A stretch of 64,000 nt of DNA from Chryseobacterium sp. G0186 (GTDB lineage: Bacteria > Bacteroidota > Bacteroidia > Flavobacteriales > Weeksellaceae), in contig NZ_CP033918.1 of NCBI RefSeq assembly GCF_003815675.1, forward strand, positions 2,108,001-2,172,000. The letters run 5' to 3'. Below the pieces are notes generated by a model that saw only the letters and a list, made by a program, of their open reading frames with translations, was not told where the DNA came from and searched no databases. Positions 1-64,000 of the stretch are shown here, piece after piece. Position 1 is the stretch's first letter. Each line of letters starts with the position of its first letter. The position numbers and the translations under genes were made by a program.

Positions 1-38
1 TTCTGTCCTAATTTGAGTTGTAAGTGTTGTTTAAGCAT
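1..38 (-). CDS. rpoN: RNA polymerase sigma-54 factor, N-terminal codons only (partial)
   Basis: Only the first 12 codons lie in the window; the gene runs off the left edge. The minus strand from the ATG at 36-38 reads MLKQHLQLKLGQ, the glutamine-rich start of RpoN region I, which contacts bacterial enhancer-binding proteins. RpoN lets RNA polymerase recognise -24/-12 promoters. It lies downstream of asnS on the same strand, behind a terminator. The identification rests on a short but distinctive peptide. Confidence 0.72.
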   Translation of the reverse strand, partial: MLKQHLQLKLGQ

Positions 39-105
39 ATTATTATTTGCGTTTTAACATAACATATTCTACGAATTTAATAAATTTATTTGATAAAAAA
101 CACAT

Positions 106-121
106 TTAGCATGATTTTTGC
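106..121 (+). promoter_or_regulatory. sigma-54-like -24/-12 element, plus strand
   Basis: The sequence TAGCATGATTTTTGCA matches the consensus TGGCAYG-N4-TTGCA with exact spacing and one mismatch (G to A in the -24 GG). It lies in the rpoN/asnS gap. The only thing downstream on this strand before the convergent asnS gene is the hairpin at 155-189, so any transcript would be about 60 nt. It could be chance in AT-rich DNA. Confidence 0.35.
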
Positions 122-154
122 ATTATCTATTAAATATAATAAACTATTGAATAA

Positions 155-189
155 TAAAAAAGCCTTAAACAAATGTTTAAGGCTTTTTT
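155..189. terminator. Bidirectional intrinsic terminator below asnS
   Basis: The arms AAAGCCTTAAAC and GTTTAAGGCTTT enclose a 4-nt loop, with A-runs before and T-runs after, so the hairpin can terminate on either strand. It lies about 10 nt below the asnS stop. Confidence 0.85.
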
Positions 190-198
190 ATTATATTT

Positions 199-1647
199 CT
201 AGAATTCAGCACTTTTCGGTGTTCTTGGGAAAGGAATCACATCTCTGATGTTAGTCATCCCTGTTACGAAAAGAACTAATCTTTCCAATCCTAAACCGAA
301 CCCTGCATGAGGAACAGAACCGAATTTTCGGGTATCCAGATACCACCAAAGCTCATGTTCATCTACATGCATATCTGCCATTTTCTGTTTTAAAACGTCT
401 AATCTTGCTTCTCTTTCAGATCCACCAATGATCTCACCGATACCTGGGAAAAGTACATCCATTGCAGCAACCGTTTTGTTGTCTTCGTTCAGCTTCATAT
501 AGAAAGCCTTGATCTCTTTTGGATAATCGAACAATATAACCGGGCACTCAAAATGTTTCTCAACCAAAAATCTTTCGTGCTCAGACTGAAGATCTGTTCC
601 CCAGCTTTCAACAGGATAAGCAAATTTTCCTTTTTTGTTTTCCTTTGAATTCATTAAGATCTCGATAGCTTCTGTATAGCTTACACGCTTAAAACGCTTG
701 GCAATTACATTTTCAAGTTTCTCGATAAGTCCTTCTTTAGCTCTTTCCTTTTCCGGTTTTGTTTTTTGTTCTTCTTCAAAACGTTTGTTCAGGAAGTCCA
801 GATCATCTTTACAGTTATCCAATACATACTGGATTACATATTTTAAGAAATCTTCTGCAAGATCAATATTATCTTCAAGGTTGTTGAAAGCCACTTCCGG
901 CTCAATCATCCAGAACTCTGCAAGATGTCTTGTTGTATTTGAATTTTCAGCACGGAAAGTAGGTCCGAATGTATAGATTCTTCCCAATCCCATCGCTGCA
1001 GTTTCTCCTTCAAGCTGTCCTGAAACCGTAAGGTTGGTCTTTTTCCCGAAGAAATCCTGTGCAAAATCAATTTCACCCTCTTCAGTTTTTGGCATATTGT
1101 TCAGGTCAAAGTTCGTTACTCCAAACATTTCACCTGCCCCTTCTGCATCTGCCCCTGTAATTACCGGTGTATTGATATAGAAAAACTGGTTTTGGTTAAA
1201 GAAAGAGTGAACGGCAAAACTTACCGCGTGACGTACTCTGAAAACTGCGCCAAATAAGTTGGTTCTGAATCTTAAGTGCGCCTGCTCACGAAGTTTTTCC
1301 AAACTGTGTTTCTTAGGTTGAAGAATTGTACTTTGAAGTTCTTCCGTAAAGTTATCTCCTAAAACAATGATTTTTTTAGCTACAATTTCTACAGACTGCC
1401 CTGCTCCTTGACTTTCTACCACTTCTCCTACTATTTTAAGGGAAGAAGCTGTACTAATATTCTTGATGATTTCTTCATCAAAATTTTCGAAATCAACAAC
1501 TATTTGCAAATTATTAATCGTAGAACCATCATTAAGAGCTATAAAGCGATTAGCACGGAATGATCTTACCCATCCGTAAACTGTAATGTCATGATGTAAT
1601 ACTTTCTTGTAATCCTTTAGGATTTCTTTGATCGTTTGCTTTTTCAT
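199..1647 (-). CDS. asnS: Asparagine--tRNA ligase
   Basis: Charges tRNA-Asn with asparagine using ATP, in the cytoplasm. The 482-aa protein has the usual class IIb layout: an N-terminal OB-fold anticodon-binding domain (about residues 15-105) and a class II catalytic core. Motif 2 is visible as [20 protein letters not shown], where the WMIEPE segment suits the Asn rather than Asp enzyme. Motif 3 is [15 protein letters not shown] near the C terminus. Length is normal for the family. The ATG start is followed by KKQTIKEIL. It is a single gene with its own downstream terminator, next to rpoN. Confidence 0.95.
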
Positions 1648-1685
1648 TTGTTGATAATAAATTTTTGTATAAAAATTAATGGTTG

Positions 1686-1693
1686 CAAAGTTA
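1686..1693 (-). promoter_or_regulatory. Probable -7 element for asnS
   Basis: Minus strand TAACTTTG fits the Bacteroidota -7 consensus TAnnTTTG, about 40 nt upstream of the asnS ATG. No TTG lies at the ideal 17-23 nt distance, so support is from the -7 element only. Confidence 0.45.
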
Positions 1694-1758
1694 CAAAAAA
1701 ACGACGCAATTTGATGATTGCGCCATCTTTAAAAATGATTTATCAATTATTTAATGTT

Positions 1759-2358
1759 TTAATTAAAGAAAATCGTCTTTTTACGCTGTTTCCCATTCCT
1801 GATTTTCAGGGCATGATAACAGCTGGGAACATCATATTGCCATTTAGGAAGCAATAAAATAATCAGAATCACATCCAAATGAGAGATCAATCCTAAAATG
1901 ACTGCCAGGTTAAATGCCCATCCTGCTTCCTGAAATCCGATCAGATAGGTAAAGGCCAACAGCAGGCTAAGTCCCCACATTTTTGCTAACAAAGCATGAG
2001 TACAGGTTTCTTTTCCAAACTTCCAGATACTGATGATGTAGCATAAAGCTTCCATAATAAAGATCAGCAGAATGCTTTTCCATTCGTTGGTGATAAGTTC
2101 CGGATTCAGCAGATAGGAAGTACATCCAAGGGATAACCAGAAAATAAGATCTGTCTGACTGTCCAATCTTCTCAGTTTTTCTGAAGAAACACCAGTCTTT
2201 CTGGCGATAATTCCATCAAAAATATCGGTAAATAAACCAAAGTACATAAGGATTACAATATATTTTCGTGCTGAATCACCTATAAAATATCCCAGATACA
2301 GAATTACAAAAGCTGCAATAAAACGGGATAGGATGAGCAAATTAGGTATATTTTTCAT
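1759..2358 (-). CDS. CDP-alcohol phosphatidyltransferase family membrane protein
   Basis: A polytopic inner-membrane protein of 199 aa. The family transfers a phosphatidyl group from a CDP-linked lipid to an alcohol acceptor. The signature is visible at residues 45-70: D45, D48-G49, A52-R53, D66 and D70, with the exact family spacing of acidic residues. The invariant glycine expected at residue 62 is leucine (KLRRLDSQTD), so the active site is atypical and the substrate cannot be assigned. Its start overlaps the stop of the upstream gene by 4 nt (ATGA), so the two genes are translationally coupled. It is distinct from the canonical PssA gene at 52213. Confidence 0.8.
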   Translation of the reverse strand: MKNIPNLLILSRFIAAFVILYLGYFIGDSARKYIVILMYFGLFTDIFDGIIARKTGVSSEKLRRLDSQTDLIFWLSLGCTSYLLNPELITNEWKSILLIFIMEALCYIISIWKFGKETCTHALLAKMWGLSLLLAFTYLIGFQEAGWAFNLAVILGLISHLDVILIILLLPKWQYDVPSCYHALKIRNGKQRKKTIFFN

Positions 2359-3002
2359 AAGTCTTTATTTTCTTGTTTCTTAAAATTCCAGTTGATCAAG
2401 GGAAGTTTGCGTTTCCCATTTTCATTCCACGCTCCAATCTGTATTCCCCGGAAATTCTTACAACTATTATACAATCCGACCTGAATTCCTCTACATTTCT
2501 GGCCTACATTCGCCAATGGAGCTACAGAAACGCCTTTTAATTCATGATGTAAATTGAAAAGTGGAGATATTGCCACCCCGTTTGTTTTAGCATAGGTATT
2601 GATGTTACTCGAAACATTTACTTCCAACCCGTTGGTGATAGTAGGTTCCATATTCATCAATGATAACTGGACTCCGTTAATTTTATTCATTTTGCGTTCA
2701 GGAATAATTTCATAATCATTGTTTAGACTCCATTGATTTGCACCTGGTAAATACATAAGCAGCAACGCTGGAATGAAAAGTCCCACCGGGTTAAGCCCCA
2801 GCCCCAAGCCATTAACTTTTTTAGGAATGATCTCTTCCTCTTCATCAAAATATTTGAGCATGACTCCATTCACATTTTTAACGTTCTTCGAAGGAGCAGT
2901 CCCAATAAATCTTGGTTTCAAAGAATTTAAGTTTATACTATCCTGAGCACTGGCTATGCTTCCTATAAAAAAGCTGATTATTACTAAAAATTGTGTTTTC
3001 AT
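2355..3002 (-). CDS. Secreted protein with LA_2272-like surface repeats
   Basis: A 215-aa protein with a cleavable signal peptide (about residues 1-19, ending SIASA). The C-terminal half repeats a short NG(V/L)-type beta motif: NGVQLSLMN, NGLEVNVSS, NGVAISPLFN, KGVSVAPLAN, RGIQVGLYN, RGIQIGAWN. This periodicity resembles the surface repeats called LA_2272 and suggests an elongated or barrel-like cell-surface structure. No enzyme motif is seen. It is the first gene of a two-gene operon with the CDP-alcohol transferase. Function is unknown. Confidence 0.65.
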   Translation of the reverse strand: MKTQFLVIISFFIGSIASAQDSINLNSLKPRFIGTAPSKNVKNVNGVMLKYFDEEEEIIPKKVNGLGLGLNPVGLFIPALLLMYLPGANQWSLNNDYEIIPERKMNKINGVQLSLMNMEPTITNGLEVNVSSNINTYAKTNGVAISPLFNLHHELKGVSVAPLANVGQKCRGIQVGLYNSCKNFRGIQIGAWNENGKRKLPLINWNFKKQENKDL

Positions 3003-3083
3003 AATTCATAATTTTAAAATTACATTTCAAAATTATCAGCAGAAACTGAACTTTTGAATGCGAAAAAAAATTAAAAAAAATAC

Positions 3084-3091
3084 TACATTTG
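3084..3091 (+). promoter_or_regulatory. -7 promoter element for the HTH/AraC operon
   Basis: TACATTTG matches TAnnTTTG exactly and ends 16 nt before the ATG at 3108. It drives the gene divergent from the secreted repeat protein; minus-strand TAATTTTG at 3028-3035 may serve the latter. Confidence 0.5.
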
Positions 3092-3107
3092 TGAAAATCA
3101 CAAAATC

Positions 3108-4037
3108 ATGCATCAGGAAACTTTATTAAAGGAAATCCGCAGAAAAATTGGTGAGAGATCTTTAAATGATGAAATCGCCAACATTCTTAATATCAGCTAC
3201 GATGCAGCCCACAGGAGAACTTCTTTAAAGGCAAAATTCAGCTTTGAAGAGGCCCTGGAGCTTGCCAAATACTATCAAATTTCACTTGATCAGTTTCTGG
3301 GCACAGAAAATCAATTGGTTGTAAAGAGAACACAACCTGTAAAAACCGCCGAAGATCTTTTGAATTATTTTGAGAATTCTCTCAAGATTCTGAATGTTTT
3401 TCAGAATTTAACAGATTCTAAGGTCTATTATTCTGCCAAGGACATTCCTTTTTTCTATACCATTTCGGATTCAGTCCTTTCCCGCTTCAAGTTTTATGTT
3501 TGGATGAATCTGCTGAATCAGGATAAGTTTCTTAGTCCATTCCATGAGTTTAATATGGAATATCATTCTGTAAAAAATGAAATGCTCAAAGAGCTTTATG
3601 ACAAACAAAACGTCACAGAAATATGGAATGACACCACCATCATGAGTGCTTTAAGACAAATTTCTTTTTATTCCGAAATAGGATTATTAAAAAAAGATGA
3701 TGTCTGGATGATTCTGGATGATCTGAAGAAATTACTACAAGAGCTTGAAAATAAAACACTGGAAAAAAATAATTTTCAGATATATGTCAATGATTTAGTA
3801 ATTTTAAACAACAGTATTTTATTTAAAAATAAACAGCAATGTTCGTTTTTTGTTCCTTTCAGTATGTTCGGATATATGATGACTAATGATAAGCTGACCT
3901 GCGAGGATTCTTTGAGTTATTTTGAACATCAGATTAAAAACTCTAGGTCACTGAACGAATCAGGAAATCGGGAAAGGAAAGTTTTCTTCAATAAAATGTA
4001 TGAACAGATTGATCATCTAAAACATCATGTATCATGA
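3108..4037 (+). CDS. HTH-domain regulatory protein, uncharacterised
   Basis: A 309-aa protein. Residues 1-65 look like a Cro/C1-type helix-turn-helix: LLKEIRRKIGERSLNDEIAN followed by ISYDAAHRRTS and a trailing helix, with a QISLDQFLG cap. The remaining 240 residues are predicted alpha-helical and match nothing I can name; they could bind a ligand or dimerise. The stop codon overlaps the ATG of the following AraC-type gene by 4 nt, so the two regulators are co-translated and probably act together. Confidence 0.65.
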   Translation: MHQETLLKEIRRKIGERSLNDEIANILNISYDAAHRRTSLKAKFSFEEALELAKYYQISLDQFLGTENQLVVKRTQPVKTAEDLLNYFENSLKILNVFQNLTDSKVYYSAKDIPFFYTISDSVLSRFKFYVWMNLLNQDKFLSPFHEFNMEYHSVKNEMLKELYDKQNVTEIWNDTTIMSALRQISFYSEIGLLKKDDVWMILDDLKKLLQELENKTLEKNNFQIYVNDLVILNNSILFKNKQQCSFFVPFSMFGYMMTNDKLTCEDSLSYFEHQIKNSRSLNESGNRERKVFFNKMYEQIDHLKHHVS

Positions 4038-4837
4038 ACACCCTTCGTAATGGCAACTACTTTGGACAGACCAACAACACTGTTAATTTTGAGGGACTAA
4101 TCATCACAGATACTGAATATACCCACCCTTATGTAGACTGGCATTATCATGAAAATGCCTATTTCACTTTCTTACTTCAGGGAAATATGACGGAGGGAAA
4201 CAAAAAAGAGACTTACGGATGCTCTGCAGGCACATTATTGTATCATGATTGGGAAGATCCACACTATAATATTAAACCTGATGTATTTACACGGGGATTC
4301 CATATTGAGGTTTCACAACACTGGTTTGATCGGTTTGATCTTCAAAAAGACAGATTAGAAGGGAGTTTTAATATACAGGATCCTTCTTTAAAATTATTGG
4401 TTTACAAAATTTTTAAGGAAACCCAAGACGAAAGTAATTCCTTTGAACTGTCTGTACATCAACTTTTATTACATCTATTCAGTCAGTTTTCAGCTCAAAA
4501 AGACAGATTGGAAAAAAAGCCGCTTTGGGCTACTCAGGTCAATGAAATTTTACATGAAAATTTCACAGAAAAGCTGAGTCTTACTGAACTTTCCACCGCT
4601 GTAAATGTTCATCCCATCCATTTAAGCAGAGATTTTCAAAAGTATTTTCATTGTAATTTGGGAGAATATATTAGAAAATTAAAACTGAATAAATCGCTGG
4701 AACTTCTTATCAAATCCAATTCTCTCACGGAAATTGCCTTAGAATGCGGGTTTGCAGATCAAAGTCATTTCATCCGTTGTTTTAAGGAAAATATCGGAAT
4801 AACTCCTTTGAAATATAAAAACCTTTTACGAAAATAG
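4034..4837 (+). CDS. AraC family transcriptional regulator
   Basis: 267 aa. The N-terminal cupin-like sensor (about residues 20-100) has histidines in WHYHENAYFTFLLQG and YHDWEDPHYN. The C-terminal AraC double HTH spans about residues 165-265, with LSLTELSTAVNVHPIHLSRDF in the first HTH and LTEIALECGFADQSHFIRCF in the second, which is the diagnostic family signature. It follows the HTH protein with a 4-nt overlap and precedes a secreted hydrolase in the same direction, a plausible target. The ligand is unknown. Confidence 0.85.
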   Translation: MNTLRNGNYFGQTNNTVNFEGLIITDTEYTHPYVDWHYHENAYFTFLLQGNMTEGNKKETYGCSAGTLLYHDWEDPHYNIKPDVFTRGFHIEVSQHWFDRFDLQKDRLEGSFNIQDPSLKLLVYKIFKETQDESNSFELSVHQLLLHLFSQFSAQKDRLEKKPLWATQVNEILHENFTEKLSLTELSTAVNVHPIHLSRDFQKYFHCNLGEYIRKLKLNKSLELLIKSNSLTEIALECGFADQSHFIRCFKENIGITPLKYKNLLRK

Positions 4838-4877
4838 GAATGTTAATTTCGTTCTATTTTCCAAATTAAAAGCCCGT

Positions 4878-4885
4878 TACTTTTG
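4878..4885 (+). promoter_or_regulatory. -7 promoter element for the serine hydrolase
   Basis: TACTTTTG fits TAnnTTTG and lies 16 nt before the ATG at 4902. No clear TTG sits at the expected upstream spacing, which could mean activator dependence, perhaps on the AraC protein just upstream. Confidence 0.45.
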
Positions 4886-4901
4886 CTAAAATATTTTTAA
4901 G

Positions 4902-6554
4902 ATGAAACCTATTACCCAGTTAATCTTTATTTTGACATTCTCTCTCTGGATGGGACAAACCCAGAATATTTTCAATCCTGAAAAAATTGAAAATCCTATT
5001 CAGAAAAAATATTCCGGAAAAATTATTTTCATAGATAAAACGGTTACCCTTGAAAACCTAAAGGAGTCAGACATTCTTACTTCTTCAACATTCCGGGAAG
5101 ATAAGGATTTGGGAATTCATGTATTTCTTAATAATTCTCTTGTCAATAATCTGCACCAGCTTGAACCTACCTTTACCGTTGATGAGCTTCTTAAAAACGG
5201 AAATTATCAATTTTCATTTTATGTTGACGGGAAACCGGTTTACAAAGAAAATCTGAATACGGGAGCAGGCACAGCTGAGAGTAAAAAAATAAAGACGGCT
5301 TTCAGAATTCCTCTTATCAGCAGCAATAATGAAGATTCTTGGGGAAGATATTTGTGGATGCGCTTTTATTTGAACCATAACGGAATTGATGCCCTGGCAA
5401 GTGGAAATCATCTTCTCAGAATTGAAATTCGTCCTTATCTGAAAGCACCATCACTAAAAACAGGGCCTGTTATTGCAGATGGAGAAATTACACTCAAGGT
5501 TCCTGAAAAGAATATTTCAGAACAACAGATGACCGTTCAGCCTATTCAACCTAACAGTGGATGGATTATTTCTGAAGAAAAGATTGATAACGGCATGATC
5601 AGAAATCTCAATAAAAAAATTGCAGAAGAAAGATTCAAGAGTTTGACAAGTATTGTGGTTGTAAAAAACGGTAAACTCCTTTTAGAAGAATATTTTAATA
5701 ATTCCGGAAGAGATTCTTTACAGGATACCCGATCGGTAGGAAAATCTTTTTCTTCGGCTTTAACTGGAATTGCCATAAAAGAAGGGTACATAAAAAGTGA
5801 AAATCAGTCCCTGAAGGAATTCTACGATGTAAAGCAGTTCAAAAATTATTCATCTAAAAAAGACAGTGTTACTATCAAAAGCTTATTGACAATGAGTTCA
5901 GCTTTTGAGGGAAATGATGAAGATAGTGAGTCTCCGGGTAATGAGGAAAATATGTATCCTACTGAAAATTGGGTGAAATTTGCACTGGACGTCCCTATGA
6001 CTGGCAACACCATTGGGAAAAACTGGAGTTATTTTACAGCCGGCGTTGTAATAACCGGAGATATTTTAGATAAGACAGTTCCCAAAGGTTTGGAAAATTA
6101 TGCAAATAAAAAATTATTTCAACCTTTAGGAATCACGAATTATAAGTGGCAGTTTACCCCTCAGAACAAGCCATCCCTGGCTGGAGGATTAAGAATGAAA
6201 GCATTAGATTTCGCCAAATTCGGGCAGCTGTATCAAAACAATGGGGTTTGGAATGGTAAAACTGTTTTAGATAAAGCCTGGATTAGAAAATCTTTTACTA
6301 ATTATTTTACAGATCAAGAAGGGTTTGAAGGCTATGGTTATTTATTCTGGAGAAAGGTATATAAAGTAGAAAACAAGGACTTTGAAGCCTATCAATCCAG
6401 TGGAAATGGTGGAAACAAAATCATTGTATTTGCGCAAATTCCTGTTGTTATCGTAATTACCGCAAAAGCCTATAATCAGCCTTATGCACACTCACAGGCT
6501 GATAAAATTATACAGGAATATCTTTTACCCGCCTTACTTAAAAGCAAAGAGTAA
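4902..6554 (+). CDS. Exported serine hydrolase, beta-lactamase (class C/esterase) fold
   Basis: 550 aa with an N-terminal signal peptide (LIFILTFSLWMGQTQ). Residues about 25-200 form an unrecognised N-terminal domain, and the serine hydrolase domain follows. The catalytic SxxK is Ser278-Val-Gly-Lys281 (RSVGKSFSSALTG). The second motif, normally YxN, appears as WSYFTAG, so the Asn is replaced. Substrates in this family range from beta-lactams to peptides and esters and cannot be predicted. It is expected to act in the periplasm or be lipid-bilayer associated. It is transcribed with its own -7 element. Confidence 0.78.
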   Translation: MKPITQLIFILTFSLWMGQTQNIFNPEKIENPIQKKYSGKIIFIDKTVTLENLKESDILTSSTFREDKDLGIHVFLNNSLVNNLHQLEPTFTVDELLKNGNYQFSFYVDGKPVYKENLNTGAGTAESKKIKTAFRIPLISSNNEDSWGRYLWMRFYLNHNGIDALASGNHLLRIEIRPYLKAPSLKTGPVIADGEITLKVPEKNISEQQMTVQPIQPNSGWIISEEKIDNGMIRNLNKKIAEERFKSLTSIVVVKNGKLLLEEYFNNSGRDSLQDTRSVGKSFSSALTGIAIKEGYIKSENQSLKEFYDVKQFKNYSSKKDSVTIKSLLTMSSAFEGNDEDSESPGNEENMYPTENWVKFALDVPMTGNTIGKNWSYFTAGVVITGDILDKTVPKGLENYANKKLFQPLGITNYKWQFTPQNKPSLAGGLRMKALDFAKFGQLYQNNGVWNGKTVLDKAWIRKSFTNYFTDQEGFEGYGYLFWRKVYKVENKDFEAYQSSGNGGNKIIVFAQIPVVIVITAKAYNQPYAHSQADKIIQEYLLPALLKSKE

Positions 6555-6622
6555 TTGATTATAAAAATTGAGTAATGAAAAATGTAGAAAAAAAGAGAAA
6601 GATGTATTTGCGTGTTGCAAAA

Positions 6623-7165
6623 TTATTCGTCTTTTTTGGATGGAACCAGGAATACGTCCATCAAGCCTTCCGGCAGCTGCATTTTAATAAATCTCTCTTC
6701 TCTGTTGACTTCAAGAATCCAGTCTTTGATCAAAGGAATAACAATTTCTCTCCCATCAAATCCAAGAATGAAATAATTCTGTGCAGTCTGATCGTTTACG
6801 GATCGGATTACGCCACAGTCATTATCATTTTCATCAAGAATATTATACCCGATAATTTCGTGGTAATAGAACTGTTTCCCTGTAAGTTTAGGCAATGTAG
6901 CTAGCGGAAGGTAAACACTTTTACCTAAAACCTGGTCTACCATTGCTTCAGAAGAGTTTTTGAATGCAAGATTCAGAGCATCTAATTTGCTCCATGATGA
7001 TTTTTCAATAAAAAATGGAACCAATAATCCGTTGATTTCAACGAATATTGATTCCAATTTATTGTAAAGCTCGGGTTGGTCGGTATCTAATTTAAAGATA
7101 ACGTTACCCGCAAGTCCATGTCTGCGTGTGATTTTACCTAATAAATAGCAATCTTCTTTACGCAT
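6623..7165 (-). CDS. rimM: 16S rRNA processing protein RimM
   Basis: Assists maturation of the 30S head and binds ribosomal protein S19. The 180-aa length is typical. The N-terminal RimM beta-barrel (KEDCYLLGKITRRHGLAGNV) is followed by the PRC-barrel-like C-terminal domain (YYHEIIGYNILDENDNDCGV...DWILEVNREERFIKMQLPEGLMD). It lies 14 nt after rpsP on the same strand, the usual rpsP-rimM order, and should be cotranscribed with it. TrmD and L19, often linked elsewhere, are absent. Confidence 0.95.
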   Translation of the reverse strand: MRKEDCYLLGKITRRHGLAGNVIFKLDTDQPELYNKLESIFVEINGLLVPFFIEKSSWSKLDALNLAFKNSSEAMVDQVLGKSVYLPLATLPKLTGKQFYYHEIIGYNILDENDNDCGVIRSVNDQTAQNYFILGFDGREIVIPLIKDWILEVNREERFIKMQLPEGLMDVFLVPSKKDE

Positions 7166-7179
7166 AACAGGAAATGTTC

Positions 7180-7746
7180 TTAAGCTTCAGTGTTTTCTTC
7201 AGTTTCAGCAGCAGGAGCTTCTCCTTCTGTAGCTTCAGCAACAACTTCTTCAGCAGGTGCGTTTGCAGCTTCTTCAGCAGCTTTAGCATCAGCTTCAGCT
7301 TGTGCAGCAGCAGCAATTCTAGCTTCGTTTACTTTTACTTCAGCTTCTAAAGCAGCTTTCTTAGCATCAGCTTTAGCAGTTGCTAAACCTTCTACTTTAC
7401 CTTGTACTTTAGAGTCTTTAGCGTCTACCCAAGCATTGAATCTTTTCTCAGCTTCAGCTTCATCAAAAGCACCTTTAGCAACACCACCTTGTAAGTGTTT
7501 TTTGTAAAGAGCACCTTTGTAAGAAAGAATAGCTCTAGCAGTATCAGTAGGCTGAGCACCGTTGTTTAACCACTTTACAGCAGAATCAACGTTCAACTCG
7601 ATAGTTGCAGGGTTAGTAATTGGGTTGTAAGTTCCTAGTTTTTCGATGAATCTACCATCTCTTCTAGCTCTAGAATCTGCAACCACGATGTGGAAAAAAG
7701 GTTTTCCTTTTTTACCGTGTCTTTGTAATCTGATTTTTACTGACAT
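7180..7746 (-). CDS. rpsP: 30S ribosomal protein S16 with extended tail
   Basis: Structural protein of the small subunit. Residues 1-80 are canonical S16 (SVKIRLQRHGKKGKPFFHIV, GRFIEKLGTYNP, WLNNGAQPTDTAR). The remaining 108 residues are a low-complexity Ala/Glu/Lys-rich tail, making the protein 188 aa against the usual 80-90. Such tails are common in S16 of Flavobacteria. First gene of the rpsP-rimM operon, with a well-formed promoter upstream. Confidence 0.96.
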   Translation of the reverse strand: MSVKIRLQRHGKKGKPFFHIVVADSRARRDGRFIEKLGTYNPITNPATIELNVDSAVKWLNNGAQPTDTARAILSYKGALYKKHLQGGVAKGAFDEAEAEKRFNAWVDAKDSKVQGKVEGLATAKADAKKAALEAEVKVNEARIAAAAQAEADAKAAEEAANAPAEEVVAEATEGEAPAAETEENTEA

Positions 7747-7794
7747 AATGTTTGAATTTTACGGGAACTCGTCCCAGTTAAATATTTAAGAGTG

Positions 7795-7824
7795 CAAAGA
7801 TAAACAAAAATTCTAATGTAACAA
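7795..7824 (-). promoter_or_regulatory. rpsP-rimM promoter
   Basis: On the minus strand TTG (7822-7824) is followed after 19 nt by TATCTTTG (7795-7802), an exact Bacteroidota two-part promoter. The -7 element lies about 48 nt before the rpsP ATG. Confidence 0.8.
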
Positions 7825-7906
7825 TCTAAAAATGCAAGATTTTAGAATATGCGGATTAAAATTAGTTTGTGTAAAAAAACAATGGGAGTTTAGCCTTGGG
7901 AGATGA

Positions 7907-8416
7907 TTATATTTCACCCATATAAAAAAGCCCCAGACATTTTTGGTTTTCCTCTATCGTCAAAGATTCTTTCAGGTGATCTACAATCTTAGGGGAGCTC
8001 CAGTAACAGCCTATATTATTAGCCGTACAGCTTAGATACATATTCTGTACAGCCATGGAGGTTGCTGCAATTTCTTCCCATTCAGGAACCATTCCGCTGA
8101 AATTAACAATAATGGAAACTACAACATTGGCTTTATTGATTTTAAAACCGATATCGTTGTATTTTTTCTCCAGAAAAAGCTGTTCAGGCTGACTGGCTTT
8201 ATAGATTGCCTGCATTTCTGAAGCTAATTTTGTTTTTTCTTCACCTTTGAATATCTTGAAACGCCAAGGTTTTGTACGTTTGTGATTGGGAGCTAAGGTC
8301 GCTGCGTGTAAAATTTCATCAATAACTTCCTGAGAAATTTCTGCATCTGTATAATCTTTCGGGAAAATACTCCTTCTTTGCTCTATGATTTCTTTTAAAA
8401 CTGTTGCTTTATTCAT
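7907..8416 (-). CDS. Nitroreductase family flavoprotein
   Basis: 169 aa. The family binds FMN as a dimer and reduces nitro compounds, quinones or enones with NAD(P)H. Visible signatures are the phosphate/FMN-binding start EIIEQRRSIFPKDYTDAEIS, the segment ATLAPNHKRTKPWRFKIF, and the late helix TSMAVQNMYLSCTANNIGCYW. The protein is somewhat short but complete. It lies downstream of the GreA-like gene on the same strand, separated by 234 nt in which I see no convincing gene. Physiological substrate unknown. Confidence 0.85.
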   Translation of the reverse strand: MNKATVLKEIIEQRRSIFPKDYTDAEISQEVIDEILHAATLAPNHKRTKPWRFKIFKGEEKTKLASEMQAIYKASQPEQLFLEKKYNDIGFKINKANVVVSIIVNFSGMVPEWEEIAATSMAVQNMYLSCTANNIGCYWSSPKIVDHLKESLTIEENQKCLGLFYMGEI

Positions 8417-8650
8417 AGAAACAAAATTACAAAAAAGTTGAGAGTTTGTTGGATATTGTTCGCAGACAATTGCAGCTTATTCATTAATGATGGTTGTTCT
8501 TACTCTGTCAAATTTTATGGTTATATCGTTTATTCAGTAAAGTACAAAAAAAAGAAAACTTCAAATAAATTTGAAGCTATACATTTATCCCTGAATAGAT
8601 TATATCAAAAGTACCATACCATTGTCATTACCTTTAGTATTCCCATTTTT

Positions 8651-9100
8651 TTATAGCACCTCCACTATGTTCTGATGAATTTTGTTTAATGTAAATTCAT
8701 CTCCCGATCTCATCCCCATCATTTTTTTGGCCATGGGACTTTCCGGAGAAATGGCATAAAACCGATCACCCTCAAAGAAAAACTCACCCAATGAAACTGA
8801 AATATAGAAACGGGCTTTATTGGTAATCACTAGAGAACCAAGCTGTACTCTTTCCGTAGCTGTGTTCAAAACTTTTGCCATATTTCTTTTTAAATCATTC
8901 AGGGCACCAAGTTGTCGCTGCATTTGGTAGATTTCCTCCTGCATCTCTTCTCTCATACTGTCATACTTTGGTGTTTTCTTTATGTCACGGCTGGCTTCCT
9001 GAGTAAATTCTATAAAATTTTTAAGCTTCTCAATTTTCTCTGCAATGATAGTTTTTACAAAGTCTCTGATATCACTTTTTTCAAATACAATCTTCTCCAT
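8651..9100 (-). CDS. GreA/GreB-like transcription factor domain protein
   Basis: 149 aa. The N-terminal half is a predicted coiled coil (about residues 15-80, rich in Lys/Glu with IEKLKNF and EEIYQMQRQLGALNDLKRNM). The C-terminal half carries the Gre FKBP-like pattern: VQLGSLVITN, then ISPESPMAKKMMGMRSGDEF, comparable to the SP-GxALLGKxxGD signature of GreA. True GreA rescues backtracked RNA polymerase. This shorter, divergent protein may act on polymerase or be an RNK-like relative. It is a single gene. Confidence 0.62.
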   Translation of the reverse strand: MEKIVFEKSDIRDFVKTIIAEKIEKLKNFIEFTQEASRDIKKTPKYDSMREEMQEEIYQMQRQLGALNDLKRNMAKVLNTATERVQLGSLVITNKARFYISVSLGEFFFEGDRFYAISPESPMAKKMMGMRSGDEFTLNKIHQNIVEVL

Positions 9101-9203
9101 AAATCGATTCTTTCTATAAAGATAATATTTTTAGAATAATATTTCTTTGACTTAACATAAAATAACTTCTTCAAAATATTTTATTCTTTTTAAAAATTAT
9201 GTC

Positions 9204-9211
9204 TAGATTTG
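9204..9211 (+). promoter_or_regulatory. -7 promoter element for the DUF805 gene
   Basis: TAGATTTG matches TAnnTTTG and lies 22 nt before the ATG at 9234. No TTG is visible at the standard spacing. Confidence 0.4.
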
Positions 9212-9233
9212 CCTTTCTAAAAAACTAAAAGTC

Positions 9234-9593
9234 ATGTTTAAAACACCATTTTCATTCGAAGGACGAATCAGAAGAACAGAATACGGATTATCATATCTTA
9301 TCTATTTAGCATTTTCTGTTCCTTTTAATATTTATTTTCAAAGTAGCGAACCATCAGGAATCGCTCTTTTATTTTTCTTTGTTCTATTGATCCCATTTCT
9401 TTGGTTTCTTCTTGCACAAGGTGCCAAAAGATGCCATGACAGAGGGAATTCGGGTTGGTTTCAATTAATTCCTTTTTATGGTTTGTGGATGATATTTGCA
9501 GACAGTGATCACGGACCAAACGAATACGGACCTAATCCTAAGGGTGAAGGAAACTACAACTCTATTAACGAGATTGGTAAAAAAGAATTTTAA
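9234..9593 (+). CDS. DUF805 family membrane protein
   Basis: 119 aa, small inner-membrane protein. The DUF805 hallmarks are the N-terminal FSFEGRIRRTEYGLSYL (F-x-GR-RRxEY), two or three membrane helices, and the RCHDRGNSGWFQLIPF motif before the last helix. Molecular function is unknown for the family. It stands alone and ends at a bidirectional terminator shared with the convergent SRPBCC gene. Confidence 0.88.
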   Translation: MFKTPFSFEGRIRRTEYGLSYLIYLAFSVPFNIYFQSSEPSGIALLFFFVLLIPFLWFLLAQGAKRCHDRGNSGWFQLIPFYGLWMIFADSDHGPNEYGPNPKGEGNYNSINEIGKKEF

Positions 9594-9598
9594 TAAAT

Positions 9599-9625
9599 AA
9601 GCCTTGTAAAAATATTACAAGGCTT
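9599..9625. terminator. Bidirectional terminator between DUF805 and SRPBCC genes
   Basis: The arms AAGCCTTGTAA (9599-9609) and TTACAAGGCTT (9615-9625) pair perfectly around a 5-nt loop and are followed by T-rich sequence. It serves the convergent genes. Confidence 0.85.
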
Positions 9626-9630
9626 TCTTT

Positions 9631-10155
9631 TTATTTTTCTGACAAGGTCTTCAGGTCACCGAGACCCTGTCCGAACATTTTATCCATATTACGGTCCATC
9701 ATGGGTTTCATTACTTTCATCATGCTATTCAGTTCATTATCAATCAGCCATGTTACCTTTGTTCCGCTGCCCTCAGGAGTCAGGATAAAAGTACCTTTAG
9801 CATTTCCGTCAAAGGGCTGAATAAAATGAAGCTTTGTTACCAACTTTTGATTGGGTACCGTTTCAGTGATAGATTGTTCTCCCTCACTGTCATCACCTTT
9901 CCAATGGTAAGAATCTCCCATTTTGTCTCCTTCACCGGAATAGGTAATTGTAATATTTTTTATTTCCTTTGAAAAAGGATCCCACATATTATATCCTTTT
10001 AAGGAACCTACATACTGCCATACCTTTTCCTTTGGAGCATTGATGACAACTGATTTTTCATAATGATAATCTTTACTGAAAGCTAAAATAGCAATCACAG
10101 CATAGGCAATAAACAATAGAATGATTATTCCTATAAGTTTTAAGAGTGTTTTCAT
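9631..10155 (-). CDS. SRPBCC (START/polyketide-cyclase-like) family protein, membrane anchored
   Basis: 174 aa. One N-terminal membrane helix (LLKLIGIIILLFIAYAVIAI) is followed by a SRPBCC helix-grip domain: KSVVINAPKEKVWQYVGSL at its start, a central GTFILTPEGSGTKVTW strand pair and a long C-terminal helix. The fold makes a hydrophobic ligand cavity; no ligand can be named. The anchor suggests action at the periplasmic face of the inner membrane. Single gene, convergent with DUF805. Confidence 0.8.
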   Translation of the reverse strand: MKTLLKLIGIIILLFIAYAVIAILAFSKDYHYEKSVVINAPKEKVWQYVGSLKGYNMWDPFSKEIKNITITYSGEGDKMGDSYHWKGDDSEGEQSITETVPNQKLVTKLHFIQPFDGNAKGTFILTPEGSGTKVTWLIDNELNSMMKVMKPMMDRNMDKMFGQGLGDLKTLSEK

Positions 10156-10367
10156 AGTCTATATATTGTAAGGTTATTTTATTTAAATATGATTACTGAA
10201 TCTGTTCTCAAAATTAAATATTCCCACATCACTCCCTCTTTCCATATGACAAGATTATTTAAAGATAATGCATTTTTGTCATAAATTGATACTAGGGCAT
10301 TATTTTTGAGCCTTTAGCGGTGATTCACCCATGAATCCTTACATTTACTTTAACTAAAAATTAAAAA

Positions 10368-12386
10368 ATGAATATTTTAACAGAAAAATTCAACACGCCA
10401 TATCACTCAGCACCATTTGGTGACATTAAAAATGAAGATTATCTCCCAGCTTTTAAGGAGTTGATTCAGAAATCTGAAGAAGAAATCAATGCTATTGTGA
10501 ACAATCCTGAAGCTGCGTCTTTTGAAAATGTTATCGAAGCATTAGCTTACTCTGGTGAGCAACTGGATGTGGTTTCCAATATATTTTTCAATTTAAATTC
10601 TGCTGAAACCAGTGATGAGATCCAACAGATCGCTCAGGAGGTTTCTCCTATTTTAACAGAATATTCGTCAAAAATCTCTCAAAATGAAGCTCTTTTCAAC
10701 AAAATAAAAAAGGTATATGATGAAAAGGCAACCTACAATCTTAATGAAGAACAGGAAATGCTTTTGAATGAAACCTACAAGGGTTTTGTAAGAAGTGGTG
10801 CCCTTTTGAATGAGGAAGACAAGGAAAAACTGAAAAAAATAAGCATGGATCTTTCTTTAAAGTCTCTGCAGTTCGGACAAAATGTATTGGCTTCTACGAA
10901 TGCTTACTTTAAACATATTACAGATAAAGAACAGCTGGCAGGAATTCCCGAGGCCATCATTGAGCAATATGCTGAGGAAGCAAAGGAAAGAAACCTTGAA
11001 GGCTGGGTAGTTACTTTACAGTATCCAAGCTATATTCCGTTCATGACGTATGCCGAAAACCGTGATCTGAGAAAGGAACTGGCATTGGCAAACGGTAAAA
11101 AGTCTTTTGATGGTGGAGAATTTGACAATCAGAACCTTATTAAAGAACTTCTTAATTTAAAGCAACAGAAAGCTGAGCTTTTAGGATATAAAAATTATGC
11201 AGATTTTGTACTTGAAGAAAGAATGGCAAAATCTCCGGTAAAGGTTTTTGACTTTTTAAATGAACTTTTAACTAAAGCAAAACCCTATGCCGCTAAAGAG
11301 ATTGACGAGTTAAAATCTCTAGCCAAAGCCGATGGAATTGAAGAAATGCAAGGCTATGACCATACTTTTTATGCTGAAAAACTTCGTAAACAGAAATTTG
11401 ATCTTAATGATGAGGAACTGAAACCTTACTTTCCGCTGAATCAGGTACAGGAGGCTGTTTTCAGATTATCCGGAGAGTTGTTTGGGTTATCTTTTGAAGA
11501 AAGAAATGACATTCCAAAGTACCATGAGGATGTAAAAGTATATGAGGTAAAAGAAAACGGCAATTATAAATCTTTACTATATGTTGATTATTTCCCAAGG
11601 AAAGGGAAAAGAGCCGGTGCATGGATGACAAGCTATAAAAATCAGTATCAGCAAAACGGTGAAAACTCACGTCCGCATATCTCTATTGTTTGTAATTTCA
11701 GCAAACCCACTAAGGATACTCCAAGTCTGTTGACCTTCCAGGAAGTGACCACTCTATTCCATGAGTTTGGGCATGCTCTTCACGGAATGATGGCGAATAC
11801 CCAATACCCTAATCTTTCAGGAACATCTGTAAAATGGGACTTTGTGGAACTTCCGTCACAGTTTTTGGAAAACTTCTGCTATGAGCCTGAGTTCCTGAAA
11901 ACCTTTGCGAAAAACTACAAAACAGGAGAAATACTTCCTGATGAAAAAATTGAAAAAATTGAGCAATCCAAAAACTTCATGGAAGGCTACCAAACAATGA
12001 GACAGCTTGGCTTTGGACTTCTGGACATGAATTATCATACAAAGGTTGCAGAGTTAGATCATAAGAGTATAAAAGCGTTTGAAGATCAATACACCAAGGA
12101 TACTGCTCTTTACCCAACCAATACTGAAACAGCGATGAGCCCAAGTTTTTCACATATTTTCCAGGGTGGATATTCTGCAGGATATTATTCTTATAAATGG
12201 GCGGAAGTTCTGGATGCCGATGCATTCCAATATTTCAAGGAAAATGGAATCTTTAATCCTGAGATTGCAGCGAAGTATAAAGTTCTTCTTTCTTCTGGTG
12301 GAACAAAAGATCCAATGGAATTGTATAAGAATTTCAGAGGAAGCGAACCGAAGGTAGAGAGTTTGTTGAAGAGAGCATTTGGATAA
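10368..12386 (+). CDS. M3 family zinc metallopeptidase (oligopeptidase A / dipeptidyl carboxypeptidase type)
   Basis: 672 aa, matching the length of bacterial PrlC/Dcp enzymes. The zinc site is His465-Glu466-x-x-His469 in TLFHEFGHALHGM, with the third ligand expected in FVELPSQFLENF about 25 residues on. A late SHIFQGGYSAGYYSYKWAEVLDAD segment is characteristic of M3 substrate-binding residues. There is no signal peptide, so it should act in the cytoplasm on short peptides. I cannot separate oligopeptidase A from Dcp by eye. A short gap separates it from the TPR gene, so readthrough into the next genes is possible. Confidence 0.92.
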   Translation: MNILTEKFNTPYHSAPFGDIKNEDYLPAFKELIQKSEEEINAIVNNPEAASFENVIEALAYSGEQLDVVSNIFFNLNSAETSDEIQQIAQEVSPILTEYSSKISQNEALFNKIKKVYDEKATYNLNEEQEMLLNETYKGFVRSGALLNEEDKEKLKKISMDLSLKSLQFGQNVLASTNAYFKHITDKEQLAGIPEAIIEQYAEEAKERNLEGWVVTLQYPSYIPFMTYAENRDLRKELALANGKKSFDGGEFDNQNLIKELLNLKQQKAELLGYKNYADFVLEERMAKSPVKVFDFLNELLTKAKPYAAKEIDELKSLAKADGIEEMQGYDHTFYAEKLRKQKFDLNDEELKPYFPLNQVQEAVFRLSGELFGLSFEERNDIPKYHEDVKVYEVKENGNYKSLLYVDYFPRKGKRAGAWMTSYKNQYQQNGENSRPHISIVCNFSKPTKDTPSLLTFQEVTTLFHEFGHALHGMMANTQYPNLSGTSVKWDFVELPSQFLENFCYEPEFLKTFAKNYKTGEILPDEKIEKIEQSKNFMEGYQTMRQLGFGLLDMNYHTKVAELDHKSIKAFEDQYTKDTALYPTNTETAMSPSFSHIFQGGYSAGYYSYKWAEVLDADAFQYFKENGIFNPEIAAKYKVLLSSGGTKDPMELYKNFRGSEPKVESLLKRAFG

Positions 12387-12405
12387 AAAAGCATTGTAAA
12401 ATCAA

Positions 12406-12789
12406 ATGAACAGCATACCGCAAAGACTTGAAAATGTTAAAAAGCTTCAAGCAAAAAGATGGCAGAATGAAGATCATTGGGATACTCTGAACGATCTTTT
12501 AATTAAAGAACTGGATGAAATTTTACTTATTGAACCAGAGAATACCTCTGCGTTAATCAACATTGGTGCGATTTATTCTGATATGGGAGAAAATGAGAAA
12601 GCTTTGTATTATTTAAACACTGCTTTAAATTTAGGCTCAGAAGATAAAAATCTTTTTGTAAACCTGGCAATCGTTATGGTTTATATGGAAAAACATCAGT
12701 CAGAATATTTGGAATATCTTGAAGAAGCTGAAGATAAAGTGGAGAATCCTCTTACTTTCAAAGCTTATTTTGACCCACAATCTCATTAA
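12406..12789 (+). CDS. Small TPR-repeat protein
   Basis: 127 aa. Residues about 45-95 make one or two tetratricopeptide repeats (TSALINIGAIYSDMGENEKALYYLNTALNLG, then NLFVNLAIVMVYMEKHQ), a protein-interaction scaffold. No signal peptide. It starts 19 nt after the M3 peptidase stop and ends 5 nt before the next ORF, so it probably heads or joins the cluster leading to the tRNA-like genes. Role unknown. Confidence 0.7.
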   Translation: MNSIPQRLENVKKLQAKRWQNEDHWDTLNDLLIKELDEILLIEPENTSALINIGAIYSDMGENEKALYYLNTALNLGSEDKNLFVNLAIVMVYMEKHQSEYLEYLEEAEDKVENPLTFKAYFDPQSH

Positions 12790-12794
12790 AAGTA

Positions 12795-13208
12795 ATGATA
12801 GAAAAAATAAACAAATTAGAAGCTGCTTTTAAAGAATCTTTAAAAGCAGCTCTTGATCATATTGATTCTGAAAAAACAGATAGCATATTAGACAATAGAT
12901 ACCTACCTGTATTTTTGGATGCATGGATGGAGGCTTATCATGCCATTGACGAAAAAGCAGTTGATCAGGAAACAGAAGATAGAATTACCAATATCCGAAA
13001 AGAAATTTTTGTATCCATCTTTAGAATTACTAACTTCACTGAATTGCCAGCCTACATTTCTGATGACTTTGCATTAATTTCATCTTATTATATGCAGAAT
13101 ATTGAAAATAAATGGGTAGCCAATTTACTTTTCACTTATCTGAATCACCAGATTCCCCAGGGGGAACTGATGCAGACAGATAAAACGATAGAAGAATTAC
13201 TGCAATAG
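12795..13208 (+). CDS. Hypothetical protein, 137 aa
   Basis: I do not recognise this protein. It is acidic, predicted all-helical, cytoplasmic, and contains paired aromatic stretches (FLDAWMEAYHAIDE, SSYYMQNIENKWVANLLF). It starts 5 nt after the TPR gene and lies 49 nt before the 436-aa gene, on the same strand, which suggests one transcriptional unit. No catalytic motif is seen. Confidence 0.6.
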   Translation: MIEKINKLEAAFKESLKAALDHIDSEKTDSILDNRYLPVFLDAWMEAYHAIDEKAVDQETEDRITNIRKEIFVSIFRITNFTELPAYISDDFALISSYYMQNIENKWVANLLFTYLNHQIPQGELMQTDKTIEELLQ

Positions 13209-13257
13209 GTAAAAAAGCAAAGAGAACTAAGCCTACTTTTTTCCAAATGAGATATTT

Positions 13258-14568
13258 ATGGACATCATTGAGCAACTTTACAAAACCTTAGACCAACGCA
13301 AACGTCCTGAAGATGTTGCAGAGATGATTGTTGAACTCATGAAAAGGAACTTAACAATTCAGGAACAAGCTATTTTGAGTAAGGCTGCTAACCGCTCTCT
13401 GAAGAACAGTATGTATGCATATACTTCAATGCTGGAAACCTTTGGTACTGCGGTAGGAGCAGAAAAACAGATCAGGAAAGCCATTGAGATTTTTAAGATC
13501 AGTGAAAGTGAAGACTATGGCTATAATAATGCCGATGGAATTGAAAAATTCATCTATGAAGTATCTCCGTTGATCCATAAAGAAGTTGGGCAAAATAACT
13601 TTAAGACTGACAGGCTTAATAAAGATCTCAGACAACTGGCCGGATTGGATATTTCCAAACGAAATTACAATAAGAAATGGAGACTTTTGAAACGGATTGA
13701 AATACGTCTTCATAAATTCATTCATGAATCAAAAAAAATTGAACTTCAGAAAATAGCCAAGCATGGGCTTTCTCACACAATTAGTTTTGAAGACTTCAGC
13801 AATGATTTGAATACAGCTAGCTTTATTGCTTATTTCAATGCACGAAGCAATGTCAGAAGTACATTCACTAATCAAAGTCAGGAAAGACCATTTGATGAAA
13901 TATGTGAAATGCTGTTCAACAGATGTCAGCAGAATCCGGTTGGAACAAACTGGCTAGCCATTTCCTATATATATTCTGATCATAAAATTTTACAGCACCT
14001 AAATGACGAACAGAAAGGAAAATTATTAGGTAAATGGACTGCTATTCTTAAGGAAATTTCAGATTTTCTGGAAGAACTCTGGAATGAAAATGATATTTAT
14101 AGAAAAACAATGGCTGTAAAGAAAGGTAATGATTCCACGACCTGGAATAATACCGCCGGAGCCTGGAATAAAGCCAGAGATAATTGGATGAACCTTATTT
14201 ATGCTCTTGGTATGGACTCTATTCTTGAAGATATCTGCTTTGGAAAAGTAATGCGATTAATGGCAGCAGATGTTATCGCATGGCATTTATCAACAGGAGG
14301 TAAGATTGATCCTAATACAGAAGTTTGGAATACAGTACCTTTGCCATGGGAAGTTTTTCAGGAAAGAATTTTCTGCAATAAAGAAATGATTGTCAATGCC
14401 TGTAAAAAAGCTGATATTGATCCTGAAAAATCAGGATGGATTGCTCCTCGTATTCACGGAATAAGTGAGTTTAAGCCTACTCCGGAATTGGTGCATGGAG
14501 TAATGGTATCCAATCCTTTTCTTGCCAAAATTTTAAGACAAAATAAATATTTTTCAGGAAAAATCTGA
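13258..14568 (+). CDS. Uncharacterised 436-aa protein linked to tandem tRNA-like RNAs
   Basis: I recognise no named family. It is a basic, predicted mostly alpha-helical, soluble protein. The N-terminal 160 residues are Lys/Arg-rich (NYNKKWRLLKRIEIRLHKF). The central and C-terminal parts hold Trp-rich segments that look conserved: PVGTNWLAISYIYSDHK, NNTAGAWNKARDNWMNLIYA, and VWNTVPLPWEVFQER. There is no nuclease, kinase or vWA motif I can see, and it does not resemble the Ro60/TROVE N terminus. The stop is 13 nt before the first of two tRNA-like sequences on the same strand, so the RNAs probably lie in its transcript. That placement and the basic surface suggest RNA binding, which is inference. 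Confidence 0.7.
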   Translation: MDIIEQLYKTLDQRKRPEDVAEMIVELMKRNLTIQEQAILSKAANRSLKNSMYAYTSMLETFGTAVGAEKQIRKAIEIFKISESEDYGYNNADGIEKFIYEVSPLIHKEVGQNNFKTDRLNKDLRQLAGLDISKRNYNKKWRLLKRIEIRLHKFIHESKKIELQKIAKHGLSHTISFEDFSNDLNTASFIAYFNARSNVRSTFTNQSQERPFDEICEMLFNRCQQNPVGTNWLAISYIYSDHKILQHLNDEQKGKLLGKWTAILKEISDFLEELWNENDIYRKTMAVKKGNDSTTWNNTAGAWNKARDNWMNLIYALGMDSILEDICFGKVMRLMAADVIAWHLSTGGKIDPNTEVWNTVPLPWEVFQERIFCNKEMIVNACKKADIDPEKSGWIAPRIHGISEFKPTPELVHGVMVSNPFLAKILRQNKYFSGKI

Positions 14569-14581
14569 AAGTAAAATAAAA

Positions 14582-14657
14582 AGGATAGGTTAGTTCAGTG
14601 GTAGAACACCCGGCTCTTCATCCGGGTTGACACAGGTTCGAGCCCTGTACCTATCCT
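14582..14657 (+). tRNA. tRNA-like RNA 1, cloverleaf with 8-nt anticodon loop
   Basis: All arms fold. The acceptor GATAGGT (14584-14590) pairs with ACCTATC (14649-14655) and can extend to 9 bp from 14582 to 14657. The D stem is GTTC/GAAC around AGTGGTA. The anticodon stem is CCCGG/CCGGG. The variable loop is 5 nt. The T stem ACAGG/CCTGT has the canonical loop TTCGAGC. The anticodon loop is CTCTTCAT, eight bases instead of seven, so the anticodon is ambiguous: CUU after U33, UUC if one C is inserted, or a four-base CUUC. No CCA is encoded. It may be a functional unusual tRNA, a frameshift suppressor or a tRNA mimic. Confidence 0.75.
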
Positions 14658-14661
14658 AATT

Positions 14662-14736
14662 TCTGATATAGCTCAGTGGCAGAGCATCCGGCTCTTGGAC
14701 CGGGAAGACACAGGTTCGAGCCCTGTTATCAGACCA
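14662..14736 (+). tRNA. tRNA-like RNA 2, cloverleaf with 8-nt anticodon loop
   Basis: The acceptor TCTGATA pairs with TATCAGA (7 bp). The D stem GCTC/GAGC encloses AGTGGCA. The anticodon stem TCCGG/CCGGG includes one wobble. The variable loop is 5 nt. The T arm, with loop TTCGAGC, is identical to that of RNA 1. The loop is CTCTTGGA, again eight bases, with the same CTCTT start. It can be read as CUU, UUG with an inserted C, or the four-base CUUG. CCA is encoded directly after the stem (14734-14736), leaving no unpaired discriminator unless the acceptor is 6 bp. It begins 4 nt after RNA 1 and is clearly its paralogue. Confidence 0.75.
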
Positions 14737-14755
14737 AAATAAAACATTTAAAATC

Positions 14756-14956
14756 ATGTTACTAGCCATTTTACTTCCTTTTCTATCGTTTATTATGCGT
14801 GGAAAAGTACTTACCGGAATCGTTTGCCTGATCTTACAGATTACTTTAATAGGCTGGCTTCCTGCTGCCATTTGGGCTGTTTTATCTCTCAACAATGAAA
14901 GAGCCAATAAACGAAACGAAGATTTAATTCGAGCTATGCGACAAAATCAAAGGTAA
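14756..14956 (+). CDS. YqaE/Pmp3 family membrane proteolipid
   Basis: A 66-aa protein made of two membrane helices: LLAILLPFLSFIMRGK and TGIVCLILQITLIGWLPAAIW, the Pmp3/YqaE pattern, followed by a short polar tail. Family members modulate membrane potential and salt or cold tolerance in other organisms; here the role is inferred. It begins 20 nt after the second tRNA-like sequence and ends before a strong terminator, so it probably closes the same transcription unit. Confidence 0.78.
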   Translation: MLLAILLPFLSFIMRGKVLTGIVCLILQITLIGWLPAAIWAVLSLNNERANKRNEDLIRAMRQNQR

Positions 14957-14979
14957 AATTACTTTTAACCATAACTTAT

Positions 14980-15012
14980 AAATCCTTTATGTATGTAAAG
15001 GATTTTTTTTTT
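14980..15012 (+). terminator. Intrinsic terminator after the tRNA-like/YqaE cluster
   Basis: The arms AAATCCTTTA (14980-14989) and TAAAGGATTT (14996-15005) enclose a 6-nt loop, and a run of T follows. Confidence 0.85.
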
Positions 15013-15099
15013 AATAGTTTATCTGAACTGTTAATAACATGATTATTTTTTTAATAGTTGAATGACTACATTGTTATACATAGTAATTAAAATATTTTA

Positions 15100-15107
15100 T
15101 ATCTTTG
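15100..15107 (+). promoter_or_regulatory. -7 promoter element deciding the start of the next gene
   Basis: TATCTTTG matches TAnnTTTG. An alternative TTG start at 15105 would fall inside this promoter, so the ATG at 15126 is preferred. A TTG at 15071-15073 is 26 nt away, longer than the ideal spacer. Confidence 0.5.
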
Positions 15108-15125
15108 TATAACAAAATACAAAAT

Positions 15126-16229
15126 ATGATTACTCAAAAAACAATAACCTTTCTTCTAGTGCTTCTAATATTAGGCAGTACAGTTGATGCACAAATATTG
15201 ACCAAGAAATACGAAAAGAAAATAGACAGCCTTATTCTTACCGGGTTTGGGGATCAAAATGAACCTGGAGGAGTCTTTCTGATCAGTCAAAAAGGTAAAA
15301 GTATTTACAGAAAGGCATTTGGAAAAGCCAATCTGGAACTGGATGTCAATATGACCCCTGAAAATGTTTTTCAAATCGGTTCTATGACTAAACAATTTAC
15401 AGCTATAGCTATTCTGATCCTGCAGCAACAGGGGAAACTTAAGGTAAGCGATCCTGTTTCAAAATACATTCCGGATTACCCAAACGGTGGTAAAATTTCA
15501 CTCCATCAGCTCCTTATCCATACTTCAGGAATTAAGGATTTTACAAAAATGAAGTCTTTATCCTCCATTGCCCAAAAAGACATGGAACCCAAAGCGATGG
15601 TTGATTTTTTCAAAAATGAACCTGTGGATTTTGCCCCCGGAGAAAAATTTAATTACAATAATTCAGGGTATGTTGTCTTAGGATATATTATAGAGCTTAC
15701 TTCTGGCGATACTTATGAGAATTTTATTAAGAAAAATATTTTTGACAAAGCAGGCATGACCAATTCCTATTATGCCTCCGATCGGAAAGTCATCCCCAAA
15801 AGAGCTTATGGTTATCATAAAAAAGAGTATGGATTCGTGAATAAAACAGTGATTAATTTCAGTGTTCCGTTTTCTTCCGGTTCATTGATGTCTACTGCAG
15901 ATGATATGCTAAAATGGCAGCAGGCTTTAAACCAAAACACATTATTACCATCTCAGGAAACTCAAAAAGCTTTTCAAAAATACACTCTTAATAATGGAGA
16001 AAAATTTACATATGGATATGGATGGCATTTGAAGGACATCAACGGAATTCCGGATCGAGAGCACGGGGGCAGTGTATTTGGGTTCAAAAGCATGGGGGTT
16101 TATATTCCGGATGAAGATATTTATGTAATAGGACTCAGCAACTGTGATTGTCATTCTCCGACTGAGATTACACGAGGTATAGCCAAAATAGCTTTGGATG
16201 GTATAAAAACCTCAACAGGGAAACCATAA
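15126..16229 (+). CDS. Exported serine hydrolase, class C beta-lactamase family
   Basis: 367 aa from the ATG start. A signal peptide covers about residues 1-23 (FLLVLLILGSTVDAQ). All three class C motifs are visible: SxxK as Ser86-Met-Thr-Lys89 (QIGSMTKQF), YxN as YNN in FNYNNSGYVVLGYII, and HxG in REHGGSVFGF. It is therefore likely catalytically active in the periplasm, as a DD-peptidase, esterase or beta-lactamase relative. It is unlike the hydrolase at 4902, which has an extra N-terminal domain and an altered second motif. Single gene, convergent with the MFS transporter; no strong terminator separates them. Confidence 0.85.
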   Translation: MITQKTITFLLVLLILGSTVDAQILTKKYEKKIDSLILTGFGDQNEPGGVFLISQKGKSIYRKAFGKANLELDVNMTPENVFQIGSMTKQFTAIAILILQQQGKLKVSDPVSKYIPDYPNGGKISLHQLLIHTSGIKDFTKMKSLSSIAQKDMEPKAMVDFFKNEPVDFAPGEKFNYNNSGYVVLGYIIELTSGDTYENFIKKNIFDKAGMTNSYYASDRKVIPKRAYGYHKKEYGFVNKTVINFSVPFSSGSLMSTADDMLKWQQALNQNTLLPSQETQKAFQKYTLNNGEKFTYGYGWHLKDINGIPDREHGGSVFGFKSMGVYIPDEDIYVIGLSNCDCHSPTEITRGIAKIALDGIKTSTGKP

Positions 16230-16266
16230 ATTGCACTATAATACTTGCCCAATTTCACTTCCCATT

Positions 16267-17661
16267 TTACCTTTTGGGTAGAACATGAGCCGGTACCCTA
16301 AAAACAGCAATCATCACAAGAAGTAAACAAATAATATTAATGAATACAACAATTGAAAAAGCTTTGTAATAGTTTTGGACCAATGGTTTTTCGTCCAGAA
16401 AATAATAAAAGACACTTCCAATGGCAACAATTCCAATGATAGCAGCAATCTGCTGAAACGTATTATAAACACCGGATGCATTCCCTATCAGCTTCTCAGG
16501 CATTCCGGACAAAGCAATGTTTGCCAGTGACGGAATAATGGACCCCACCCCTATTCCATGTAGGAAAAGTAATAGGTAAAACAGGTAAAATGCTGTTTGA
16601 ATCCTGAAAAATATAACCTGAAAAATAAGAACGGTAATGATAAACCCAAGACCAACCAGCAACGCTTTCTTTCCGTATTTTAGTATCAATTTTACAGAAA
16701 AAATAGAAGCCAGAATGAATCCTAACCCCTGAAATACAATTATTTCTCCTGCATTTAACGGACTGATCTTCAACCCATCCTGAAAGAATAGGGAAAGAAT
16801 ATAAAAATAGGAATCGAGCATAATAAAAAAGAAAGAAACAGCTATAATTCCAAGGCTGAAATTTTTATACTGAAACAATTCAAAATCAATAAGGTATGCG
16901 ATTTTTTTCTTCAACTTATCTTTCTGATTTTTGATGAAATACATTACAATACAGATGGAAATAATAACCAGCAGTATATTTTGACCCGTTAGTCCTTCTT
17001 TTTCAGAAGCTGTCAGCGCATAAGTAATTCCAAAAAGTCCTGCAGATAATGTAAAGACACCCCAAACATCAAAAGCCTGGCTTACCTCATCCCTGGATTC
17101 TTCCAGTTGCTTTGCACTGTAGAAAATCGCCAGCAGACAAATAGGAATATTAATCAGAAAAATAAGCCGCCAAGATTCTTCCATTACCGTTAATGAAGAA
17201 AAATAACCTCCTAAAAACTGCCCTAAAATAGTTCCTATCCCAATCGTAATTCCATACCATCCCATCGCTTTTGTCCGCTCTTCATGTCCTGTAAATAAAA
17301 TCTGTATCATCGAAAGTACCTGTGGTGCCATCAATGCTGCACTGAGCCCTTGTATAAATCTTGAAATAACCAGCTGAACTGCCCCTGATGAGATTCCACA
17401 CCCTATGGAACTGATCATAAAAAACAGGAGCCCAATAATAAATATTTTTTTTCTCCCATATAAATCGCCTAATCTTCCTCCTGTAATCAGAAAGGAAGCA
17501 AAACCAATAAGATAAGCTGCTATCATAAACTGCATTTCTCCATTGGAGGCATGGATACTGTGTTGGATCGATGGGATGGATACATTGATGATAAAAATAT
17601 CCATGATTGTTAAGAGTTGTCCAAAAAGTATAACAATCAAATTCAAATATTTACATTTCAT
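16267..17661 (-). CDS. MFS efflux transporter, DHA2-like (14-helix drug/H+ antiporter type)
   Basis: 464 aa, polytopic, about 13-14 membrane helices. MFS motif A is visible in the first cytoplasmic loop (GGRLGDLYGRKKIF) and the helix 5 antiporter motif in GWYGITIGIGTILGQFLGGYF. The family exports drugs or dyes in exchange for protons. It lies 39 nt downstream of a TetR regulator on the same strand, and a 14-bp palindrome sits in that gap, so the pair looks like a self-contained inducible efflux module. The inducer is unknown. Confidence 0.85.
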   Translation of the reverse strand: MKCKYLNLIVILFGQLLTIMDIFIINVSIPSIQHSIHASNGEMQFMIAAYLIGFASFLITGGRLGDLYGRKKIFIIGLLFFMISSIGCGISSGAVQLVISRFIQGLSAALMAPQVLSMIQILFTGHEERTKAMGWYGITIGIGTILGQFLGGYFSSLTVMEESWRLIFLINIPICLLAIFYSAKQLEESRDEVSQAFDVWGVFTLSAGLFGITYALTASEKEGLTGQNILLVIISICIVMYFIKNQKDKLKKKIAYLIDFELFQYKNFSLGIIAVSFFFIMLDSYFYILSLFFQDGLKISPLNAGEIIVFQGLGFILASIFSVKLILKYGKKALLVGLGFIITVLIFQVIFFRIQTAFYLFYLLLFLHGIGVGSIIPSLANIALSGMPEKLIGNASGVYNTFQQIAAIIGIVAIGSVFYYFLDEKPLVQNYYKAFSIVVFINIICLLLVMIAVFRVPAHVLPKR

Positions 17662-17667
17662 TTTTAT

Positions 17668-17681
17668 ATAGATATATCTAT
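17668..17681 (-). promoter_or_regulatory. Palindromic candidate operator before the MFS gene
   Basis: ATAGATATATCTAT is a perfect 14-bp palindrome 7 nt upstream of the MFS start. It shares the half-site ATAGATA with the inverted repeat in front of the tetR gene at 18293-18314, though with no central spacer. Confidence 0.5.
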
Positions 17682-17700
17682 TTTTTATAATTAAAAAAAA

Positions 17701-18264
17701 TTAAGGTAGTAAACCCTTAACCATTTTTTTCACCTGATCAAAAGAGTCGTTTTGTTTGTTGATTGTAGAGGTTACTACCGCCCCTTCAATGAGCAGGAAA
17801 ATAGAATCTGCAAGTAATCCTGTATCCTGAAGTTGATGTTTTTCGTTATATTCTTTAATAATGGTAAGGATCAATTCCTTTTGTTTATCCTTATGCTTTT
17901 TCACAAAGTCTGAGACTACGGCATTTCCGTCTCCTATTTCAGAAATAATTTTGATAAAGTGACACCCTGCAAACTTAGAAGACTGCTGTAGTTTTTTCCG
18001 GTAATCAATGATCGCCATGATCTTATTCTCAGGTTCTGAAATAGAAGCGATACTTTTTTCAAATCCTTCAAACCAGTCATTCTCCTCTTTGATCAGATAG
18101 GCCTGAAGGAGATCATTCTTAGATGAAAAATGGTTATATAAGGAACCGATGGCGATATCAGCCTCAGCAATGATCTGATTGATACCCGTAGAATTATATC
18201 CCTGCTTATAAAACAGATCCGATGCAACCCTAATGATTCTGTCGTGAACTTTCTCTTTTTTCAT
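17701..18264 (-). CDS. TetR/AcrR family transcriptional repressor
   Basis: 187 aa. The N-terminal TetR HTH occupies residues 6-52 (RIIRVASDLFYKQGYNSTGI, then ADIAIGSLYNHFSSKNDLLQ). The C-terminal helical domain has the pattern of the YxaF/LmrA-like group (KFAGCHFIKIISEIGD). The family represses adjacent efflux genes and releases DNA on ligand binding. It is the first gene of a two-gene unit with the MFS transporter, and its own promoter carries an inverted repeat, so autoregulation is likely. Confidence 0.85.
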   Translation of the reverse strand: MKKEKVHDRIIRVASDLFYKQGYNSTGINQIIAEADIAIGSLYNHFSSKNDLLQAYLIKEENDWFEGFEKSIASISEPENKIMAIIDYRKKLQQSSKFAGCHFIKIISEIGDGNAVVSDFVKKHKDKQKELILTIIKEYNEKHQLQDTGLLADSIFLLIEGAVVTSTINKQNDSFDQVKKMVKGLLP

Positions 18265-18278
18265 TCTGAAAATTTTTA

Positions 18279-18314
18279 CAAAACTACATAAAAAATAGAT
18301 AAGTCTATCTATTT
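18279..18314 (-). promoter_or_regulatory. tetR promoter with overlapping inverted-repeat operator
   Basis: Minus strand TAGTTTTG (18279-18286) is a -7 element 15 nt from the tetR start. Immediately upstream, AAATAGATA (18293-18301) and TATCTATTT (18306-18314) form a perfect 9-bp inverted repeat with a 4-bp spacer, placed where polymerase would bind. This is a typical repressor site. Confidence 0.6.
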
Positions 18315-18383
18315 TAAATTAAAGAGAAAATTGTATTTTTAAGTGATCTAATAAAAATATCTTTACATTTAAAAAAGGCTTTT

Positions 18384-18848
18384 ATGAATCTGCATCAGTC
18401 ATTTTGTATTTTTTTGATCCTGATTCTTACATCTTGTCAACAGCCAGAGAAAACCATCCACGCAAAAACTATGAGCAAAACCAATCCTGTTGTTTACTTT
18501 GAAATTCCCGTCAATGATATGGTACGTGCAGAAAAATTCTATACTGCAGTTTTTAATTTCAGCTTTGAAAAGGAGATTATTGATCATTATGAGATGGCGT
18601 TATTCCCTTTTGAGGAAAAAAACAGTGGGATAACGGGTGCTTTGGCAAAGGGTGATGTGTATCAACCCTCTAAAAGCGGTGTTATTATTTATTTTAAAAC
18701 AGAAAGCATTGATGCTACCTTGGAAAAAGTGATTGAACATGGTGGAAAGCTTCTTTATCCCAAGAAAACTGATGAGAAATATGGTTTTTATGTAGCAGAA
18801 TTTGAAGATTCGGAGGGAAACAGAATTGCGTTGCATGAAACATTGTAA
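18384..18848 (+). CDS. VOC (glyoxalase/bleomycin-resistance) family protein with lipoprotein signal
   Basis: 154 aa. From residue 30 on it is a single VOC module (NPVVYFEIPVNDMVRAEKFY... GKLLYPKKTDEKYGFYVAEFEDSEGNRIALHE), the beta-alpha-beta-beta-beta fold used by metal-dependent lyases and dioxygenases. Residues 1-29 look like a lipoprotein signal peptide with a lipobox-like LTSCQ. If the internal ATG at 18471 (MSKTNPVV) is used instead, the protein is cytoplasmic, 125 aa, the common VOC length. Both starts are plausible. Divergent from tetR. Confidence 0.75.
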   Translation: MNLHQSFCIFLILILTSCQQPEKTIHAKTMSKTNPVVYFEIPVNDMVRAEKFYTAVFNFSFEKEIIDHYEMALFPFEEKNSGITGALAKGDVYQPSKSGVIIYFKTESIDATLEKVIEHGGKLLYPKKTDEKYGFYVAEFEDSEGNRIALHETL

Positions 18849-18975
18849 CACACTTGAACTGAGATTTTAAAATTATATTTCCCTTTCCATTTAATACATA
18901 ATACTTTTTAGAGGAAGTATCTTCATATTTTGTATCTTTAATTACCATTTCATAAAAATTATTTGGTTAATAAGT

Positions 18976-19590
18976 ATGGCAGAAGAACTTTATTTCATCA
19001 AAACCAACCCGAATATTGCCAAAATTAATTTGTACAATAAACTTTGTCGTGAAGAGGAAAATATTATGAATTTCCTACAATCTAAGGGAAAAGTAAACCT
19101 TGAAATCATTAAGGATAAGGTAAAAGACTCTGTAGAAGAGCTTACCAAGGAGGAACTTTCAAGTATTTTTTCCTGGTTCAGCAAAATGTATCATTCGGAT
19201 GATGAGGAAATAAAAACTCAGCTGTTCATCCATGGTATCGATCTTTTTTATGAAATTCCGTCCATCCATCATGTGGAAAACTTCCAGCAGATTCTCTCCA
19301 ATTATGAGAAACTCTTTCATCAGGATCTCAATTATAAAGTGAATGCCCAAAATTTTAATCAATTTCTGATTTACGGAATCTTTTTAACGGAAATCATCAA
19401 TAAGGAACAGGGTAAGGAGAATATTCTTTCTGACTATCTAAAATCTGATTACGAGTCTTTATATGTTCTTGCCGAGAAACAATCAGAGTTCAAAGATTTA
19501 GAGGGTAAAAACAGCGCTGAGCTTCAACATTATTTCAGTGATCTGTATGATCTAACCAAGTTTTATAAAGGTTCCATTATCCAGCTTTAG
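18976..19590 (+). CDS. Hypothetical protein, 204 aa
   Basis: I do not recognise the family. It is acidic, predicted all-helical and cytoplasmic, with repeated Leu/Phe/Tyr heptad-like helices and no signal peptide. The N-terminal LYFIKTNPNIAKINLYNKLCREEENIMNFL is a distinctive start. It stands alone, convergent with the epimerase gene 13 nt away, with no obvious terminator between. Confidence 0.6.
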   Translation: MAEELYFIKTNPNIAKINLYNKLCREEENIMNFLQSKGKVNLEIIKDKVKDSVEELTKEELSSIFSWFSKMYHSDDEEIKTQLFIHGIDLFYEIPSIHHVENFQQILSNYEKLFHQDLNYKVNAQNFNQFLIYGIFLTEIINKEQGKENILSDYLKSDYESLYVLAEKQSEFKDLEGKNSAELQHYFSDLYDLTKFYKGSIIQL

Positions 19591-19603
19591 GAAAAGAAGT
19601 TTT

Positions 19604-20623
19604 TTAAGCTTCCTTTAAAAGTTCGGGGTTTCTTATCAGATAATCAAGAGCTTCTTTTACTGCCTGTTCAGGACTTTTAGGATTAAATCCCAATTCATTT
19701 CTGGCCTTGGAAATATCAAAATCCTGCTGTAGCCCGGAAAACATGGCAATGTCTTTTCTGGTTAGTACCGGAGCCTTCCCGCTTACCTTTGCTATAAATT
19801 CCATGAGAGCAGCAATCATAAACAAAATTCCCTTGGGAACAGAATTCGGAACATTCAATTTGAGCTCCGGATAAAGTTTATTGGCTAAAATGGTTGTATC
19901 CGTAATCGTCATACATTTTTCATTGGCTAAAATATAACGTTCTCCGGGACGTCCTTTTTGAGCAGCCAGATAACATCCTTCAGCTACATCTTTTACGTCT
20001 ATCCAGTTCAGGGTAATTTTGGTATCTACAGGGATTTTTTTATTCAGAATAAGCTTCAGTACTCCGTAGGAAACATTTAATGGAAGAAATGCCTCACTTC
20101 CAATCATTGCAGATGGCATTACGGAAACCAGTTCTACACCCTGTTTTGCAGCCCATTCAAAAGCCAGTTTTTCGCCATCATTTTTAGAATTATAATACAT
20201 ATCTCTGCGGTCAGGATTGTATCCATTGCTTTCTCTTGTGGGTAAATGAGTATAATCTAATGCGGCTATGGAACTTACATACACAATTCTCTTCACGCCC
20301 GCTTCAGCAGCGGCTTCAATAGTATTTCGGGTACCATTGATATTGACGTCATAAATTTCTTTTTTGGGATCTTTTGCCCATAATTTAAAGGAAGCACCAA
20401 CGGCATAAAAGGTCTCTACACCCTGCAATGCTTTTACAAAGGAGGCTTTATCTGTAATATCTGCCTGTACCAATTCACAGTTCAGGCCTTCAAAGGGTTG
20501 TTTATTGCTAATATTCCGTACTGTGGCCCGTACCGGAATTCCTTTTTTCAATAAAAATCTTACCAGATTATTTCCCAAATGCCCATTTGCTCCAGAAACG
20601 AGACTTAAATTATTCTTTGTCAT
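19604..20623 (-). CDS. NAD(P)-dependent epimerase/reductase (extended SDR, dihydroflavonol reductase-like)
   Basis: 339 aa. The Rossmann nucleotide-binding motif is GANGHLGNNLVRFLLKKG at residues 10-27, and the following strand ends in ATVRN. Catalytic residues of extended SDRs are visible: Ser in YVSSIAALDY and the YxxxK of YYNSKNDGEKLAFEW. The overall pattern resembles aldehyde reductases/dihydroflavonol-4-reductases acting on small carbonyls. It lies 59 nt downstream of a Crp-type regulator on the same strand and may be controlled by it. Confidence 0.82.
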   Translation of the reverse strand: MTKNNLSLVSGANGHLGNNLVRFLLKKGIPVRATVRNISNKQPFEGLNCELVQADITDKASFVKALQGVETFYAVGASFKLWAKDPKKEIYDVNINGTRNTIEAAAEAGVKRIVYVSSIAALDYTHLPTRESNGYNPDRRDMYYNSKNDGEKLAFEWAAKQGVELVSVMPSAMIGSEAFLPLNVSYGVLKLILNKKIPVDTKITLNWIDVKDVAEGCYLAAQKGRPGERYILANEKCMTITDTTILANKLYPELKLNVPNSVPKGILFMIAALMEFIAKVSGKAPVLTRKDIAMFSGLQQDFDISKARNELGFNPKSPEQAVKEALDYLIRNPELLKEA

Positions 20624-20682
20624 TGCATTGATTTTAATGCTACAAAGTTCAGCCTCCTCTCCTCGGAACCACTTGACTTTTG

Positions 20683-21258
20683 TTAGTTAATTATTTTTCT
20701 TCTGATCCGGCTCAAACTTTCCGGTTTCATGCCCAAAAATGAAGCGATATACTGAATGGGAACATTCTGAATAATCTTAGGATAATCTTTGATAAGTTTA
20801 AGGTAGCGCTCTTCTGCATTCAGAACTGATAATTCTCTGGATCTGTTTTCATTATAAGTAATAGACTGCTGGAAAACAGAGATACTGAAATCTTTCATCG
20901 TCTGGCTTTTATTAATCAGATGATCCAGGTTTTCCTTGGTAATTCTCAAAAGCTCACAATCTGTAATACACTCTACATGATCTTCAGAGACTGTTCCGTT
21001 GATAAAATGAAAATAAGACGTAAAAAATCCCGGAGGGCAATTGAGATGAGTTGTTATTTCACTTCCATTCTGATCTACATAAAAAAGTCTGAGATACCCT
21101 GAAACAATGTAATAAAGATAGCCCGGTACTTTCCCTGCTTCCTCTATCACTGTATTTTTGGAAAATACCACCGGTTCAAAATATTGTTTGACCGACTCTG
21201 CTTCTTCCTCGTTAAAATCATGAACGGAAAAAATATATTGTAAAAGCTTGTCATGCAT
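20683..21258 (-). CDS. Crp/Fnr family transcriptional regulator
   Basis: 191 aa from the ATG at 21258. The N-terminal cyclic-nucleotide-binding-like barrel (KNTVIEEAGKVPGYLYYIVSGYLRLFYVDQNG) is followed by a dimerisation helix and a short C-terminal region ending in NVPIQYIASFLGMKPESLSR, the recognition helix of this Bacteroidota group. It lacks the Cys cluster of Fnr. An upstream ATG at 21300 would add 14 residues, but it would overlap a -7-like element (21284-21291), so the inner start is preferred. Followed by the epimerase gene. Confidence 0.82.
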   Translation of the reverse strand: MHDKLLQYIFSVHDFNEEEAESVKQYFEPVVFSKNTVIEEAGKVPGYLYYIVSGYLRLFYVDQNGSEITTHLNCPPGFFTSYFHFINGTVSEDHVECITDCELLRITKENLDHLINKSQTMKDFSISVFQQSITYNENRSRELSVLNAEERYLKLIKDYPKIIQNVPIQYIASFLGMKPESLSRIRRKIIN

Positions 21259-21388
21259 TGAACTGGGGCTTTTGAGTTTCCTGCAAAAATAATCAAACAA
21301 AGCATTAGTCTTGGTTCTTCATAAAAAGTTTTTCACAAGGCTATGTAATAACCTGTAAATTTTAATTGTCTTGTATAAAAAACGAAAC

Positions 21389-23761
21389 ATGAACCGAAGG
21401 ATTGTTCTTCTTTTAAGTCTTATCTCCACCTCATTTATCTTTGCGCAAAGCGTTGAAGGAACCATTACAGACAAGAATAGTAAACCTGTCTCTGAAACTG
21501 AAGTCCTGATTACAAAAGAAAATGATAAATTTTCTGCCATTACAGATGAAAAAGGAATCTTTAAAATACCCTTAAAGGCAGACGGTGACTACTTACTTGA
21601 AGTCATAAAAGATGGGATAAAAACCAATAGTGAAAAAATTACAGTAAAAGGAAATGCCAGAAAGGATGTTCAGATCAAGGATGAACCTGTTGTACAGAAA
21701 GTGGATGGGGTAACGGTTACTGTAAAGAAAAAGTTATTTGAAAGAAAGGTAGACCGCCTGGTCTTCAATGTGGAAAACTCTGTAGCCTCGCAAGGAATTG
21801 ATGCCATAGAAGCATTAGCCAAAACACCGATGGTAAAAACCAGTGATGAAGCCATAAGTATTGCCGGGAAAAGTAATGTTGCTGTTATGATCAATGACAG
21901 GCTTCTCAACCTCAATGGACAGGAGCTTATCAACTACCTGAAAACGCTCCGTTCAGATGACATCCTTAAGATCGAAGTCATCACTACTCCACCAGCGAAA
22001 TACGATGCAGAGGGAAAAAGCGGACTGATCAATATTATTCTTAAGAAAAATGCCAACCTGGGCTGGAATGGCTCACTCCAGACTTCAGGAAATTACTTTT
22101 GGGGGAAGCCAACAGTTTCAGCAAGAAGTGGAGCTACTTTTAACTACCAGGGAGAAAAGCTGTCATTAAGCACCAACTTATCTGTTGGAGATAATTACTG
22201 GCAATATAATACGTATAATCGTCTAACCAGTACAACAGATAATAATTTCTGGAACAGAGACGGTGATAATCTCAATAATTATAAATACAAAAGTGGAAAT
22301 GTAAAGGCTGAGTATAAGATTAATGATAAAAATGTAGCAGGATTCAACTATAATTATTCACACAGTAACCCGTTGGAAATAGGTGAAAGTACATCAACCC
22401 GACTCAATGAAAAGGGACTGGCAAATATTTCCTCCAACTTCAGCAACAGAAATACCAGGGATGTTCATAATGCCACGGCATTTTATGAAGCAAAAATAGA
22501 CAGCATGGGGGGTAAATTGAATCTTACCGCCAATATGATGCTGAATAACTCCAATGCAAGAAATTTTTCCAATACCCTTAGTCCGGAAACCGTTTATACA
22601 ATGGCAAATCCAATCAGTAAATACAGAATTTACTCCGGACAGGCCGATCTTGAAAAAACATTTGCCAAGGTGAAAACAGAATCGGGATTAAAGTATACCA
22701 GAATTAAGAATGATTCTGAGTTTAATTTCTTTGATATCAACAACGGACAATACGATCTTAATACGGACAGAACCAATACCTTTTTTTATAATGAAGAAAA
22801 CTATGCCGCTTATTTTTCTACCAATTTTAAGATCAATGATCAATGGGATGCAAAAGCCGGACTTCGTTATGAGTATACCACATTGGAGGGGATTTCTATG
22901 AATGACAATACTTCAGCAAAGATTAAGTATGGTAAATTCTTTCCTACAGCCTATCTAAGCTATAAACCCAATGAAAACAATTCATTTTCACTTAACTATT
23001 CCCGCAGAATTTCCCGTCCTTACTTTGGGAACCTGAATCCGTTTAAATACTATACTTCAAATTATGAGTACACTACCGGAAACCCTTACCTATTACCATC
23101 GTTTTCCGACAACTTTGAACTTGGATATGTCCTGAATAACAACTTCAATGTCACCTTATACTACAATTACAATAAGGACAACTGGGACAGAGTTCAAATG
23201 GTCAATGGCGATTACAGATATACCGTTGCCAAAAACTTCTATAATGAAGATCAGGCCGGAATCAATATCAGCTATAATTACAACAAATTAAAATGGCTGG
23301 AATCCAATGTTTTTGTAAACGGTTTTTATTCTAAATCAAAATCTTATGATCCCTCCATTCTCTCAACACCGGCAGGATACAGTGCCAATATTAATATTGA
23401 CAATAATTTCTTCCTTAATAAAGAAAAAACAGTAACCCTGATGCTTGGGCTATGGGGTAGCCTTCCCAACAGAAACGGAAATACCTATTATTATACCAAT
23501 GCATCAGTATATACAGGAATGAAGCTAAGCCTTATGGATAAAAAGCTTCTTGTGAATCTTTATTTAAATGATCTCTTTAATACCAATCGTGAAAAAGGAA
23601 TAGAATATTATCCTACCTACAACATCGATTATCAATACAAAGGGATTACGAGAAATGTACACCTTTCTCTTACTTATAAATTCGGAAACAATAATGTAAA
23701 AGGAGCTACCAAGCAAGTGAAGTTTGAGGAATCCAACAGAGCAGGCGGTGGCAACAATTAA
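21389..23761 (+). CDS. Outer-membrane beta-barrel receptor (TonB-dependent receptor-like)
   Basis: 790 aa from the ATG; an upstream TTG start is less likely. The signal peptide is IVLLLSLISTSFIFAQS. Residues about 22-105 form a carboxypeptidase-regulatory-like beta-sandwich (EGTITDKNSKPVSETEVLI), a common N-terminal extension in Bacteroidota. A plug-like segment follows (VASQGIDAIEALAKTPMVK, VMINDRLLNLNGQELINYL, IEVITTPPAKYDAEGKSGLI), then a long aromatic-rich barrel ending in LSLTYKFGNNNVKG. The plug pattern is that of the outer-membrane beta-barrel family protein group found without SusD. Substrate unknown. Divergent from the Crp regulator. Confidence 0.82.
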   Translation: MNRRIVLLLSLISTSFIFAQSVEGTITDKNSKPVSETEVLITKENDKFSAITDEKGIFKIPLKADGDYLLEVIKDGIKTNSEKITVKGNARKDVQIKDEPVVQKVDGVTVTVKKKLFERKVDRLVFNVENSVASQGIDAIEALAKTPMVKTSDEAISIAGKSNVAVMINDRLLNLNGQELINYLKTLRSDDILKIEVITTPPAKYDAEGKSGLINIILKKNANLGWNGSLQTSGNYFWGKPTVSARSGATFNYQGEKLSLSTNLSVGDNYWQYNTYNRLTSTTDNNFWNRDGDNLNNYKYKSGNVKAEYKINDKNVAGFNYNYSHSNPLEIGESTSTRLNEKGLANISSNFSNRNTRDVHNATAFYEAKIDSMGGKLNLTANMMLNNSNARNFSNTLSPETVYTMANPISKYRIYSGQADLEKTFAKVKTESGLKYTRIKNDSEFNFFDINNGQYDLNTDRTNTFFYNEENYAAYFSTNFKINDQWDAKAGLRYEYTTLEGISMNDNTSAKIKYGKFFPTAYLSYKPNENNSFSLNYSRRISRPYFGNLNPFKYYTSNYEYTTGNPYLLPSFSDNFELGYVLNNNFNVTLYYNYNKDNWDRVQMVNGDYRYTVAKNFYNEDQAGINISYNYNKLKWLESNVFVNGFYSKSKSYDPSILSTPAGYSANINIDNNFFLNKEKTVTLMLGLWGSLPNRNGNTYYYTNASVYTGMKLSLMDKKLLVNLYLNDLFNTNREKGIEYYPTYNIDYQYKGITRNVHLSLTYKFGNNNVKGATKQVKFEESNRAGGGNN

Positions 23762-23813
23762 ATTTTTATCAGTTTAATTCAATATCTACAACAGGATAGA
23801 AACTATAACCCCG

Positions 23814-23853
23814 GACCAGCAGTTCCTAACATTAGGTTCTGTTGGTCTTTTTT
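23814..23853 (+). terminator. Intrinsic terminator after the receptor gene
   Basis: A long imperfect stem pairs 23814-23829 (GACCAGCAGTTCCTAA) with 23832-23847 (TTAGGTTCTGTTGGTC), with one G-U pair and one TT mismatch, followed by eight T. Confidence 0.8.
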
Positions 23854-23870
23854 TAATGGCAATTCATGAT

Positions 23871-24236
23871 TTATTTTTCATCGTTTATTACAACATTGTG
23901 AGTCTTAAAAAAGTAATAGAACATTCCACCTGCGAAATAAGCCAATACATCAAAAAAATCTCCGGTAAACAGCCCTGACAACTTTGGACAAAGAACCTCA
24001 AACAGAAAGGATACATACAGAATAGATGTCAAAACAAATTTGAGATCAGGCTTCCAACAATACCCTAGCATGCCATTCATGATATATTCTATCAGATAAC
24101 AGTACATAGGAATGGTGATGAGATCTGTAAAATGATCATTAAGGTAAGGAATATAAATTGCATTTTTCCTCAACAGGATAATCACTGCCCAGGTGACCAG
24201 TCCTAACAAAAACCAATATGAAATTCTCTTTTTCAT
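23871..24236 (-). CDS. Small polytopic membrane protein, 121 aa
   Basis: About four membrane segments: ISYWFLLGLVTWAVIILL, LITIPMYCYLIEYIMNGML, FVLTSILYVSFLFEVLCP and FFDVLAYFAGGMFYYFF. I do not recognise a named family, though the layout resembles small VanZ-like or teichoic-type anchors. Its ATG overlaps the stop of the 44-aa gene upstream by one base (TAATG), so the two are translationally coupled and likely functionally linked. Both are divergent from a TetR gene across a perfect palindrome. Confidence 0.65.
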   Translation of the reverse strand: MKKRISYWFLLGLVTWAVIILLRKNAIYIPYLNDHFTDLITIPMYCYLIEYIMNGMLGYCWKPDLKFVLTSILYVSFLFEVLCPKLSGLFTGDFFDVLAYFAGGMFYYFFKTHNVVINDEK

Positions 24237-24370
24237 TACATGTGCAATACTGCCATAATAAATCCGATAACGACCTGTAAAACCTTTGCCATAATATCCT
24301 GCATATCGGTTTCACTCTTCTTTTCATTCTTTGGGGCTGCTTCGTAATCAAATTTTTGTTTTCCTTCCAT
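24236..24370 (-). CDS. 44-aa single-pass membrane micropeptide
   Basis: A reading frame from the ATG at 24370 encodes a polar, charged N terminus (MEGKQKFDYEAAPKNEKKSE) and a C-terminal hydrophobic helix (VLQVVIGFIMAVLHM), as in small bacterial tail-anchored peptides. The stop overlaps the ATG of the 121-aa membrane gene (TAATG). A -7 element (24391-24398) lies 20 nt upstream. Reality is supported by promoter, coupling and composition; function unknown. Confidence 0.65.
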   Translation of the reverse strand: MEGKQKFDYEAAPKNEKKSETDMQDIMAKVLQVVIGFIMAVLHM

Positions 24371-24390
24371 TGTCGTACCATTTGATATTG

Positions 24391-24398
24391 CAAATATA
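24391..24398 (-). promoter_or_regulatory. -7 element for the membrane micropeptide operon
   Basis: Minus strand TATATTTG fits TAnnTTTG exactly and lies 20 nt before the 44-aa gene. The palindrome at 24401-24424 covers the adjacent upstream promoter region. Confidence 0.55.
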
Positions 24399-24400
24399 CT

Positions 24401-24424
24401 AAATTAGAACAATTGTTCTAATTT
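24401..24424. promoter_or_regulatory. Perfect 24-bp palindrome, probable TetR operator
   Basis: The arms AAATTAGAAC and GTTCTAATTT flank AATT, giving a perfect 24-bp dyad in the divergent gap. It abuts the minus-strand -7 element and lies 34-57 nt before the -7 element of tetR, so one bound repressor dimer pair could control the membrane operon and perhaps tetR. Confidence 0.65.
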
Positions 24425-24458
24425 TAAAAAATATGATTTAAGACAGTTCTTATATTCT

Positions 24459-24466
24459 TATATTTG
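24459..24466 (+). promoter_or_regulatory. -7 element of a probably leaderless tetR transcript
   Basis: TATATTTG fits the consensus and ends only 4 nt before the ATG at 24471, so transcription should start at or next to the start codon. Confidence 0.5.
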
Positions 24467-24470
24467 ACCG

Positions 24471-25091
24471 ATGAACACAAAAGAAAAAATTCTGCACAAA
24501 GCGCTTGAACTTTTTAATGAAAAGGGCTATAACAATATCACCACAAGACATATTGCGGCAGATCTTGGAATGAGTGCCGGAAATCTTCATTATCACTTTA
24601 AACATTCCGAGGATATTATCAAGATTCTTTTTGCAGAACTTACCCTGAGAATGGATGAATTGCTGAACAAAATGAAGAAAATAGAAAATAAAACCTTGGA
24701 AGATCTCTATAAGCTTACGTTTTCGACCTCTGAAATATTCTATTCCTACCGTTTCATTTTCATCAACTTTGTGGATATCTTAAAAAAAATTCCTGAGATC
24801 AACTCTCACTATGAAGAAATTCATGTCAACAGAAAAGAGGAATTTCAATTGATTTTTTCAGGGCTTCAAAAGAATAATATTCTACAAAAAGATATTCCGG
24901 ATTTTATCATGGACAGTCTTGTACAACAGATTTTCATTGTTGCGGACAACTGGCTGACTCACAACCGCCTCATTTTAAAATTAAATAAAAAAAAGGCGCT
25001 GCATCATTACACGATATTGCAGATGAATCTTTTTTATCCTTACCTCAATAAAGAACAGCAAAAACTTTATGAACAGCAGTACATCCAATAA
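24471..25091 (+). CDS. TetR/AcrR family transcriptional regulator
   Basis: 206 aa. The HTH at residues 5-50 is classic: EKILHKALELFNEKGYNNIT, then ADLGMSAGNLHYHFKHSEDI. The C-terminal ligand domain (TFSTSEIFYSYRFIFINFVDIL, HYTILQMNLFYPYLNKEQQ) is of the Bacteroidota type that often controls membrane or lipid genes. It is divergent from the two small membrane proteins and probably represses them through the 24-bp palindrome. A GNAT gene follows 7 nt after its stop. Confidence 0.85.
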   Translation: MNTKEKILHKALELFNEKGYNNITTRHIAADLGMSAGNLHYHFKHSEDIIKILFAELTLRMDELLNKMKKIENKTLEDLYKLTFSTSEIFYSYRFIFINFVDILKKIPEINSHYEEIHVNRKEEFQLIFSGLQKNNILQKDIPDFIMDSLVQQIFIVADNWLTHNRLILKLNKKKALHHYTILQMNLFYPYLNKEQQKLYEQQYIQ

Positions 25092-25098
25092 TCAGGAT

Positions 25099-25566
25099 AT
25101 GCTTATTCGAAAAGGAAATAAAGAGGATTTGCCGGAAATACTTATGCTTTTTCAGAATACCATCACTTCAATCTGTAAGGATGACTACAATGATGAACAA
25201 CTGGAAGCATGGAAATCAGGAGCAGATAATAAGGAAAGATGGATGAATGTAATGCAAGATCAGTTTGTTTTGGTAGCAGTTTATGATCATCACATTGTTG
25301 GTTTCTGTACTCTTGACCAAGGAGATTATATAGATTTATTGTTTGTTCACAGAGATTATCAGCATCAGGGAATTGCTTCTCAACTCTACGGTTTCATTGA
25401 AAGAGAAGCCCTACGGCAAAACAAAAAACGGCTAGCCGCAGATGTCAGCAAAACGGCAAAATTATTTTTTGAAAGAGCAGGTTTTCATCTCATCACGGAA
25501 CAGACGGTGAATGTAAAAGGAGTTGATCTTACCAATTATAAAATGGAAAAGAAACTGATTTCATGA
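25099..25566 (+). CDS. GNAT family N-acetyltransferase
   Basis: 155 aa from the ATG at 25099; an earlier ATG at 25069 would overlap tetR by 23 nt and add residues unrelated to the fold. The acetyl-CoA-binding strand and loop are visible as LLFVHRDYQHQGIASQLYGF, the Q/RxxGxG/A signature, followed by KRLAADVSKTAKLFFERAGF. It transfers an acetyl group to an amine or protein N terminus; the substrate is unknown. Operon with tetR. Confidence 0.82.
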   Translation: MLIRKGNKEDLPEILMLFQNTITSICKDDYNDEQLEAWKSGADNKERWMNVMQDQFVLVAVYDHHIVGFCTLDQGDYIDLLFVHRDYQHQGIASQLYGFIEREALRQNKKRLAADVSKTAKLFFERAGFHLITEQTVNVKGVDLTNYKMEKKLIS

Positions 25567-25653
25567 TAAAAAACATATAAGCCTATTCTGATCAATTTAT
25601 GGCACAGAATTAGCTTCAGGAATGACAAGTAAAATTGTTTTGAACCTTTATTT

Positions 25654-25737
25654 TAAACCATTAAGATTGGTAGATGGTTAAGTTTTTTTATAAAAACAGA
25701 TCTTGTTATAACCTATACAGTTCATCTTAATGGTTTA
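25654..25737. repeat. Inverted repeat with nested terminator-like hairpin upstream of the tyrS leader
   Basis: TAAACCATTAAGAT (25654-25667) is repeated as the exact reverse complement at 25724-25737. The left copy also pairs locally: AACCAT (25656-25661) with ATGGTT about 12 nt on, followed by a T-run (25683-25689), which can terminate the tetR-GNAT transcript. The right arm lies directly before the tyrS promoter. Its purpose beyond termination is unclear. Confidence 0.5.
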
Positions 25738-25741
25738 AATA

Positions 25742-25771
25742 TTGGAATTACAGAAAAAACTTTTATATTTA
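25742..25771 (+). promoter_or_regulatory. Promoter of the tyrS leader transcript
   Basis: TTG (25742-25744), a 19-nt spacer and TATATTTA (25764-25771) match the two-part Bacteroidota promoter except for the last base. The start point would fall just before the leader ATG at 25779. Confidence 0.6.
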
Positions 25772-25778
25772 CTTATTC

Positions 25779-25877
25779 ATGAAACACTTAAACAGCATAT
25801 TGCGTCTTCCATTCTTCAGTGAATATTACACTCCGGGCTATCGTTCGGGAAGACTTTCTATATCTGTGATCCAATAA
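25779..25877 (+). CDS. Putative tyrS leader peptide, 32 aa
   Basis: A near-leaderless ORF between a promoter and a strong terminator, followed 20 nt after the terminator T-run by tyrS. It begins MKHLNSILRLPFFSEYYTPG and has three Tyr codons within six positions (codons 16, 17, 21) directly before and inside the segment able to disrupt the terminator. Clustered codons of the cognate amino acid in a short ORF ahead of an aminoacyl-tRNA synthetase are the hallmark of ribosome-mediated attenuation, as in pheST. No other function is evident. Confidence 0.65.
   Translation: MKHLNSILRLPFFSEYYTPGYRSGRLSISVIQ
25832..25839 (+). promoter_or_regulatory. Antiterminator strand within the leader ORF
   Basis: TCCGGGCT is exactly complementary to the first eight bases of the terminator stem (AGCCCGGA, 25901-25908), so the two structures are mutually exclusive. 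Confidence 0.6.
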
Positions 25878-25900
25878 AATAACAATCTCAATCTATATAG

Positions 25901-25929
25901 AGCCCGGACAGTACCTGTCCGGGCTTTTT
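25901..25929 (+). terminator. Attenuator terminator ahead of tyrS
   Basis: AGCCCGGACAG and CTGTCCGGGCT pair over 11 bp around the loop TAC and are followed by T5. It lies upstream of tyrS in a region with no complete upstream gene other than the leader ORF, so it regulates tyrS rather than ending another operon. Confidence 0.85.
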
Positions 25930-25948
25930 CATTTAAAAAAATTCAAAA

Positions 25949-27148
25949 ATGATCCATACATTACAAAACAATGTTGCCATTATCCTCCCTGAAAACGGGC
26001 TGGAAGAAAAACTTAATCAGGCACAAAAAGAAAACAGAAAATTATTCATTAAACTGGGTTTTGACCCTACCGCTCCTGATCTTCATCTGGGACATGCTGT
26101 TGTGCTCAAAAAATTAAAGGAGTTTCAGGATCTGGGACATCAGATTATTATTGTGGTGGGAAGTTTTACCGCAAGAATTGGTGATCCCACAGGAAAAAAC
26201 AAGGCAAGAAAACCTTTAAGCACTGAAGAGGTTCAGCATAATGCACAGACCTATATCAGCCAGCTGTCCAAGGTTATTGATGTTGAAAAAACAAAGATTG
26301 TTTTTAATTCTGACTGGCTGGATACACTTCCTTTTTCGGAGGTAATTCAATTGATGTCTAAGGTTACAGTAGCTCAGTTGATGCACAGGAATGATTTTAA
26401 CAAAAGGTTTACAGAGAATACTCCTATTGCCATGCACGAACTGGTATACCCTATTCTCCAGGGCTTTGATTCTGTAAAAATTGGATGTGACATTGAAATG
26501 GGTGGGACCGATCAGCTTTTCAACTGTACGATGGGAAGACAGTTGCAGGAAGTTCATCAGATGCCTGCTCAGATCGTAATGTGCATGCCTCTGTTGAAAG
26601 GTCTGGACGGCAAGGAAAAAATGAGCAAGTCTCTGAACAATATTATCGGACTGACTGACGAGCCCAATGAAATGTTTGGAAAAACCATGTCTATCCCGGA
26701 TTCTTTGATCGAAGAATTTATTGATCTGGCAACTGACTTCTCAATGGAAGAAAAACTAGATTTAAAATCTAGAATGATGAATGGTGAAAATCCTATGAAC
26801 ATCAAAAAACTGATCGCGAAAAACATTATCTGTCAATACCATGATCATACTTCTGCCGAGGATGCGGAATTGTTCTTTAATAATCAGTTTCAGAATAAAA
26901 ATTTTGAGGAGAAAATTTTTGAACCTATTTCGATAGTCACGCTGAACTCTATCCAAAATAAAACAACAATCGTTGAACTCTGTCACCAACTGAAAAATGA
27001 CCTCAGCAAATCCGCTGTACGCAGGCTTATTCAAAGTGGTGGAGTTCAGATTAACAGTGTAAAAGTAACTGATCCTGATCAGGAAATTGAACTTCTAAAG
27101 GAGACTAAAATAAAAATAGGAAAAAGAATCTTTTTTGAACTGATGTAA
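25949..27148 (+). CDS. tyrS: Tyrosine--tRNA ligase
   Basis: Charges tRNA-Tyr with tyrosine in the cytoplasm. 399 aa, of the TyrRZ-like subgroup. The class I HIGH motif is L45-H-L-G-H49 and the KMSKS loop is K224-M-S-K-S228, both intact. The tyrosine pocket is seen in MGGTDQLFNCTMGRQLQ. The C terminus is an S4-like RNA-binding domain (LSKSAVRRLIQSGGVQINSVKVTDP). Expression is probably set by the leader-peptide attenuator directly upstream. Single gene. Confidence 0.95.
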   Translation: MIHTLQNNVAIILPENGLEEKLNQAQKENRKLFIKLGFDPTAPDLHLGHAVVLKKLKEFQDLGHQIIIVVGSFTARIGDPTGKNKARKPLSTEEVQHNAQTYISQLSKVIDVEKTKIVFNSDWLDTLPFSEVIQLMSKVTVAQLMHRNDFNKRFTENTPIAMHELVYPILQGFDSVKIGCDIEMGGTDQLFNCTMGRQLQEVHQMPAQIVMCMPLLKGLDGKEKMSKSLNNIIGLTDEPNEMFGKTMSIPDSLIEEFIDLATDFSMEEKLDLKSRMMNGENPMNIKKLIAKNIICQYHDHTSAEDAELFFNNQFQNKNFEEKIFEPISIVTLNSIQNKTTIVELCHQLKNDLSKSAVRRLIQSGGVQINSVKVTDPDQEIELLKETKIKIGKRIFFELM

Positions 27149-27162
27149 ATTAAAAACAGGAT

Positions 27163-27229
27163 GCCGGAGGTCCCCGATGATGTCTATTTTAATATAAGAA
27201 TCATCAATTTAATAGCAACTTCCGGCTTT
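27163..27229 (+). terminator. Branched hairpin, possible tyrS terminator
   Basis: GCCGGAGGT (27163-27171) pairs with ACTTCCGGC (27218-27226) with one G-U, and GATGAT pairs with ATCATC inside it. The structure is followed by TTTC only, so it is a weaker terminator or an RNA-stabilising 3' end. Confidence 0.45.
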
Positions 27230-27295
27230 CTAAGTAACCTTTCTATTCTCCAACTCGGGTTAAATCAATATCTTCGTTAGATCAAATAAAAGATA

Positions 27296-27844
27296 ATGAC
27301 TCAAGCTGAGATTCTGAATATGATTGATGATGAACTGTTGATGGAAGACATTACAACAGAACTTAATGAGCAAAAAATTATCTGGAGAGATCATTTGGGT
27401 ATAGAAAACTCAATCAATATTCATCAGACAGCCGTTAATAATGATGGAACGATTGCGTGGTGGCAGTACAATGAATTGGGAAAAGAGCAGGTTCGTATCA
27501 AATTAAAAGAAAAGACTGTTATTACCTGGAAACCTCCTATTACCAGCCTTGAACAGACCTTGTTTCGGGATGGACTTTTATATTTTTATGAAAACTATCT
27601 GATCATTAAGTATAAGGATAAGCATTATCAGAGGCTATTTATTTTTAATATCAAAACTTTTGAGACTGAAGAAATTATCATCAATGCACTTACTATTCAG
27701 GTAAAAATAGCAGGCAATGAACTGTTTGTAGCAGGTCTTTACAGTGACGAGGAATTTATAAAAATCACAATGCATCCGAACCGTCTGGAAAGGGAAAACA
27801 TTGATGAGGAGTATCTGAACAAAAGAAATATTAAATTCGATTAA
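27296..27844 (+). CDS. Hypothetical protein, 182 aa
   Basis: I do not recognise it. Predicted mixed beta-rich protein without signal peptide. Strand-like repeats such as TIAWWQYNELGKEQVRIKL, LLYFYENYLIIKYKDKHYQRL and LFIFNIKTFETEEIIIN suggest a small propeller-like or sandwich fold. The next gene starts 5 nt after the stop, so the two are an operon. Confidence 0.6.
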   Translation: MTQAEILNMIDDELLMEDITTELNEQKIIWRDHLGIENSINIHQTAVNNDGTIAWWQYNELGKEQVRIKLKEKTVITWKPPITSLEQTLFRDGLLYFYENYLIIKYKDKHYQRLFIFNIKTFETEEIIINALTIQVKIAGNELFVAGLYSDEEFIKITMHPNRLERENIDEEYLNKRNIKFD

Positions 27845-27849
27845 GCTCT

Positions 27850-28620
27850 ATGGAAAGAAATATTGCAATTTATATGTTTGACAGGGAAAAAGCAGCAAAG
27901 AATCTTTACAGGGATCTACAGCATAGAATGTATCATACCCAAACCTTTAAAGGCCATATGGCAGAAAGAGTTAGTCACACTCAAAATGACACTATCAGTA
28001 TCGACAGGATTCTGGAGAGCATCCAAAATGATGTGAATATGATGAGCCCTGATGATCTGTATGAAATTACTCATTTCTTTAGCAGCCAAATACATCCGTT
28101 GTTTGCCCACGATACTTTGGAATCAAGAGAGGAGTACATTAAAACCTTATATGATTATTTAGGGATTACCCGACTTTACGAACTCAACACAACAAAGGCA
28201 GGCAAAGCTTATGCTTATTTATATGAAATCTATACTGATTCTTTTCCTATTGAAGGAATAAGAGGGAAACATTTCAGTGCTAACATTCGGTCTGAAGATT
28301 TTTTACGTTTCAATGATTTTGTAATTCTGCTGACAAAAAGGATTATTGAAAGTGCATTATATGAGTATCATGATGAATTATCTGAGCAGGAAGAAATCAT
28401 CATTGAAGCTATCAGATCTGAAAACCTGCACAATGAGCTTCTATCTGAGGCTATTGAAGATCAGATGAAATTTCTTATCAATGTATTTTTCCCTGATGAC
28501 AGACAGGATTTTATTCAGGCTGTTTATCATGCCCTTACTTTCTTGCAACACGCCATCAGAATGAGGTCAGAGATTGATGTACAAAAAAATCCAAGGATTA
28601 TTCTTGTAGATATTTATTAA
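27850..28620 (+). CDS. Hypothetical protein, 256 aa
   Basis: Unrecognised, predicted all-helical, acidic, cytoplasmic. The start reads ERNIAIYMFDREKAAKNLYR; the C terminus, LTFLQHAIRMRSEIDVQKNP, is helical. No nuclease or binding motif is seen. Coupled to the 182-aa gene with a 5-nt gap. The pairing suggests a two-protein complex, which is inference. Confidence 0.6.
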   Translation: MERNIAIYMFDREKAAKNLYRDLQHRMYHTQTFKGHMAERVSHTQNDTISIDRILESIQNDVNMMSPDDLYEITHFFSSQIHPLFAHDTLESREEYIKTLYDYLGITRLYELNTTKAGKAYAYLYEIYTDSFPIEGIRGKHFSANIRSEDFLRFNDFVILLTKRIIESALYEYHDELSEQEEIIIEAIRSENLHNELLSEAIEDQMKFLINVFFPDDRQDFIQAVYHALTFLQHAIRMRSEIDVQKNPRIILVDIY

Positions 28621-28676
28621 CCCATTGATCAACAGAATTGTTAAAATATGGCCTAATATTGGAATTAAAAAAAACT

Positions 28677-29117
28677 ATGAACACCCATCTTACTTATCGA
28701 AAAGCCACAGAAAATGATCTTGATTATCTTCTTGATCTGAGAACGAAAACCATGGTTCCGCATTATGCTGAGTCTAATCTTCCTACAGATCATGAAGCCA
28801 CTCTGAAAAGGGTTCTCTATGCATTTGAAAAAGCACATATTATTCTGCTGGATAATCAGCCTGTCGGACTATTAAAAATAAGTACAGCAGACCATAAAAC
28901 GGATGTTTTACAGCTTCAGATTGATCCCGCCCAACAAGGAAAAGGATTAGGAAAAAAGATTCTGACAGATATTTTAAATGAAGCTTTATTAGCAGGAAAT
29001 ACCGTTTTGTTAAGTGTTTTAAAAACGAATAAGGCACAGTATCTCTATACCAGTCTTGGGTTTAAAACCATAAGTGAAGATGAGCATTCTTACTTCATGG
29101 AATTCTCACCTCTTTAA
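28677..29117 (+). CDS. GNAT family N-acetyltransferase
   Basis: 146 aa from the ATG at 28677; the upstream TTG-started extension is not needed. The acetyl-CoA loop reads LQIDPAQQGKGLGKKILTDIL (Q-x-x-G-x-G), followed by LLSVLKTNKAQYLYTSLGF. Substrate unknown. Single gene after the unknown pair. Confidence 0.82.
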   Translation: MNTHLTYRKATENDLDYLLDLRTKTMVPHYAESNLPTDHEATLKRVLYAFEKAHIILLDNQPVGLLKISTADHKTDVLQLQIDPAQQGKGLGKKILTDILNEALLAGNTVLLSVLKTNKAQYLYTSLGFKTISEDEHSYFMEFSPL

Positions 29118-29199
29118 CGTATAAATAATCTACTGAAAACAAAACTTCCCGCTTTATTGGCAGATAAAACAGATTTTTTTAATACAAATAACCACCAGG

Positions 29200-29360
29200 C
29201 ATCTGCGAAATCTGGAAAATCTGCGAGAGTTTTTATTGAGATAAGATTAACTTGTTTTTAGGATAGCTATTGAATGTACATATTGGAAACGCAAAGGCGC
29301 AAAGATTTTAAATAATATATTCTTTTAAAGCGCAAGAAAATCAAAGATTTTCAGCAAGGA
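29200..29360. repeat. Intergenic low-complexity repeats, otherwise empty 309-nt gap
   Basis: The gap 29118-29425 holds no gene. At 29200-29229 three imperfect units, ATCTGCGAA, ATCTGGAAA and ATCTGCGAG, sit in tandem. At 29285-29360 an AACGCAAAGGCGCAAAGATT-like element is followed by a second CAAAGATTTTCAGCAAGG segment. These resemble short dispersed intergenic repeats seen in Chryseobacterium genomes; dispersal cannot be tested here. Confidence 0.45.
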
Positions 29361-29425
29361 TCAAATAAATAACTATTATACTTTTATTTCGCGCAACTTC
29401 TAACTTTTAACTTCTAACAACAAAG

Positions 29426-30937
29426 TTATTGATTAGCCATCGTCACATAAATCAGCCTGCCACCCTCTTCCGGAGATAGCAATATTTTTTTTCCATCAGT
29501 CAGTTCCACCATTGAACCTGTGGGAATTTCTTTTTGTTCTGTAATATCTTTCATGCCGGACAAACTCTGATTTACCAGCACCCATTTTCCCTGATGGAAT
29601 GTAAAGTACCCTACCGGCATTTTATCCTGCATAGTCAGGTTTTCATTACGGATCACCTTTCTGGAAACATGCCATTTGAATAGGTACTGATTATGATATA
29701 CCATCAGCCTGTGGTTCTCCGGCTTCCATACCTCATCATCAAATTTAAAATACAGGTCTAAAATTGGTAATGTTCCCTGATGTGGTGTTCCGCAGAACGG
29801 GCATTTTGGATTACTGGTATTATCAAAAACATACCATTTTTCGGTACACGCAGAATTACGGCAAGGCTGGATCAGATCTACAGTTTTCAGCAAAGCGGTT
29901 TCCCACTCGTTGGCAGTAGGCCGTCTGATTGGATCATGCAATCCATCCATAAATGTTTTTCTGAACAAGTCGGCAATATAAGGACCAGTAATGGTATAAG
30001 GAATCTTTTGAGGATCCCCCCAAAATGCATCCCATTTTCTAAGATGATCGGCTCTTACCTGATTGGAAGGATCATTAGGGTGTTCCACAAACAGAGCTTT
30101 TTCACCCATGGATATTATTTCGTCTTTTTCAGAATCCAGATCCCAAATTTTTCCACCGCGAAGAGGATGTCTTCGGAGCAGATACATGTAGATCAGTACT
30201 GCAAGAGCATGTAAATCTGTCTTTTGATTAGGCAAATGTCTTCCCGGATCCTGAAGTCCCAAATGCTTTGTTTTTAATACTTCGGGAGCTATAAAGTCGG
30301 CTGTACCAATGACTTCGGGAGGGAATAATTTAGGAACAACAAGTCCGTCTATATCTATAATACAGGCAGATTTTGTCACCGGATCCACCAAAATATTATT
30401 ATAGGACAGATCAGAATGTGCCAGCCCCATTTGATGTAATTTTTTAACTCCTCTGCTGATATTGATTGCAATCTGAAAATAACTCAGCCAGTCTCCAAGT
30501 TCCGACTGATCTAATCTTAACGGATATTGCTGATTACGAAACATGGGTGCTGTAAACCACTTTCCTACTTTATCTTCTCCCTGGATGTTATCTGAACCTA
30601 TGTATCCTTTAGCAAAGAAAAACTTCTGGTTATAGATAGGCACTACAATTCCGGTCAGTTTATTTTTTTCCACAATATCACATGGCCATCTGAATATCTC
30701 ATTCAGAAAATATTCTGAGGCGTTTCCGTTTTGGATGCTTTGGAGATAAGTGGAAACGATTCTCATAATCCTTTCTTTCTGGCCCTCATCCAATGGACTT
30801 CTGTAAAAAGCCACCACATACTCTCTGTCAGGAGAAAAGTAAACGTCCTTTACTCCGCCCTGGATTGGTTTTTCATCAACGTATTCATAGGATTTGGCTG
30901 CATCGAGAACAGAGGCAACCCTGATCGTATTTTTCAT
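29426..30937 (-). CDS. Ter-cassette Ser/Thr protein kinase with zinc ribbon
   Basis: 503 aa, cytoplasmic. The kinase domain (about residues 20-345) has the catalytic HSDLSYNNIL loop with His174 and Asp176, and an IDIDGL in place of the usual DFG. A GTADFIAPEV activation-segment end follows. Residues about 365-395 form a zinc ribbon (CRNSAC... CPFCG). The last 100 residues are beta-rich and could be a degenerate FHA-like domain. It follows the PP2C gene by 5 nt. Together with vWA and PP2C genes it forms the TerY-phosphorylation triad described for Ter-dependent stress systems by Aravind and colleagues. Substrates are probably the vWA or TerD proteins, by inference. Confidence 0.82.
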   Translation of the reverse strand: MKNTIRVASVLDAAKSYEYVDEKPIQGGVKDVYFSPDREYVVAFYRSPLDEGQKERIMRIVSTYLQSIQNGNASEYFLNEIFRWPCDIVEKNKLTGIVVPIYNQKFFFAKGYIGSDNIQGEDKVGKWFTAPMFRNQQYPLRLDQSELGDWLSYFQIAINISRGVKKLHQMGLAHSDLSYNNILVDPVTKSACIIDIDGLVVPKLFPPEVIGTADFIAPEVLKTKHLGLQDPGRHLPNQKTDLHALAVLIYMYLLRRHPLRGGKIWDLDSEKDEIISMGEKALFVEHPNDPSNQVRADHLRKWDAFWGDPQKIPYTITGPYIADLFRKTFMDGLHDPIRRPTANEWETALLKTVDLIQPCRNSACTEKWYVFDNTSNPKCPFCGTPHQGTLPILDLYFKFDDEVWKPENHRLMVYHNQYLFKWHVSRKVIRNENLTMQDKMPVGYFTFHQGKWVLVNQSLSGMKDITEQKEIPTGSMVELTDGKKILLSPEEGGRLIYVTMANQ

Positions 30938-30942
30938 GTTTA

Positions 30943-32211
30943 CTAATAGATTATTGCTAGTGTGCGGTCATCATGGTTTCCTCTGCTCCAGAAATCGGTC
31001 CAATGCAAAAGTTGCTGATCAATTTCTGAGTCGTTGACAAAATCAACTTTGGTACAGTCATCATTATTCCCATTCAGATCGTTAAAAAATATTTTCCAGC
31101 TTTCAGGATCTTCTAATTTGTTTTCGGTAAGAAATTTAGGATCGTAAATACCGTCTGTCATAAGAACAAGATGTGAAAAATCATTCACACAGGTAATTCC
31201 GAACCGTGAAACAATATGATCGTTGAAAATTTCTTTCATGGTAATAAAACGGGTACCACCACTAAATTCTCCTACATCCATTGGATTCAGCAGCTTTACT
31301 TGGGAAAAGTCATTCCTGATAAGATTTATCGGACAATCTCCTACTCCAAAAGTAAGGATTACGTACCCGAAGCTGAACTTTTTAACCAATGCAAAAATAA
31401 GTGTAGCATGCAGATCATTGATAGAAAAGGCATTTTCCACCGCTGTATTGTCTAAGGTAGTATGAACCTGTACAACTCCTTCATACAAAAGTCTTATTAC
31501 ATTTTGATAGGCCTCGTTCTGTTCTTTTTCTGAATATTCAGAGGAATACATGATCGTGATATTCTTTTCAATCTTATCCAGGACTTCCGGGGAATTAAAA
31601 AATTGATTGATGGAAGTCGTTGCAACCCTTGCACCTTCTCTTGCTGCCAGAGCAGAACCTGCCCCATCTGAAACAGAGACAATATTCCATTCTGCAGGAA
31701 GTTCATTGACTGCAAAATCATCTTCCCTGAATTTCCCTTCATGAGCATGAGAACGGCCTCTTTTGGATGCAACAACAATTTTTTTATCTGAAAATTTTCC
31801 TTTCAATGAAACCTCATCTTCTTTATAAAAATCAGCAGTTTTATCGCTGGGAATATTCTTCCATAGATCTTTGGGATCAACATTGACAAGGAGTTGCACT
31901 CTTTTAATCTCAGTATTATCTTTATCTTCTGTGTGAAAAAATTCAATATCAAGATGGTATAGATTATGAGCTTCCGGAATTCCTGAAATTTTATTATTTT
32001 CAAATATAAGTCCGGTTTCGTTGAGGTTTCTGATCTCTTTAATTTTTATATTCGGAAAGCTTTCCATCTGAAAACTGAACTCATAAGCCTTTCCTGCATT
32101 GGCATTCTTCAATATCCAATGGGCGTCTTTAAATTCTTCTTTTTCTTTATAGATATTGGCTTTTTCCATAACCTTTTTCCGGGTTCCAAAATAAAATGAG
32201 GGTATTTTCAT
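30943..32211 (-). CDS. PP2C-family protein phosphatase of the Ter cassette
   Basis: 422 aa. Residues about 20-135 form an uncharacterised beta-rich N-terminal domain. The PP2C metal-binding core follows: GRSHAHEGKFREDDFAV, VSVSDGAGSALAAREGARVA, LVLMTDGIYDPKF, and the closing NHDDRTLAIIY, giving the expected metal aspartates. It reverses kinase action in the triad. The start at 32211 gives 422 aa; a second ATG at 32169 has better purine-rich sequence before it (GGAAAAAGG) and would remove 14 residues. Gaps to the neighbours are 11 and 5 nt, so it is inside one operon. Confidence 0.82.
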   Translation of the reverse strand: MKIPSFYFGTRKKVMEKANIYKEKEEFKDAHWILKNANAGKAYEFSFQMESFPNIKIKEIRNLNETGLIFENNKISGIPEAHNLYHLDIEFFHTEDKDNTEIKRVQLLVNVDPKDLWKNIPSDKTADFYKEDEVSLKGKFSDKKIVVASKRGRSHAHEGKFREDDFAVNELPAEWNIVSVSDGAGSALAAREGARVATTSINQFFNSPEVLDKIEKNITIMYSSEYSEKEQNEAYQNVIRLLYEGVVQVHTTLDNTAVENAFSINDLHATLIFALVKKFSFGYVILTFGVGDCPINLIRNDFSQVKLLNPMDVGEFSGGTRFITMKEIFNDHIVSRFGITCVNDFSHLVLMTDGIYDPKFLTENKLEDPESWKIFFNDLNGNNDDCTKVDFVNDSEIDQQLLHWTDFWSRGNHDDRTLAIIY

Positions 32212-32222
32212 TATCGGTATGA

Positions 32223-33266
32223 TTATCCCAGTGTTCTATTGATGTCAAATCCTCCTCCAGAGTACCCATAATGATCGGAAGTTCCACACCAAGGGCATTT
32301 ATTGTACCCTTCGCCCTGCAGACAGTGGATACCACCACAAGAGCAGGTCGCCAGTGCAATAGGATTGGCACAATGAGGGCAAGAAGTCCCTCCCTGAAGT
32401 TCTTCTATTGAAATCTTCAGATTAGTTCGTTGGTTGGAGGAAAGTCTGTAATAGGCTTTTTCATCAATCTTATAGGCCCCATCCAGTCTGTAATATCTGG
32501 TAGACATTCCCGGAATACTGGATTCTGCGAATGTTTTTTTGAACTTCATCAGATAGAGCTTTTCAGTTTCCGAACATTTACCATTCAAAACAACAAAATT
32601 GTTATCGGGAAAACGCTGTTCCATCTGTGGATCTACTTTTTCAAGAATATCAGAATCAATCTTGGAAAGATTAATTCCCTCTTTCTTGGCTTCAGTTACA
32701 CTCTGACTTGTTGTTTTAATGGAATCCGTTACCCATTTAAAGAATTCTTTATATGAATTTTCATCTGTATTGTTGAACAGTAAAACATGATCGGCCAATG
32801 AGCCCAAAAGCTTATAATTTGTATTTTCTCCTATAGATACAGCAATGGTATTGGCTTTTCCGTTATACTTGTTATTCCATCGTTCGATGGCCTTTGTAGC
32901 ATCATCAGTGGGAACACCGTCAGTAAAAAGGAAAACAATAGGTTTCCAGTCGCCCTTTCTGTCATAGGTAGTTTTTATGACATCCCTATCTATGCAGTCC
33001 ATTATTTTAATTAGCCCTTGGGACAGGGATGTACCGCTTCCAATCGGAATTTTCGGTGGATAAAAACTGATAATATCCTGAAGTGGGGTAATCACTTCGG
33101 CCTCTCCGGCAAAACCTACCACAGAAATATAGACTGTTTCTAATGAATAAGGATCTTTTTTCAAGTCCCTGACGATATTGGAAATACCCTCCTGTACCTG
33201 TTCAATAGGATCTCCTACCATAGATTCGGAGACATCGATTAAGAAATAAATGGGAAGTCTTCTCAT
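32223..33266 (-). CDS. vWA-domain TerY-type protein with C-terminal zinc ribbon
   Basis: 347 aa. The vWA domain covers about residues 5-195 with an intact MIDAS: DVSES in YFLIDVSESMVG, the threonine in GSGTSLSQG, and the aspartate in LFTDGVPTDD. The C terminus has a treble-clef-like zinc ribbon (CPHCANPIALATCSCGG... CPWCG). TerY-like proteins are thought to bring metal-linked scaffolding to TerD complexes. The gene starts 16 nt after the first vWA gene. Confidence 0.82.
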   Translation of the reverse strand: MRRLPIYFLIDVSESMVGDPIEQVQEGISNIVRDLKKDPYSLETVYISVVGFAGEAEVITPLQDIISFYPPKIPIGSGTSLSQGLIKIMDCIDRDVIKTTYDRKGDWKPIVFLFTDGVPTDDATKAIERWNNKYNGKANTIAVSIGENTNYKLLGSLADHVLLFNNTDENSYKEFFKWVTDSIKTTSQSVTEAKKEGINLSKIDSDILEKVDPQMEQRFPDNNFVVLNGKCSETEKLYLMKFKKTFAESSIPGMSTRYYRLDGAYKIDEKAYYRLSSNQRTNLKISIEELQGGTSCPHCANPIALATCSCGGIHCLQGEGYNKCPWCGTSDHYGYSGGGFDINRTLG

Positions 33267-33282
33267 AGGTGTAAAGACAATT

Positions 33283-33921
33283 TTAAATAATAATATTAAG
33301 CTCCGATGGTGGCGGAGGAAGTGTTATTTGTTCTCCTGTATTCTGCGAGTTTCCTCCCTGTGTAATGGAAGAACTCACCCACTTGAAAAAGGAGGAAAGG
33401 GTAATGGCATCAGTTGTATCCAATTTTACGACATGATCTGTCAGTTCTTTCAGAAACTGTTCATCTGCCTTAGGACCTGCAGCGCAGCCTACAATGGCAC
33501 CAAATTCAAGCCCTCTGATCACAGGAATCATCTGTCTGTATTTCTGAATATCCGACGGTTTTCCATCTGTAAATATAAAAAGTAGCGGCTTCCAGTCTCC
33601 TTTTTCATCCTGAGAACCTTTTACAAAGTCTTTCTTTACAAGTTCTGAAACCATTTCCAATGCAGCACCGGTATGGGTAGGCCCGCTATCGGGACAGGTA
33701 ATCTCCATAGGATAAAAATTGGCAAGGGCAATCAGCGGAATACTATTTTTAACTTCTCTGTCGAAAGTGATCACACTTAAATGAAGGCTGTCCATGGCCT
33801 GCGGATCTGCGCGAAGCATACTGATTAATCCGTTGAATCCGTTATTCAGTGCCTGAATAGGTTCTCCGTTCATGGAACCGGAGGTATCCAGTAAAAAATA
33901 GGCTAATAATCTTCTGTTCAT
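33283..33921 (-). CDS. vWA-domain TerY-type protein
   Basis: 212 aa, a single vWA domain with complete MIDAS: DTSGS in YFLLDTSGSMNG, a threonine in GPTHTGAALEM, and the aspartate in IFTDGKPSDI. It ends in a proline-rich tail, LPPPSELNII. It is a paralogue of the next vWA gene but without the zinc ribbon. It lies between terD and the second vWA gene on the same strand, with a hairpin in front of its start. Confidence 0.83.
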   Translation of the reverse strand: MNRRLLAYFLLDTSGSMNGEPIQALNNGFNGLISMLRADPQAMDSLHLSVITFDREVKNSIPLIALANFYPMEITCPDSGPTHTGAALEMVSELVKKDFVKGSQDEKGDWKPLLFIFTDGKPSDIQKYRQMIPVIRGLEFGAIVGCAAGPKADEQFLKELTDHVVKLDTTDAITLSSFFKWVSSSITQGGNSQNTGEQITLPPPPSELNIII

Positions 33922-33929
33922 AAGATAAT

Positions 33930-33980
33930 TATTAATTCTGAAGCTGGTGGAGGAAGTCTTCGACTTCCTCCACCAGCTTA
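33930..33980 (-). pseudogene. Vestigial 3' end of a third vWA gene, folded into an 18-bp hairpin
   Basis: On the minus strand 33967-33935 reads LPPPASELII in one frame, nearly the same as the C terminus of the intact vWA gene downstream (LPPPSELNII). The same bases form a perfect hairpin: AAGCTGGTGGAGGAAGTC (33941-33958), loop TTC, and its complement (33962-33979). No T-run follows on the minus strand, so it is not an intrinsic terminator but may shield or divide the mRNA. It looks like the scar of a deleted or collapsed vWA copy. Confidence 0.5.
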
Positions 33981-34003
33981 TATGTTGAATAGAAATTTAA
34001 AAT

Positions 34004-34678
34004 CTAGTTGGAATAAGAGTACTGCTGTCTCAGAATATCAATAAAATTATCTGTATGATGAGGTTCTCCCAAAGCACGGAATTTCCAGTCACCATTATGA
34101 CGGTAGGCCTCTGCAAAAACCATGGCACACATTCCGTTCATACTGGAATCTCCGGAAAGGCTGTACTTTGTAATTTCCTTTCCTGTAGCATCTACCGCAC
34201 GGATAAAGGCATTTTCAATCATCCCAAAGTGTTGGTTGTTGCTTCTTCCCTGATAAATCGTTACAACAAATATGATTTTCTGATAGCTCTGATCCAATTG
34301 ATCCAGCTTCACAATAATCTGCTCATCATCACCATCTCCTGCACCTGTTCTGTTATCACCGGTCAGCCATACATTTCCACTTGGATGCTGCATAGAATTA
34401 AAGAAAACCACATCGCCCTGATAAAGGCCCATTTGTCTTCCATCATTGGTCTGAACGGTTCTTCCCAGATTGGCAACCTTTCCGTTGCCATCTAAAAGGA
34501 ATGCTACTGCATCAAGATCATATTCAGCTTCTTTATTGAATATTTTCCCAAAGAAACCGCCTTGTTTTCTTACATCCCATCCTAAACCGATCGTTACCTT
34601 AGAAAGGTCATAAACACTTTCTCCACGGTCGTTTTTTCTTAAATCAATTGTTTGACCTTTCTGTAAATTAATTGCCAT
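34004..34678 (-). CDS. TerD family protein
   Basis: 224 aa from the ATG at 34678 (MAINLQKGQ, the same start as its paralogue); an upstream ATG at 34738 would add 20 residues unlike the family and overlap the upstream gene. TerD domains bind calcium: YDLDAVAFLLDGNGKV and GDNRTGAGDGDDEQI hold the acidic ligands. TerD proteins act in stress responses to oxidants, phage and tellurite in other bacteria. Second gene of the cassette. Confidence 0.88.
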   Translation of the reverse strand: MAINLQKGQTIDLRKNDRGESVYDLSKVTIGLGWDVRKQGGFFGKIFNKEAEYDLDAVAFLLDGNGKVANLGRTVQTNDGRQMGLYQGDVVFFNSMQHPSGNVWLTGDNRTGAGDGDDEQIIVKLDQLDQSYQKIIFVVTIYQGRSNNQHFGMIENAFIRAVDATGKEITKYSLSGDSSMNGMCAMVFAEAYRHNGDWKFRALGEPHHTDNFIDILRQQYSYSN

Positions 34679-34703
34679 AGTTATCGTTTTGTGTATTTGA
34701 TGA

Positions 34704-35279
34704 TTATTTGATGATTTGTCCTTTATAATATTTCTCAAGGAAGAATCCTAAGTCTGCTCTGTATCCTATTCCTGAAGCTTCAAATTTCCAACTTCCGTTT
34801 CTTTTATACAGTCTTCCGAATTCAACCCCGGTCTCGATAGAAAAGTCTTCATCCAACTCATATTTTGCAATTTCCTGGTTAGAGCCATTGTCTACCACTC
34901 TGATGTATGAGTTTCTTACCTGTCCGAAGTTCTGTTTTCTTCTTTCAAAATCCTCAATGGTTACCACAAAAAGAATCTCTTCTACTCTTGAATCCACTTT
35001 ATCAAGATCAATAACAATAGCTTCATCATCATCCCCATCGCTGTTTTTACCATTCGGATCATCTCCTGTATGAGTAAGTGCACCATCCGGGGAATTCAGG
35101 TTATTATAAAAAACAAAATATTCCTCGCTTACTAATTTTCTGTCAGAATCAATCATGATTGCAGAAGCATCAAGATCAAAATCGTAGCCCGTTCCTTCAT
35201 TAGGATCCCAACCAAGTCCTATTGTCATTTTCGTCAATCCGATCTCGATCTTTTGTCCTTTCTGTAGATTAATTGCCAT
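34704..35279 (-). CDS. TerD family protein
   Basis: 191 aa, the usual length of TerD/TerE/TerZ. Conserved elements are GLGWDPNEGTGYDFDLDASA, the calcium-loop acidic cluster GDDPNGKNSDGDDDEAI, and SYIRVVDNGSNQEIAKYEL. It is the first gene of the Ter operon, 25 nt before the second terD. The full Ter set (TerA, TerB, TerC) is not present in this window. Confidence 0.9.
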   Translation of the reverse strand: MAINLQKGQKIEIGLTKMTIGLGWDPNEGTGYDFDLDASAIMIDSDRKLVSEEYFVFYNNLNSPDGALTHTGDDPNGKNSDGDDDEAIVIDLDKVDSRVEEILFVVTIEDFERRKQNFGQVRNSYIRVVDNGSNQEIAKYELDEDFSIETGVEFGRLYKRNGSWKFEASGIGYRADLGFFLEKYYKGQIIK

Positions 35280-35336
35280 AGTGTTTTATGTTATGAATTA
35301 TTTTTGCATTAAGATAGAAGTGATTTATGAATTGAC

Positions 35337-35344
35337 CAAATTTA
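35337..35344 (-). promoter_or_regulatory. -7 element of the Ter operon
   Basis: Minus strand TAAATTTG fits TAnnTTTG, about 58 nt from the terD start. The nearest TTG upstream is 26 nt away, longer than usual. Confidence 0.45.
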
Positions 35345-35409
35345 TTTATCAAAAAATAACTGACAGACCGCAATTAATCTCAATATTCTTCATTAAAAAC
35401 TCAATAAAA

Positions 35410-35437
35410 AAAGGTCCAATTAAAAAATTGAACCTTT
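35410..35437 (-). terminator. Terminator of the panD-flippase operon
   Basis: AAAGGTCCAATT (35410-35421) pairs with AATTGAACCTTT (35426-35437) with one mismatch. On the minus strand a T-run follows. It lies 28 nt beyond the stop at 35465. Confidence 0.78.
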
Positions 35438-35464
35438 GTAAAAATATAGTTATTGAATTAATTC

Positions 35465-36487
35465 TTAAAGATCTTTTTCTGCAACAGCAGTATTTCTTGC
35501 TCTAGCCAGCATGGGAATAGAGATAAGTCCCATCACCAGCATAATGACAATTTGAAGCGGCAAAGAAATAAATGAATAGGTAAGCCCCATTTCACCTCCT
35601 AGATCGGCACTTTTCCCCATTGAGATAAACAATGCCATAAACCCGTACTTCATTGCCAGATTATAGGCTCCGATGCCACCACTTGCAGGAATAATCATTC
35701 CCAGTGTTCCCACTACAATAATGAAAAAGCCGTCTGCCATTGTAAATCCTGATGTTTCAGGAAGTGCAAAACATACCAGATAGGCAGCAAAATAATAAGA
35801 AATCCAGATTCCTAATGTATATAATATAAACTTTCCTTTTTGTTTTAATTTAAAGATGGTAGTTAATCCTTGAAAAATTCCGTCTATAAAATTGACAATC
35901 TTTCCTAAAAACGGAACTCCTGCCAGTTTATTCTTAAAAACAAAAAACAGAACGGTACCGCCAATCAATATTAAAAGAACAAGCAAAATCTTATTTGGAT
36001 TGATATTCACCCCGGAATTCTGATAAAATGACAGAATTGCATCGTATTTAAACAATAATGTCAGTCCCAGAAAACCTAGCATACATATAAGGTCTACCAC
36101 CCTTTCCAGAATAATGGTTCCGAAAGATTTGTCTACAGGAACCTTTTCAACTCCGTATAAAGCTGTAGCTCTCGCCAGTTCTCCACTTCTGGGAATGGTA
36201 AGGTTCATTAAATATCCGAACGATATAGACCAAAGTGAATTGGAATTTGAAATTTGATGTCCCATTGGCTCCAGCATCAGATTCCAACGAATAGCCCTGA
36301 ACCAGTAGGCAAGAAGCCCAAATACTGAGGCAAACAATACCCAAAGATAATTGGCTTTCGCTAATGACTGCTGAATCACTTTAAAATCAAGCCCCTTTAA
36401 GGCAAGCCATAAAAAAAAGCCTGCAAAAGCAAGCGATATTACTATTGTAAGTACTGATTTTAATGGATTTTTTGATGTTTTCTCCAT
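35465..36487 (-). CDS. Lysylphosphatidylglycerol synthase transmembrane/UPF0104 family protein
   Basis: 340 aa, about eight membrane helices. The family is the flippase-like membrane part of LPG synthases without the synthase domain. Recognisable segments are FRAIRWNLMLEPMG, NLTIPRSGELARATALYGVEKVPVDKSFGTIILERVVDL and GMIIPASGGIGAYNLAMKYG, which are the conserved motifs of this fold. It probably moves a lipid or glycolipid across the inner membrane. It starts 3 nt after the panD stop, so the two are one operon, an arrangement often seen in Flavobacteriia. Confidence 0.85.
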   Translation of the reverse strand: MEKTSKNPLKSVLTIVISLAFAGFFLWLALKGLDFKVIQQSLAKANYLWVLFASVFGLLAYWFRAIRWNLMLEPMGHQISNSNSLWSISFGYLMNLTIPRSGELARATALYGVEKVPVDKSFGTIILERVVDLICMLGFLGLTLLFKYDAILSFYQNSGVNINPNKILLVLLILIGGTVLFFVFKNKLAGVPFLGKIVNFIDGIFQGLTTIFKLKQKGKFILYTLGIWISYYFAAYLVCFALPETSGFTMADGFFIIVVGTLGMIIPASGGIGAYNLAMKYGFMALFISMGKSADLGGEMGLTYSFISLPLQIVIMLVMGLISIPMLARARNTAVAEKDL

Positions 36488-36490
36488 GTA

Positions 36491-36841
36491 TTACGTAAGA
36501 AGATTTGTTTTTTCATCCGGGAAAACGATCTTCGGCTGGAAATCCTTTGCCTCTTCCGGTGTCATCTGTGCATAGGCAATAATGATAATGATATCATCTC
36601 TTTGTACCTTTCTTGCAGCAGGACCATTCAGACATACTTCTCCTGATTTTCTTTTTCCTTTGATAACATACGTATCAAAACGTTCTCCGTTATTTACATT
36701 AACGATATAAACCCTCTCTCCCACTACCAAACCGGCAGCTTCTATAAGATCTTCATCTATCGTTATACTCCCTATATAATTAAGGTCTGAGGCTGTAACT
36801 CTTACCCTATGAATCTTGGATTTGAAAACTTCTATTAACAT
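36491..36841 (-). CDS. panD: Aspartate 1-decarboxylase proenzyme
   Basis: Makes beta-alanine for pantothenate and coenzyme A synthesis. 116 aa. The self-cleavage site Gly24-Ser25 in [11 protein letters not shown] generates the pyruvoyl cofactor. [20 protein letters not shown] and [19 protein letters not shown] are typical. First gene of a two-gene unit with the UPF0104 protein. Confidence 0.95.
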
Positions 36842-37064
36842 GTTGCAAATTTATTAATAAAAATTAATAAAACAGACCTTCACTATCATTAAAAAACTCC
36901 CACAAACACAGGTGTTTATTTTTACAAAACACAAGAAAAATGACTTTTGCTTATAGAATTAATAATTATATTCTTAAAAACATTAATAGTTTATACTCAA
37001 TTTAGGATTTAATAAATGCAGTAAATAATATTAACTTTTTGCTAAAGTCAATACACATAAGCAT

Positions 37065-37080
37065 TTGGCATGATTTTAGT
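37065..37080 (+). promoter_or_regulatory. Second sigma-54-like motif, in the gap upstream of HU
   Basis: TTGGCATGATTTTAGT has a perfect -24 GG and the right spacing, but the -12 GC is GT. The remainder of the 399-nt gap 36842-37240 holds no gene; it is AT-rich, with the HU promoter at its end. Weak on its own. Confidence 0.25.
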
Positions 37081-37176
37081 AAGCTGTAACGTAGATTTTT
37101 CGCGGAAACCCGAATTATCATATTTTAACTATTTTCAGCGAATAATAAAAAAATTATATAAGTTTTTATAAAAAAA

Positions 37177-37206
37177 TTGCACAATTAGAAAATAGTATTA
37201 TATTTG
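37177..37206 (+). promoter_or_regulatory. HU gene promoter
   Basis: TTG (37177-37179), 19-nt spacer, TATATTTG (37199-37206): an exact two-part promoter 34 nt before the HU ATG. Confidence 0.8.
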
Positions 37207-37240
37207 CTATAATTACGAACTAACTTTAATATTAAAAATT

Positions 37241-37531
37241 ATGAACAAGTCTGAATTAATCGACGCAATCGCAAAAGATGCAGGTATCACTAAAGTTGCA
37301 GCAAAGGCTGCTTTAGAATCTTTCATTTCTAACGTAACTTCTACATTAAAGAAAAAAGACGGAAAAGTTTCTTTAGTAGGTTTCGGTACTTTCTCAGTAG
37401 CTGAGAGAGCAGCTAGACAAGGTATCAACCCTGCAACTAAAAAACCGATCAAAATCGCTGCTAAAAAAGTTGCTAAATTCAAGGCTGGAGCTGATTTATC
37501 AAATGCAGTTTCCGGTGTTAAGAAAAAATAA
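37241..37531 (+). CDS. HU family DNA-binding protein
   Basis: A 96-aa nucleoid protein that bends DNA. Residues 1-90 are canonical HU: MNKSELIDAIAKDAGITKVA, the beta-arm KKDGKVSLVGFGTFSVAERAARQGINPATKKPIKIAAKKV, and the final FKAGADLSNAVSG. The ARxGxNPxT arm with the intercalating Pro is intact. It has a strong promoter and is followed by an intrinsic terminator, so it is monocistronic. It has unusually strong codon bias, as expected for a highly expressed gene. Confidence 0.95.
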   Translation: MNKSELIDAIAKDAGITKVAAKAALESFISNVTSTLKKKDGKVSLVGFGTFSVAERAARQGINPATKKPIKIAAKKVAKFKAGADLSNAVSGVKKK

Positions 37532-37552
37532 TCATTCAGATTATAAAAATGC

Positions 37553-37582
37553 AAGGCTGTTTCTAGAAAGCAGCCTTTTTTG
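37553..37582 (+). terminator. HU gene terminator
   Basis: AAGGCTG (37553-37559) and CAGCCTT (37571-37577) pair, with TTTC/GAAA extending the stem inside, and T6 follows. Confidence 0.85.
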
Positions 37583-37643
37583 TTTTATATAACCACCATT
37601 GAAGTTGTATGGGTTCTGAATTCTCTTTAAAACATTCAATAGG

Positions 37644-37784
37644 AACGGACTTTAGTCCGTTTTAAAAAATCAAATCTTTTCCAATGGCTTTGCCCAAACC
37701 CAACCATTAACGAGAGTGAAAACATGGAGTCTAAGAGACGGCACAAAATGATACTGTAAAAAACAAGCGGACTCTCGCCCGCTT
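37644..37784. repeat. Two REP-like palindromes in a gene-free 391-nt gap
   Basis: AACGGACTTTAGTCCGTT (37644-37661) is a perfect palindrome. AAGCGG and CCGCTT flanking ACTCTCGC (37765-37784) make a related hairpin about 100 nt on. GGACTTTAGTCC-type palindromes are known dispersed REP units in Bacteroidota. I see no gene from 37532 to 37922. Confidence 0.55.
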
Positions 37785-37922
37785 TTAATGATATTTTGTT
37801 TTTATTAAAGATATATGAGGGTATACAAGTCTTAAGTGTAGTAAAGCCGAAATAACACCTTTATAACACTCTTATTTTTTATATACTGAATATACAAGTA
37901 AAAACCTTTTGCCAGCCTCTAA

Positions 37923-38564
37923 TCAAGGAGCCAGTCTTGAAATTTTCCAGTCCAGATCTTCCAAGGTATAGATAATCCGATCATGAAGACGGTTAGGTCT
38001 TCCCTGCCAGAATTCAATTTCATAGGGTTTTGCAAGGTATCCTCCCCAATTGGAAGGTCTTGGAACTTCAGTATTTTCGTACTCCTTCTCCAGGTTCTTT
38101 AATTTTTCTTCCAAAAACTCTCTGTTAGGAATCTCCTGGCTTTGTGGAGAAACTACCGCACCCAGCTGGCTTCCCTTTGGCCTTGAATGAAAATAACCAT
38201 CGCTAAGGTTTTCTGCTACTTTTTCCAGTTTAGCCTTAATAATGATTTGTCTTTCCAGATTGGGCCAGAAGAAATGAAGACACGCCAGATGATTATTTTC
38301 TATAGCCTTCCCTTTTCTGCTGTCATAATTGGTATAGAAAATAAACCCCTCATGAGTATAGGCCTTCAACAATACCATTCTTGTTCTTGGGCAACCGTCC
38401 TCTTCTACTGTAGAAACCGCCATAGCATTAGCTTCAGAGATCACAGAGCTTTCACTAGCCTCTAAAAACCAATCCCTGAACTGTTCAATGGGATTTTGTT
38501 TTATCTCACTTTCAATAAGTTGGGATTTCTCGTACACTTTTCTTTTGTCGTGCAGGTTTTCCAT
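37923..38564 (-). CDS. pdxH: Pyridoxamine 5'-phosphate oxidase
   Basis: Oxidises pyridoxamine or pyridoxine 5'-phosphate to pyridoxal phosphate with FMN and oxygen. 213 aa, a normal length. FMN and substrate-binding regions are clear: TRMVLLKAYTHEGFIFYTNYDSRKG, LHFFWPNLERQIIIKAKLEKV, SRPKGSQLGAVVSPQSQEI, and the C-terminal EFWQGRPNRLHDR...WKISRLAP. Divergent from YqgE; the two ATGs are 24 nt apart. Confidence 0.95.
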   Translation of the reverse strand: MENLHDKRKVYEKSQLIESEIKQNPIEQFRDWFLEASESSVISEANAMAVSTVEEDGCPRTRMVLLKAYTHEGFIFYTNYDSRKGKAIENNHLACLHFFWPNLERQIIIKAKLEKVAENLSDGYFHSRPKGSQLGAVVSPQSQEIPNREFLEEKLKNLEKEYENTEVPRPSNWGGYLAKPYEIEFWQGRPNRLHDRIIYTLEDLDWKISRLAP

Positions 38565-38577
38565 AGATATTTTTTAT

Positions 38578-38585
38578 TAAATTTG
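38578..38585 (+). promoter_or_regulatory. -7 element of a probably leaderless yqgE transcript
   Basis: TAAATTTG ends 3 nt before the ATG at 38589, so the transcript should begin at the start codon. This also argues against upstream in-frame starts. Confidence 0.55.
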
Positions 38586-38588
38586 AGT

Positions 38589-39137
38589 ATGAATCACTCA
38601 TACAAAGGTAAAATATTAATCTCGACCCCTGACATTTCAGGCGATCTTTTTTCCAGATCGGTAGTATTGGTTATTGAACATAACGAAAGCGGTGCATTTG
38701 GTTTGATATTGAATAAGAAGAACTGCCAGATGAGTAGTAAATTCAAAGATTTCTTTGATTTCAAAATTGAGGTATATGACGGAGGCCCTGTGGAAAATGA
38801 GAAAGTATTCTTCATTGTAAAAGGTGAAAAAGTAACTGAAGTCTACACAGAAATTACTGATGAGTATTACCTTACAGAAGATATTGAGCTTATCATCAAC
38901 GCTGTATTAGGAAATGTGCTTGATATTCAAAATATAAAAATATTTTCAGGATACTCCGGATGGTCTCCCAACCAGCTGGATAATGAGGTTCAAAGAAAGA
39001 TGTGGACGGTTGTAGATGTTTATAACCTCGATTACACACTCCCAAACGATCAATCCCTTTGGAAATCGATTATGCAGAATCTTGGTGGAGAATTTCTTCT
39101 TTGGGCAAATTCACCTGAAGACATTTCTTTGAATTAA
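38589..39137 (+). CDS. YqgE/AlgH family (UPF0301) protein
   Basis: 182 aa from the ATG at 38589, which follows the -7 element; longer in-frame extensions overlap pdxH. Family signatures are KGKILISTPDISGDLFSRSVVLVIEHNESGAFGLILNK and IFSGYSGWSPNQLDNE. Reported as a putative regulator in pseudomonads (AlgH), biochemical role unclear. The terminal ANSPEDIS is typical. Divergent from pdxH. Confidence 0.9.
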   Translation: MNHSYKGKILISTPDISGDLFSRSVVLVIEHNESGAFGLILNKKNCQMSSKFKDFFDFKIEVYDGGPVENEKVFFIVKGEKVTEVYTEITDEYYLTEDIELIINAVLGNVLDIQNIKIFSGYSGWSPNQLDNEVQRKMWTVVDVYNLDYTLPNDQSLWKSIMQNLGGEFLLWANSPEDISLN

Positions 39138-39240
39138 CCATAACTTTTTCATAATCAGAACACAATTAACAAACTTTAAGATTTTGTTAACCAATTTTAA
39201 AGAAACTTTTCCCGTTCTTTGGAAAACCAAATTTACTGAA

Positions 39241-39822
39241 ATGAAAGGTCGTACATTACTTGCTTTATCCATCTTTTCGACTACATTTTTATCATTTACT
39301 CCTCTTACCAAGAAATATATTGTCATTGATGCCGGCCATGGCGGAAATGACTTGGGAGCCGTGTATGGTAATTTTTCCGAAAAAGACATTTCATTAAGTA
39401 TTGCCACGGAAATTCAAAAGCTGAATAAGGGACAGGAAAAGTATGACGTTATTTTAACGAGAGATTCAGACACTTATCCCAGTCTTTCTGAAAGAGCTGC
39501 TCAAATCAACAAGCTGAATCCGGAAATGGTCATTTCACTTCACGTCAACAGATCTCCACAGGAGGAAACCACGAATCAGGGAACTGAAGTTTTTATTCAA
39601 AAATCTGAAGCTTCAAAGGTGTTGGCTGAAAAAATATCTCAAAAATTCAATGCCCGTAAAATTGAGGAGCGCAATCTTCATATTTTAAGAGAAACCAAAG
39701 CTCCGGCTGTATTGGTGGAACTGGGATTTATTAATAATTCTGTTGACAGAAATTATATCACCAGTGAAAAAGGGCAAAAGGAAATCGCAAAAAAATTTAT
39801 TGAAGTCTTCAATGAATACTAA
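39241..39822 (+). CDS. N-acetylmuramoyl-L-alanine amidase (Amidase_3)
   Basis: 193 aa from the ATG at 39241, with a short signal peptide (LLALSIFSTTFLSFTPL). The Amidase_3 zinc site is seen as IDAGHGGNDLGA (His), a Glu after it, and SLHVNRSPQ (His); the catalytic Glu lies in APAVLVELGFINN. It cleaves peptidoglycan between muramic acid and the stem peptide in the periplasm. It is compact, with no cell-wall-binding domain. Ends at a bidirectional terminator. Confidence 0.9.
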   Translation: MKGRTLLALSIFSTTFLSFTPLTKKYIVIDAGHGGNDLGAVYGNFSEKDISLSIATEIQKLNKGQEKYDVILTRDSDTYPSLSERAAQINKLNPEMVISLHVNRSPQEETTNQGTEVFIQKSEASKVLAEKISQKFNARKIEERNLHILRETKAPAVLVELGFINNSVDRNYITSEKGQKEIAKKFIEVFNEY

Positions 39823-39853
39823 ATAAGAAACAATTTCTGATTTATTCAGAATA

Positions 39854-39897
39854 AAACCCGGTAAAGGACTTTTGGAACTTTGTTGTTTACCGGGTTT
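39854..39897. terminator. Bidirectional terminator, amidase and class IV aminotransferase-like gene
   Basis: AAACCCGGTAAA (39854-39865) and TTTACCGGGTTT (39886-39897) pair over 12 bp with a 20-nt loop in the convergent gap. Confidence 0.72.
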
Positions 39898-39904
39898 GTC
39901 AATT

Positions 39905-40720
39905 TTATTGATTAAAACTCTTTTTCCAGCTTTCTACCAATTCTACGAATCGGGAAGTTTCAAAGGTCTTATTTCTTATTTTACCTACAGAAAATATGCC
40001 TTTCTCATCTGAGATCATCAAAATCTCTTCGGCTTTCTGAGATTCAAATGCAATAATCTCGTGTTCCTGGATATCAGCCAGATTATTTTTATGCAAGAAA
40101 GTAACAAGATTTTCCATTAAAGGAGAAATGTAGGCACCCTCTGTTTGTTTTGGGACTTTAATAACGTTTCCTTCCAGGAAGAGAAGATTTCCGGAAGTGG
40201 TACGCGCAATCCTTTTATTTGGATTTAAGAGAATCACATCATCAAGATCATTTTCCTGGGCATAAATTTCCCCATAGATATTTTCCGGGCAATGCACTCT
40301 GATATTACTCAGAAGGTTATTATTTACATTAATTTCCTTAATCAGGTCAAGCTCCAATGGTCTTTGGTGAACATCGAGAACATCTTGCATTTCCACCACT
40401 TCATAAAAATAGGAAACCGAGGATTTTGACAGTGTCATTCCGTCATTATTTCTAAAGACCTGAAAATTGACAATTCCATTCTTAATTCCTTTCCCTTCTA
40501 TAATATCATTTTGGAAAAGGGTCTGAAAAAACTCCAGTGTATAGGTAAGAGGAATATTCATTCTCATCTTTCTCATGGAAGCCATCAGGAAGAAATAACA
40601 CTCTTCATCCATGATTAATCCTCCATTTCTTACAAAGAAAGAAACCTTCACAGCATCCCCCCAAAGAAAGGCTCTGTTCTCTACATTTACTACGTCTGAT
40701 GTAAAATATTGATTTTTCAA
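39905..40720 (-). CDS. Class IV aminotransferase-like protein, possibly inactive
   Basis: 271 aa, of the fold shared by branched-chain aminotransferases and aminodeoxychorismate lyase. ENRAFLWGDAVKVSFFVRNG at the start and DDVILLNPNKRIARTTSGNLLFLEGNVIKVP at the C-terminal half are the recognisable parts. The catalytic PLP lysine expected in a KxxNY-type segment before them is not apparent: the aligned stretch reads NIRVHCPENIYG. It may be a degenerate enzyme with a lost or altered role. It lies downstream of the START-like gene, same strand. Confidence 0.7.
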   Translation of the reverse strand: MKNQYFTSDVVNVENRAFLWGDAVKVSFFVRNGGLIMDEECYFFLMASMRKMRMNIPLTYTLEFFQTLFQNDIIEGKGIKNGIVNFQVFRNNDGMTLSKSSVSYFYEVVEMQDVLDVHQRPLELDLIKEINVNNNLLSNIRVHCPENIYGEIYAQENDLDDVILLNPNKRIARTTSGNLLFLEGNVIKVPKQTEGAYISPLMENLVTFLHKNNLADIQEHEIIAFESQKAEEILMISDEKGIFSVGKIRNKTFETSRFVELVESWKKSFNQ

Positions 40721-40750
40721 TTTTTGATGTAATTTATTTACAAAAAAATA

Positions 40751-40770
40751 ATGAACGATAAATCGTTCAT
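40751..40770 (-). terminator. Terminator of the START-like gene
   Basis: ATGAACGAT and ATCGTTCAT pair around AA, followed on the minus strand by a T-run (40742-40748). It separates the gene from the aminotransferase-like gene below. Confidence 0.75.
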
Positions 40771-40798
40771 CAGTTTTATCATTTAATACAGTCCTGCA

Positions 40799-41185
40799 TT
40801 ATGCAGCACCTAATTTTATTCTGAGATTCTCAATAAGATTTTCCCAATACATTGCGTTTTCTTCTTCATCCCCTTCTTCGCAGAAATCTGTAATATTCAG
40901 TGCTAAATCTTCTGTAATATCATCTATTGTGATCGTCATTTCAAAGAAGTTCTTAGTTCCCTCATCTTCTTCCCATCTGAAACGCACGAAACCTTCAGGC
41001 TTATATCTGATCAAAGTGGCCTTTTCTGCAGGTCCTCCACCCCAGCTAAAAAAGAAATCGTCGCCTTTTTCTGTCACCTCATCTGCAAACCATTCAGACA
41101 ACCCCTCTGCTGTTGCCAGATATTCGTACAAAATCTCTGATAAACAGTGCATTGGAAATTCGTAATGGACTTTATGTTTCGCCAT
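40799..41185 (-). CDS. START-like domain (SRPBCC fold) protein
   Basis: 128 aa from the ATG at 41185 (MAKHKVHYEFPMHCL). Upstream in-frame codons are rejected because they read into a low-complexity, AT-rich stretch. The helix-grip pattern is CLSEILYEYLATAEGLSEWFADEV, FSWGGGPAEKATLIRYKPEGFVRFRWEEDE and a C-terminal WENLIENLRIKLG helix, as in AHSA1/START_2-type proteins. Widespread in Flavobacteriia as a hypothetical protein; no ligand known. Single gene. Confidence 0.8.
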   Translation of the reverse strand: MAKHKVHYEFPMHCLSEILYEYLATAEGLSEWFADEVTEKGDDFFFSWGGGPAEKATLIRYKPEGFVRFRWEEDEGTKNFFEMTITIDDITEDLALNITDFCEEGDEEENAMYWENLIENLRIKLGAA

Positions 41186-41344
41186 ATAATCTTTGTTTTT
41201 ATCGTCCCGCAATATATAAATTAATTTTTTTATTACACAAAAAAGCAATTACTTTTTTAAAGAATCTGCATGATATTTATCAGAGGTTCAGAATCTGTAT
41301 TATGTTAAGTATAAACCTTTAAAATTACCATGTAAAACATAAAA

Positions 41345-41369
41345 AAATCTCTTTTTTGCGAAGAGATTT
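41345..41369 (-). terminator. Intrinsic terminator, minus strand, far downstream of the class III aminotransferase
   Basis: AAATCTCTT (41345-41353) and AAGAGATTT (41361-41369) pair, and a T-run follows on the minus strand. It lies 129 nt beyond the stop at 41498, so the gene would have a long 3' UTR. No gene is seen from 41249 to 41497. Confidence 0.75.
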
Positions 41370-41497
41370 ACTATTGAAAGAGGGTGAAAAAATTTCATAT
41401 TCCCGGAAAGAAAATTAAGTTTCATAAATCCGGTATTCTAAATGCTGTTACCCCTCCCAATTTTTTTATTTTTTTGAAAATTTTATCAAAAAAATAT

Positions 41498-42679
41498 TTA
41501 TTCATTATCCAGGATTTGTAAAATAATTTCACACCCTTTTCTAATTTCTTCTTTTGAGATCGTTAATGGTGGAGAAATTCTCAAATATTCGTTTCTATAT
41601 AACTGCCAGAAAACAATAAGCCCATTTTCCATGCATTTTTTAGCAACTTCTAATGTATATTCAGGAACGCCAAGATTTACGGCAAGCATTAGACCTTTAC
41701 CATTGATATTTTTAATTTTTGGATGAACTAAAAGCTCTCTGAATAACTTTTCTTTTTCTTCTACTTCATCCATTAAACCGCTTTCCAGAACTTCTTTCAG
41801 GGTTGCATAACTGGCTGCAGCAATCAAAGAATTACCTCCAAAGGTTGTAACATGACCAAGTTTTGGTGAATGAGACAGGGTTTCCATAATTTTTCTGGAG
41901 CTCATAAAAGCACCTACCGGAACCCCACCTCCCATTCCTTTCCCCATTACAAGGATATCCGGAACAATCCCAAAGTGTTCAAAAGAAAATAATTTCCCTG
42001 TTCTTCCAAAGCCTGGCTGAATTTCATCCAGAATCAAAAGTGCTCCTACTTCTTCACATCTTCTTTTCAGCTTAATTAAATAGTCCTCATTTGGCACTAA
42101 GAATCCTGCAGCTCCCTGAATGGTTTCCAAGATTACGCAGGCTGTTTTCTCGGTAATCTTATCGAAGTCCTCTTCATTATTGAATTCAATAAAGTTAACC
42201 ATTGGTAGCAACGGACGGAATTCTCTTTTATGGTTTTCATTTCCTGAAACGCTTAATGCACCATGAGTATTCCCATGGTAGGAATGTTTAAAGGAAACGA
42301 TTTCTTCTCTCCCGGTATATCGTTTGGCAAGTTTTAAGCTTCCATCAATAGCTTCTGCTCCACTGTTGACCAGATAGGTCACTTCCAGAGGTTCCGGAGT
42401 AGCTTCTGCAAGTAATTTACATAATGCAATAGGTTTTTCCTGGGCATATTCTCCATACACCATAACGTGGAGATATTTGTCTGCCTGCTCTTTAATGGCA
42501 TCTACAATCTTAGGATGTGAGTGCCCCAGCGTATTGGCAGAAACTCCTGCTACAAAGTCAAGATATCTTCTTCCGTCTGTACCGTAAATATAGTTACCCT
42601 CTGCTTTTTCAACCTCAAAACCGGCTGCAAACTTTGTGGTTTGTGCCTGATATGTAAAAAAATCTTTATGCATTTCCAT
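41498..42679 (-). CDS. Class III PLP-dependent aminotransferase
   Basis: 393 aa from the ATG at 42679 (MEMHKDFF); a further upstream TTG start is unnecessary. The PLP lysine motif is LLILDEIQPGFGRTGKLFSFEHFGIVPDILVMGKGMGGG, with Lys in MGKG. Also seen are NSGAEAIDGSLKLAKRYTG and TFGGNSL. The group includes acetylornithine, 4-aminobutyrate and ornithine aminotransferases; the substrate cannot be fixed by eye. Cytoplasmic. It is followed by a long 3' UTR with a terminator. Confidence 0.9.
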   Translation of the reverse strand: MEMHKDFFTYQAQTTKFAAGFEVEKAEGNYIYGTDGRRYLDFVAGVSANTLGHSHPKIVDAIKEQADKYLHVMVYGEYAQEKPIALCKLLAEATPEPLEVTYLVNSGAEAIDGSLKLAKRYTGREEIVSFKHSYHGNTHGALSVSGNENHKREFRPLLPMVNFIEFNNEEDFDKITEKTACVILETIQGAAGFLVPNEDYLIKLKRRCEEVGALLILDEIQPGFGRTGKLFSFEHFGIVPDILVMGKGMGGGVPVGAFMSSRKIMETLSHSPKLGHVTTFGGNSLIAAASYATLKEVLESGLMDEVEEKEKLFRELLVHPKIKNINGKGLMLAVNLGVPEYTLEVAKKCMENGLIVFWQLYRNEYLRISPPLTISKEEIRKGCEIILQILDNE

Positions 42680-42748
42680 CGTCTCAAAAAATTTCAGCAA
42701 AGCTATAAAAGATTCAGCAAATGCCGAAATTATTCGTGGGGAATAAAA

Positions 42749-42772
42749 AAACCGCCTTTAATAAAGCGGTTT
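42749..42772 (-). terminator. Terminator of the ostA-like gene
   Basis: AACCGC and GCGGTT flank an A/T-rich inner stem; a T-run follows on the minus strand, 6 nt beyond the stop at 42778. Confidence 0.8.
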
Positions 42773-42777
42773 CTATA

Positions 42778-44520
42778 TTATTTTCTTACTCTCTTGGGTT
42801 TTTTAGCTTCTTCCTTAGCCTTTTCGTCATCTATGGCCTTCTGGGCTTTATCAAACAGTTCGTTGTCTGAAGTATATTGTATTTCTTCATAGTTTGGACT
42901 GTCTACCAATATATCCTGCCATTTCCTGATCCTGTCTTTTGTATTCCAATTAAAGTCCGGAAATTTTCTTCGTGCCGGCTCTATTTTACTCATGGGATAG
43001 GTATCTGAGGTAGCTCCGATACTGCATGAAATAATCTGAAGTCCTGTCTCCTCAAATAAGGCACCAATGATGCCGCAGGCAGAAAGTGTTATTCCAATTC
43101 TTTCCGGTTTTTTGGTTTCCTGATCTACATCATCTACATAGGCAATTGCCTGTGCGTTTCCTACTACTCTTGCCTCTTTAATCTCATTATTCTGGTAGTA
43201 AACCGTCATAAACTTTCCTTTCACCTGATTGAATTCGTCTTTCAGGGTTAGAGAGTCTACCTTGCTGATGGCAAAGGCATTTCCAATGACCTTTAATGAG
43301 TCTATATTTTCGGTTTTTGTATTGAAGTAGGCTTCTACTTTATCTCCGGTTACCTGCTTTTCTCCACTCCATAGAATGGGTTTTGTGTACATATGCATAA
43401 TTCCATCCGTCTCATTGAATGCTATGGAATCTGCTCTTCCCTGTGCATTGGATTTGTAAATCCTTGCTTTTCTATAGGCTCTTAAATAGCTTTTCTTGAT
43501 GGTGATATCTGCTGAATCCGGTTTTTGGTAGGAAATAATCTTTTCTGAAGCAAAGTATATGGAGTCTTTTTCCATAATCTTTACAGCATATGGATTCTTG
43601 GTCATCATTGAGGAGTCCTTCTTCTCAAAAATCTCTCCGTATCCTCCTTTGATGTACCTTCTTTCTTTAGGATCATCCAAGGTTACGTTTCCTGTAGCCT
43701 TTCCAAAACCTGAGAGCTGATTGTAATACATATCATCACCGGTAAGGATCTTATCATTATAAAAGATCTTGGAGTTTTTATTCAGGAAAGCTTCCTTTGT
43801 TTCCATTCTATAGGTTCCTCTTTCAGTGTATACCCTATTTTTGGGATTGGCACGATTGGTAATGGTTGTAGGGCCAAAAAACTCTGCTACTTTAGTATTC
43901 TGATTCTGCTTAATATTAACTCCTTCAATGATGTATTGGGCGTTATCTATCTTTACATTTCCTACAAAATCTATCATTTTGGTATTCAGGAAATAGGTTG
44001 CAGTTTTAGTATACATTACATTTCCCTGACTGTCTGAAATGGTTCCCCCGGTATTAAAGTACGCCTGATTGGCAAGCTTATCATAATACAGAATATCTGT
44101 TTTAATGGTTTGCTTGGGGTCTGTAAGGACAACATTTTTTCTGGCAACCCCTTTTTGGGTATTCCCGTCATATTCCATTTCTCCGGCTGTTATGACTGAA
44201 CCATCAGCATTCTGAAGTCTTGTATTGCCTATGGCTTTTACAAAATTCTCTCCCTCATAGATGATTACTTCATCTGCTGTAAGGATGGAACCTTGATGTT
44301 CAATCTTAACATTCCCTGTAAGATATTGGTTCCCTTCGTATTTCTCAGGGTTTTTGTTGATTTCATCTGCATGGATGATCTTTACTTTATCTTCCGGTTT
44401 CAGTTGCTTGGGTTGAGCTGTTGAGGGAGCCTGCAAATAGGGATCTCTCTTCACAGGCAATTTCTCCTGCGCAAAGCTGAGCGTGGAAATAAAGAGTAAC
44501 AGAAAAAGGATTCTTCTCAT
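42778..44520 (-). CDS. OstA/LptA-like periplasmic protein
   Basis: 580 aa with a signal peptide (LFLLLFISTLSFAQE). It carries several OstA/LptA-type beta-jellyroll repeats, seen as GNQYLTGNVKIEHQGSILTADEVIIYEGENFVKAIGNTRLQNADG, TATYFLNTKMIDFVGNVKI and GKATGNVTLDDPKERRYI. The family shuttles lipopolysaccharide across the periplasm to LptD. The C-terminal region is polar and ends in a Lys/Glu-rich tail. It starts 3 nt after the fur-like gene, so the two form an operon. Confidence 0.85.
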   Translation of the reverse strand: MRRILFLLLFISTLSFAQEKLPVKRDPYLQAPSTAQPKQLKPEDKVKIIHADEINKNPEKYEGNQYLTGNVKIEHQGSILTADEVIIYEGENFVKAIGNTRLQNADGSVITAGEMEYDGNTQKGVARKNVVLTDPKQTIKTDILYYDKLANQAYFNTGGTISDSQGNVMYTKTATYFLNTKMIDFVGNVKIDNAQYIIEGVNIKQNQNTKVAEFFGPTTITNRANPKNRVYTERGTYRMETKEAFLNKNSKIFYNDKILTGDDMYYNQLSGFGKATGNVTLDDPKERRYIKGGYGEIFEKKDSSMMTKNPYAVKIMEKDSIYFASEKIISYQKPDSADITIKKSYLRAYRKARIYKSNAQGRADSIAFNETDGIMHMYTKPILWSGEKQVTGDKVEAYFNTKTENIDSLKVIGNAFAISKVDSLTLKDEFNQVKGKFMTVYYQNNEIKEARVVGNAQAIAYVDDVDQETKKPERIGITLSACGIIGALFEETGLQIISCSIGATSDTYPMSKIEPARRKFPDFNWNTKDRIRKWQDILVDSPNYEEIQYTSDNELFDKAQKAIDDEKAKEEAKKPKRVRK

Positions 44521-44523
44521 TAA

Positions 44524-44997
44524 TTAGTCATTCTTAGTGCCATAAAAATACAGCGAATGAGAATCAATTTTTACGCCAAAAGCTTCTTCAATGGCTTCTT
44601 TGATTCCTTGGATTCTAGGGTCACAGAATTCAATAATTTCTTCAATTTCCTTGTCAGAATCTTTTTTGTAGATCACTAGGTGATCGTGTTGTTTATCAAA
44701 ATAAGACTTTTCATAGGATGAAGAAGTCAGGGTTTTTTCTCCGAACTGATGCTTACGGATAAGGCCGGCATCAAGGAAAATTTCAATAGTATTGTAAATA
44801 GTAGCCTTAGAAACATGATATTTCTTCTGCATCATCAGAAGATACAGATCATCTACATTAAAGTGATGATCCATATTATAAATCTCTTCTAATATCGTGT
44901 ATCTTTCAGGAGTGTTTCTGAACCCTTTTTCCAGTAGGTAGTTTCTTAAAACATCCTTGATTAAAGCTATATTTTTTTCTTTTTGTATTGTATCCAT
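44524..44997 (-). CDS. Fur family transcriptional regulator
   Basis: 157 aa. The N-terminal winged helix reads RNTPERYTILEEIYNMDHHFNVDDLYLLMMQKKYHVSKATIYNTIEIF, the typical Fur DNA-binding domain. The C-terminal dimerisation part has QHDHLVIYKKDSD and FCDPRIQGIKE, with the regulatory metal histidines of the H-x-H-x-[C] set only partly visible: QHDHL is present but the CxxC zinc site is not. It could be a Fur, Zur or PerR type. Upstream of ostA-like gene, 3 nt gap. Confidence 0.85.
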   Translation of the reverse strand: MDTIQKEKNIALIKDVLRNYLLEKGFRNTPERYTILEEIYNMDHHFNVDDLYLLMMQKKYHVSKATIYNTIEIFLDAGLIRKHQFGEKTLTSSSYEKSYFDKQHDHLVIYKKDSDKEIEEIIEFCDPRIQGIKEAIEEAFGVKIDSHSLYFYGTKND

Positions 44998-45012
44998 TAA
45001 AAAAATTATCTA

Positions 45013-45020
45013 CAAATTTA
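45013..45020 (-). promoter_or_regulatory. -7 element of the fur-ostA unit
   Basis: Minus strand TAAATTTG lies 15 nt before the fur ATG. No TTG at the standard spacing. Confidence 0.45.
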
Positions 45021-45063
45021 TCGATTTTTATTTAAATAGATATTATGGTTATTCTTCCTTTAC

Positions 45064-47058
45064 TTAAGAGTTATGGCGGAAGTACCCGGATTGTTCAATC
45101 TTATTATCATACACTGTAAGTTCTGTAATAGGTGCAGACTCCACTTCAACATTGTGGGAAGATACTCCCCAGGCCTTAAAGTCATCACTTCCTATGTACT
45201 TCACAAAGTTATAGATATTCAGTGTAATCTTCTGTTTAACAGTTAAAAGTATATCGTTGATATATGTATTATCTATGATTACATATTTCAGATCGGGTGG
45301 TATCTCGTGAGCTCTTAGAGATGGATGACTGCTTCTTGAAGGAATGGTTCCGTCAGCCATTAAATCTTTCAATACCATATTAAAGTAATCATTGATTCTT
45401 CGGTCTACTTTAAATCCTAAAAGGAAATTAATTTTATAGACTGTTCCAGGCAGAATTTCATCTACTGTATATTTGAATGTATATGGATCTTCCTGATTGA
45501 CAATACTTAAAATAAAGTAATGATCTGCTCTTTTAGGCTGTTTTTTGATGATGGAATAAATAATTTTTGATTCTACTTCATCATTTCTTTTTGCTCTGCT
45601 CAAATAAGCCAGGTTGGTTGCATATTTCGGAATGGTTTCATCCAGTTTCATATCTTTAAGAATAGAAACATATTTTTCAATTTTTACAAACTGGATAAAT
45701 CTTGTTTTTATTAATCGTCCATTGTACCATGCATACATCGATAATCCAATGGAACCAGCTAGTACAACGGTAATCCATCCTCCCTCCATGAATTTGATGA
45801 TGTTTGCACTGAAGAATCCTAATTCAATAGCAAGGTATACTAAAGCGAAAAGCAATATTAATACTTTACTTACTCTATGTTTCAATAACCAGAAAATAAG
45901 GAGAACTGTTGTCATCAGCATCGTTACTGTAATGGAAAGTCCATAGGCTGCTTCCATTTTTCCAGATTCTCTGAAATGAAGCACTACAATAATACATAAG
46001 ATCAAAAGTCCCCAGTTAATTCTAGGAATATACATCTGCCCTTTAACACCTGAAGGGTAATCAATTTTTTGATTAGGCCATAAATTAAGAGACATTGCTT
46101 CGGAGAAAATGGTAAAAGAACCTGTAATTAAGGCCTGACTTGCAATAATTGCTGCTGCAGTAGCTAAAATTACTCCCGGTATGATCATCCATTCTTCCAT
46201 AATTCCAAAGAATGGATTCACCACAGAAAAACCTGGTTTACTATGATTGGTTAGAAGCCAAGCTCCCTGTCCCAAATAATTCAGGATAAGCATGATCTTA
46301 ACGAATCCCCAGCTTACTCTTATGTTCTTAGCTCCACAGTGCCCTAAATCTGAATAAAGAGCCTCTGCTCCTGTTGTACAAAGAAAAACAGCTCCAAGAA
46401 TAACAATTGCACTGGGAGAGTTTACAATAAGTTTGTATGCATAATAAGGATTGAAAGATCTCAAAATCTCAAAATTCTCACTTAAATGCATCACACCCAA
46501 ACCTCCTAACACTAGGAACCAAACAACCATTACAGGGCCAAAAAACTTCCCAATAAAGCTGGTTCCGAATTGCTGTACTACAAAAATAACAATCAGAATT
46601 CCAATAGTAATGGGGACAACAGGGGTATGAGGATTATAGATCTCCAGACCTTCAATGGCTGACATCACAGTAAGCGACGGTGTAATGACACCATCTGCAA
46701 TAAGTGCGGCAGCTCCTACGATCGCTATGAGATACAGCCATCCTTTTTTAAGATTTTTAACTAGTGAAAACAATGCCAGAATACCACCCTCTCCTTTGTT
46801 ATCTGCCCTTAAGGCAATAATCACATATTTGATCGTGGTCTGAAGAGTAAGTGTCCAGATAATACAAGAAAGAGCTCCTTCTATATATTCATTAAAAGGC
46901 ATATTACTTCCTTGATTCCTTGCATTTACAATCGCTTTCATTACGTAAAGCGGTGAGGTTCCTATATCCCCAAAAACAATTCCTAGGGAAACTAAAACTC
47001 CAATGAAGGAAAGTTTTTTTATATCAAAATGATAACCATCTTCTGTAACGTCTGCCAT
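45064..47058 (-). CDS. kup: Low-affinity potassium transport system protein Kup
   Basis: 664 aa, 12 membrane helices followed by a cytosolic C-terminal domain, the normal Kup layout. Strong matches are SLGIVFGDIGTSPLYVMKAI at the N terminus, GDLGHCGAKNIRVSW (here YSDLGHCGAKNIRVSW) and GGEGGILALFSLV. It imports K+ with H+. Single gene with a complete promoter; convergent partner is pdhB's region downstream on the same strand. Confidence 0.95.
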   Translation of the reverse strand: MADVTEDGYHFDIKKLSFIGVLVSLGIVFGDIGTSPLYVMKAIVNARNQGSNMPFNEYIEGALSCIIWTLTLQTTIKYVIIALRADNKGEGGILALFSLVKNLKKGWLYLIAIVGAAALIADGVITPSLTVMSAIEGLEIYNPHTPVVPITIGILIVIFVVQQFGTSFIGKFFGPVMVVWFLVLGGLGVMHLSENFEILRSFNPYYAYKLIVNSPSAIVILGAVFLCTTGAEALYSDLGHCGAKNIRVSWGFVKIMLILNYLGQGAWLLTNHSKPGFSVVNPFFGIMEEWMIIPGVILATAAAIIASQALITGSFTIFSEAMSLNLWPNQKIDYPSGVKGQMYIPRINWGLLILCIIVVLHFRESGKMEAAYGLSITVTMLMTTVLLIFWLLKHRVSKVLILLFALVYLAIELGFFSANIIKFMEGGWITVVLAGSIGLSMYAWYNGRLIKTRFIQFVKIEKYVSILKDMKLDETIPKYATNLAYLSRAKRNDEVESKIIYSIIKKQPKRADHYFILSIVNQEDPYTFKYTVDEILPGTVYKINFLLGFKVDRRINDYFNMVLKDLMADGTIPSRSSHPSLRAHEIPPDLKYVIIDNTYINDILLTVKQKITLNIYNFVKYIGSDDFKAWGVSSHNVEVESAPITELTVYDNKIEQSGYFRHNS

Positions 47059-47082
47059 GTCAGCTTATTTATTTTAAACGCG

Positions 47083-47110
47083 CAAATTTATACTAATTTT
47101 ATGACGTCAA
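47083..47110 (-). promoter_or_regulatory. kup promoter
   Basis: Minus strand TTG (47108-47110), 17-nt spacer, TAAATTTG (47083-47090), ending 24 nt before the kup ATG. Confidence 0.7.
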
Positions 47111-47140
47111 GAACTTTTCTTCATGAATATAATAAATGAA

Positions 47141-47163
47141 AAAACTTCCTTTCGGAAGTTTTT
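47141..47163 (-). terminator. Terminator of the PDH E1 beta gene
   Basis: AAAACTTCC and GGAAGTTTT pair around TTTC, followed by a T-run on the minus strand, 9 nt below the stop at 47172. Confidence 0.8.
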
Positions 47164-47171
47164 CTCTATCA

Positions 47172-48152
47172 TTATTTAACGTACATCGCTTTTTTAATTT
47201 CCTCTTTAACTTTTTCAAGTTTAGGGAACCATTCTGCAAATAAGGCTGCAGAATAAGGTGCAGGTGCATCAGGAGTAGTAATTCTCTTGATTGGTGCATC
47301 CAGATAATCAAATGCTTTTTGCTGTACCATATATGTAATTTCAGAAGATATTGAACCAAATGGCCAAGCTTCTTCTAAGATCACTAATCTATTTGTCTTT
47401 TTCACAGATTCTAAAACAGTGTCAAAATCTAAAGGACGAACAGTTCTTAGGTCAATCACCTCTACAGAGATTCCTTCTTTAGCCATATCTTCAGCAGCCT
47501 GTAAAGCTAACTTCATGATCTTACCGAAAGAAACCAAGGTAACATCTGTACCTTCTCTTTTGATATCAGCTTTTCCTATTGGCAAATAGTATTCTTCTTC
47601 AGGGATTTCCATTTTATCTCCATACATCTGTTCAGATTCCATGAAAATAACCGGATCATTATCCTGAATTGCTGTTTTCAACAATCCTTTTGCATCGTAT
47701 GGGTTGGAAGGTACTACAACTTTAAGTCCCGGGCAATTTGCAAACCAACCTTCAAAAGCCTGAGAGTGGGTAGCTCCTAATTGTCCTGCAGAAGCAGTAG
47801 GTCCACGGAAAACGATTGGGCAGTTCCACTGTCCACCGCTCATCTGACGGATCTTCGCCGCATTATTGATAATCTGATCAATTCCTACTAATGAGAAATT
47901 GAATGTCATAAATTCTACGATTGGTCTGTTACCATTCATTGCAGCTCCTACAGAGATTCCTGTAAATCCAAGTTCTGCAATCGGTGTATCGATCACTCTT
48001 TTTGGACCAAATTCATCCAGCATTCCTTTTGAAGCTTTATATGCACCATTATATTCTGCAACTTCCTCCCCCATCAGGTAGATGGATTCGTCTTTACGCA
48101 TTTCCTCGCTCATTGCCTGTGCAATTACCTCACGAAAAGTATATTCTGCCAT
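47172..48152 (-). CDS. Pyruvate dehydrogenase E1 component, beta subunit
   Basis: 326 aa. With the alpha subunit (not in the window) it decarboxylates pyruvate and loads lipoyl E2 in the PDH complex. Clear marks are TFREVIAQAMSEEMRKDESIYLMGEEVAEYNGAYK, NFSLVGIDQIINNAAKIRQM and WPFGSISSEITYMVQQKAFDYLDAPIKRITTPDAPAPYS, the transketolase C-terminal region. It is a single gene with a terminator. Its match is better to PDH than to branched-chain keto acid E1 beta, but that is by eye. Confidence 0.9.
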   Translation of the reverse strand: MAEYTFREVIAQAMSEEMRKDESIYLMGEEVAEYNGAYKASKGMLDEFGPKRVIDTPIAELGFTGISVGAAMNGNRPIVEFMTFNFSLVGIDQIINNAAKIRQMSGGQWNCPIVFRGPTASAGQLGATHSQAFEGWFANCPGLKVVVPSNPYDAKGLLKTAIQDNDPVIFMESEQMYGDKMEIPEEEYYLPIGKADIKREGTDVTLVSFGKIMKLALQAAEDMAKEGISVEVIDLRTVRPLDFDTVLESVKKTNRLVILEEAWPFGSISSEITYMVQQKAFDYLDAPIKRITTPDAPAPYSAALFAEWFPKLEKVKEEIKKAMYVK

Positions 48153-48175
48153 ATTTTCTTGAAAAATTTAGACTA

Positions 48176-48183
48176 CAAAAATA
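48176..48183 (-). promoter_or_regulatory. -7 element of the PDH E1 beta gene
   Basis: Minus strand TATTTTTG fits TAnnTTTG, 23 nt before the ATG. -33 element not obvious. Confidence 0.42.
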
Positions 48184-48285
48184 GTGTTTTTTTATTATAC
48201 ACATAATAAAAAAGGCGTTTCATTTGAGCAAGATGCCTTAATATTAATAATAATTCAAAAAAGAATGTTTGATGGGAAAGGGAGC

Positions 48286-48413
48286 CAGAAGCTGGAAGAG
48301 GGAAGTTATTGAAGTCTACAAAACTACTGAAAATGTATTTTTATTGTCTTTTACCCCTCTTCATTATAAAATTATAATATATCAAAAACAACGTATGTTA
48401 ACTTCCCGCTTCT
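48286..48413. repeat. Intergenic inverted-repeat element
   Basis: GGGAAGTTA (48300-48308) reappears as TAACTTCCC (48399-48407), with longer imperfect arms (GGAAGAGGGAAGTTA against AGAAGCGGGAAGTTA). Purine-rich GAAGCTGGAAGAGGGAAG-type sequence is a common dispersed repeat in Chryseobacterium. The interval holds no gene. Confidence 0.45.
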
Positions 48414-48417
48414 TTTC

Positions 48418-49035
48418 TTAGATTACTTTTTCCTCCTGTAGGCTCAATTCTTTATAGTTTTTCCTAAGATCTTGTAAAATTTTCCCGTAGGTTCTTTTAT
48501 AAATTATATACAGGATGTAAAGTCCAATTAATGTAAAAATTCCGAAAATTATATAATTTGCCATACCAGGCATCATTGTATCAGGGTTGGTAGGTAAAGT
48601 GTTGGTATTATAGCTTGTATTATAACCATCTTTTAACCCCGCCATAAAATCTCTTGTATTATGATCAAACTGAATAATATTATCTGTAACCGCCAGCACC
48701 AATGATATACCTGCATACCCTAGAATAAGAGTTCTCATGTTTAAAATACTTTTCATCAATGTAATACTGTCCTGTCCGGTTTTCATTTTACGAAACAAAA
48801 AGATAATGGCTGCTGTAAAACCAAAGAACATGGTCATTCTTATATAAGGAAATTCTTTGTTCAGATAGCCATATAAAGCCCACAAAACCATTTCAACCAA
48901 ACCAATAATCAATAATGTTTTGGTCATAGAAACAGATTTATTTTTTATCATCTTATAAATTTCATTTTCGGAATATTCTTTAAAGTCATCCAACTCTTTA
49001 TTCCAGTCTTTTTTTAGTAATTCTAATTCGTCCAT
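48418..49035 (-). CDS. Membrane protein, partner of the ECF sigma factor
   Basis: 205 aa with about four membrane helices (TLLIIGLVEMVLWALYGYL, MTMFFGFTAAIIFLF, LILGYAGISLVLAV, NYIIFGIFTLIGLYILYII) and a cytoplasmic N terminus of about 40 residues beginning MDELELLKKDWNKELD. It starts 1 nt after the sigma gene stop, so it is translationally linked. In Bacteroidota this arrangement suggests an anti-sigma-like regulator, which is inference because no known anti-sigma motif is present. Confidence 0.68.
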   Translation of the reverse strand: MDELELLKKDWNKELDDFKEYSENEIYKMIKNKSVSMTKTLLIIGLVEMVLWALYGYLNKEFPYIRMTMFFGFTAAIIFLFRKMKTGQDSITLMKSILNMRTLILGYAGISLVLAVTDNIIQFDHNTRDFMAGLKDGYNTSYNTNTLPTNPDTMMPGMANYIIFGIFTLIGLYILYIIYKRTYGKILQDLRKNYKELSLQEEKVI

Positions 49036-49036
49036 A

Positions 49037-49534
49037 TTATTTTGTGTTTATTTTGGTTTTCAAATTATTTTTTGCCCTGTTCATCTTTACTCTTGCATTG
49101 CCTTCTGTAATTCCAAGGATCTCTCCTATCTCTTTATAAGGTTTATCCTCCAAATACATCATGATTAAGGCTTTTTCCACATCAGATAACTCATGGATGG
49201 CTTTATACATTTTTTGAAGTTTATGTTCTTCGTCTTCGTAAGCCTCATATTCTATTTTAAGGGAAGAAACATCAATATCTACTGTTTGAGCATTCCGCTT
49301 TTGAGGTTTTCTGAATAAGGTAATGGCAGTGTTAAGTGCTACACGATACATCCATGTAGAAAATTTGGAACCTCCTTTAAATCCGGGAAAGGATTTCCAT
49401 AACTGAATCGTGATTTCCTGGAAAAGGTCATCATGATCTTCCGTATTATCTGTATATATCCTGCATATTTTATGAATAAGCTTTTGATTGGGCTTAAAAA
49501 ATTCAATAAATGTTTTCTCCAGTTTTGTGCTCAT
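49037..49534 (-). CDS. ECF-type RNA polymerase sigma factor
   Basis: 165 aa. Sigma region 2 is IHKICRIYTDNTEDHDDLFQEITIQLWKSFPGF, with the core-binding and -10 recognition helices and FSTWMYRVALNTAITLFRK. Region 4 is VEKALIMMYLEDKPYKEIGEILGITEGNARVKMNRAK. No region 3. It probably directs an extracytoplasmic stress regulon, with the downstream membrane protein as regulator. Confidence 0.88.
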   Translation of the reverse strand: MSTKLEKTFIEFFKPNQKLIHKICRIYTDNTEDHDDLFQEITIQLWKSFPGFKGGSKFSTWMYRVALNTAITLFRKPQKRNAQTVDIDVSSLKIEYEAYEDEEHKLQKMYKAIHELSDVEKALIMMYLEDKPYKEIGEILGITEGNARVKMNRAKNNLKTKINTK

Positions 49535-49581
49535 ATCCTATAAGTGGAGAGATTTTATTTTCGTTACATATTTTTCCAAAA

Positions 49582-49613
49582 AAAATGACATCTCATTTCT
49601 GAAATGTCATTTT
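49582..49613 (-). terminator. Terminator of the DUF2147 gene
   Basis: AAAATGACAT (49582-49591) and ATGTCATTTT (49604-49613) pair with a 12-nt loop, followed by a T-run on the minus strand, 21 nt below the stop. Confidence 0.75.
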
Positions 49614-49634
49614 AAAATTCTATTTAAACTTAAA

Positions 49635-50054
49635 TTAATTAGCTTTCTCCCAAACTTGGGTTCTTCCTAATAATGATAGTCCCAGATACCCTCTTACATT
49701 TAGCTTATCTCCGCTTTTTGTAACAGTACACTTGTAGGTTTTACCAGTTTTTGGATCTGTAATAGTTCCCCCGGTAAACTCATCCCCTTCTTTTTTCAAT
49801 CCTCTAATGATTTCCAACCCTACAATTGGCTTCCCTTTTCTGTCATCTTTACAAGATGAACAGTTAGGATCAGCAGGTTTTATCAATAATTGAGAAACCT
49901 TACCATAGTATTTTCCATCTGATTTTTTGAAAATCTCCACAATAGATTTCGCCTGTTTGGTTTCATCATCTATCGTCTTCCACTTGCCCTCTATCTGTGC
50001 AAACGTAAGCACACTGAATAGAGAAAGTGAGAATGTTAACATTAATTTTTTCAT
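49635..50054 (-). CDS. DUF2147 family secreted protein
   Basis: 139 aa with signal peptide (LMLTFSLSLFSVLTFAQ). DUF2147 marks: EGKWKTIDDETKQAKSIVEIF, NCSSCKDDRKGKPIVGLEIIRGLK and LNVRGYLGLSLLGRTQVW. Exported beta-barrel of unknown function, often upregulated by stress in Flavobacteria. Two cysteines (SCKD, CSSC) may pair. Single gene. Confidence 0.85.
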   Translation of the reverse strand: MKKLMLTFSLSLFSVLTFAQIEGKWKTIDDETKQAKSIVEIFKKSDGKYYGKVSQLLIKPADPNCSSCKDDRKGKPIVGLEIIRGLKKEGDEFTGGTITDPKTGKTYKCTVTKSGDKLNVRGYLGLSLLGRTQVWEKAN

Positions 50055-50194
50055 ATTTCTTATAGTTTTAATTGTAATACAATATTCTTATCTACGTATT
50101 GATAAAAATATAAATTAATTTTCAACGAACAAAAACTTTTATTATACAAAGCATAAAGGCTGAAAAAGCAGTCAGAAACTTACACTTTCCTTTT

Positions 50195-52123
50195 CTAGTA
50201 AAGCTTTCTGTTAATGACTCTACTCATATAATCCTGATACCAGGCTTTTGCGGTTTGTTTCCCTTTTTCCACTTCAGGGGTCTTAAGCTCGCCTATAAGA
50301 TTTTTTTCAAAGCCTAAATCGGTTTTGTCATATACCCCGATAATTTCCTTTCCATCAAAACGATATATGTAATTTCCGATAATGAACTGTTCTGTATTCC
50401 CATCCGAATTCACCATAATAGGGGTATATTTTTTATCACTTACCAAACTTCTCCCCCAGCTTCTGATAGGTTTATTATAGCCAATCAAATCTGCCAGTGT
50501 CGGGTAAATATCTATTTGCTGAGCTATTTCAGGATTCTCTCCTTTAAGCTGATATTCCGGATTGGGAGAATAGAAAACCAATGGAACTGCAAAACGGTTC
50601 ATGGCCTTTTCATATTCAGGATAATGAATCTGATTGGTATGATCTCCGGTAAACACAAAAATGGTATTATTAAACCAAGGTTGCTTTTTAGCTGTTTCAA
50701 AGTATTTTTTAATGGCATAATCCGTATACTGTATTGGCTCATGCATTTCCAGGGGTCCTTTTTTAAATTTACCCTGATATTTTGCAGGGATTTTAAAAGG
50801 ATGATGAGAAGAGGCCGTAAATACAGTCGTCATGAAAGGCTGCTTCTTTCCTACATTTTTAGCAAAATATTGAAGAAATGGCTCATCCCAAATGGCCCAC
50901 ATTCCGTCAAAATCCTCATCATGATTGTATTCCGTCTTTCCAAAATAATGTTTAAATCCTAGGATATTTCCAAATCCAAGGAATCCCATGGAACCATTAG
51001 GTGCTCCATGATAAAAAGAGGTGTCATACCCAAGATCATTACACACGGAGACAATGGACTGTATTTTCTGATTGGAATACGGCGATCCTGTAAAAGCATC
51101 CGTAAGACTCGGAATTCCGGCCAATACACTGCTCATTCCGTGGATAGACTGTCTTCCGTTGGCAAAGGTATTTGGAAAAATAAGACTTTGCCTGGCCAAG
51201 CTATCCATAAACGGGGTATAGGAAACATAATCTTTAATGTTCTTATCCTTATTAAAGGCTCCGGAATATTCTCTACCAAATGATTCTACAATAAAAATAA
51301 CAATATTAGGACGGTTTTCCACCTTTCTATCATATACTTTATAAGGTTGTACATTCTCTTCGATATATTTTTCATCTACAAAATGAACTTCCTTAAAGTT
51401 ATTTGTATTTAACGTTCTGAAAAACGAAAAAGTACTGTTGAGAACCATATTTCCCTGTAATGGATTGGTTACAAATCTTGTAGCATCTACCATATTAATA
51501 GGTCTCGTACTGTGCTTGAAATCTCCTCTTATCCCTCCTACAACCAACACCGCCGTAATGCATAGGGTTACAATAGAGGAAAGAAAATACGGAAGTAATT
51601 TAGCCGGTTTAACATCTTCAACTTTCACTTTTTTATAAAGGAAAACCCAGAGCGCCATTAGAACAATGAACCAGATCAGCACAAAAGGATGCTGCCCAAT
51701 GGAAATCATCAATGTTTGGGAAACGTTGGATTCATGTTCTGCTACCTGAAACACCGCTGAAGTAAGCCTTGCCTGGGAAAATTTATAGTAAATAAAATCT
51801 CCGAAGTTCATACCATATGCCACTCCATTGGTAATAAAATAAAGCCAGAAAAGAATTTTCTGAAACACTTTCTTTGTATTGATAACCAGTGGAAGAAGAC
51901 TCAGCAGTATAAATAGTGCATTCACATATAAAATAGCTGTGGTATCAAATGCTGTCCCATGGTAGGCAAGCTTCAGATAATCTGAAACAGAGTCTACCTT
52001 GATAAGGTCCTTATTAAAATACCAAAATAAAAGTCTTGCGATCTGATAAAAAGCATAGGCTAAAAAAATCCTGTAAAGCAATGCCAGAACTTCCTGTTTT
52101 CTAAATCCTTTTAAAAATTTCAT
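50195..52123 (-). CDS. LTA synthase family membrane sulfatase (phosphoglycerol transferase-like)
   Basis: 642 aa. Five membrane helices in the first 240 residues are followed by an extracytoplasmic alkaline phosphatase/sulfatase domain. The metal and nucleophile segments are IVIFIVESFGREYSGAF, then FANGRQSIHGMSSVLAGIP (Ser in place of the LtaS Thr) and FVFTGDHTNQIHYPEYE. Bacteroidota lack lipoteichoic acid, so the substrate is probably a phosphoglycerol or phosphoethanolamine-type lipid head group. Minus -7 element TAAATTTG lies at 52128-52135, right before the ATG. Divergent from pssA. Confidence 0.85.
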   Translation of the reverse strand: MKFLKGFRKQEVLALLYRIFLAYAFYQIARLLFWYFNKDLIKVDSVSDYLKLAYHGTAFDTTAILYVNALFILLSLLPLVINTKKVFQKILFWLYFITNGVAYGMNFGDFIYYKFSQARLTSAVFQVAEHESNVSQTLMISIGQHPFVLIWFIVLMALWVFLYKKVKVEDVKPAKLLPYFLSSIVTLCITAVLVVGGIRGDFKHSTRPINMVDATRFVTNPLQGNMVLNSTFSFFRTLNTNNFKEVHFVDEKYIEENVQPYKVYDRKVENRPNIVIFIVESFGREYSGAFNKDKNIKDYVSYTPFMDSLARQSLIFPNTFANGRQSIHGMSSVLAGIPSLTDAFTGSPYSNQKIQSIVSVCNDLGYDTSFYHGAPNGSMGFLGFGNILGFKHYFGKTEYNHDEDFDGMWAIWDEPFLQYFAKNVGKKQPFMTTVFTASSHHPFKIPAKYQGKFKKGPLEMHEPIQYTDYAIKKYFETAKKQPWFNNTIFVFTGDHTNQIHYPEYEKAMNRFAVPLVFYSPNPEYQLKGENPEIAQQIDIYPTLADLIGYNKPIRSWGRSLVSDKKYTPIMVNSDGNTEQFIIGNYIYRFDGKEIIGVYDKTDLGFEKNLIGELKTPEVEKGKQTAKAWYQDYMSRVINRKLY

Positions 52124-52175
52124 GGGGCAAATTTACACCAAATTCACTTTATTGCATTTTTTAGTGCATATTATT

Positions 52176-52207
52176 TTGAGTTAGAATTTTTAAAAACAGT
52201 AATTTTG
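52176..52207 (+). promoter_or_regulatory. pssA promoter, nearly leaderless
   Basis: TTG (52176-52178), 21-nt spacer, TAATTTTG (52200-52207), ending 5 nt before the ATG at 52213. The possible GTG start at 52207 would overlap the -7 element, so the ATG is chosen. Confidence 0.65.
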
Positions 52208-52212
52208 TGGTT

Positions 52213-52926
52213 ATGGATTTTATAAAGAATAATCTGGCCAATGCCTTGACCCTGGCTAATTTATTTGCAGGCTGTGTGGGTGCAATACACCTTATTTTAG
52301 GAGACTATCAAACTACGGCAATATGCCTTATCCTCTCCTCTATCTTTGATTTCTTTGACGGATTTGTAGCCAGAGCCGTAAAATCAAACTCTAATCTTGG
52401 GCTTCAGCTAGATTCCCTTGCGGATATGGTGAGCTTTGGTTTGATTCCCGGACTTACCATGTATAAAGCACTTGAACCATTCGGAACAGAGCTTCTTGGG
52501 CTACATTTTCCATTTGAGATCAAGTATTTAGGATTGATTGTTACCACATTCTCCTGTCTGAGACTTGCTATTTTTAACCTTGATGAGGAACAGAGATATT
52601 ATTTCAAGGGGCTGAACACTCCTACCAATACCGTTTTACTTTTCGGATTATACTATGCCTTTAAAGAAACCGGAACTTTCAGCTTTTTGTTTGAAAATAA
52701 ATTGCTACTGGTTATCCTAACGCTTCTCACTTCATGGCTTTTAATCAGTCCGATAAAAATGATGGCCATGAAGTTTAAATCAAAAGCCTTAAAGGACAAC
52801 TATCCGAAGGTAGTATTGTTAGTCGGTGGAATTGCCATTCTTGCGATCTTCCAGATTGTAGGAATTCCGATGCTTGTGATCTATTATATATTGGTATCAC
52901 TTGTTTTTCAGAGACAGTTAAAATAG
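52213..52926 (+). CDS. pssA: CDP-diacylglycerol--serine O-phosphatidyltransferase
   Basis: Makes phosphatidylserine, the precursor of phosphatidylethanolamine, in the inner membrane. 237 aa with about eight helices. The CDP-alcohol signature is complete: FDFFDGFVARAVKSNSNLGLQLDSLADMVSFG, with DG-x2-AR-x8-G-x3-D-x3-D all present. The TFSCLRLAIFNLDEEQ motif after it is typical of PssA. Divergent from the LtaS-like sulfatase. Confidence 0.92.
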   Translation: MDFIKNNLANALTLANLFAGCVGAIHLILGDYQTTAICLILSSIFDFFDGFVARAVKSNSNLGLQLDSLADMVSFGLIPGLTMYKALEPFGTELLGLHFPFEIKYLGLIVTTFSCLRLAIFNLDEEQRYYFKGLNTPTNTVLLFGLYYAFKETGTFSFLFENKLLLVILTLLTSWLLISPIKMMAMKFKSKALKDNYPKVVLLVGGIAILAIFQIVGIPMLVIYYILVSLVFQRQLK

Positions 52927-53006
52927 AAGCTATACTGAGACAACGAATTGAGTACACGACCTCATTTTTAAATTAAAACATTTTTTTCAAATTATTAATA
53001 ATCGAC

Positions 53007-53771
53007 ATGAATTTAAAACTCCATAAACCACTTTGTATTTTTGACCTGGAAACTACAGGAACCAACATCGGGAAAGACAGAATTGTTGAAATCTGTATTC
53101 TGAAAGTAAATCCTGACGCATCCAGGGAAAGCAAAACATGGCGCGTTAACCCGGAAATGCCTATTCCAAAAGAAAGCAGTGAAATCCACGGAATTTATGA
53201 TGAAGACGTAAAAGATGCTCCTACTTTCAGAGATATCGCTTCTAAAGTCATGGAAATGATAGCCGGAACTGATTTAGGAGGTTTTAATTCCAACAGATTT
53301 GATGTTCCGCTTTTAGCTGAAGAATTATTAAGAGTAGGAATGGATTTTGATCTTAGTAAATTCAAATTGGTAGATGCTCAGACTATTTTCCATAAAAAGG
53401 AACCTAGAAACCTTGGCGCTGCTTACCAGTTTTATTGCGGAAAAACCCTTGAAAATGCCCACTCTGCAGAAGCAGATGTGATGGCTACATTTGAGGTTCT
53501 GGATGCCCAGGTAGGAAAATATGATGATATCCCGAATGAAATTGCTCCGTTGAGCGAATTTACATTCCATAATAAGAATGCTGACCTTGCCGGATTTATT
53601 GGTTACAATGACAAAATGGAGGAGGTTTTCAATTTTGGAAAATATAAAGGACAAGGAGTAAAAGCAGTCTTCCAAAAGGATCTTGGATATTATGGATGGC
53701 TTCAGAATGCCGACTTCCCTTTATATACCAAGAAAGTTTTTACAAAAATACAACTGTCAAGTAAATTTTAA
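53007..53771 (+). CDS. DnaQ-like 3'-5' exonuclease
   Basis: 254 aa. A DEDDh exonuclease: Exo I motif FDLETTGTNIGKDRIVEI with Asp and Glu, Exo II around NSNRFDVPLLAEEL, and Exo III HSAEADVMATF with the His-x4-Asp. The C-terminal FNFGKYKGQGVKAVFQKDLGYYGWLQNADFPLYTKKVF looks like the exodeoxyribonuclease X C-terminal domain. It removes nucleotides from 3' ends of DNA or RNA; the exact role (repair, mismatch) is open. It is followed 3 nt later by the DUF2007 gene. Confidence 0.88.
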   Translation: MNLKLHKPLCIFDLETTGTNIGKDRIVEICILKVNPDASRESKTWRVNPEMPIPKESSEIHGIYDEDVKDAPTFRDIASKVMEMIAGTDLGGFNSNRFDVPLLAEELLRVGMDFDLSKFKLVDAQTIFHKKEPRNLGAAYQFYCGKTLENAHSAEADVMATFEVLDAQVGKYDDIPNEIAPLSEFTFHNKNADLAGFIGYNDKMEEVFNFGKYKGQGVKAVFQKDLGYYGWLQNADFPLYTKKVFTKIQLSSKF

Positions 53772-53773
53772 TC

Positions 53774-54172
53774 ATGTCAAATCTGATTCGTTTTAAATTT
53801 TATGAAACTGCCCTTGAAGCCAACAGGGATAAACAGATATTGGCTGAAAATGGGATTAATAGTTTCATTGCCAATGAACAGCTCATTCAATCTGACTGGC
53901 TGCTTTCACAGGCTGTAGGAGGAATTCAGCTTCAGGTTTTTGAAGAAGATCAGGAGAAAGCCAATCAGATTCTTCAGGATTATCAGGATAACAAACTGCA
54001 CGCCTTGGAAGTAGAGCATACCATTGAAGACCCTGAATTTGATTTTGTTTGTCCGAAATGCGGTTCCAATCATATCTACAGAGATGATAAGGCAACCAGC
54101 TTCTTTGGAATTTCATTTTTAACGAGTCATAAATTTATATGTTATTATTGTGGAAATGAGTTCACTCATTAA
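53774..54172 (+). CDS. DUF2007 domain protein with C-terminal zinc ribbon
   Basis: 132 aa. DUF2007 domain (about residues 1-75: FKFYETALEANRDKQILAENGINSFIANEQL, GGIQLQVFEEDQEKANQIL), a ferredoxin-like fold often called signal-transducing protein. The C-terminal zinc ribbon has two CxxC: FVCPKCGSNH and ICYYCGNEF. Metal-bound interaction module; function unknown. Coupled to the exonuclease gene with a 3-nt gap. Confidence 0.85.
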   Translation: MSNLIRFKFYETALEANRDKQILAENGINSFIANEQLIQSDWLLSQAVGGIQLQVFEEDQEKANQILQDYQDNKLHALEVEHTIEDPEFDFVCPKCGSNHIYRDDKATSFFGISFLTSHKFICYYCGNEFTH

Positions 54173-54266
54173 AACATAATAGTTTATCTATTTCAGTTTT
54201 ACCATTAAAAAATTTCTTTGTTCCTCACGAATAGCGTTTCAAAGAAAATAAATAAAAAAAAGAATT

Positions 54267-54872
54267 ATGAAAATCATCTGTATTGGAAGAAACTACAGCG
54301 AACATGCAAAAGAATTAGGAAACGAGATTCCGGAGAACCCTGTTATTTTTATGAAACCGGATACTGCGGTTTTAAAAGGAAATGATTTTTATATTCCTGA
54401 ATTTTCAAATGATGTTCACTATGAACTGGAAGTCGTTGTAAAAATCTCAAAAGGAGGCAAATACATCCAAAAGGAAACCGCTCATAAGCATTATGACGAA
54501 ATTAGCCTAGGAATTGATTTTACAGCCAGAGATCTTCAGAGCGAGCTGAAGTCCAAAGGGCTTCCGTGGGAACTTGCTAAAGGATTTGATGGTTCTGCCG
54601 TTGTAGGAAATTTCTTTAAAAAGGAGAACTACAATCTGGAGAGCCTGCCTTTTTCACTCCTAAAGAATAAAGAAAAGGTACAGGATGGTAATACCAAGGA
54701 CATGTTGTTTCATTTTGATGATATTATTGCTTTTGTCTCTCAATACTTCACTTTAAGAGTGGGTGACCTTATTTATACAGGAACTCCAAAAGGGGTTGGA
54801 AAAGTAGAAGAAAATGATATTCTTGAAGCTTATCTTGAAGAGGAAAAAATCCTTGACATCCGAATATTATAA
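54267..54872 (+). CDS. Fumarylacetoacetate hydrolase family protein
   Basis: 201 aa, the short FAH fold. Metal-binding Glu residues are visible in HYELEVVVKI and the DFTARDLQ motif; SSKGLPWELAKGFDGSAVVGNF and TGTPKGVGKV are typical. The family hydrolyses or decarboxylates acylpyruvates (oxaloacetate decarboxylase/FAHD1 group). Cytoplasmic. Not strictly operonic with the previous gene. Confidence 0.88.
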   Translation: MKIICIGRNYSEHAKELGNEIPENPVIFMKPDTAVLKGNDFYIPEFSNDVHYELEVVVKISKGGKYIQKETAHKHYDEISLGIDFTARDLQSELKSKGLPWELAKGFDGSAVVGNFFKKENYNLESLPFSLLKNKEKVQDGNTKDMLFHFDDIIAFVSQYFTLRVGDLIYTGTPKGVGKVEENDILEAYLEEEKILDIRIL

Positions 54873-54930
54873 GTATTTAACATAAAGTCTGGCAAATTTT
54901 CCCTATCTTTAGGTAACAAAATTAAAGGTT

Positions 54931-55368
54931 ATGATAAATATTATATTGCCCGTAGATTTTGGGGATAAGACTGACCAACTGGTGGACGGTGCCATAAAAT
55001 TTGCAAAACAACTCAACGGTAGAATTTACTTGATTCATGTAGCCCCTTCTGATATTGGCTTTGCCATTGGAGATATGGGATTTCAATATTTCCCTGAAGT
55101 GGAAGCTAATGAAATAAGAGAAGAGTTGGTACTACTTAATAAAATTGAGCAAAGGATTATCGCTCAAGATATCGATTGCGAGCATCTTCTAAAACAGGGA
55201 CTGGCTAAAGATATCATTCTGGAATATGCAAAGGCAAAAAACGGAGATTATATTGTAATGGGATCCCATGGAAGAAGTGGAATCTATGATGTATTTGTAG
55301 GAAGTCTTACAAAAGGACTTACTAAGAGCTCTACTATTCCTGTTCTGGTACTTCCTATCCACGACTAA
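54931..55368 (+). CDS. Universal stress protein UspA family
   Basis: 145 aa, single Usp domain. N-terminal NIILPVDFGDKTDQLVDGAI and the ATP-binding loop GSHGRSGIYDVFVGSLTKGL (G-x2-G-x9-G-S/T) are clear. Usp proteins bind ATP and support survival under stress. Ends at a strong bidirectional terminator. Confidence 0.92.
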   Translation: MINIILPVDFGDKTDQLVDGAIKFAKQLNGRIYLIHVAPSDIGFAIGDMGFQYFPEVEANEIREELVLLNKIEQRIIAQDIDCEHLLKQGLAKDIILEYAKAKNGDYIVMGSHGRSGIYDVFVGSLTKGLTKSSTIPVLVLPIHD

Positions 55369-55398
55369 GCAAAAGAAATTTTTAATCGTTAGTAATAA

Positions 55399-55436
55399 AA
55401 AAGCCGATCAAATAATTTATTTGATCGGCTTTTTAC
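55399..55436. terminator. Bidirectional terminator, Usp and 77-aa membrane gene
   Basis: AAGCCGATCAAAT and ATTTGATCGGCTT pair over 13 bp with A-run before and T-run after, in the convergent gap. Confidence 0.88.
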
Positions 55437-55451
55437 TATATAACCAATTAA

Positions 55452-55685
55452 TTAACCTTCTTTTTTGTAGATTTTTGGATCGTAGTAAGGATTCTTACCT
55501 TCCGTAGGAGAATAATAGTCTTTATCTTTATCACCGCCTAACGTTACTACTAGTACATAGCACCAATAAGTAAATAGTACACAGCAAACTATAAATAGAA
55601 TCCAGTTTAAAACATTACCGAAAGAATCAAAGAATCCGAATGTCCATTTGAAAACTTTGCTTAAGAATAGAAAGAAAGACGTCAT
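55452..55685 (-). CDS. Flavobacterial small membrane protein (DUF6341-like)
   Basis: 77 aa with one strong membrane helix (VLNWILFIVCCVLFTYWCYVLVV) preceded by an aromatic amphipathic segment (FFLFLSKVFKWTFGFFDSFG) and followed by a charged, Tyr-rich cytosolic tail (DKDKDYYSPTEGKNPYYDPKIY). It is conserved next to the divergent membrane gene in Flavobacteriia, and I think of it as DUF6341, not certain. Function unknown. Confidence 0.7.
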   Translation of the reverse strand: MTSFFLFLSKVFKWTFGFFDSFGNVLNWILFIVCCVLFTYWCYVLVVTLGGDKDKDYYSPTEGKNPYYDPKIYKKEG

Positions 55686-55703
55686 TATTTTCCTTTTTTA
55701 AAT

Positions 55704-55721
55704 TAACTTTGTACAAATTTA
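55704..55721. promoter_or_regulatory. Back-to-back divergent -7 elements
   Basis: TAACTTTG (55704-55711, plus strand) and CAAATTTA (55714-55721, i.e. TAAATTTG on the minus strand) lie only 2 bp apart. The plus element serves the gene at 55728 and the minus element the gene ending at 55685. Polymerases could not occupy both at once. Confidence 0.55.
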
Positions 55722-55727
55722 TAAAAA

Positions 55728-56633
55728 ATGTTTAAATTACTTTCAAAAGAAAGCAATATTTTTTCAATTCCTGTTTATATTGGTTTTCTTCTTTTAGTAG
55801 TCGTAATATTTAACATACTGAATTTCAATACTTATGAAGCAATTATCGCAGGAATTACCTTCTTGGGAATTGCTTTGGGATATTTTTGTTTTCACAGTAT
55901 TGCTCTTAACTATCAGACACATTTGCCATTATTTCTATATACCATTTTTATTTTCGGGTTATATCCGGGAAATCTGGATATAGGAATAGCCGTTTCACTG
56001 CTTACCAATTCCTTTCTGATTCTTCTTCTGACAAGTGCAGATGAAGATATAAGGAAAAAATCATATGTGTTGGTAGGAGCCATTATTGCACTGAACTTTA
56101 TTTTTCTTCCCACCACCTGGCCCATGGCTGTTTTTGTAATCATCCACGTGATTGCTACCTCGGCTAAAATAAGCCTTAACCTTTTTAGGTTTCTTTTGGG
56201 AATTGTTCTGATTGTGTTCAGTTATTTTTCAGTAATGTTTTTCGTACAGTTTACTTCATGGAATATTGATTATTTTCCGTTTGGAAAAATGAAACCGGTA
56301 ACAGATTATACAGAGTTACTTCCTCTGATTCCTGTGGTTCTTATGCTCATCTATGCCGTGTATGACCACTTTAAAAACTATAACAAGAAAAGCCCGATAA
56401 GCAGATATAAATATACTTTTCTGCTAGTCTTTTCAGTAGCTCAGCTTATCAGCATTATTCTGTATATGAATAAAAGCTATGAATACTTGCTTCTATTAGC
56501 ATTTCCGTCCAGTATTATCTTAAGTAGAATGATGAGATTTTTACCTAAGTACTGGATGCAGGAGGCTAGCCTATGGCTTATCATTATAAGTTTACTTACC
56601 TTTAAAGCAGGTACAGTTTTTGATTTATTTTAA
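55728..56633 (+). CDS. Polytopic membrane protein (DUF6427-like)
   Basis: 301 aa with about eight or nine membrane helices and no recognised enzymatic motif. Starts FKLLSKESNIFSIPVYIGFLL; contains NLDIGIAVSLLTNSFLILLL and RYKYTFLLVFSVAQLIS. It belongs to the flavobacterial family I recall as DUF6427. The gap to the following DUF3109 gene is 6 nt, so the two are an operon. Confidence 0.68.
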   Translation: MFKLLSKESNIFSIPVYIGFLLLVVVIFNILNFNTYEAIIAGITFLGIALGYFCFHSIALNYQTHLPLFLYTIFIFGLYPGNLDIGIAVSLLTNSFLILLLTSADEDIRKKSYVLVGAIIALNFIFLPTTWPMAVFVIIHVIATSAKISLNLFRFLLGIVLIVFSYFSVMFFVQFTSWNIDYFPFGKMKPVTDYTELLPLIPVVLMLIYAVYDHFKNYNKKSPISRYKYTFLLVFSVAQLISIILYMNKSYEYLLLLAFPSSIILSRMMRFLPKYWMQEASLWLIIISLLTFKAGTVFDLF

Positions 56634-56639
56634 AAAATT

Positions 56640-57224
56640 ATGATTCAGATAGACGATAAATTGATTTCTGAGGAAATCTTTTCCGAAGAATTTGTTTGTA
56701 ACCTTACCAAGTGTAAGGGTGCATGTTGTGTGGAAGGAGATGTAGGAGCTCCTTTGGATAAGAATGAGCTTGAAATACTGGAAGGTATTTTTGATAAAAT
56801 AAAGCCTTATCTTACCCAGGAAGGGATAAAAGCCCTTGAAGAACAGGGAACCTGGACTACCGACCCACACGACGGAATGTATGTTACTCCAATGGTGGAG
56901 AACCGCGAATGTGCCTATGTAACCTTTGATGAAAAAGGAATTACCAAATGTGGTATTGAAAAAGCCTATGAGGATGGTGCTGTAGACTGGCAGAAACCTA
57001 TTTCCTGTCACCTGTACCCTATCCGTGCTACAGAATACTCTGCATTTACTGCCTTGAATTACCATGAGTGGAATGTATGCAGCGATGCCTGTACGTTAGG
57101 AAAAGAACTTCAGGTTCCTGTATATAAATTCCTGAAAACACCATTAACAAGAAAGTATGGTGAGGAATTTTATGCTGTCTTAAGTAATGTAGCGGAGGAA
57201 TGGAAGAAAGAATACGGTTCATAG
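56640..57224 (+). CDS. DUF3109 family protein
   Basis: 194 aa, Cys-rich, cytoplasmic. Conserved cysteines are seen in CNLTKCKGACCVEGDVGAPLDKNELE, NRECAYVTFDEKGITKCGIEKAYEDG, SCHLYPIR and CSDACTLGKEL, which suggests a metal or Fe-S site as in YkgJ-like proteins. Function unknown. It ends before a bidirectional terminator. Confidence 0.85.
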   Translation: MIQIDDKLISEEIFSEEFVCNLTKCKGACCVEGDVGAPLDKNELEILEGIFDKIKPYLTQEGIKALEEQGTWTTDPHDGMYVTPMVENRECAYVTFDEKGITKCGIEKAYEDGAVDWQKPISCHLYPIRATEYSAFTALNYHEWNVCSDACTLGKELQVPVYKFLKTPLTRKYGEEFYAVLSNVAEEWKKEYGS

Positions 57225-57254
57225 AACGTATAAACTCTAGATCGATCGATATTA

Positions 57255-57283
57255 AAAATAGCCGGAATATTTCCGGCTATTTT
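57255..57283. terminator. Bidirectional terminator below DUF3109
   Basis: AAAATAGCCGGAA (57255-57267) and TTCCGGCTATTTT (57271-57283) pair, with T-rich flanks, shared with the convergent lipoprotein-sorting-like gene. Confidence 0.85.
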
Positions 57284-57303
57284 ATTTTTATAGTCTATCA
57301 GAT

Positions 57304-57993
57304 TTATATTTTAAAATCTGCATCTGTAACCCCGGAATTGATCACAATTTTAGTAGTCTTAATTGTTACCTTTTGTCCGCCTCCTTCTGCTTCTACATCA
57401 GCCGGGAACTGCATCCCGTCTACAGTCATATAACTTTTCACAGTGATATTTCCTTCTCCCGCAATTGTTTTATACAAAAGGCCTGTAGTGGCATCAAAGT
57501 AAAACTTTCCTTTATCTGAAGATAACAGGTTATAATCTTTACCATCAAGCTTTTCTACCGTTACATTTTGAAAATTAGCTCCTTCAAAAGCAAGTGCATC
57601 TACTGGCTTTCCTTTTTTCAATTCAGCAACCTTGTCAGCAGGGATGTCAGTTTTTTTACCCATCTGATCAAAGTATCCTTTTTCACCATCAAAAAGCTGA
57701 ACCATCTGCTGCCCCATCAATGACTGCACTGATTTGAATTTATTTCCTAATTTTCTGGTTGTCATTGTAATTTCCATTCCCTGAGCACTCATTGTGTTAT
57801 CAGTAATCATGGATTTTACACCTTCTAATTTATCTTTTCCGCCTAATGCCTTAAAATAATTGTCCAATACTTCCTTAGCCGTTAGCGTAGACTTTGCAGC
57901 CTCTGTTTTAGCAGAAGCAGCCACTTTCTTCTGAGCTGCTGCCGGCACAGAAAATAGTACGGCACAGAAAAATGGAATGATAATCTTTTTCAT
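57304..57993 (-). CDS. Outer-membrane lipoprotein-sorting-like protein
   Basis: 229 aa with a signal peptide (KKIIIPFFCAVLFSVPAAAQK). The fold is LolA/LolB/VioE-like beta-barrel: LTAKEVLDNYFKALGGKDKLEGVKSM, QMVQLFDGEKGYFDQMGKK, LYKTIAGEGNITVKSYMTVDG. Such proteins bind lipid or lipoprotein acyl chains in the periplasm. The ordinary LolA Arg residues cannot be placed. Convergent with DUF3109 and single. Confidence 0.78.
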   Translation of the reverse strand: MKKIIIPFFCAVLFSVPAAAQKKVAASAKTEAAKSTLTAKEVLDNYFKALGGKDKLEGVKSMITDNTMSAQGMEITMTTRKLGNKFKSVQSLMGQQMVQLFDGEKGYFDQMGKKTDIPADKVAELKKGKPVDALAFEGANFQNVTVEKLDGKDYNLLSSDKGKFYFDATTGLLYKTIAGEGNITVKSYMTVDGMQFPADVEAEGGGQKVTIKTTKIVINSGVTDADFKI

Positions 57994-58097
57994 ATATGTA
58001 ATAAGTTTAAAGGGTAAATATAGGAATATTGAACGACATAGATTAACAGATCCTGATGAATGATGGGGAATGCCTTTTCTCAGGTTATGAAATAAAA

Positions 58098-58122
58098 AAA
58101 ACCGCCAAAATTGACGGTTTTC
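58098..58122 (-). terminator. Trigger factor gene terminator
   Basis: AAACCGCC and the CGGTTT arm (with a G-U and one bulged base) around AATTG-type loop, T-run on the minus strand, 23 nt below the stop at 58145. Confidence 0.75.
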
Positions 58123-58144
58123 AAATATTTATATCTGTATATAA

Positions 58145-59479
58145 TTATTTCTTAAGTTCTTCTAAAAATTCGTCGTGAGAAATTTTAGTTTCTTTTTTGC
58201 TTGCTTTTTCAAGGATTACATCCTTTAATTTAGCCATTGCTACTTCAGAAGAGATTTGTCTTACTTGCTCCTGATCTTTTAACATCTCAACAGCATATTT
58301 TTGAACCTCCTCATCACCTAGGTGGTGAATTCCGTAGATCGCCAATTGATTTTTCACTAACTGCTCAGCTTGTGCCAATACATCAGCATAATCAAGGTTG
58401 ATTTCGTTATCAGTCATCAATTTTCCTTCGATAATCTGATATCTCAACTGGTTTTTCTCTGCTTCAAGAATTTCCTTAGCCTGCTCTTCAGACTGGATGT
58501 TCTGGTTAGAGAACATTAACCATTTTACAAGGAATGTTTCAGGAAGTGCTACTTCTTCTTTTTCAGTAACTTGCTCCAATACTTTATTCACAAAGTGAAC
58601 GTCAGCATTTTGCTGGAAATATTCGTCTAATTCAGTTTTTACTTTTTCTTTAAGCTCATCTTCAGACTTAATGTTTCCTTCTCCGTATACCTTGTCGAAT
58701 AAGTCTTGGTTAAGCTCCGCTAAGTTTAGTGAATAGAAGTCTTTAATTTTCACCTCTACCTCATTGTGGTGTAGGTGCTCTACTTCTTCTTTGCTGAATC
58801 CTAGTTCTTTAGCTAATTCTTCATCACCTGCAAGAGTTTCCTTAGATACTTTTACAGATCCATCCATTTTCAAAGCTTTTACCAATTTGTAAGCTTCCTT
58901 GTTGTCAGCAGTAACGGTAACGTTCTTTGGGTGGTGGTGGTGTTCTCCCTCAGCATCTTCTTCCACAACTTGAGAAACTTCTAAAGCAATGTAAGAATCC
59001 TTAGTGATTTTATCTTGAGGAACTTGCTCAGCAAAACGCTTCTGCATGTTTTCAATACTCTTAGCGATTTCTTTCTCAGAAGCTTCTACTTTGTAGTGAG
59101 GCGCTTCATATTTAGCTAAATCTATAGTGAATGCAGGCTCATATCCTACTTCGAAAGCAACTTCCAACTGATCAGCATTGTAATCGAATTCGTTTACTGG
59201 CTGAGGAACTGGCTGACCAACTAATCTTAACTTGTTTTCGTTAACATAGTTGTTCAAAGCATCAGAAACCTGTCTGTTGATTTCTTCAAATGCAATACCT
59301 GCTTCATATTGTTTTTTAACCATACTCAAAGGCACTTTCCCTTTTCTGAATCCAGGAACTTGCGCATTTTTAGCATAATTAATCAATTGCTTTTCTACTT
59401 TTTCTTTGTAGTCAGATTTCTCCAATGTTACAGTAAGTAATGCACTTACATCATCATGGTTTTGTGCGGTAACCTTCAT
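58145..59479 (-). CDS. tig: Trigger factor chaperone
   Basis: 444 aa. The ribosome-binding signature GFRKGKVP is present in QVPGFRKGKVPLSMVKKQYE. The central PPIase-type region is divergent: it carries a His-rich insert (EGEHHHHPKN) where FKBP active-site residues lie in E. coli. The C-terminal chaperone arms are helical. It binds nascent chains at the ribosome exit tunnel. Bacteroidota trigger factors commonly lack a canonical PPIase site. Single gene with promoter and terminator. Confidence 0.92.
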   Translation of the reverse strand: MKVTAQNHDDVSALLTVTLEKSDYKEKVEKQLINYAKNAQVPGFRKGKVPLSMVKKQYEAGIAFEEINRQVSDALNNYVNENKLRLVGQPVPQPVNEFDYNADQLEVAFEVGYEPAFTIDLAKYEAPHYKVEASEKEIAKSIENMQKRFAEQVPQDKITKDSYIALEVSQVVEEDAEGEHHHHPKNVTVTADNKEAYKLVKALKMDGSVKVSKETLAGDEELAKELGFSKEEVEHLHHNEVEVKIKDFYSLNLAELNQDLFDKVYGEGNIKSEDELKEKVKTELDEYFQQNADVHFVNKVLEQVTEKEEVALPETFLVKWLMFSNQNIQSEEQAKEILEAEKNQLRYQIIEGKLMTDNEINLDYADVLAQAEQLVKNQLAIYGIHHLGDEEVQKYAVEMLKDQEQVRQISSEVAMAKLKDVILEKASKKETKISHDEFLEELKK

Positions 59480-59511
59480 TATTGATTAAAATTTTAGGTT
59501 GCAAAAATATG

Positions 59512-59544
59512 AATTTTTTATGACAAATGCCCATTTAAAATCAA
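59512..59544 (-). promoter_or_regulatory. Trigger factor promoter
   Basis: Minus strand TTG (59542-59544), 22-nt spacer, TATTTTTG (59512-59519), about 32 nt from the tig ATG. Confidence 0.6.
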
Positions 59545-59574
59545 CTAAAACAGCCAAATATTGTTAAATAAAAA

Positions 59575-59597
59575 AACCACTGAAAAAATCAGTGGTT
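59575..59597 (-). terminator. Terminator of the lipoprotein/TonB receptor operon
   Basis: AACCACTGA (59575-59583) and TCAGTGGTT (59589-59597) pair, followed by a T-run on the minus strand, 57 nt below the lipoprotein stop. Confidence 0.85.
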
Positions 59598-59653
59598 AAC
59601 CAAATTTAATATGAAAAGACACAGGTCTTTTTTTCTGAAATATTTTCTTTTAA

Positions 59654-60208
59654 TTAATGAAAATCAATAAATAAATCTACATCGCTTTCACCTCCTACAG
59701 TGCTTCCCTGTTGGTTATCTGCAGATGGAAAGTTGTCATTTACAGAAGTAGGGCCATGTACCAAAGTAATATTTACTTTACCGGCAGCAGCAGTAGCTAC
59801 CGTCCATTCTGTTTTAAGTCCTAATTTTTTACCATCAGTTCTTACGATGTCATCCGCAGCTCTTTTTACTTTTATATCTGCTCCTGAGAACTTATAAACT
59901 ACAAAGTGCATATCTTTTTCCTCTATAATTTCCTCGGCACTGTGGTAATGATCGTCATGCTTAATTTGAAAATCAACATCTACAGCATACGTTGCCCCCT
60001 GATTAAGGTGAAGATGATCGGCCGTTTGTCCATTGATGACATTTACCGTCTGCTTATCGCCATTGGCTTTATTGGTTAATGTTACCACAACCTTTCCAAT
60101 TTCTTCATGTTCATGAATATCTTCAGGGATATCATCGTTCCCACTACGACAAGAGAATAATAAAACAGCAGCAAATAATAAAAGTGATATGTTGAATAAT
60201 TTTTTCAT
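59654..60208 (-). CDS. His-rich lipoprotein, probable metal binder
   Basis: 184 aa. Lipobox LLFSCRSG (Cys about residue 20) with signal peptide. His- and acid-rich segments (DIPEDIHEHEEIG, ADHLHLNQG, KHDDHYHSAEEIIEEKD) could bind Zn or Cu; the rest is a predicted beta-sandwich. It follows the TonB receptor by 26 nt on the same strand and precedes a terminator. Metal scavenging at the outer membrane is inferred from composition and context; no named family. Confidence 0.65.
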   Translation of the reverse strand: MKKLFNISLLLFAAVLLFSCRSGNDDIPEDIHEHEEIGKVVVTLTNKANGDKQTVNVINGQTADHLHLNQGATYAVDVDFQIKHDDHYHSAEEIIEEKDMHFVVYKFSGADIKVKRAADDIVRTDGKKLGLKTEWTVATAAAGKVNITLVHGPTSVNDNFPSADNQQGSTVGGESDVDLFIDFH

Positions 60209-60234
60209 TTTAATTTAATTTTAAATATTAATCG

Positions 60235-62619
60235 TTAAAAATTGTATTTAAGAGTAACCACAAAATTTCTTCCCGGTTCCGGCATATAATACCTCAGTCT
60301 GTTGAGATATTCTTTGTACTCTTTGTTAAAAATGTTATTGATTCTGAAATTCAGATTCATGTTTTTGAATAGGTCTGCACCTATCGATGCGTGAAATATT
60401 GAAAATGAGGCAGGAGGAGTACTGTAATCTATTATTTTGGTTACTAATTCTCCATCCTCAATAAACTGTACAGGCTGATCTCTGATTGGGAAACGATTCT
60501 GCTTAAACACATTTTCATTTTCCAGTCTGATGTAGAAATTGGATGGCTTATTCAGTGTCAGTTCCAATGAATTTCTAAGGTTCATAGGCATCATTAGGAT
60601 AAGAGGTTCATTTTTTGTCAAATCATCTCCTCTCAAAGCACTGAAATTGGTTGTCCATTTTAAGTGATCCGAAATCATAAGCTGCGCATCAGCATCTATT
60701 CCGTACATTCTGGCTTTCACCTGTTGATAAGCCCAAACAGCAAAGGTTCCTCTACTGGTATTCTGAATCTCGGTAGGCATCTGGTTGATGAAGCTATCAG
60801 AAAATATGATATACGGATTCGCTTCCACCTGTAACCCTTTTAAGACATCTAAACGTCCTGTTACAGAAAGGTTGGCGTTATAAATCACTTCTTTATTGAT
60901 TCTTAAATCTCCTTTCTCAATAATTGCGGCAGAATGGTGAAGTCCGTCTGCAAATAATTCTGCGGGGTTAGGTGTTCTGCTCATTCTTGAGAAATTAAAC
61001 TTAATATCAAATTCTTTGGAAGGCTTATAATTCAACCCAATGTTTGCAGAAAAATTATGATAGTCGAATATAGGACGAGACAAGACTCTGCTTCCACTTT
61101 CCTTTATATAAAACTGAGGGAAAACATTCGCATATTTTTCGTTCCATTCTTTGGCATCATAATATTTATAGGAATCATATCTGCTGAAATCATATCTCAC
61201 TCCTGCTTCTGCATTCAGTTTGGGAGAGAAACTATATTTAAAGACAGAAAAAGCCCCTGCATCATAACGGTAATAGTCCGGAATCAAACGTCGAACCTCT
61301 GTAGCGGGATTTGGATAATTATCCTGAAAACCTGCTGAAATTCCACTTTCCAGGCTCCAGTTTTTGCGCTCAATTAGATGAGTAAGGCTTGCGGAATGAG
61401 TAATCAACCTTAGATCCATAGATGGAGTATCTTTCAGATCTCCTTTTCTGATGTCATATTCCTTACGTCTGTTCAGCTGAAAGCTATACTGGAAAGTAAT
61501 TTTTCCAAAATCTGCAAAACGTTTGTACGCTGATATTTTCGCAATGTGATGTTCTACATTCTGTTTCGGGTACCCAATATCATAGCTAAAATCATCAAGG
61601 AAATAAGGCTGTCCAAAATTCATTGCTCTGTAGATATCATAGCTATTTCCCAGATGCGCTCCCTTATAAATTCCAAATTCCTGATTGATTCCACTATAAG
61701 AAACATCAAATCCCTGCATAAAACCATGCTTTCCAAAGGAGAAGTTAAAGGAATTCACCTCCGCTCCTGTATTTTGAAGAGTATGATGCGGAATGTAGAT
61801 ATCACCCAGTTTTTTGTAGCTTCCGCCTGCTTTTACAAACCATTCGTTTTCCCAGGATTTAAGTGCATTGGCTGAAATTTCAGCTCCTCGTCCATTGGAA
61901 ATCCCTGAAAGTTTAATATTTCCCATCAGGGTATCTTTCTTTGGTGGGATTGCGGGCTCCAAAAGCACCACTCCTGCTACTCCATCATTTCCATATTTCA
62001 ATGCGGATGCCCCTTTAATAACATCGATATGTTCAAAGTCATTGACATCCACGTTCGGAGCGTGCTCTGCTCCCCATTCCTGTTCTGCCAGCTTCACGCC
62101 ATTATTCATAATAGAAATACGGCTTCCATAAAGACCATGAATAACAGGCTTCGTGATATTATTTCCTGTCTTCAGCACTGCAACTCCTGAAATTTTTGAA
62201 AGGATATTTCCAAGGTTTTCCGTAGAACTTCTATCCAATTCAGCTTTGTTCAGTGTTTTCATCACTACGGAGCCTTTATTTTTGTGGCTTCCGTGCAGAG
62301 TAATGGTTTCTATATCACCTGTATGGTGTTCTAAGGTAATGGTAATGTGAAGATCCTGATCAACTCCTATATTTTCAGTATAATCATTGCAATCAGGATG
62401 TTTGGCAATGAGAGTATACTTTCCTGCAGGAATTTTATCAAAGGAAAATTTCCCTTTTTTATCTGTTTTCACTGTAAAGTTTCCGATTTTTATGACAGCA
62501 TTTTCCAACATGGTTTTGTCATGAAAATCCTGAACGGTTCCTTGCACAGTGTAGGTTTTTTGTGCACTTGTAAATACTGATCCACAAAAGATCAATAGCA
62601 GGCAATATATCAATTTCAT
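60235..62619 (-). CDS. TonB-dependent receptor
   Basis: 794 aa with signal peptide (LIYCLLLIFCGSVFTSAQ). Carboxypeptidase-regulatory-like N-terminal domain (VQGTVQDFHDKTMLENAVIKI... GKYTLIAKHPDC) about residues 22-105; then the plug (NLGNILSKISGVAVLKTGNNITKPVIHGLYGSRISIMNNGVKLAEQEWGAEHAPNVD) and barrel ending in the RYYMPEPGRNFVVTLKYNF signature. The plug phrase with WGAEHAPNVD resembles metal (Zn/Cu) receptor families. It is upstream of a His-rich lipoprotein and downstream of a CxxCH protein, so metal uptake is likely. Confidence 0.85.
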   Translation of the reverse strand: MKLIYCLLLIFCGSVFTSAQKTYTVQGTVQDFHDKTMLENAVIKIGNFTVKTDKKGKFSFDKIPAGKYTLIAKHPDCNDYTENIGVDQDLHITITLEHHTGDIETITLHGSHKNKGSVVMKTLNKAELDRSSTENLGNILSKISGVAVLKTGNNITKPVIHGLYGSRISIMNNGVKLAEQEWGAEHAPNVDVNDFEHIDVIKGASALKYGNDGVAGVVLLEPAIPPKKDTLMGNIKLSGISNGRGAEISANALKSWENEWFVKAGGSYKKLGDIYIPHHTLQNTGAEVNSFNFSFGKHGFMQGFDVSYSGINQEFGIYKGAHLGNSYDIYRAMNFGQPYFLDDFSYDIGYPKQNVEHHIAKISAYKRFADFGKITFQYSFQLNRRKEYDIRKGDLKDTPSMDLRLITHSASLTHLIERKNWSLESGISAGFQDNYPNPATEVRRLIPDYYRYDAGAFSVFKYSFSPKLNAEAGVRYDFSRYDSYKYYDAKEWNEKYANVFPQFYIKESGSRVLSRPIFDYHNFSANIGLNYKPSKEFDIKFNFSRMSRTPNPAELFADGLHHSAAIIEKGDLRINKEVIYNANLSVTGRLDVLKGLQVEANPYIIFSDSFINQMPTEIQNTSRGTFAVWAYQQVKARMYGIDADAQLMISDHLKWTTNFSALRGDDLTKNEPLILMMPMNLRNSLELTLNKPSNFYIRLENENVFKQNRFPIRDQPVQFIEDGELVTKIIDYSTPPASFSIFHASIGADLFKNMNLNFRINNIFNKEYKEYLNRLRYYMPEPGRNFVVTLKYNF

Positions 62620-62637
62620 TGTAAATAGATTGATTGC

Positions 62638-62711
62638 GTACCCTTTTTAAAAAGGTACATTTTTCGTTAAAATTTGTTGAATGGGTTTTGGTTTTATTGT
62701 ACGGTGTACAA
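62638..62711. promoter_or_regulatory. Two palindromic elements upstream of the TonB receptor
   Basis: GTACC and GGTAC bracket an A/T inner stem (62638-62658), and TTGTAC-GGT-GTACAA (62697-62711) is a second dyad. Both lie in the 5' region of the receptor gene and share the GTAC core. They could bind a metal-responsive repressor, or the first could be an mRNA hairpin. Confidence 0.45.
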
Positions 62712-62889
62712 TGTAGATTGTAAAATGTATTGAAACATGAGGTTAGAGGTTAGTAATGGATCATTTTTACAACTCTAATTTCCAGTACAAACTACCGCCT
62801 GCTGTTTCTCAACGCTTAAAATTTTAAACCCTGAACATTAAACATTTACATTTAAAGCACGAAACTTTAAACCCAATAAGAATTATTGA

Positions 62890-63246
62890 TTATGAAATGG
62901 TGGGAGGCCCCCGAAGCTGAAAGGTAAATTTGGTCTGAGACCAGATTTTTTCCTGAATGGTAATAATCTGCTTTACTTCGTGCGTGTAATGCTCAAAGCT
63001 AAAGCTGAATTCTTCAGGAGCTAATGTATGTCCGGTAGCCAAAAAGTGGCAGGCCAGACAGTCGCCAGCTTTCTCTTTAGCAACAGCTTTCGTCATTGAA
63101 TTCTCTACCTTTTTAAGATTGAAGGCCTTAAAATAGTCGACAGACTCATGGTGGTGAAAGCTTTGAGAAAGCAGCGCGAGGAAATACACTCCAAACAATA
63201 GCCTGGAGATAAAACGCTTTAAGTTTCTGCTTTCTTTAAAAATCAT
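62890..63246 (-). CDS. Small membrane-anchored protein with CxxCH motif
   Basis: 118 aa with an N-terminal helix (FISRLLFGVYFLALLSQSF) that is a signal peptide or anchor. HHHES follows. The motif CLACH (GDCLACHFLATGH) resembles a c-type heme site or a metal-binding pair. No other family mark. It is the first gene upstream of the TonB receptor and His-rich lipoprotein, on the same strand, separated by a 270-nt gap with the palindromes and no gene. Probably part of the metal locus. Start chosen at the first ATG. Confidence 0.6.
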   Translation of the reverse strand: MIFKESRNLKRFISRLLFGVYFLALLSQSFHHHESVDYFKAFNLKKVENSMTKAVAKEKAGDCLACHFLATGHTLAPEEFSFSFEHYTHEVKQIITIQEKIWSQTKFTFQLRGPPTIS

Positions 63247-63351
63247 TTTTCAAAATTAGGAAAATAATTTAATTTTCAGACTAAACTTCTATTAAATTAC
63301 TTTTATGATTTACAGTTAATACGTCGAAACAATTAATATTTTGTTACAAAA

Positions 63352-63380
63352 AAATGCTTCATAAAAATTATGAAGCATTT
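63352..63380 (-). terminator. ABC-F gene terminator
   Basis: AAATGCTTCATAA (63352-63364) and TTATGAAGCATTT (63368-63380) pair perfectly around AAA, with T-rich sequence on both sides. It lies 11 nt below the ABC-F stop. Confidence 0.82.
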
Positions 63381-63390
63381 ATATTTTAGT

Positions 63391-64000
63391 TTAATCCAGC
63401 TGTGTTCCCAGATATTCCCATTCCTGCAGAGCAGAATCTAATTCTTCTTTAGCTTTGTTATATTTTTCTAAAGTCTCCTCAGATGGGTTTTCTTTGGCAA
63501 AAGAAGCTTCCATTTCTTCAATCTTTGTTTCCAGTTCAGAAATTTTTTCTTCTACTTTCTTAATCTTATTCTGGATATTTTTCTGTTCCTTACTGACAAT
63601 ATTAGAGGTTTGGCTATTGCTAACCACTGGCTTTTCTTCTACTTTTTTAGGCTCTACCTTTACGACCTCCTGGTGAAGTTTAGCTTTTTCTGCAGAAATT
63701 TCCCTGATTGTTTCTTTCTGTCTGTATTCCAGATATTCATTGATGTCACCAAGGAATTCTTTCATATGTCCGTCACGGAATTCGTAGATTTTATCACAAA
63801 GTCCCTGAAGAAATTCTCTATCGTGAGAAATTACGATCAATGTACCCTCGAAATTCTGTAAGGCCAACTTAATAATCTCCTTGGACTGAATATCCAAGTG
63901 GTTGGTAGGCTCATCCATAATCAATGTGTTGAAAGGACGAAGCAACAATTTACAAAGAGCCAGACGGTTTCTTTCTCCTCCGGAAAGTACTTTTGTTTTC
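63391..64000 (-). CDS. ABC-F family ATPase, C-terminal part (partial)
   Basis: The gene runs off the right edge; about 203 codons are present. It includes the ABC signature LSGGERNRLALCKLL, Walker B LIMDEPTNHLD (ABC-F type, ATP hydrolysis Glu present), and the switch histidine VISHDREFL. The C-terminal Uup-like coiled coil follows (QNIQNKIKKVEEKISELE...EWEYLGTQLD). ABC-F proteins act on the ribosome, in translation control or antibiotic protection. The tail with a coiled coil fits Uup/EttA relatives; which one is not decidable from a partial gene. Confidence 0.9.
   Translation of the reverse strand, partial: KTKVLSGGERNRLALCKLLLRPFNTLIMDEPTNHLDIQSKEIIKLALQNFEGTLIVISHDREFLQGLCDKIYEFRDGHMKEFLGDINEYLEYRQKETIREISAEKAKLHQEVVKVEPKKVEEKPVVSNSQTSNIVSKEQKNIQNKIKKVEEKISELETKIEEMEASFAKENPSEETLEKYNKAKEELDSALQEWEYLGTQLD

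What the first reader, a model, noticed from the sequence alone, without database searches (positions are those of the whole stretch)
14582..14736. Tandem tRNA-like RNAs with 8-nt anticodon loops
Two paralogous sequences 4 nt apart fold into full cloverleaves with canonical D loops (AGTGG) and T loops (TTCGAGC). Both have CTCTT-starting anticodon loops of eight bases, CTCTTCAT and CTCTTGGA. The T arms are identical, so the repeat is recent or conserved. An 8-nt loop suits either four-base decoding (CUUC reading GAAG, CUUG reading CAAG) or Glu (UUC) and Gln (UUG) tRNAs with one inserted C. RNA 1 can extend its acceptor to 9 bp. A loop expanded in the same way in both copies argues against simple decay. 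They could be suppressors, decoys for tRNA-cutting toxins, or guide-like RNAs for the upstream protein.
Basis: partly seen in the sequence, partly recalled or inferred. Interest (0 to 1): 0.88.

Follow-up and report, generated by a model that had tools for sequence, protein, structure and literature searches.

The report
Protein with tRNA-shaped variable-loop RNAs
Two tRNA-shaped RNAs with oversized, exchangeable tips sit beside a protein of unknown kind, and the same protein-plus-RNA cassette recurs in distant bacteria, plasmids and phage-like sequences, so it looks like an undescribed two-part system rather than ordinary or decayed tRNA genes.

Summary
Both RNAs are full tRNA cloverleaves with 8-nt anticodon loops. 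The 68 other tRNA genes examined in the genome all have 7-nt loops and include ordinary Glu, Gln and Lys tRNAs, so the pair is extra. The RNAs belong with an orphan 436-aa protein, 13258-14568. Of 54 loci with an intact copy of it, 52 have such RNAs within 400 nt on the same strand. In 197 genomes of the family the RNA signature occurs in exactly the 5 genomes with the full protein. The cassette is in Bacteroidota, an Acidobacteria MAG, plasmids (mostly Streptomyces) and phage-like contigs. The cloverleaf is kept by compensatory changes (15 of 21 pairs). The loop starts CUC and then varies (43 segments in 103 RNAs). No known family or PDB fold was found for the protein; the only confident fold matches are two giant-virus proteins. 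Best reading: a mobile ribonucleoprotein whose RNAs display replaceable anticodon-like baits, probably in conflicts over tRNA. The two-part system is well supported; the mechanism is inferred, and one check went against exact mimicry.

The parts
13258..14568 (+). Orphan, mostly helical 436-aa protein, the conserved partner
   Evidence: No match above a curated cut-off in Pfam or NCBIfam, none of weight in PADLOC or PHROGs; relatives; AlphaFold2 pLDDT 90.7, pTM 0.88
14584..14655 (+). tRNA-like RNA 1, acceptor to acceptor (ARAGORN gives 14583-14657)
14614..14621 (+). 8-nt anticodon loop of RNA 1, CUC + variable UUCAU
14662..14733 (+). tRNA-like RNA 2, acceptor to acceptor (ARAGORN gives 14662-14735)
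14692..14699 (+). 8-nt anticodon loop of RNA 2, CUC + variable UUGGA

Best explanation
The protein and the one to four tRNA-shaped RNAs beside it form a stand-alone, horizontally spread ribonucleoprotein system. Shown by comparison: strict co-occurrence, a selected cloverleaf, an invariant element at the top of the anticodon arm (GG-CUC...CC) together with the tRNA core, and a replaceable stretch after CUC. Inferred: the protein binds the RNA through the invariant part and presents the variable stretch as a loose imitation of the anticodon loop of one or another cellular tRNA (Glu- and Gln-like in this window; Lys-, Pro-, Asp-, Asn-, Arg- or Met-like elsewhere). The RNP acts as bait: either a decoy that occupies anticodon-cutting or anticodon-modifying enzymes, or a sentinel whose cleavage or capture switches the protein. 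Exchange of the loop would follow changing opponents. The RNAs are probably not charged or used in decoding.
For: Partnership: 52 of 54 intact-protein loci (of 61 examined) have RNAs within 400 nt, all on the same strand. In 197 family genomes the RNA signature is in exactly the 5 with the full protein. In viral contigs an RNA-only pattern found 10 stretches, 9 with the protein; a looser one found 18, 11 with the protein, and the 10 stretches that hold a cloverleaf with a loop of 8 or more (read by eye) all had it. CUC start: 73 of 73 ARAGORN genes in 45 cellular loci, found without that motif, against 9 of 68 ordinary own tRNAs. Selection on the fold: 99.9% of cells paired, 15 of 21 pairs with changes on both sides; 0 or 1 of 500 shuffles reach each observed measure, and no slid control does. 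Stand-alone: over 40 loci the protein cluster spans 39; no other ORF cluster spans more than 5, and those of 5 are Chryseobacterium neighbours. Bait: loop swaps at one locus in an otherwise nearly fixed RNA 2 (8 loop changes against 17 over 64 other positions); 11 of 25 distinct 8-nt-loop segments equal positions 34-37 of a host tRNA (shuffle mean 3.0, 0 of 2000 shuffles reach 11; column shuffle mean 6.5, P 0.0085), while reverse complements are not enriched. N73 is free of the usual tRNA bias. Mobile: plasmids, phage-like contigs, patchy occurrence.
Against: Mimicry is not exact: host tRNA-Glu reads TTTTCAT in all 13 copies found in five genomes (a pattern that left position 38 free), while RNA 1 carries TTCAT in one, TTCAC in three and TTCTT in one of them. 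Segments match other frames of real loops nearly as often (9, 9, 11, 4 for frames 32-35, 33-36, 34-37, 35-38), so part of the enrichment is T-richness. 10 of the 25 segments have U where tRNAs have a purine at 37 (listed). The loop of RNA 1 in Chryseobacterium does not change faster than the rest (5 changes against 53 over 64 positions). No conserved nuclease or defence gene accompanies the cassette (10 neighbours scanned). No expression or binding data exist here.
Confidence: 0.4

Rival explanations
1. Recoding tRNAs: 8-nt loops read NNN-G quadruplets (GAAG, CAAG) or shift the frame, 7-nt versions read NNG codons, and the orphan protein is a dedicated maturation, modification or charging partner.
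For: Complete tRNA core; C32 U33 C34 in 73 of 73 ARAGORN genes, so every loop could read a codon ending in G; 7-nt loops look like C34 anticodons (CUG-GA, CUC-AC, CUU-AA); some cassettes lie inside tRNA arrays of phage-like contigs.
Against: One RNA body carries Glu-, Lys- or Gln-like loops in different species, hard for synthetases; N73 unconstrained; no synthetase family among the Pfam matches shown; loops of 9 and of about 14 nt occur.
Confidence: 0.2
2. RNA antitoxin: the protein is a toxin or tRNA-acting enzyme and the tRNA-shaped RNAs hold it inactive, in the manner of type III toxin-antitoxin pairs.
For: One protein plus one to four adjacent RNAs, mobile, stand-alone; in 15 of 29 loci checked the RNA overlaps the stop codon of the ORF, so cutting out the RNA would truncate the mRNA.
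Against: An intact protein persists where the two RNAs are fused (L043) or only one is left (L045, L034); no known toxin family among matches; the RNA lies mostly after, not before, the gene.
Confidence: 0.2
3. Guide RNA: the variable loop base-pairs with a target nucleic acid and the protein acts there.
For: Variable stretch on an invariant scaffold; strict protein partner.
Against: Only 2 to 11 nt vary, mostly 5; reverse complements of the segments are not enriched in host tRNA loops, the only target set tested; no nuclease or transposase family matched above cut-off in the window protein.
Confidence: 0.1
4. Decaying or captured phage tRNA genes beside an unrelated gene.
For: Decay exists: L043 fusion, L034 second RNA degenerate, short protein remnants in L035 and L036.
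Against: Compensatory pairing and strict linkage across phyla.
Confidence: 0.02

Closest known systems
Ro60 (TROVE) protein with Y RNAs such as YrlA
   Same: A bacterial RNA-binding protein encoded beside RNAs with a tRNA-like domain; TROVE proteins also occur in some jumbo phages (passages of PMC7790460, and PMC7824862)
   Different: No TROVE among the Pfam matches shown for 40 members; the RNA is a whole cloverleaf with a variable anticodon loop; no RtcB or other repair gene is conserved beside it
Phage tRNAs with mutated anticodon loops that evade anticodon nucleases
   Same: Altered anticodon loops, presence in phage tRNA arrays, a proposed link to anticodon nucleases (abstract and passages of PMC10264068)
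   Different: Those are proposed to be nuclease-insensitive working tRNAs and no partner protein is named in the passages seen; here the loop is usually enlarged, its start fixed, and a dedicated protein lies beside it
Frameshift-suppressor tRNAs with an extra loop nucleotide (SufB2)
   Same: An extra nucleotide in the anticodon loop of a tRNA (start of the abstract of PMC7803779 in the listing)
   Different: SufB2 is a mutant of a charged tRNA (recalled); here a family with its own protein, free N73 and loops of 5 to about 14 nt
Type III toxin-antitoxin systems (recalled)
   Same: One protein with adjacent repeated structured RNAs, mobile
   Different: No toxin family found; the RNA is tRNA-shaped and mostly downstream

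Membership tests
Canonical elongator tRNA | Cloverleaf with D/T loop core | tested here: met
   RF00005 57.5 and 56.4 bits; pairs kept by covariation
Canonical elongator tRNA | 7-nt anticodon loop | tested here: not met
   8 nt in both RNAs; 68 of 68 other tRNAs examined have 7
Canonical elongator tRNA | Constrained discriminator base N73 | tested here: not met
   C39 A25 T22 G17 of 103, against A44 G14 T7 C2 of 67 ordinary own tRNAs; 5 of the 103 rows are near-copies
Canonical elongator tRNA | Aminoacylated and used in decoding | not testable with these tools
   needs tRNA-seq or acid gels
Ro60/TROVE with Y RNA | TROVE domain in the protein | tested here: not met
   Pfam scan of 40 members at E up to 0.5: no TROVE among the 25 of 27 families shown; a sequence-level test only
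Ro60/TROVE with Y RNA | Ro60-like fold | tested here: inconclusive
Type III toxin-antitoxin | Endoribonuclease toxin of a known family | tested here: inconclusive
   no match of weight in Pfam or PADLOC; activity not testable
Frameshift-suppressor tRNA | Extra loop nucleotide | tested here: met
Frameshift-suppressor tRNA | Reads four bases or shifts frame | not testable with these tools
   needs a reporter assay
Known anti-phage defence system (PADLOC) | Match to a model | tested here: not met
   window protein none; six models each hit 1 of 40 members weakly, best E 0.00056
Nuclease-evading phage tRNA | Anticodon loop altered relative to host | tested here: met
   for this host
Nuclease-evading phage tRNA | Working tRNA, free of a partner protein | tested here: not met
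   partner protein beside the RNA in 52 of 54 loci; work in translation untested

The most novel reading that the evidence does not exclude
A new class of mobile ribonucleoprotein, spread through bacteria, plasmids, huge phages and (as a distant protein relative) giant viruses, in which a protein of unknown fold wields tRNA-shaped RNAs whose anticodon loop is an exchangeable specificity module used in conflicts over tRNA.
Probability: 0.45. Interest if true: 0.93.

Novelty: categorically new. Interest (0 to 1): 0.85.

Why it matters
Protein-RNA systems with an exchangeable RNA segment are few and some have opened whole fields. Here the scaffold is a tRNA and the exchangeable part is the anticodon loop, the site that many bacterial toxins and defence nucleases cut. 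If the bait reading holds, it would show how cells, plasmids and large phages defend or poison the tRNA pool; if the recoding reading holds, it would be a natural family of quadruplet-type tRNAs with a dedicated partner. Either way the tools found no described member of the protein family, the cassette is short, and it can be tested in E. coli K-12.

Tried and rejected
Ordinary or only tRNA genes: rejected, five other Glu, two Gln and five Lys tRNA genes are present. Recent tandem duplication: rejected, RNA1 and RNA2 are old separate lineages. Decay: rejected for the family, real in single loci. A larger operon with the TPR protein and the 137-aa protein upstream: rejected, these recur only in Chryseobacterium loci. 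Other shared neighbours: clusters of 2 to 4 loci exist, among them ORFs that overlap the RNAs and three genes shared by L066 and L067, but none is general. Complementary guide to host tRNA loops: not enriched. Encoded CCA as a mark: weak; 2 of 22 tRNA-likes against 14 of 38 scorable ordinary tRNAs (6 more not scorable) in viral contigs, P 0.03, and this host rarely encodes CCA anyway (4 of 67 scorable). Exact tracking of host tRNA-Glu: not found. Isolated phages (50,697 records): no hit with three queries. Wider occurrence: 2 of 395 genomes of the phylum and 1 of 247, the seed itself, in the phylum of the Acidobacteria locus. Literature (library searches: listings only; passages): no description of this cassette was seen. 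One likely paper (Burroughs and Aravind 2016) is not held; from recall it describes a different tRNA-like RNA with SPFH/Band-7 proteins. My RNA parser searches for GGCTC, so the CUC start is by construction in its table; one search tests it without that motif. The parser misses divergent members: the RNAs of L094, L088, L089, the first RNA of L083 and the first, 5'-cut RNA of L074 were read by eye or by ARAGORN. Rows dropped before counts: L109 and one tRNA-Met of L113 (105 rows became 103); L031-L033, near-copies, left out of the entropy counts and of the 61 loci but kept in the 103. A few of the 103 with 7-nt loops in viral contigs may be ordinary tRNAs.

Full report
1. The observation. ARAGORN reports two tRNA-like genes in the window, both with 8-nt anticodon loops, and Rfam scores both as tRNA at 57.5 and 56.4 bits. 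The genome has 82 Rfam tRNA matches. The window and the stretches that I fetched hold all but 12 of these. In the fetched stretches ARAGORN tRNA genes, all with 7-nt loops, among them five Glu(ttc), two Gln(ttg) and five Lys(ttt). So the pair is extra.

2. The partner. The ORF just upstream, 13258-14568, has no Pfam or NCBIfam match above cut-off and none of weight in PADLOC or PHROGs. A scan of genome contigs returned 38 loci that encode relatives: many Chryseobacterium, then Kordia, Aquimarina, Sphingobacterium, Taibaiella, Paraflavitalea, Dysgonomonas, Prevotella and MAGs, one labelled Acidobacteria. ARAGORN finds tRNA-like genes in 35 of these 38. Plasmids gave 7 records of 72,556: five Streptomyces, one Hymenobacter, one Miltoncostaea (6 of the 7 were read). 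Viral contigs gave 11 and 12 loci in two overlapping scans. Phage head genes lie near the locus in L086. None was found in 50,697 isolated phage records with three queries.

3. How strict is the link? I checked 61 loci. 54 have an intact protein (at least 90% covered, no stop); 52 of these have a parsed RNA within 400 nt, all on the same strand: 39 loci with two, 12 with one, 1 with four. The two exceptions are L043, where RNA1 and RNA2 have been fused by a deletion, and L094, whose RNA lies upstream with a loop of about 14 nt that my parser misses. The 54 include close relatives, so they are not 54 independent cases. Seen from the RNA side: in 197 genomes of the family, a pattern made from the RNA alone matches 5 genomes, exactly those with the full protein; of the other four protein matches, two are N-terminal remnants and two are weak 60-residue matches with stops. 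In the viral collection the strict pattern hit 10 stretches, 9 with the protein. The looser one hit 18, 11 with it; by eye, the other seven are four tRNA-Met, two tRNA-Lys-like 7-nt genes and one sequence that is no tRNA.

4. The RNA. In 39 RNAs with 8-nt loops, 99.9% of cells pair and 15 of 21 pairs change on both sides, above shuffled and slid controls. Besides the usual tRNA core, the two top pairs of the anticodon stem and the start of the loop are invariant in this set: GG-CUC...CC. The set was chosen with a GGCTC motif, but 73 of 73 ARAGORN genes in 45 cellular loci, found without it, also start their loop with CUC (9 of 68 ordinary tRNAs do). What follows CUC varies: 43 distinct segments among 103 RNAs. 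Many Chryseobacterium loci share the same flanking genes. There RNA2 is nearly fixed except for its loop and the base after the acceptor; on a gene tree its loop changed 8 times against 17 changes over the other 64 positions. RNA1 does not show this: 5 loop changes against 53. Over the whole family the acceptor stem is as variable as the loop, with pairing kept. N73 is spread over all four bases (C39 A25 T22 G17) while ordinary tRNAs here favour A (44 of 67), which argues against charging by normal synthetases.

5. What the loops look like. In this genome C + TTCAT and C + TTGG repeat the anticodon region of its tRNA-Glu (34-38) and tRNA-Gln (34-37). Of the 25 distinct 5-nt segments, 11 match positions 34-37 of a host tRNA; within-segment shuffles give 3.0 on average (0 of 2000 reach 11), column shuffles 6.5 (P 0.0085). 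Reverse complements are not enriched. Against it: other frames of real loops match 9, 9 and 4 segments, and in five Chryseobacterium genomes the tRNA-Glu loop is the same in all 13 copies found while RNA1 differs. So imitation of anticodon loops is likely but loose.

6. Architecture. Over 40 loci compared, the protein cluster spans 39; the next clusters span 5 (Chryseobacterium neighbours) or 4 or fewer, so the cassette is self-contained. In 15 of 29 loci checked, the RNA overlaps the stop codon of the ORF; in some the stop lies at positions 8-10 of the tRNA itself. Cutting out the RNA would then take the stop off the mRNA, which may couple the amounts of the two products (inference).

7. The protein. 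AlphaFold2 gives a confident, mostly helical model (first model pLDDT 82.5; second, with a wider alignment, 90.7, pTM 0.88). The viral library gives two such matches only, uncharacterised proteins of Edafosvirus (E 3.6e-15; 1.2e-14 with the second model) and Yasminevirus (2.3e-12; 4.9e-12), at 15-18% identity; that these are giant viruses is recalled. Sequence profiles find no solved relative. A new fold is possible but not shown.

8. Mechanism. Shown: a two-part, mobile, selected protein-RNA cassette with an invariant scaffold and a replaceable anticodon loop. Inferred: binding, and use as anticodon bait (decoy or sentinel) in conflicts over tRNA (0.4). Rivals: recoding tRNAs with a partner (0.2), RNA antitoxin (0.2), guide (0.1), decay (0.02).

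9. Known systems. It works somewhat like Ro60 with Y RNA (a protein with a tRNA-like RNA) and recalls nuclease-evading phage tRNAs (PMC10264068, abstract and passages seen), but a defining feature of each was tested and not met. In the ten library searches made I saw no paper that describes it; the library lacks most subscription journals.

Noticed in passing
window 13258-14568 (model m2ea1a3f8c0b1): The only confident fold relatives in the viral library are two uncharacterised proteins, Edafosvirus A0A3G4ZSE3 and Yasminevirus A0A5K0U9D9; whether tRNA-like genes lie beside them was not looked at.
   Followed up: partly
L056, L060-L064, L068, L069, L071, L072, L076, L079-L081, L085: The tRNA-like RNA overlaps the stop codon of the upstream ORF in 15 of 29 loci checked.
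   Followed up: partly
L043 5311-5420; L034 2888-2970; L031 and L045; L035, L036: Stages of loss in Chryseobacterium: RNA1-RNA2 fusion through the T arm, a decayed RNA2, a missing RNA2, and N-terminal remnants of the protein.
   Followed up: partly
L019 178-1666 (own genome C1, from 4071777): A cluster of five further tRNA genes (His, Asp, Thr, Glu, Leu), including some of the genome's lowest-scoring matches, perhaps of a prophage.
   Followed up: no
L058 2995-3945: The gene just upstream of the cassette is an ADP-ribosylglycohydrolase; it forms no shared cluster among the loci compared.
   Followed up: partly
L094 (Miltoncostaea oceani megaplasmid): Two peptidyl-tRNA hydrolases, an RNA ligase family protein and a nucleotidyltransferase-domain protein are annotated within about 5 kb of the protein gene.
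   Followed up: no
L060 2873-3518, minus strand: Group II intron matches lie upstream of the Aquimarina cassette.
   Followed up: no
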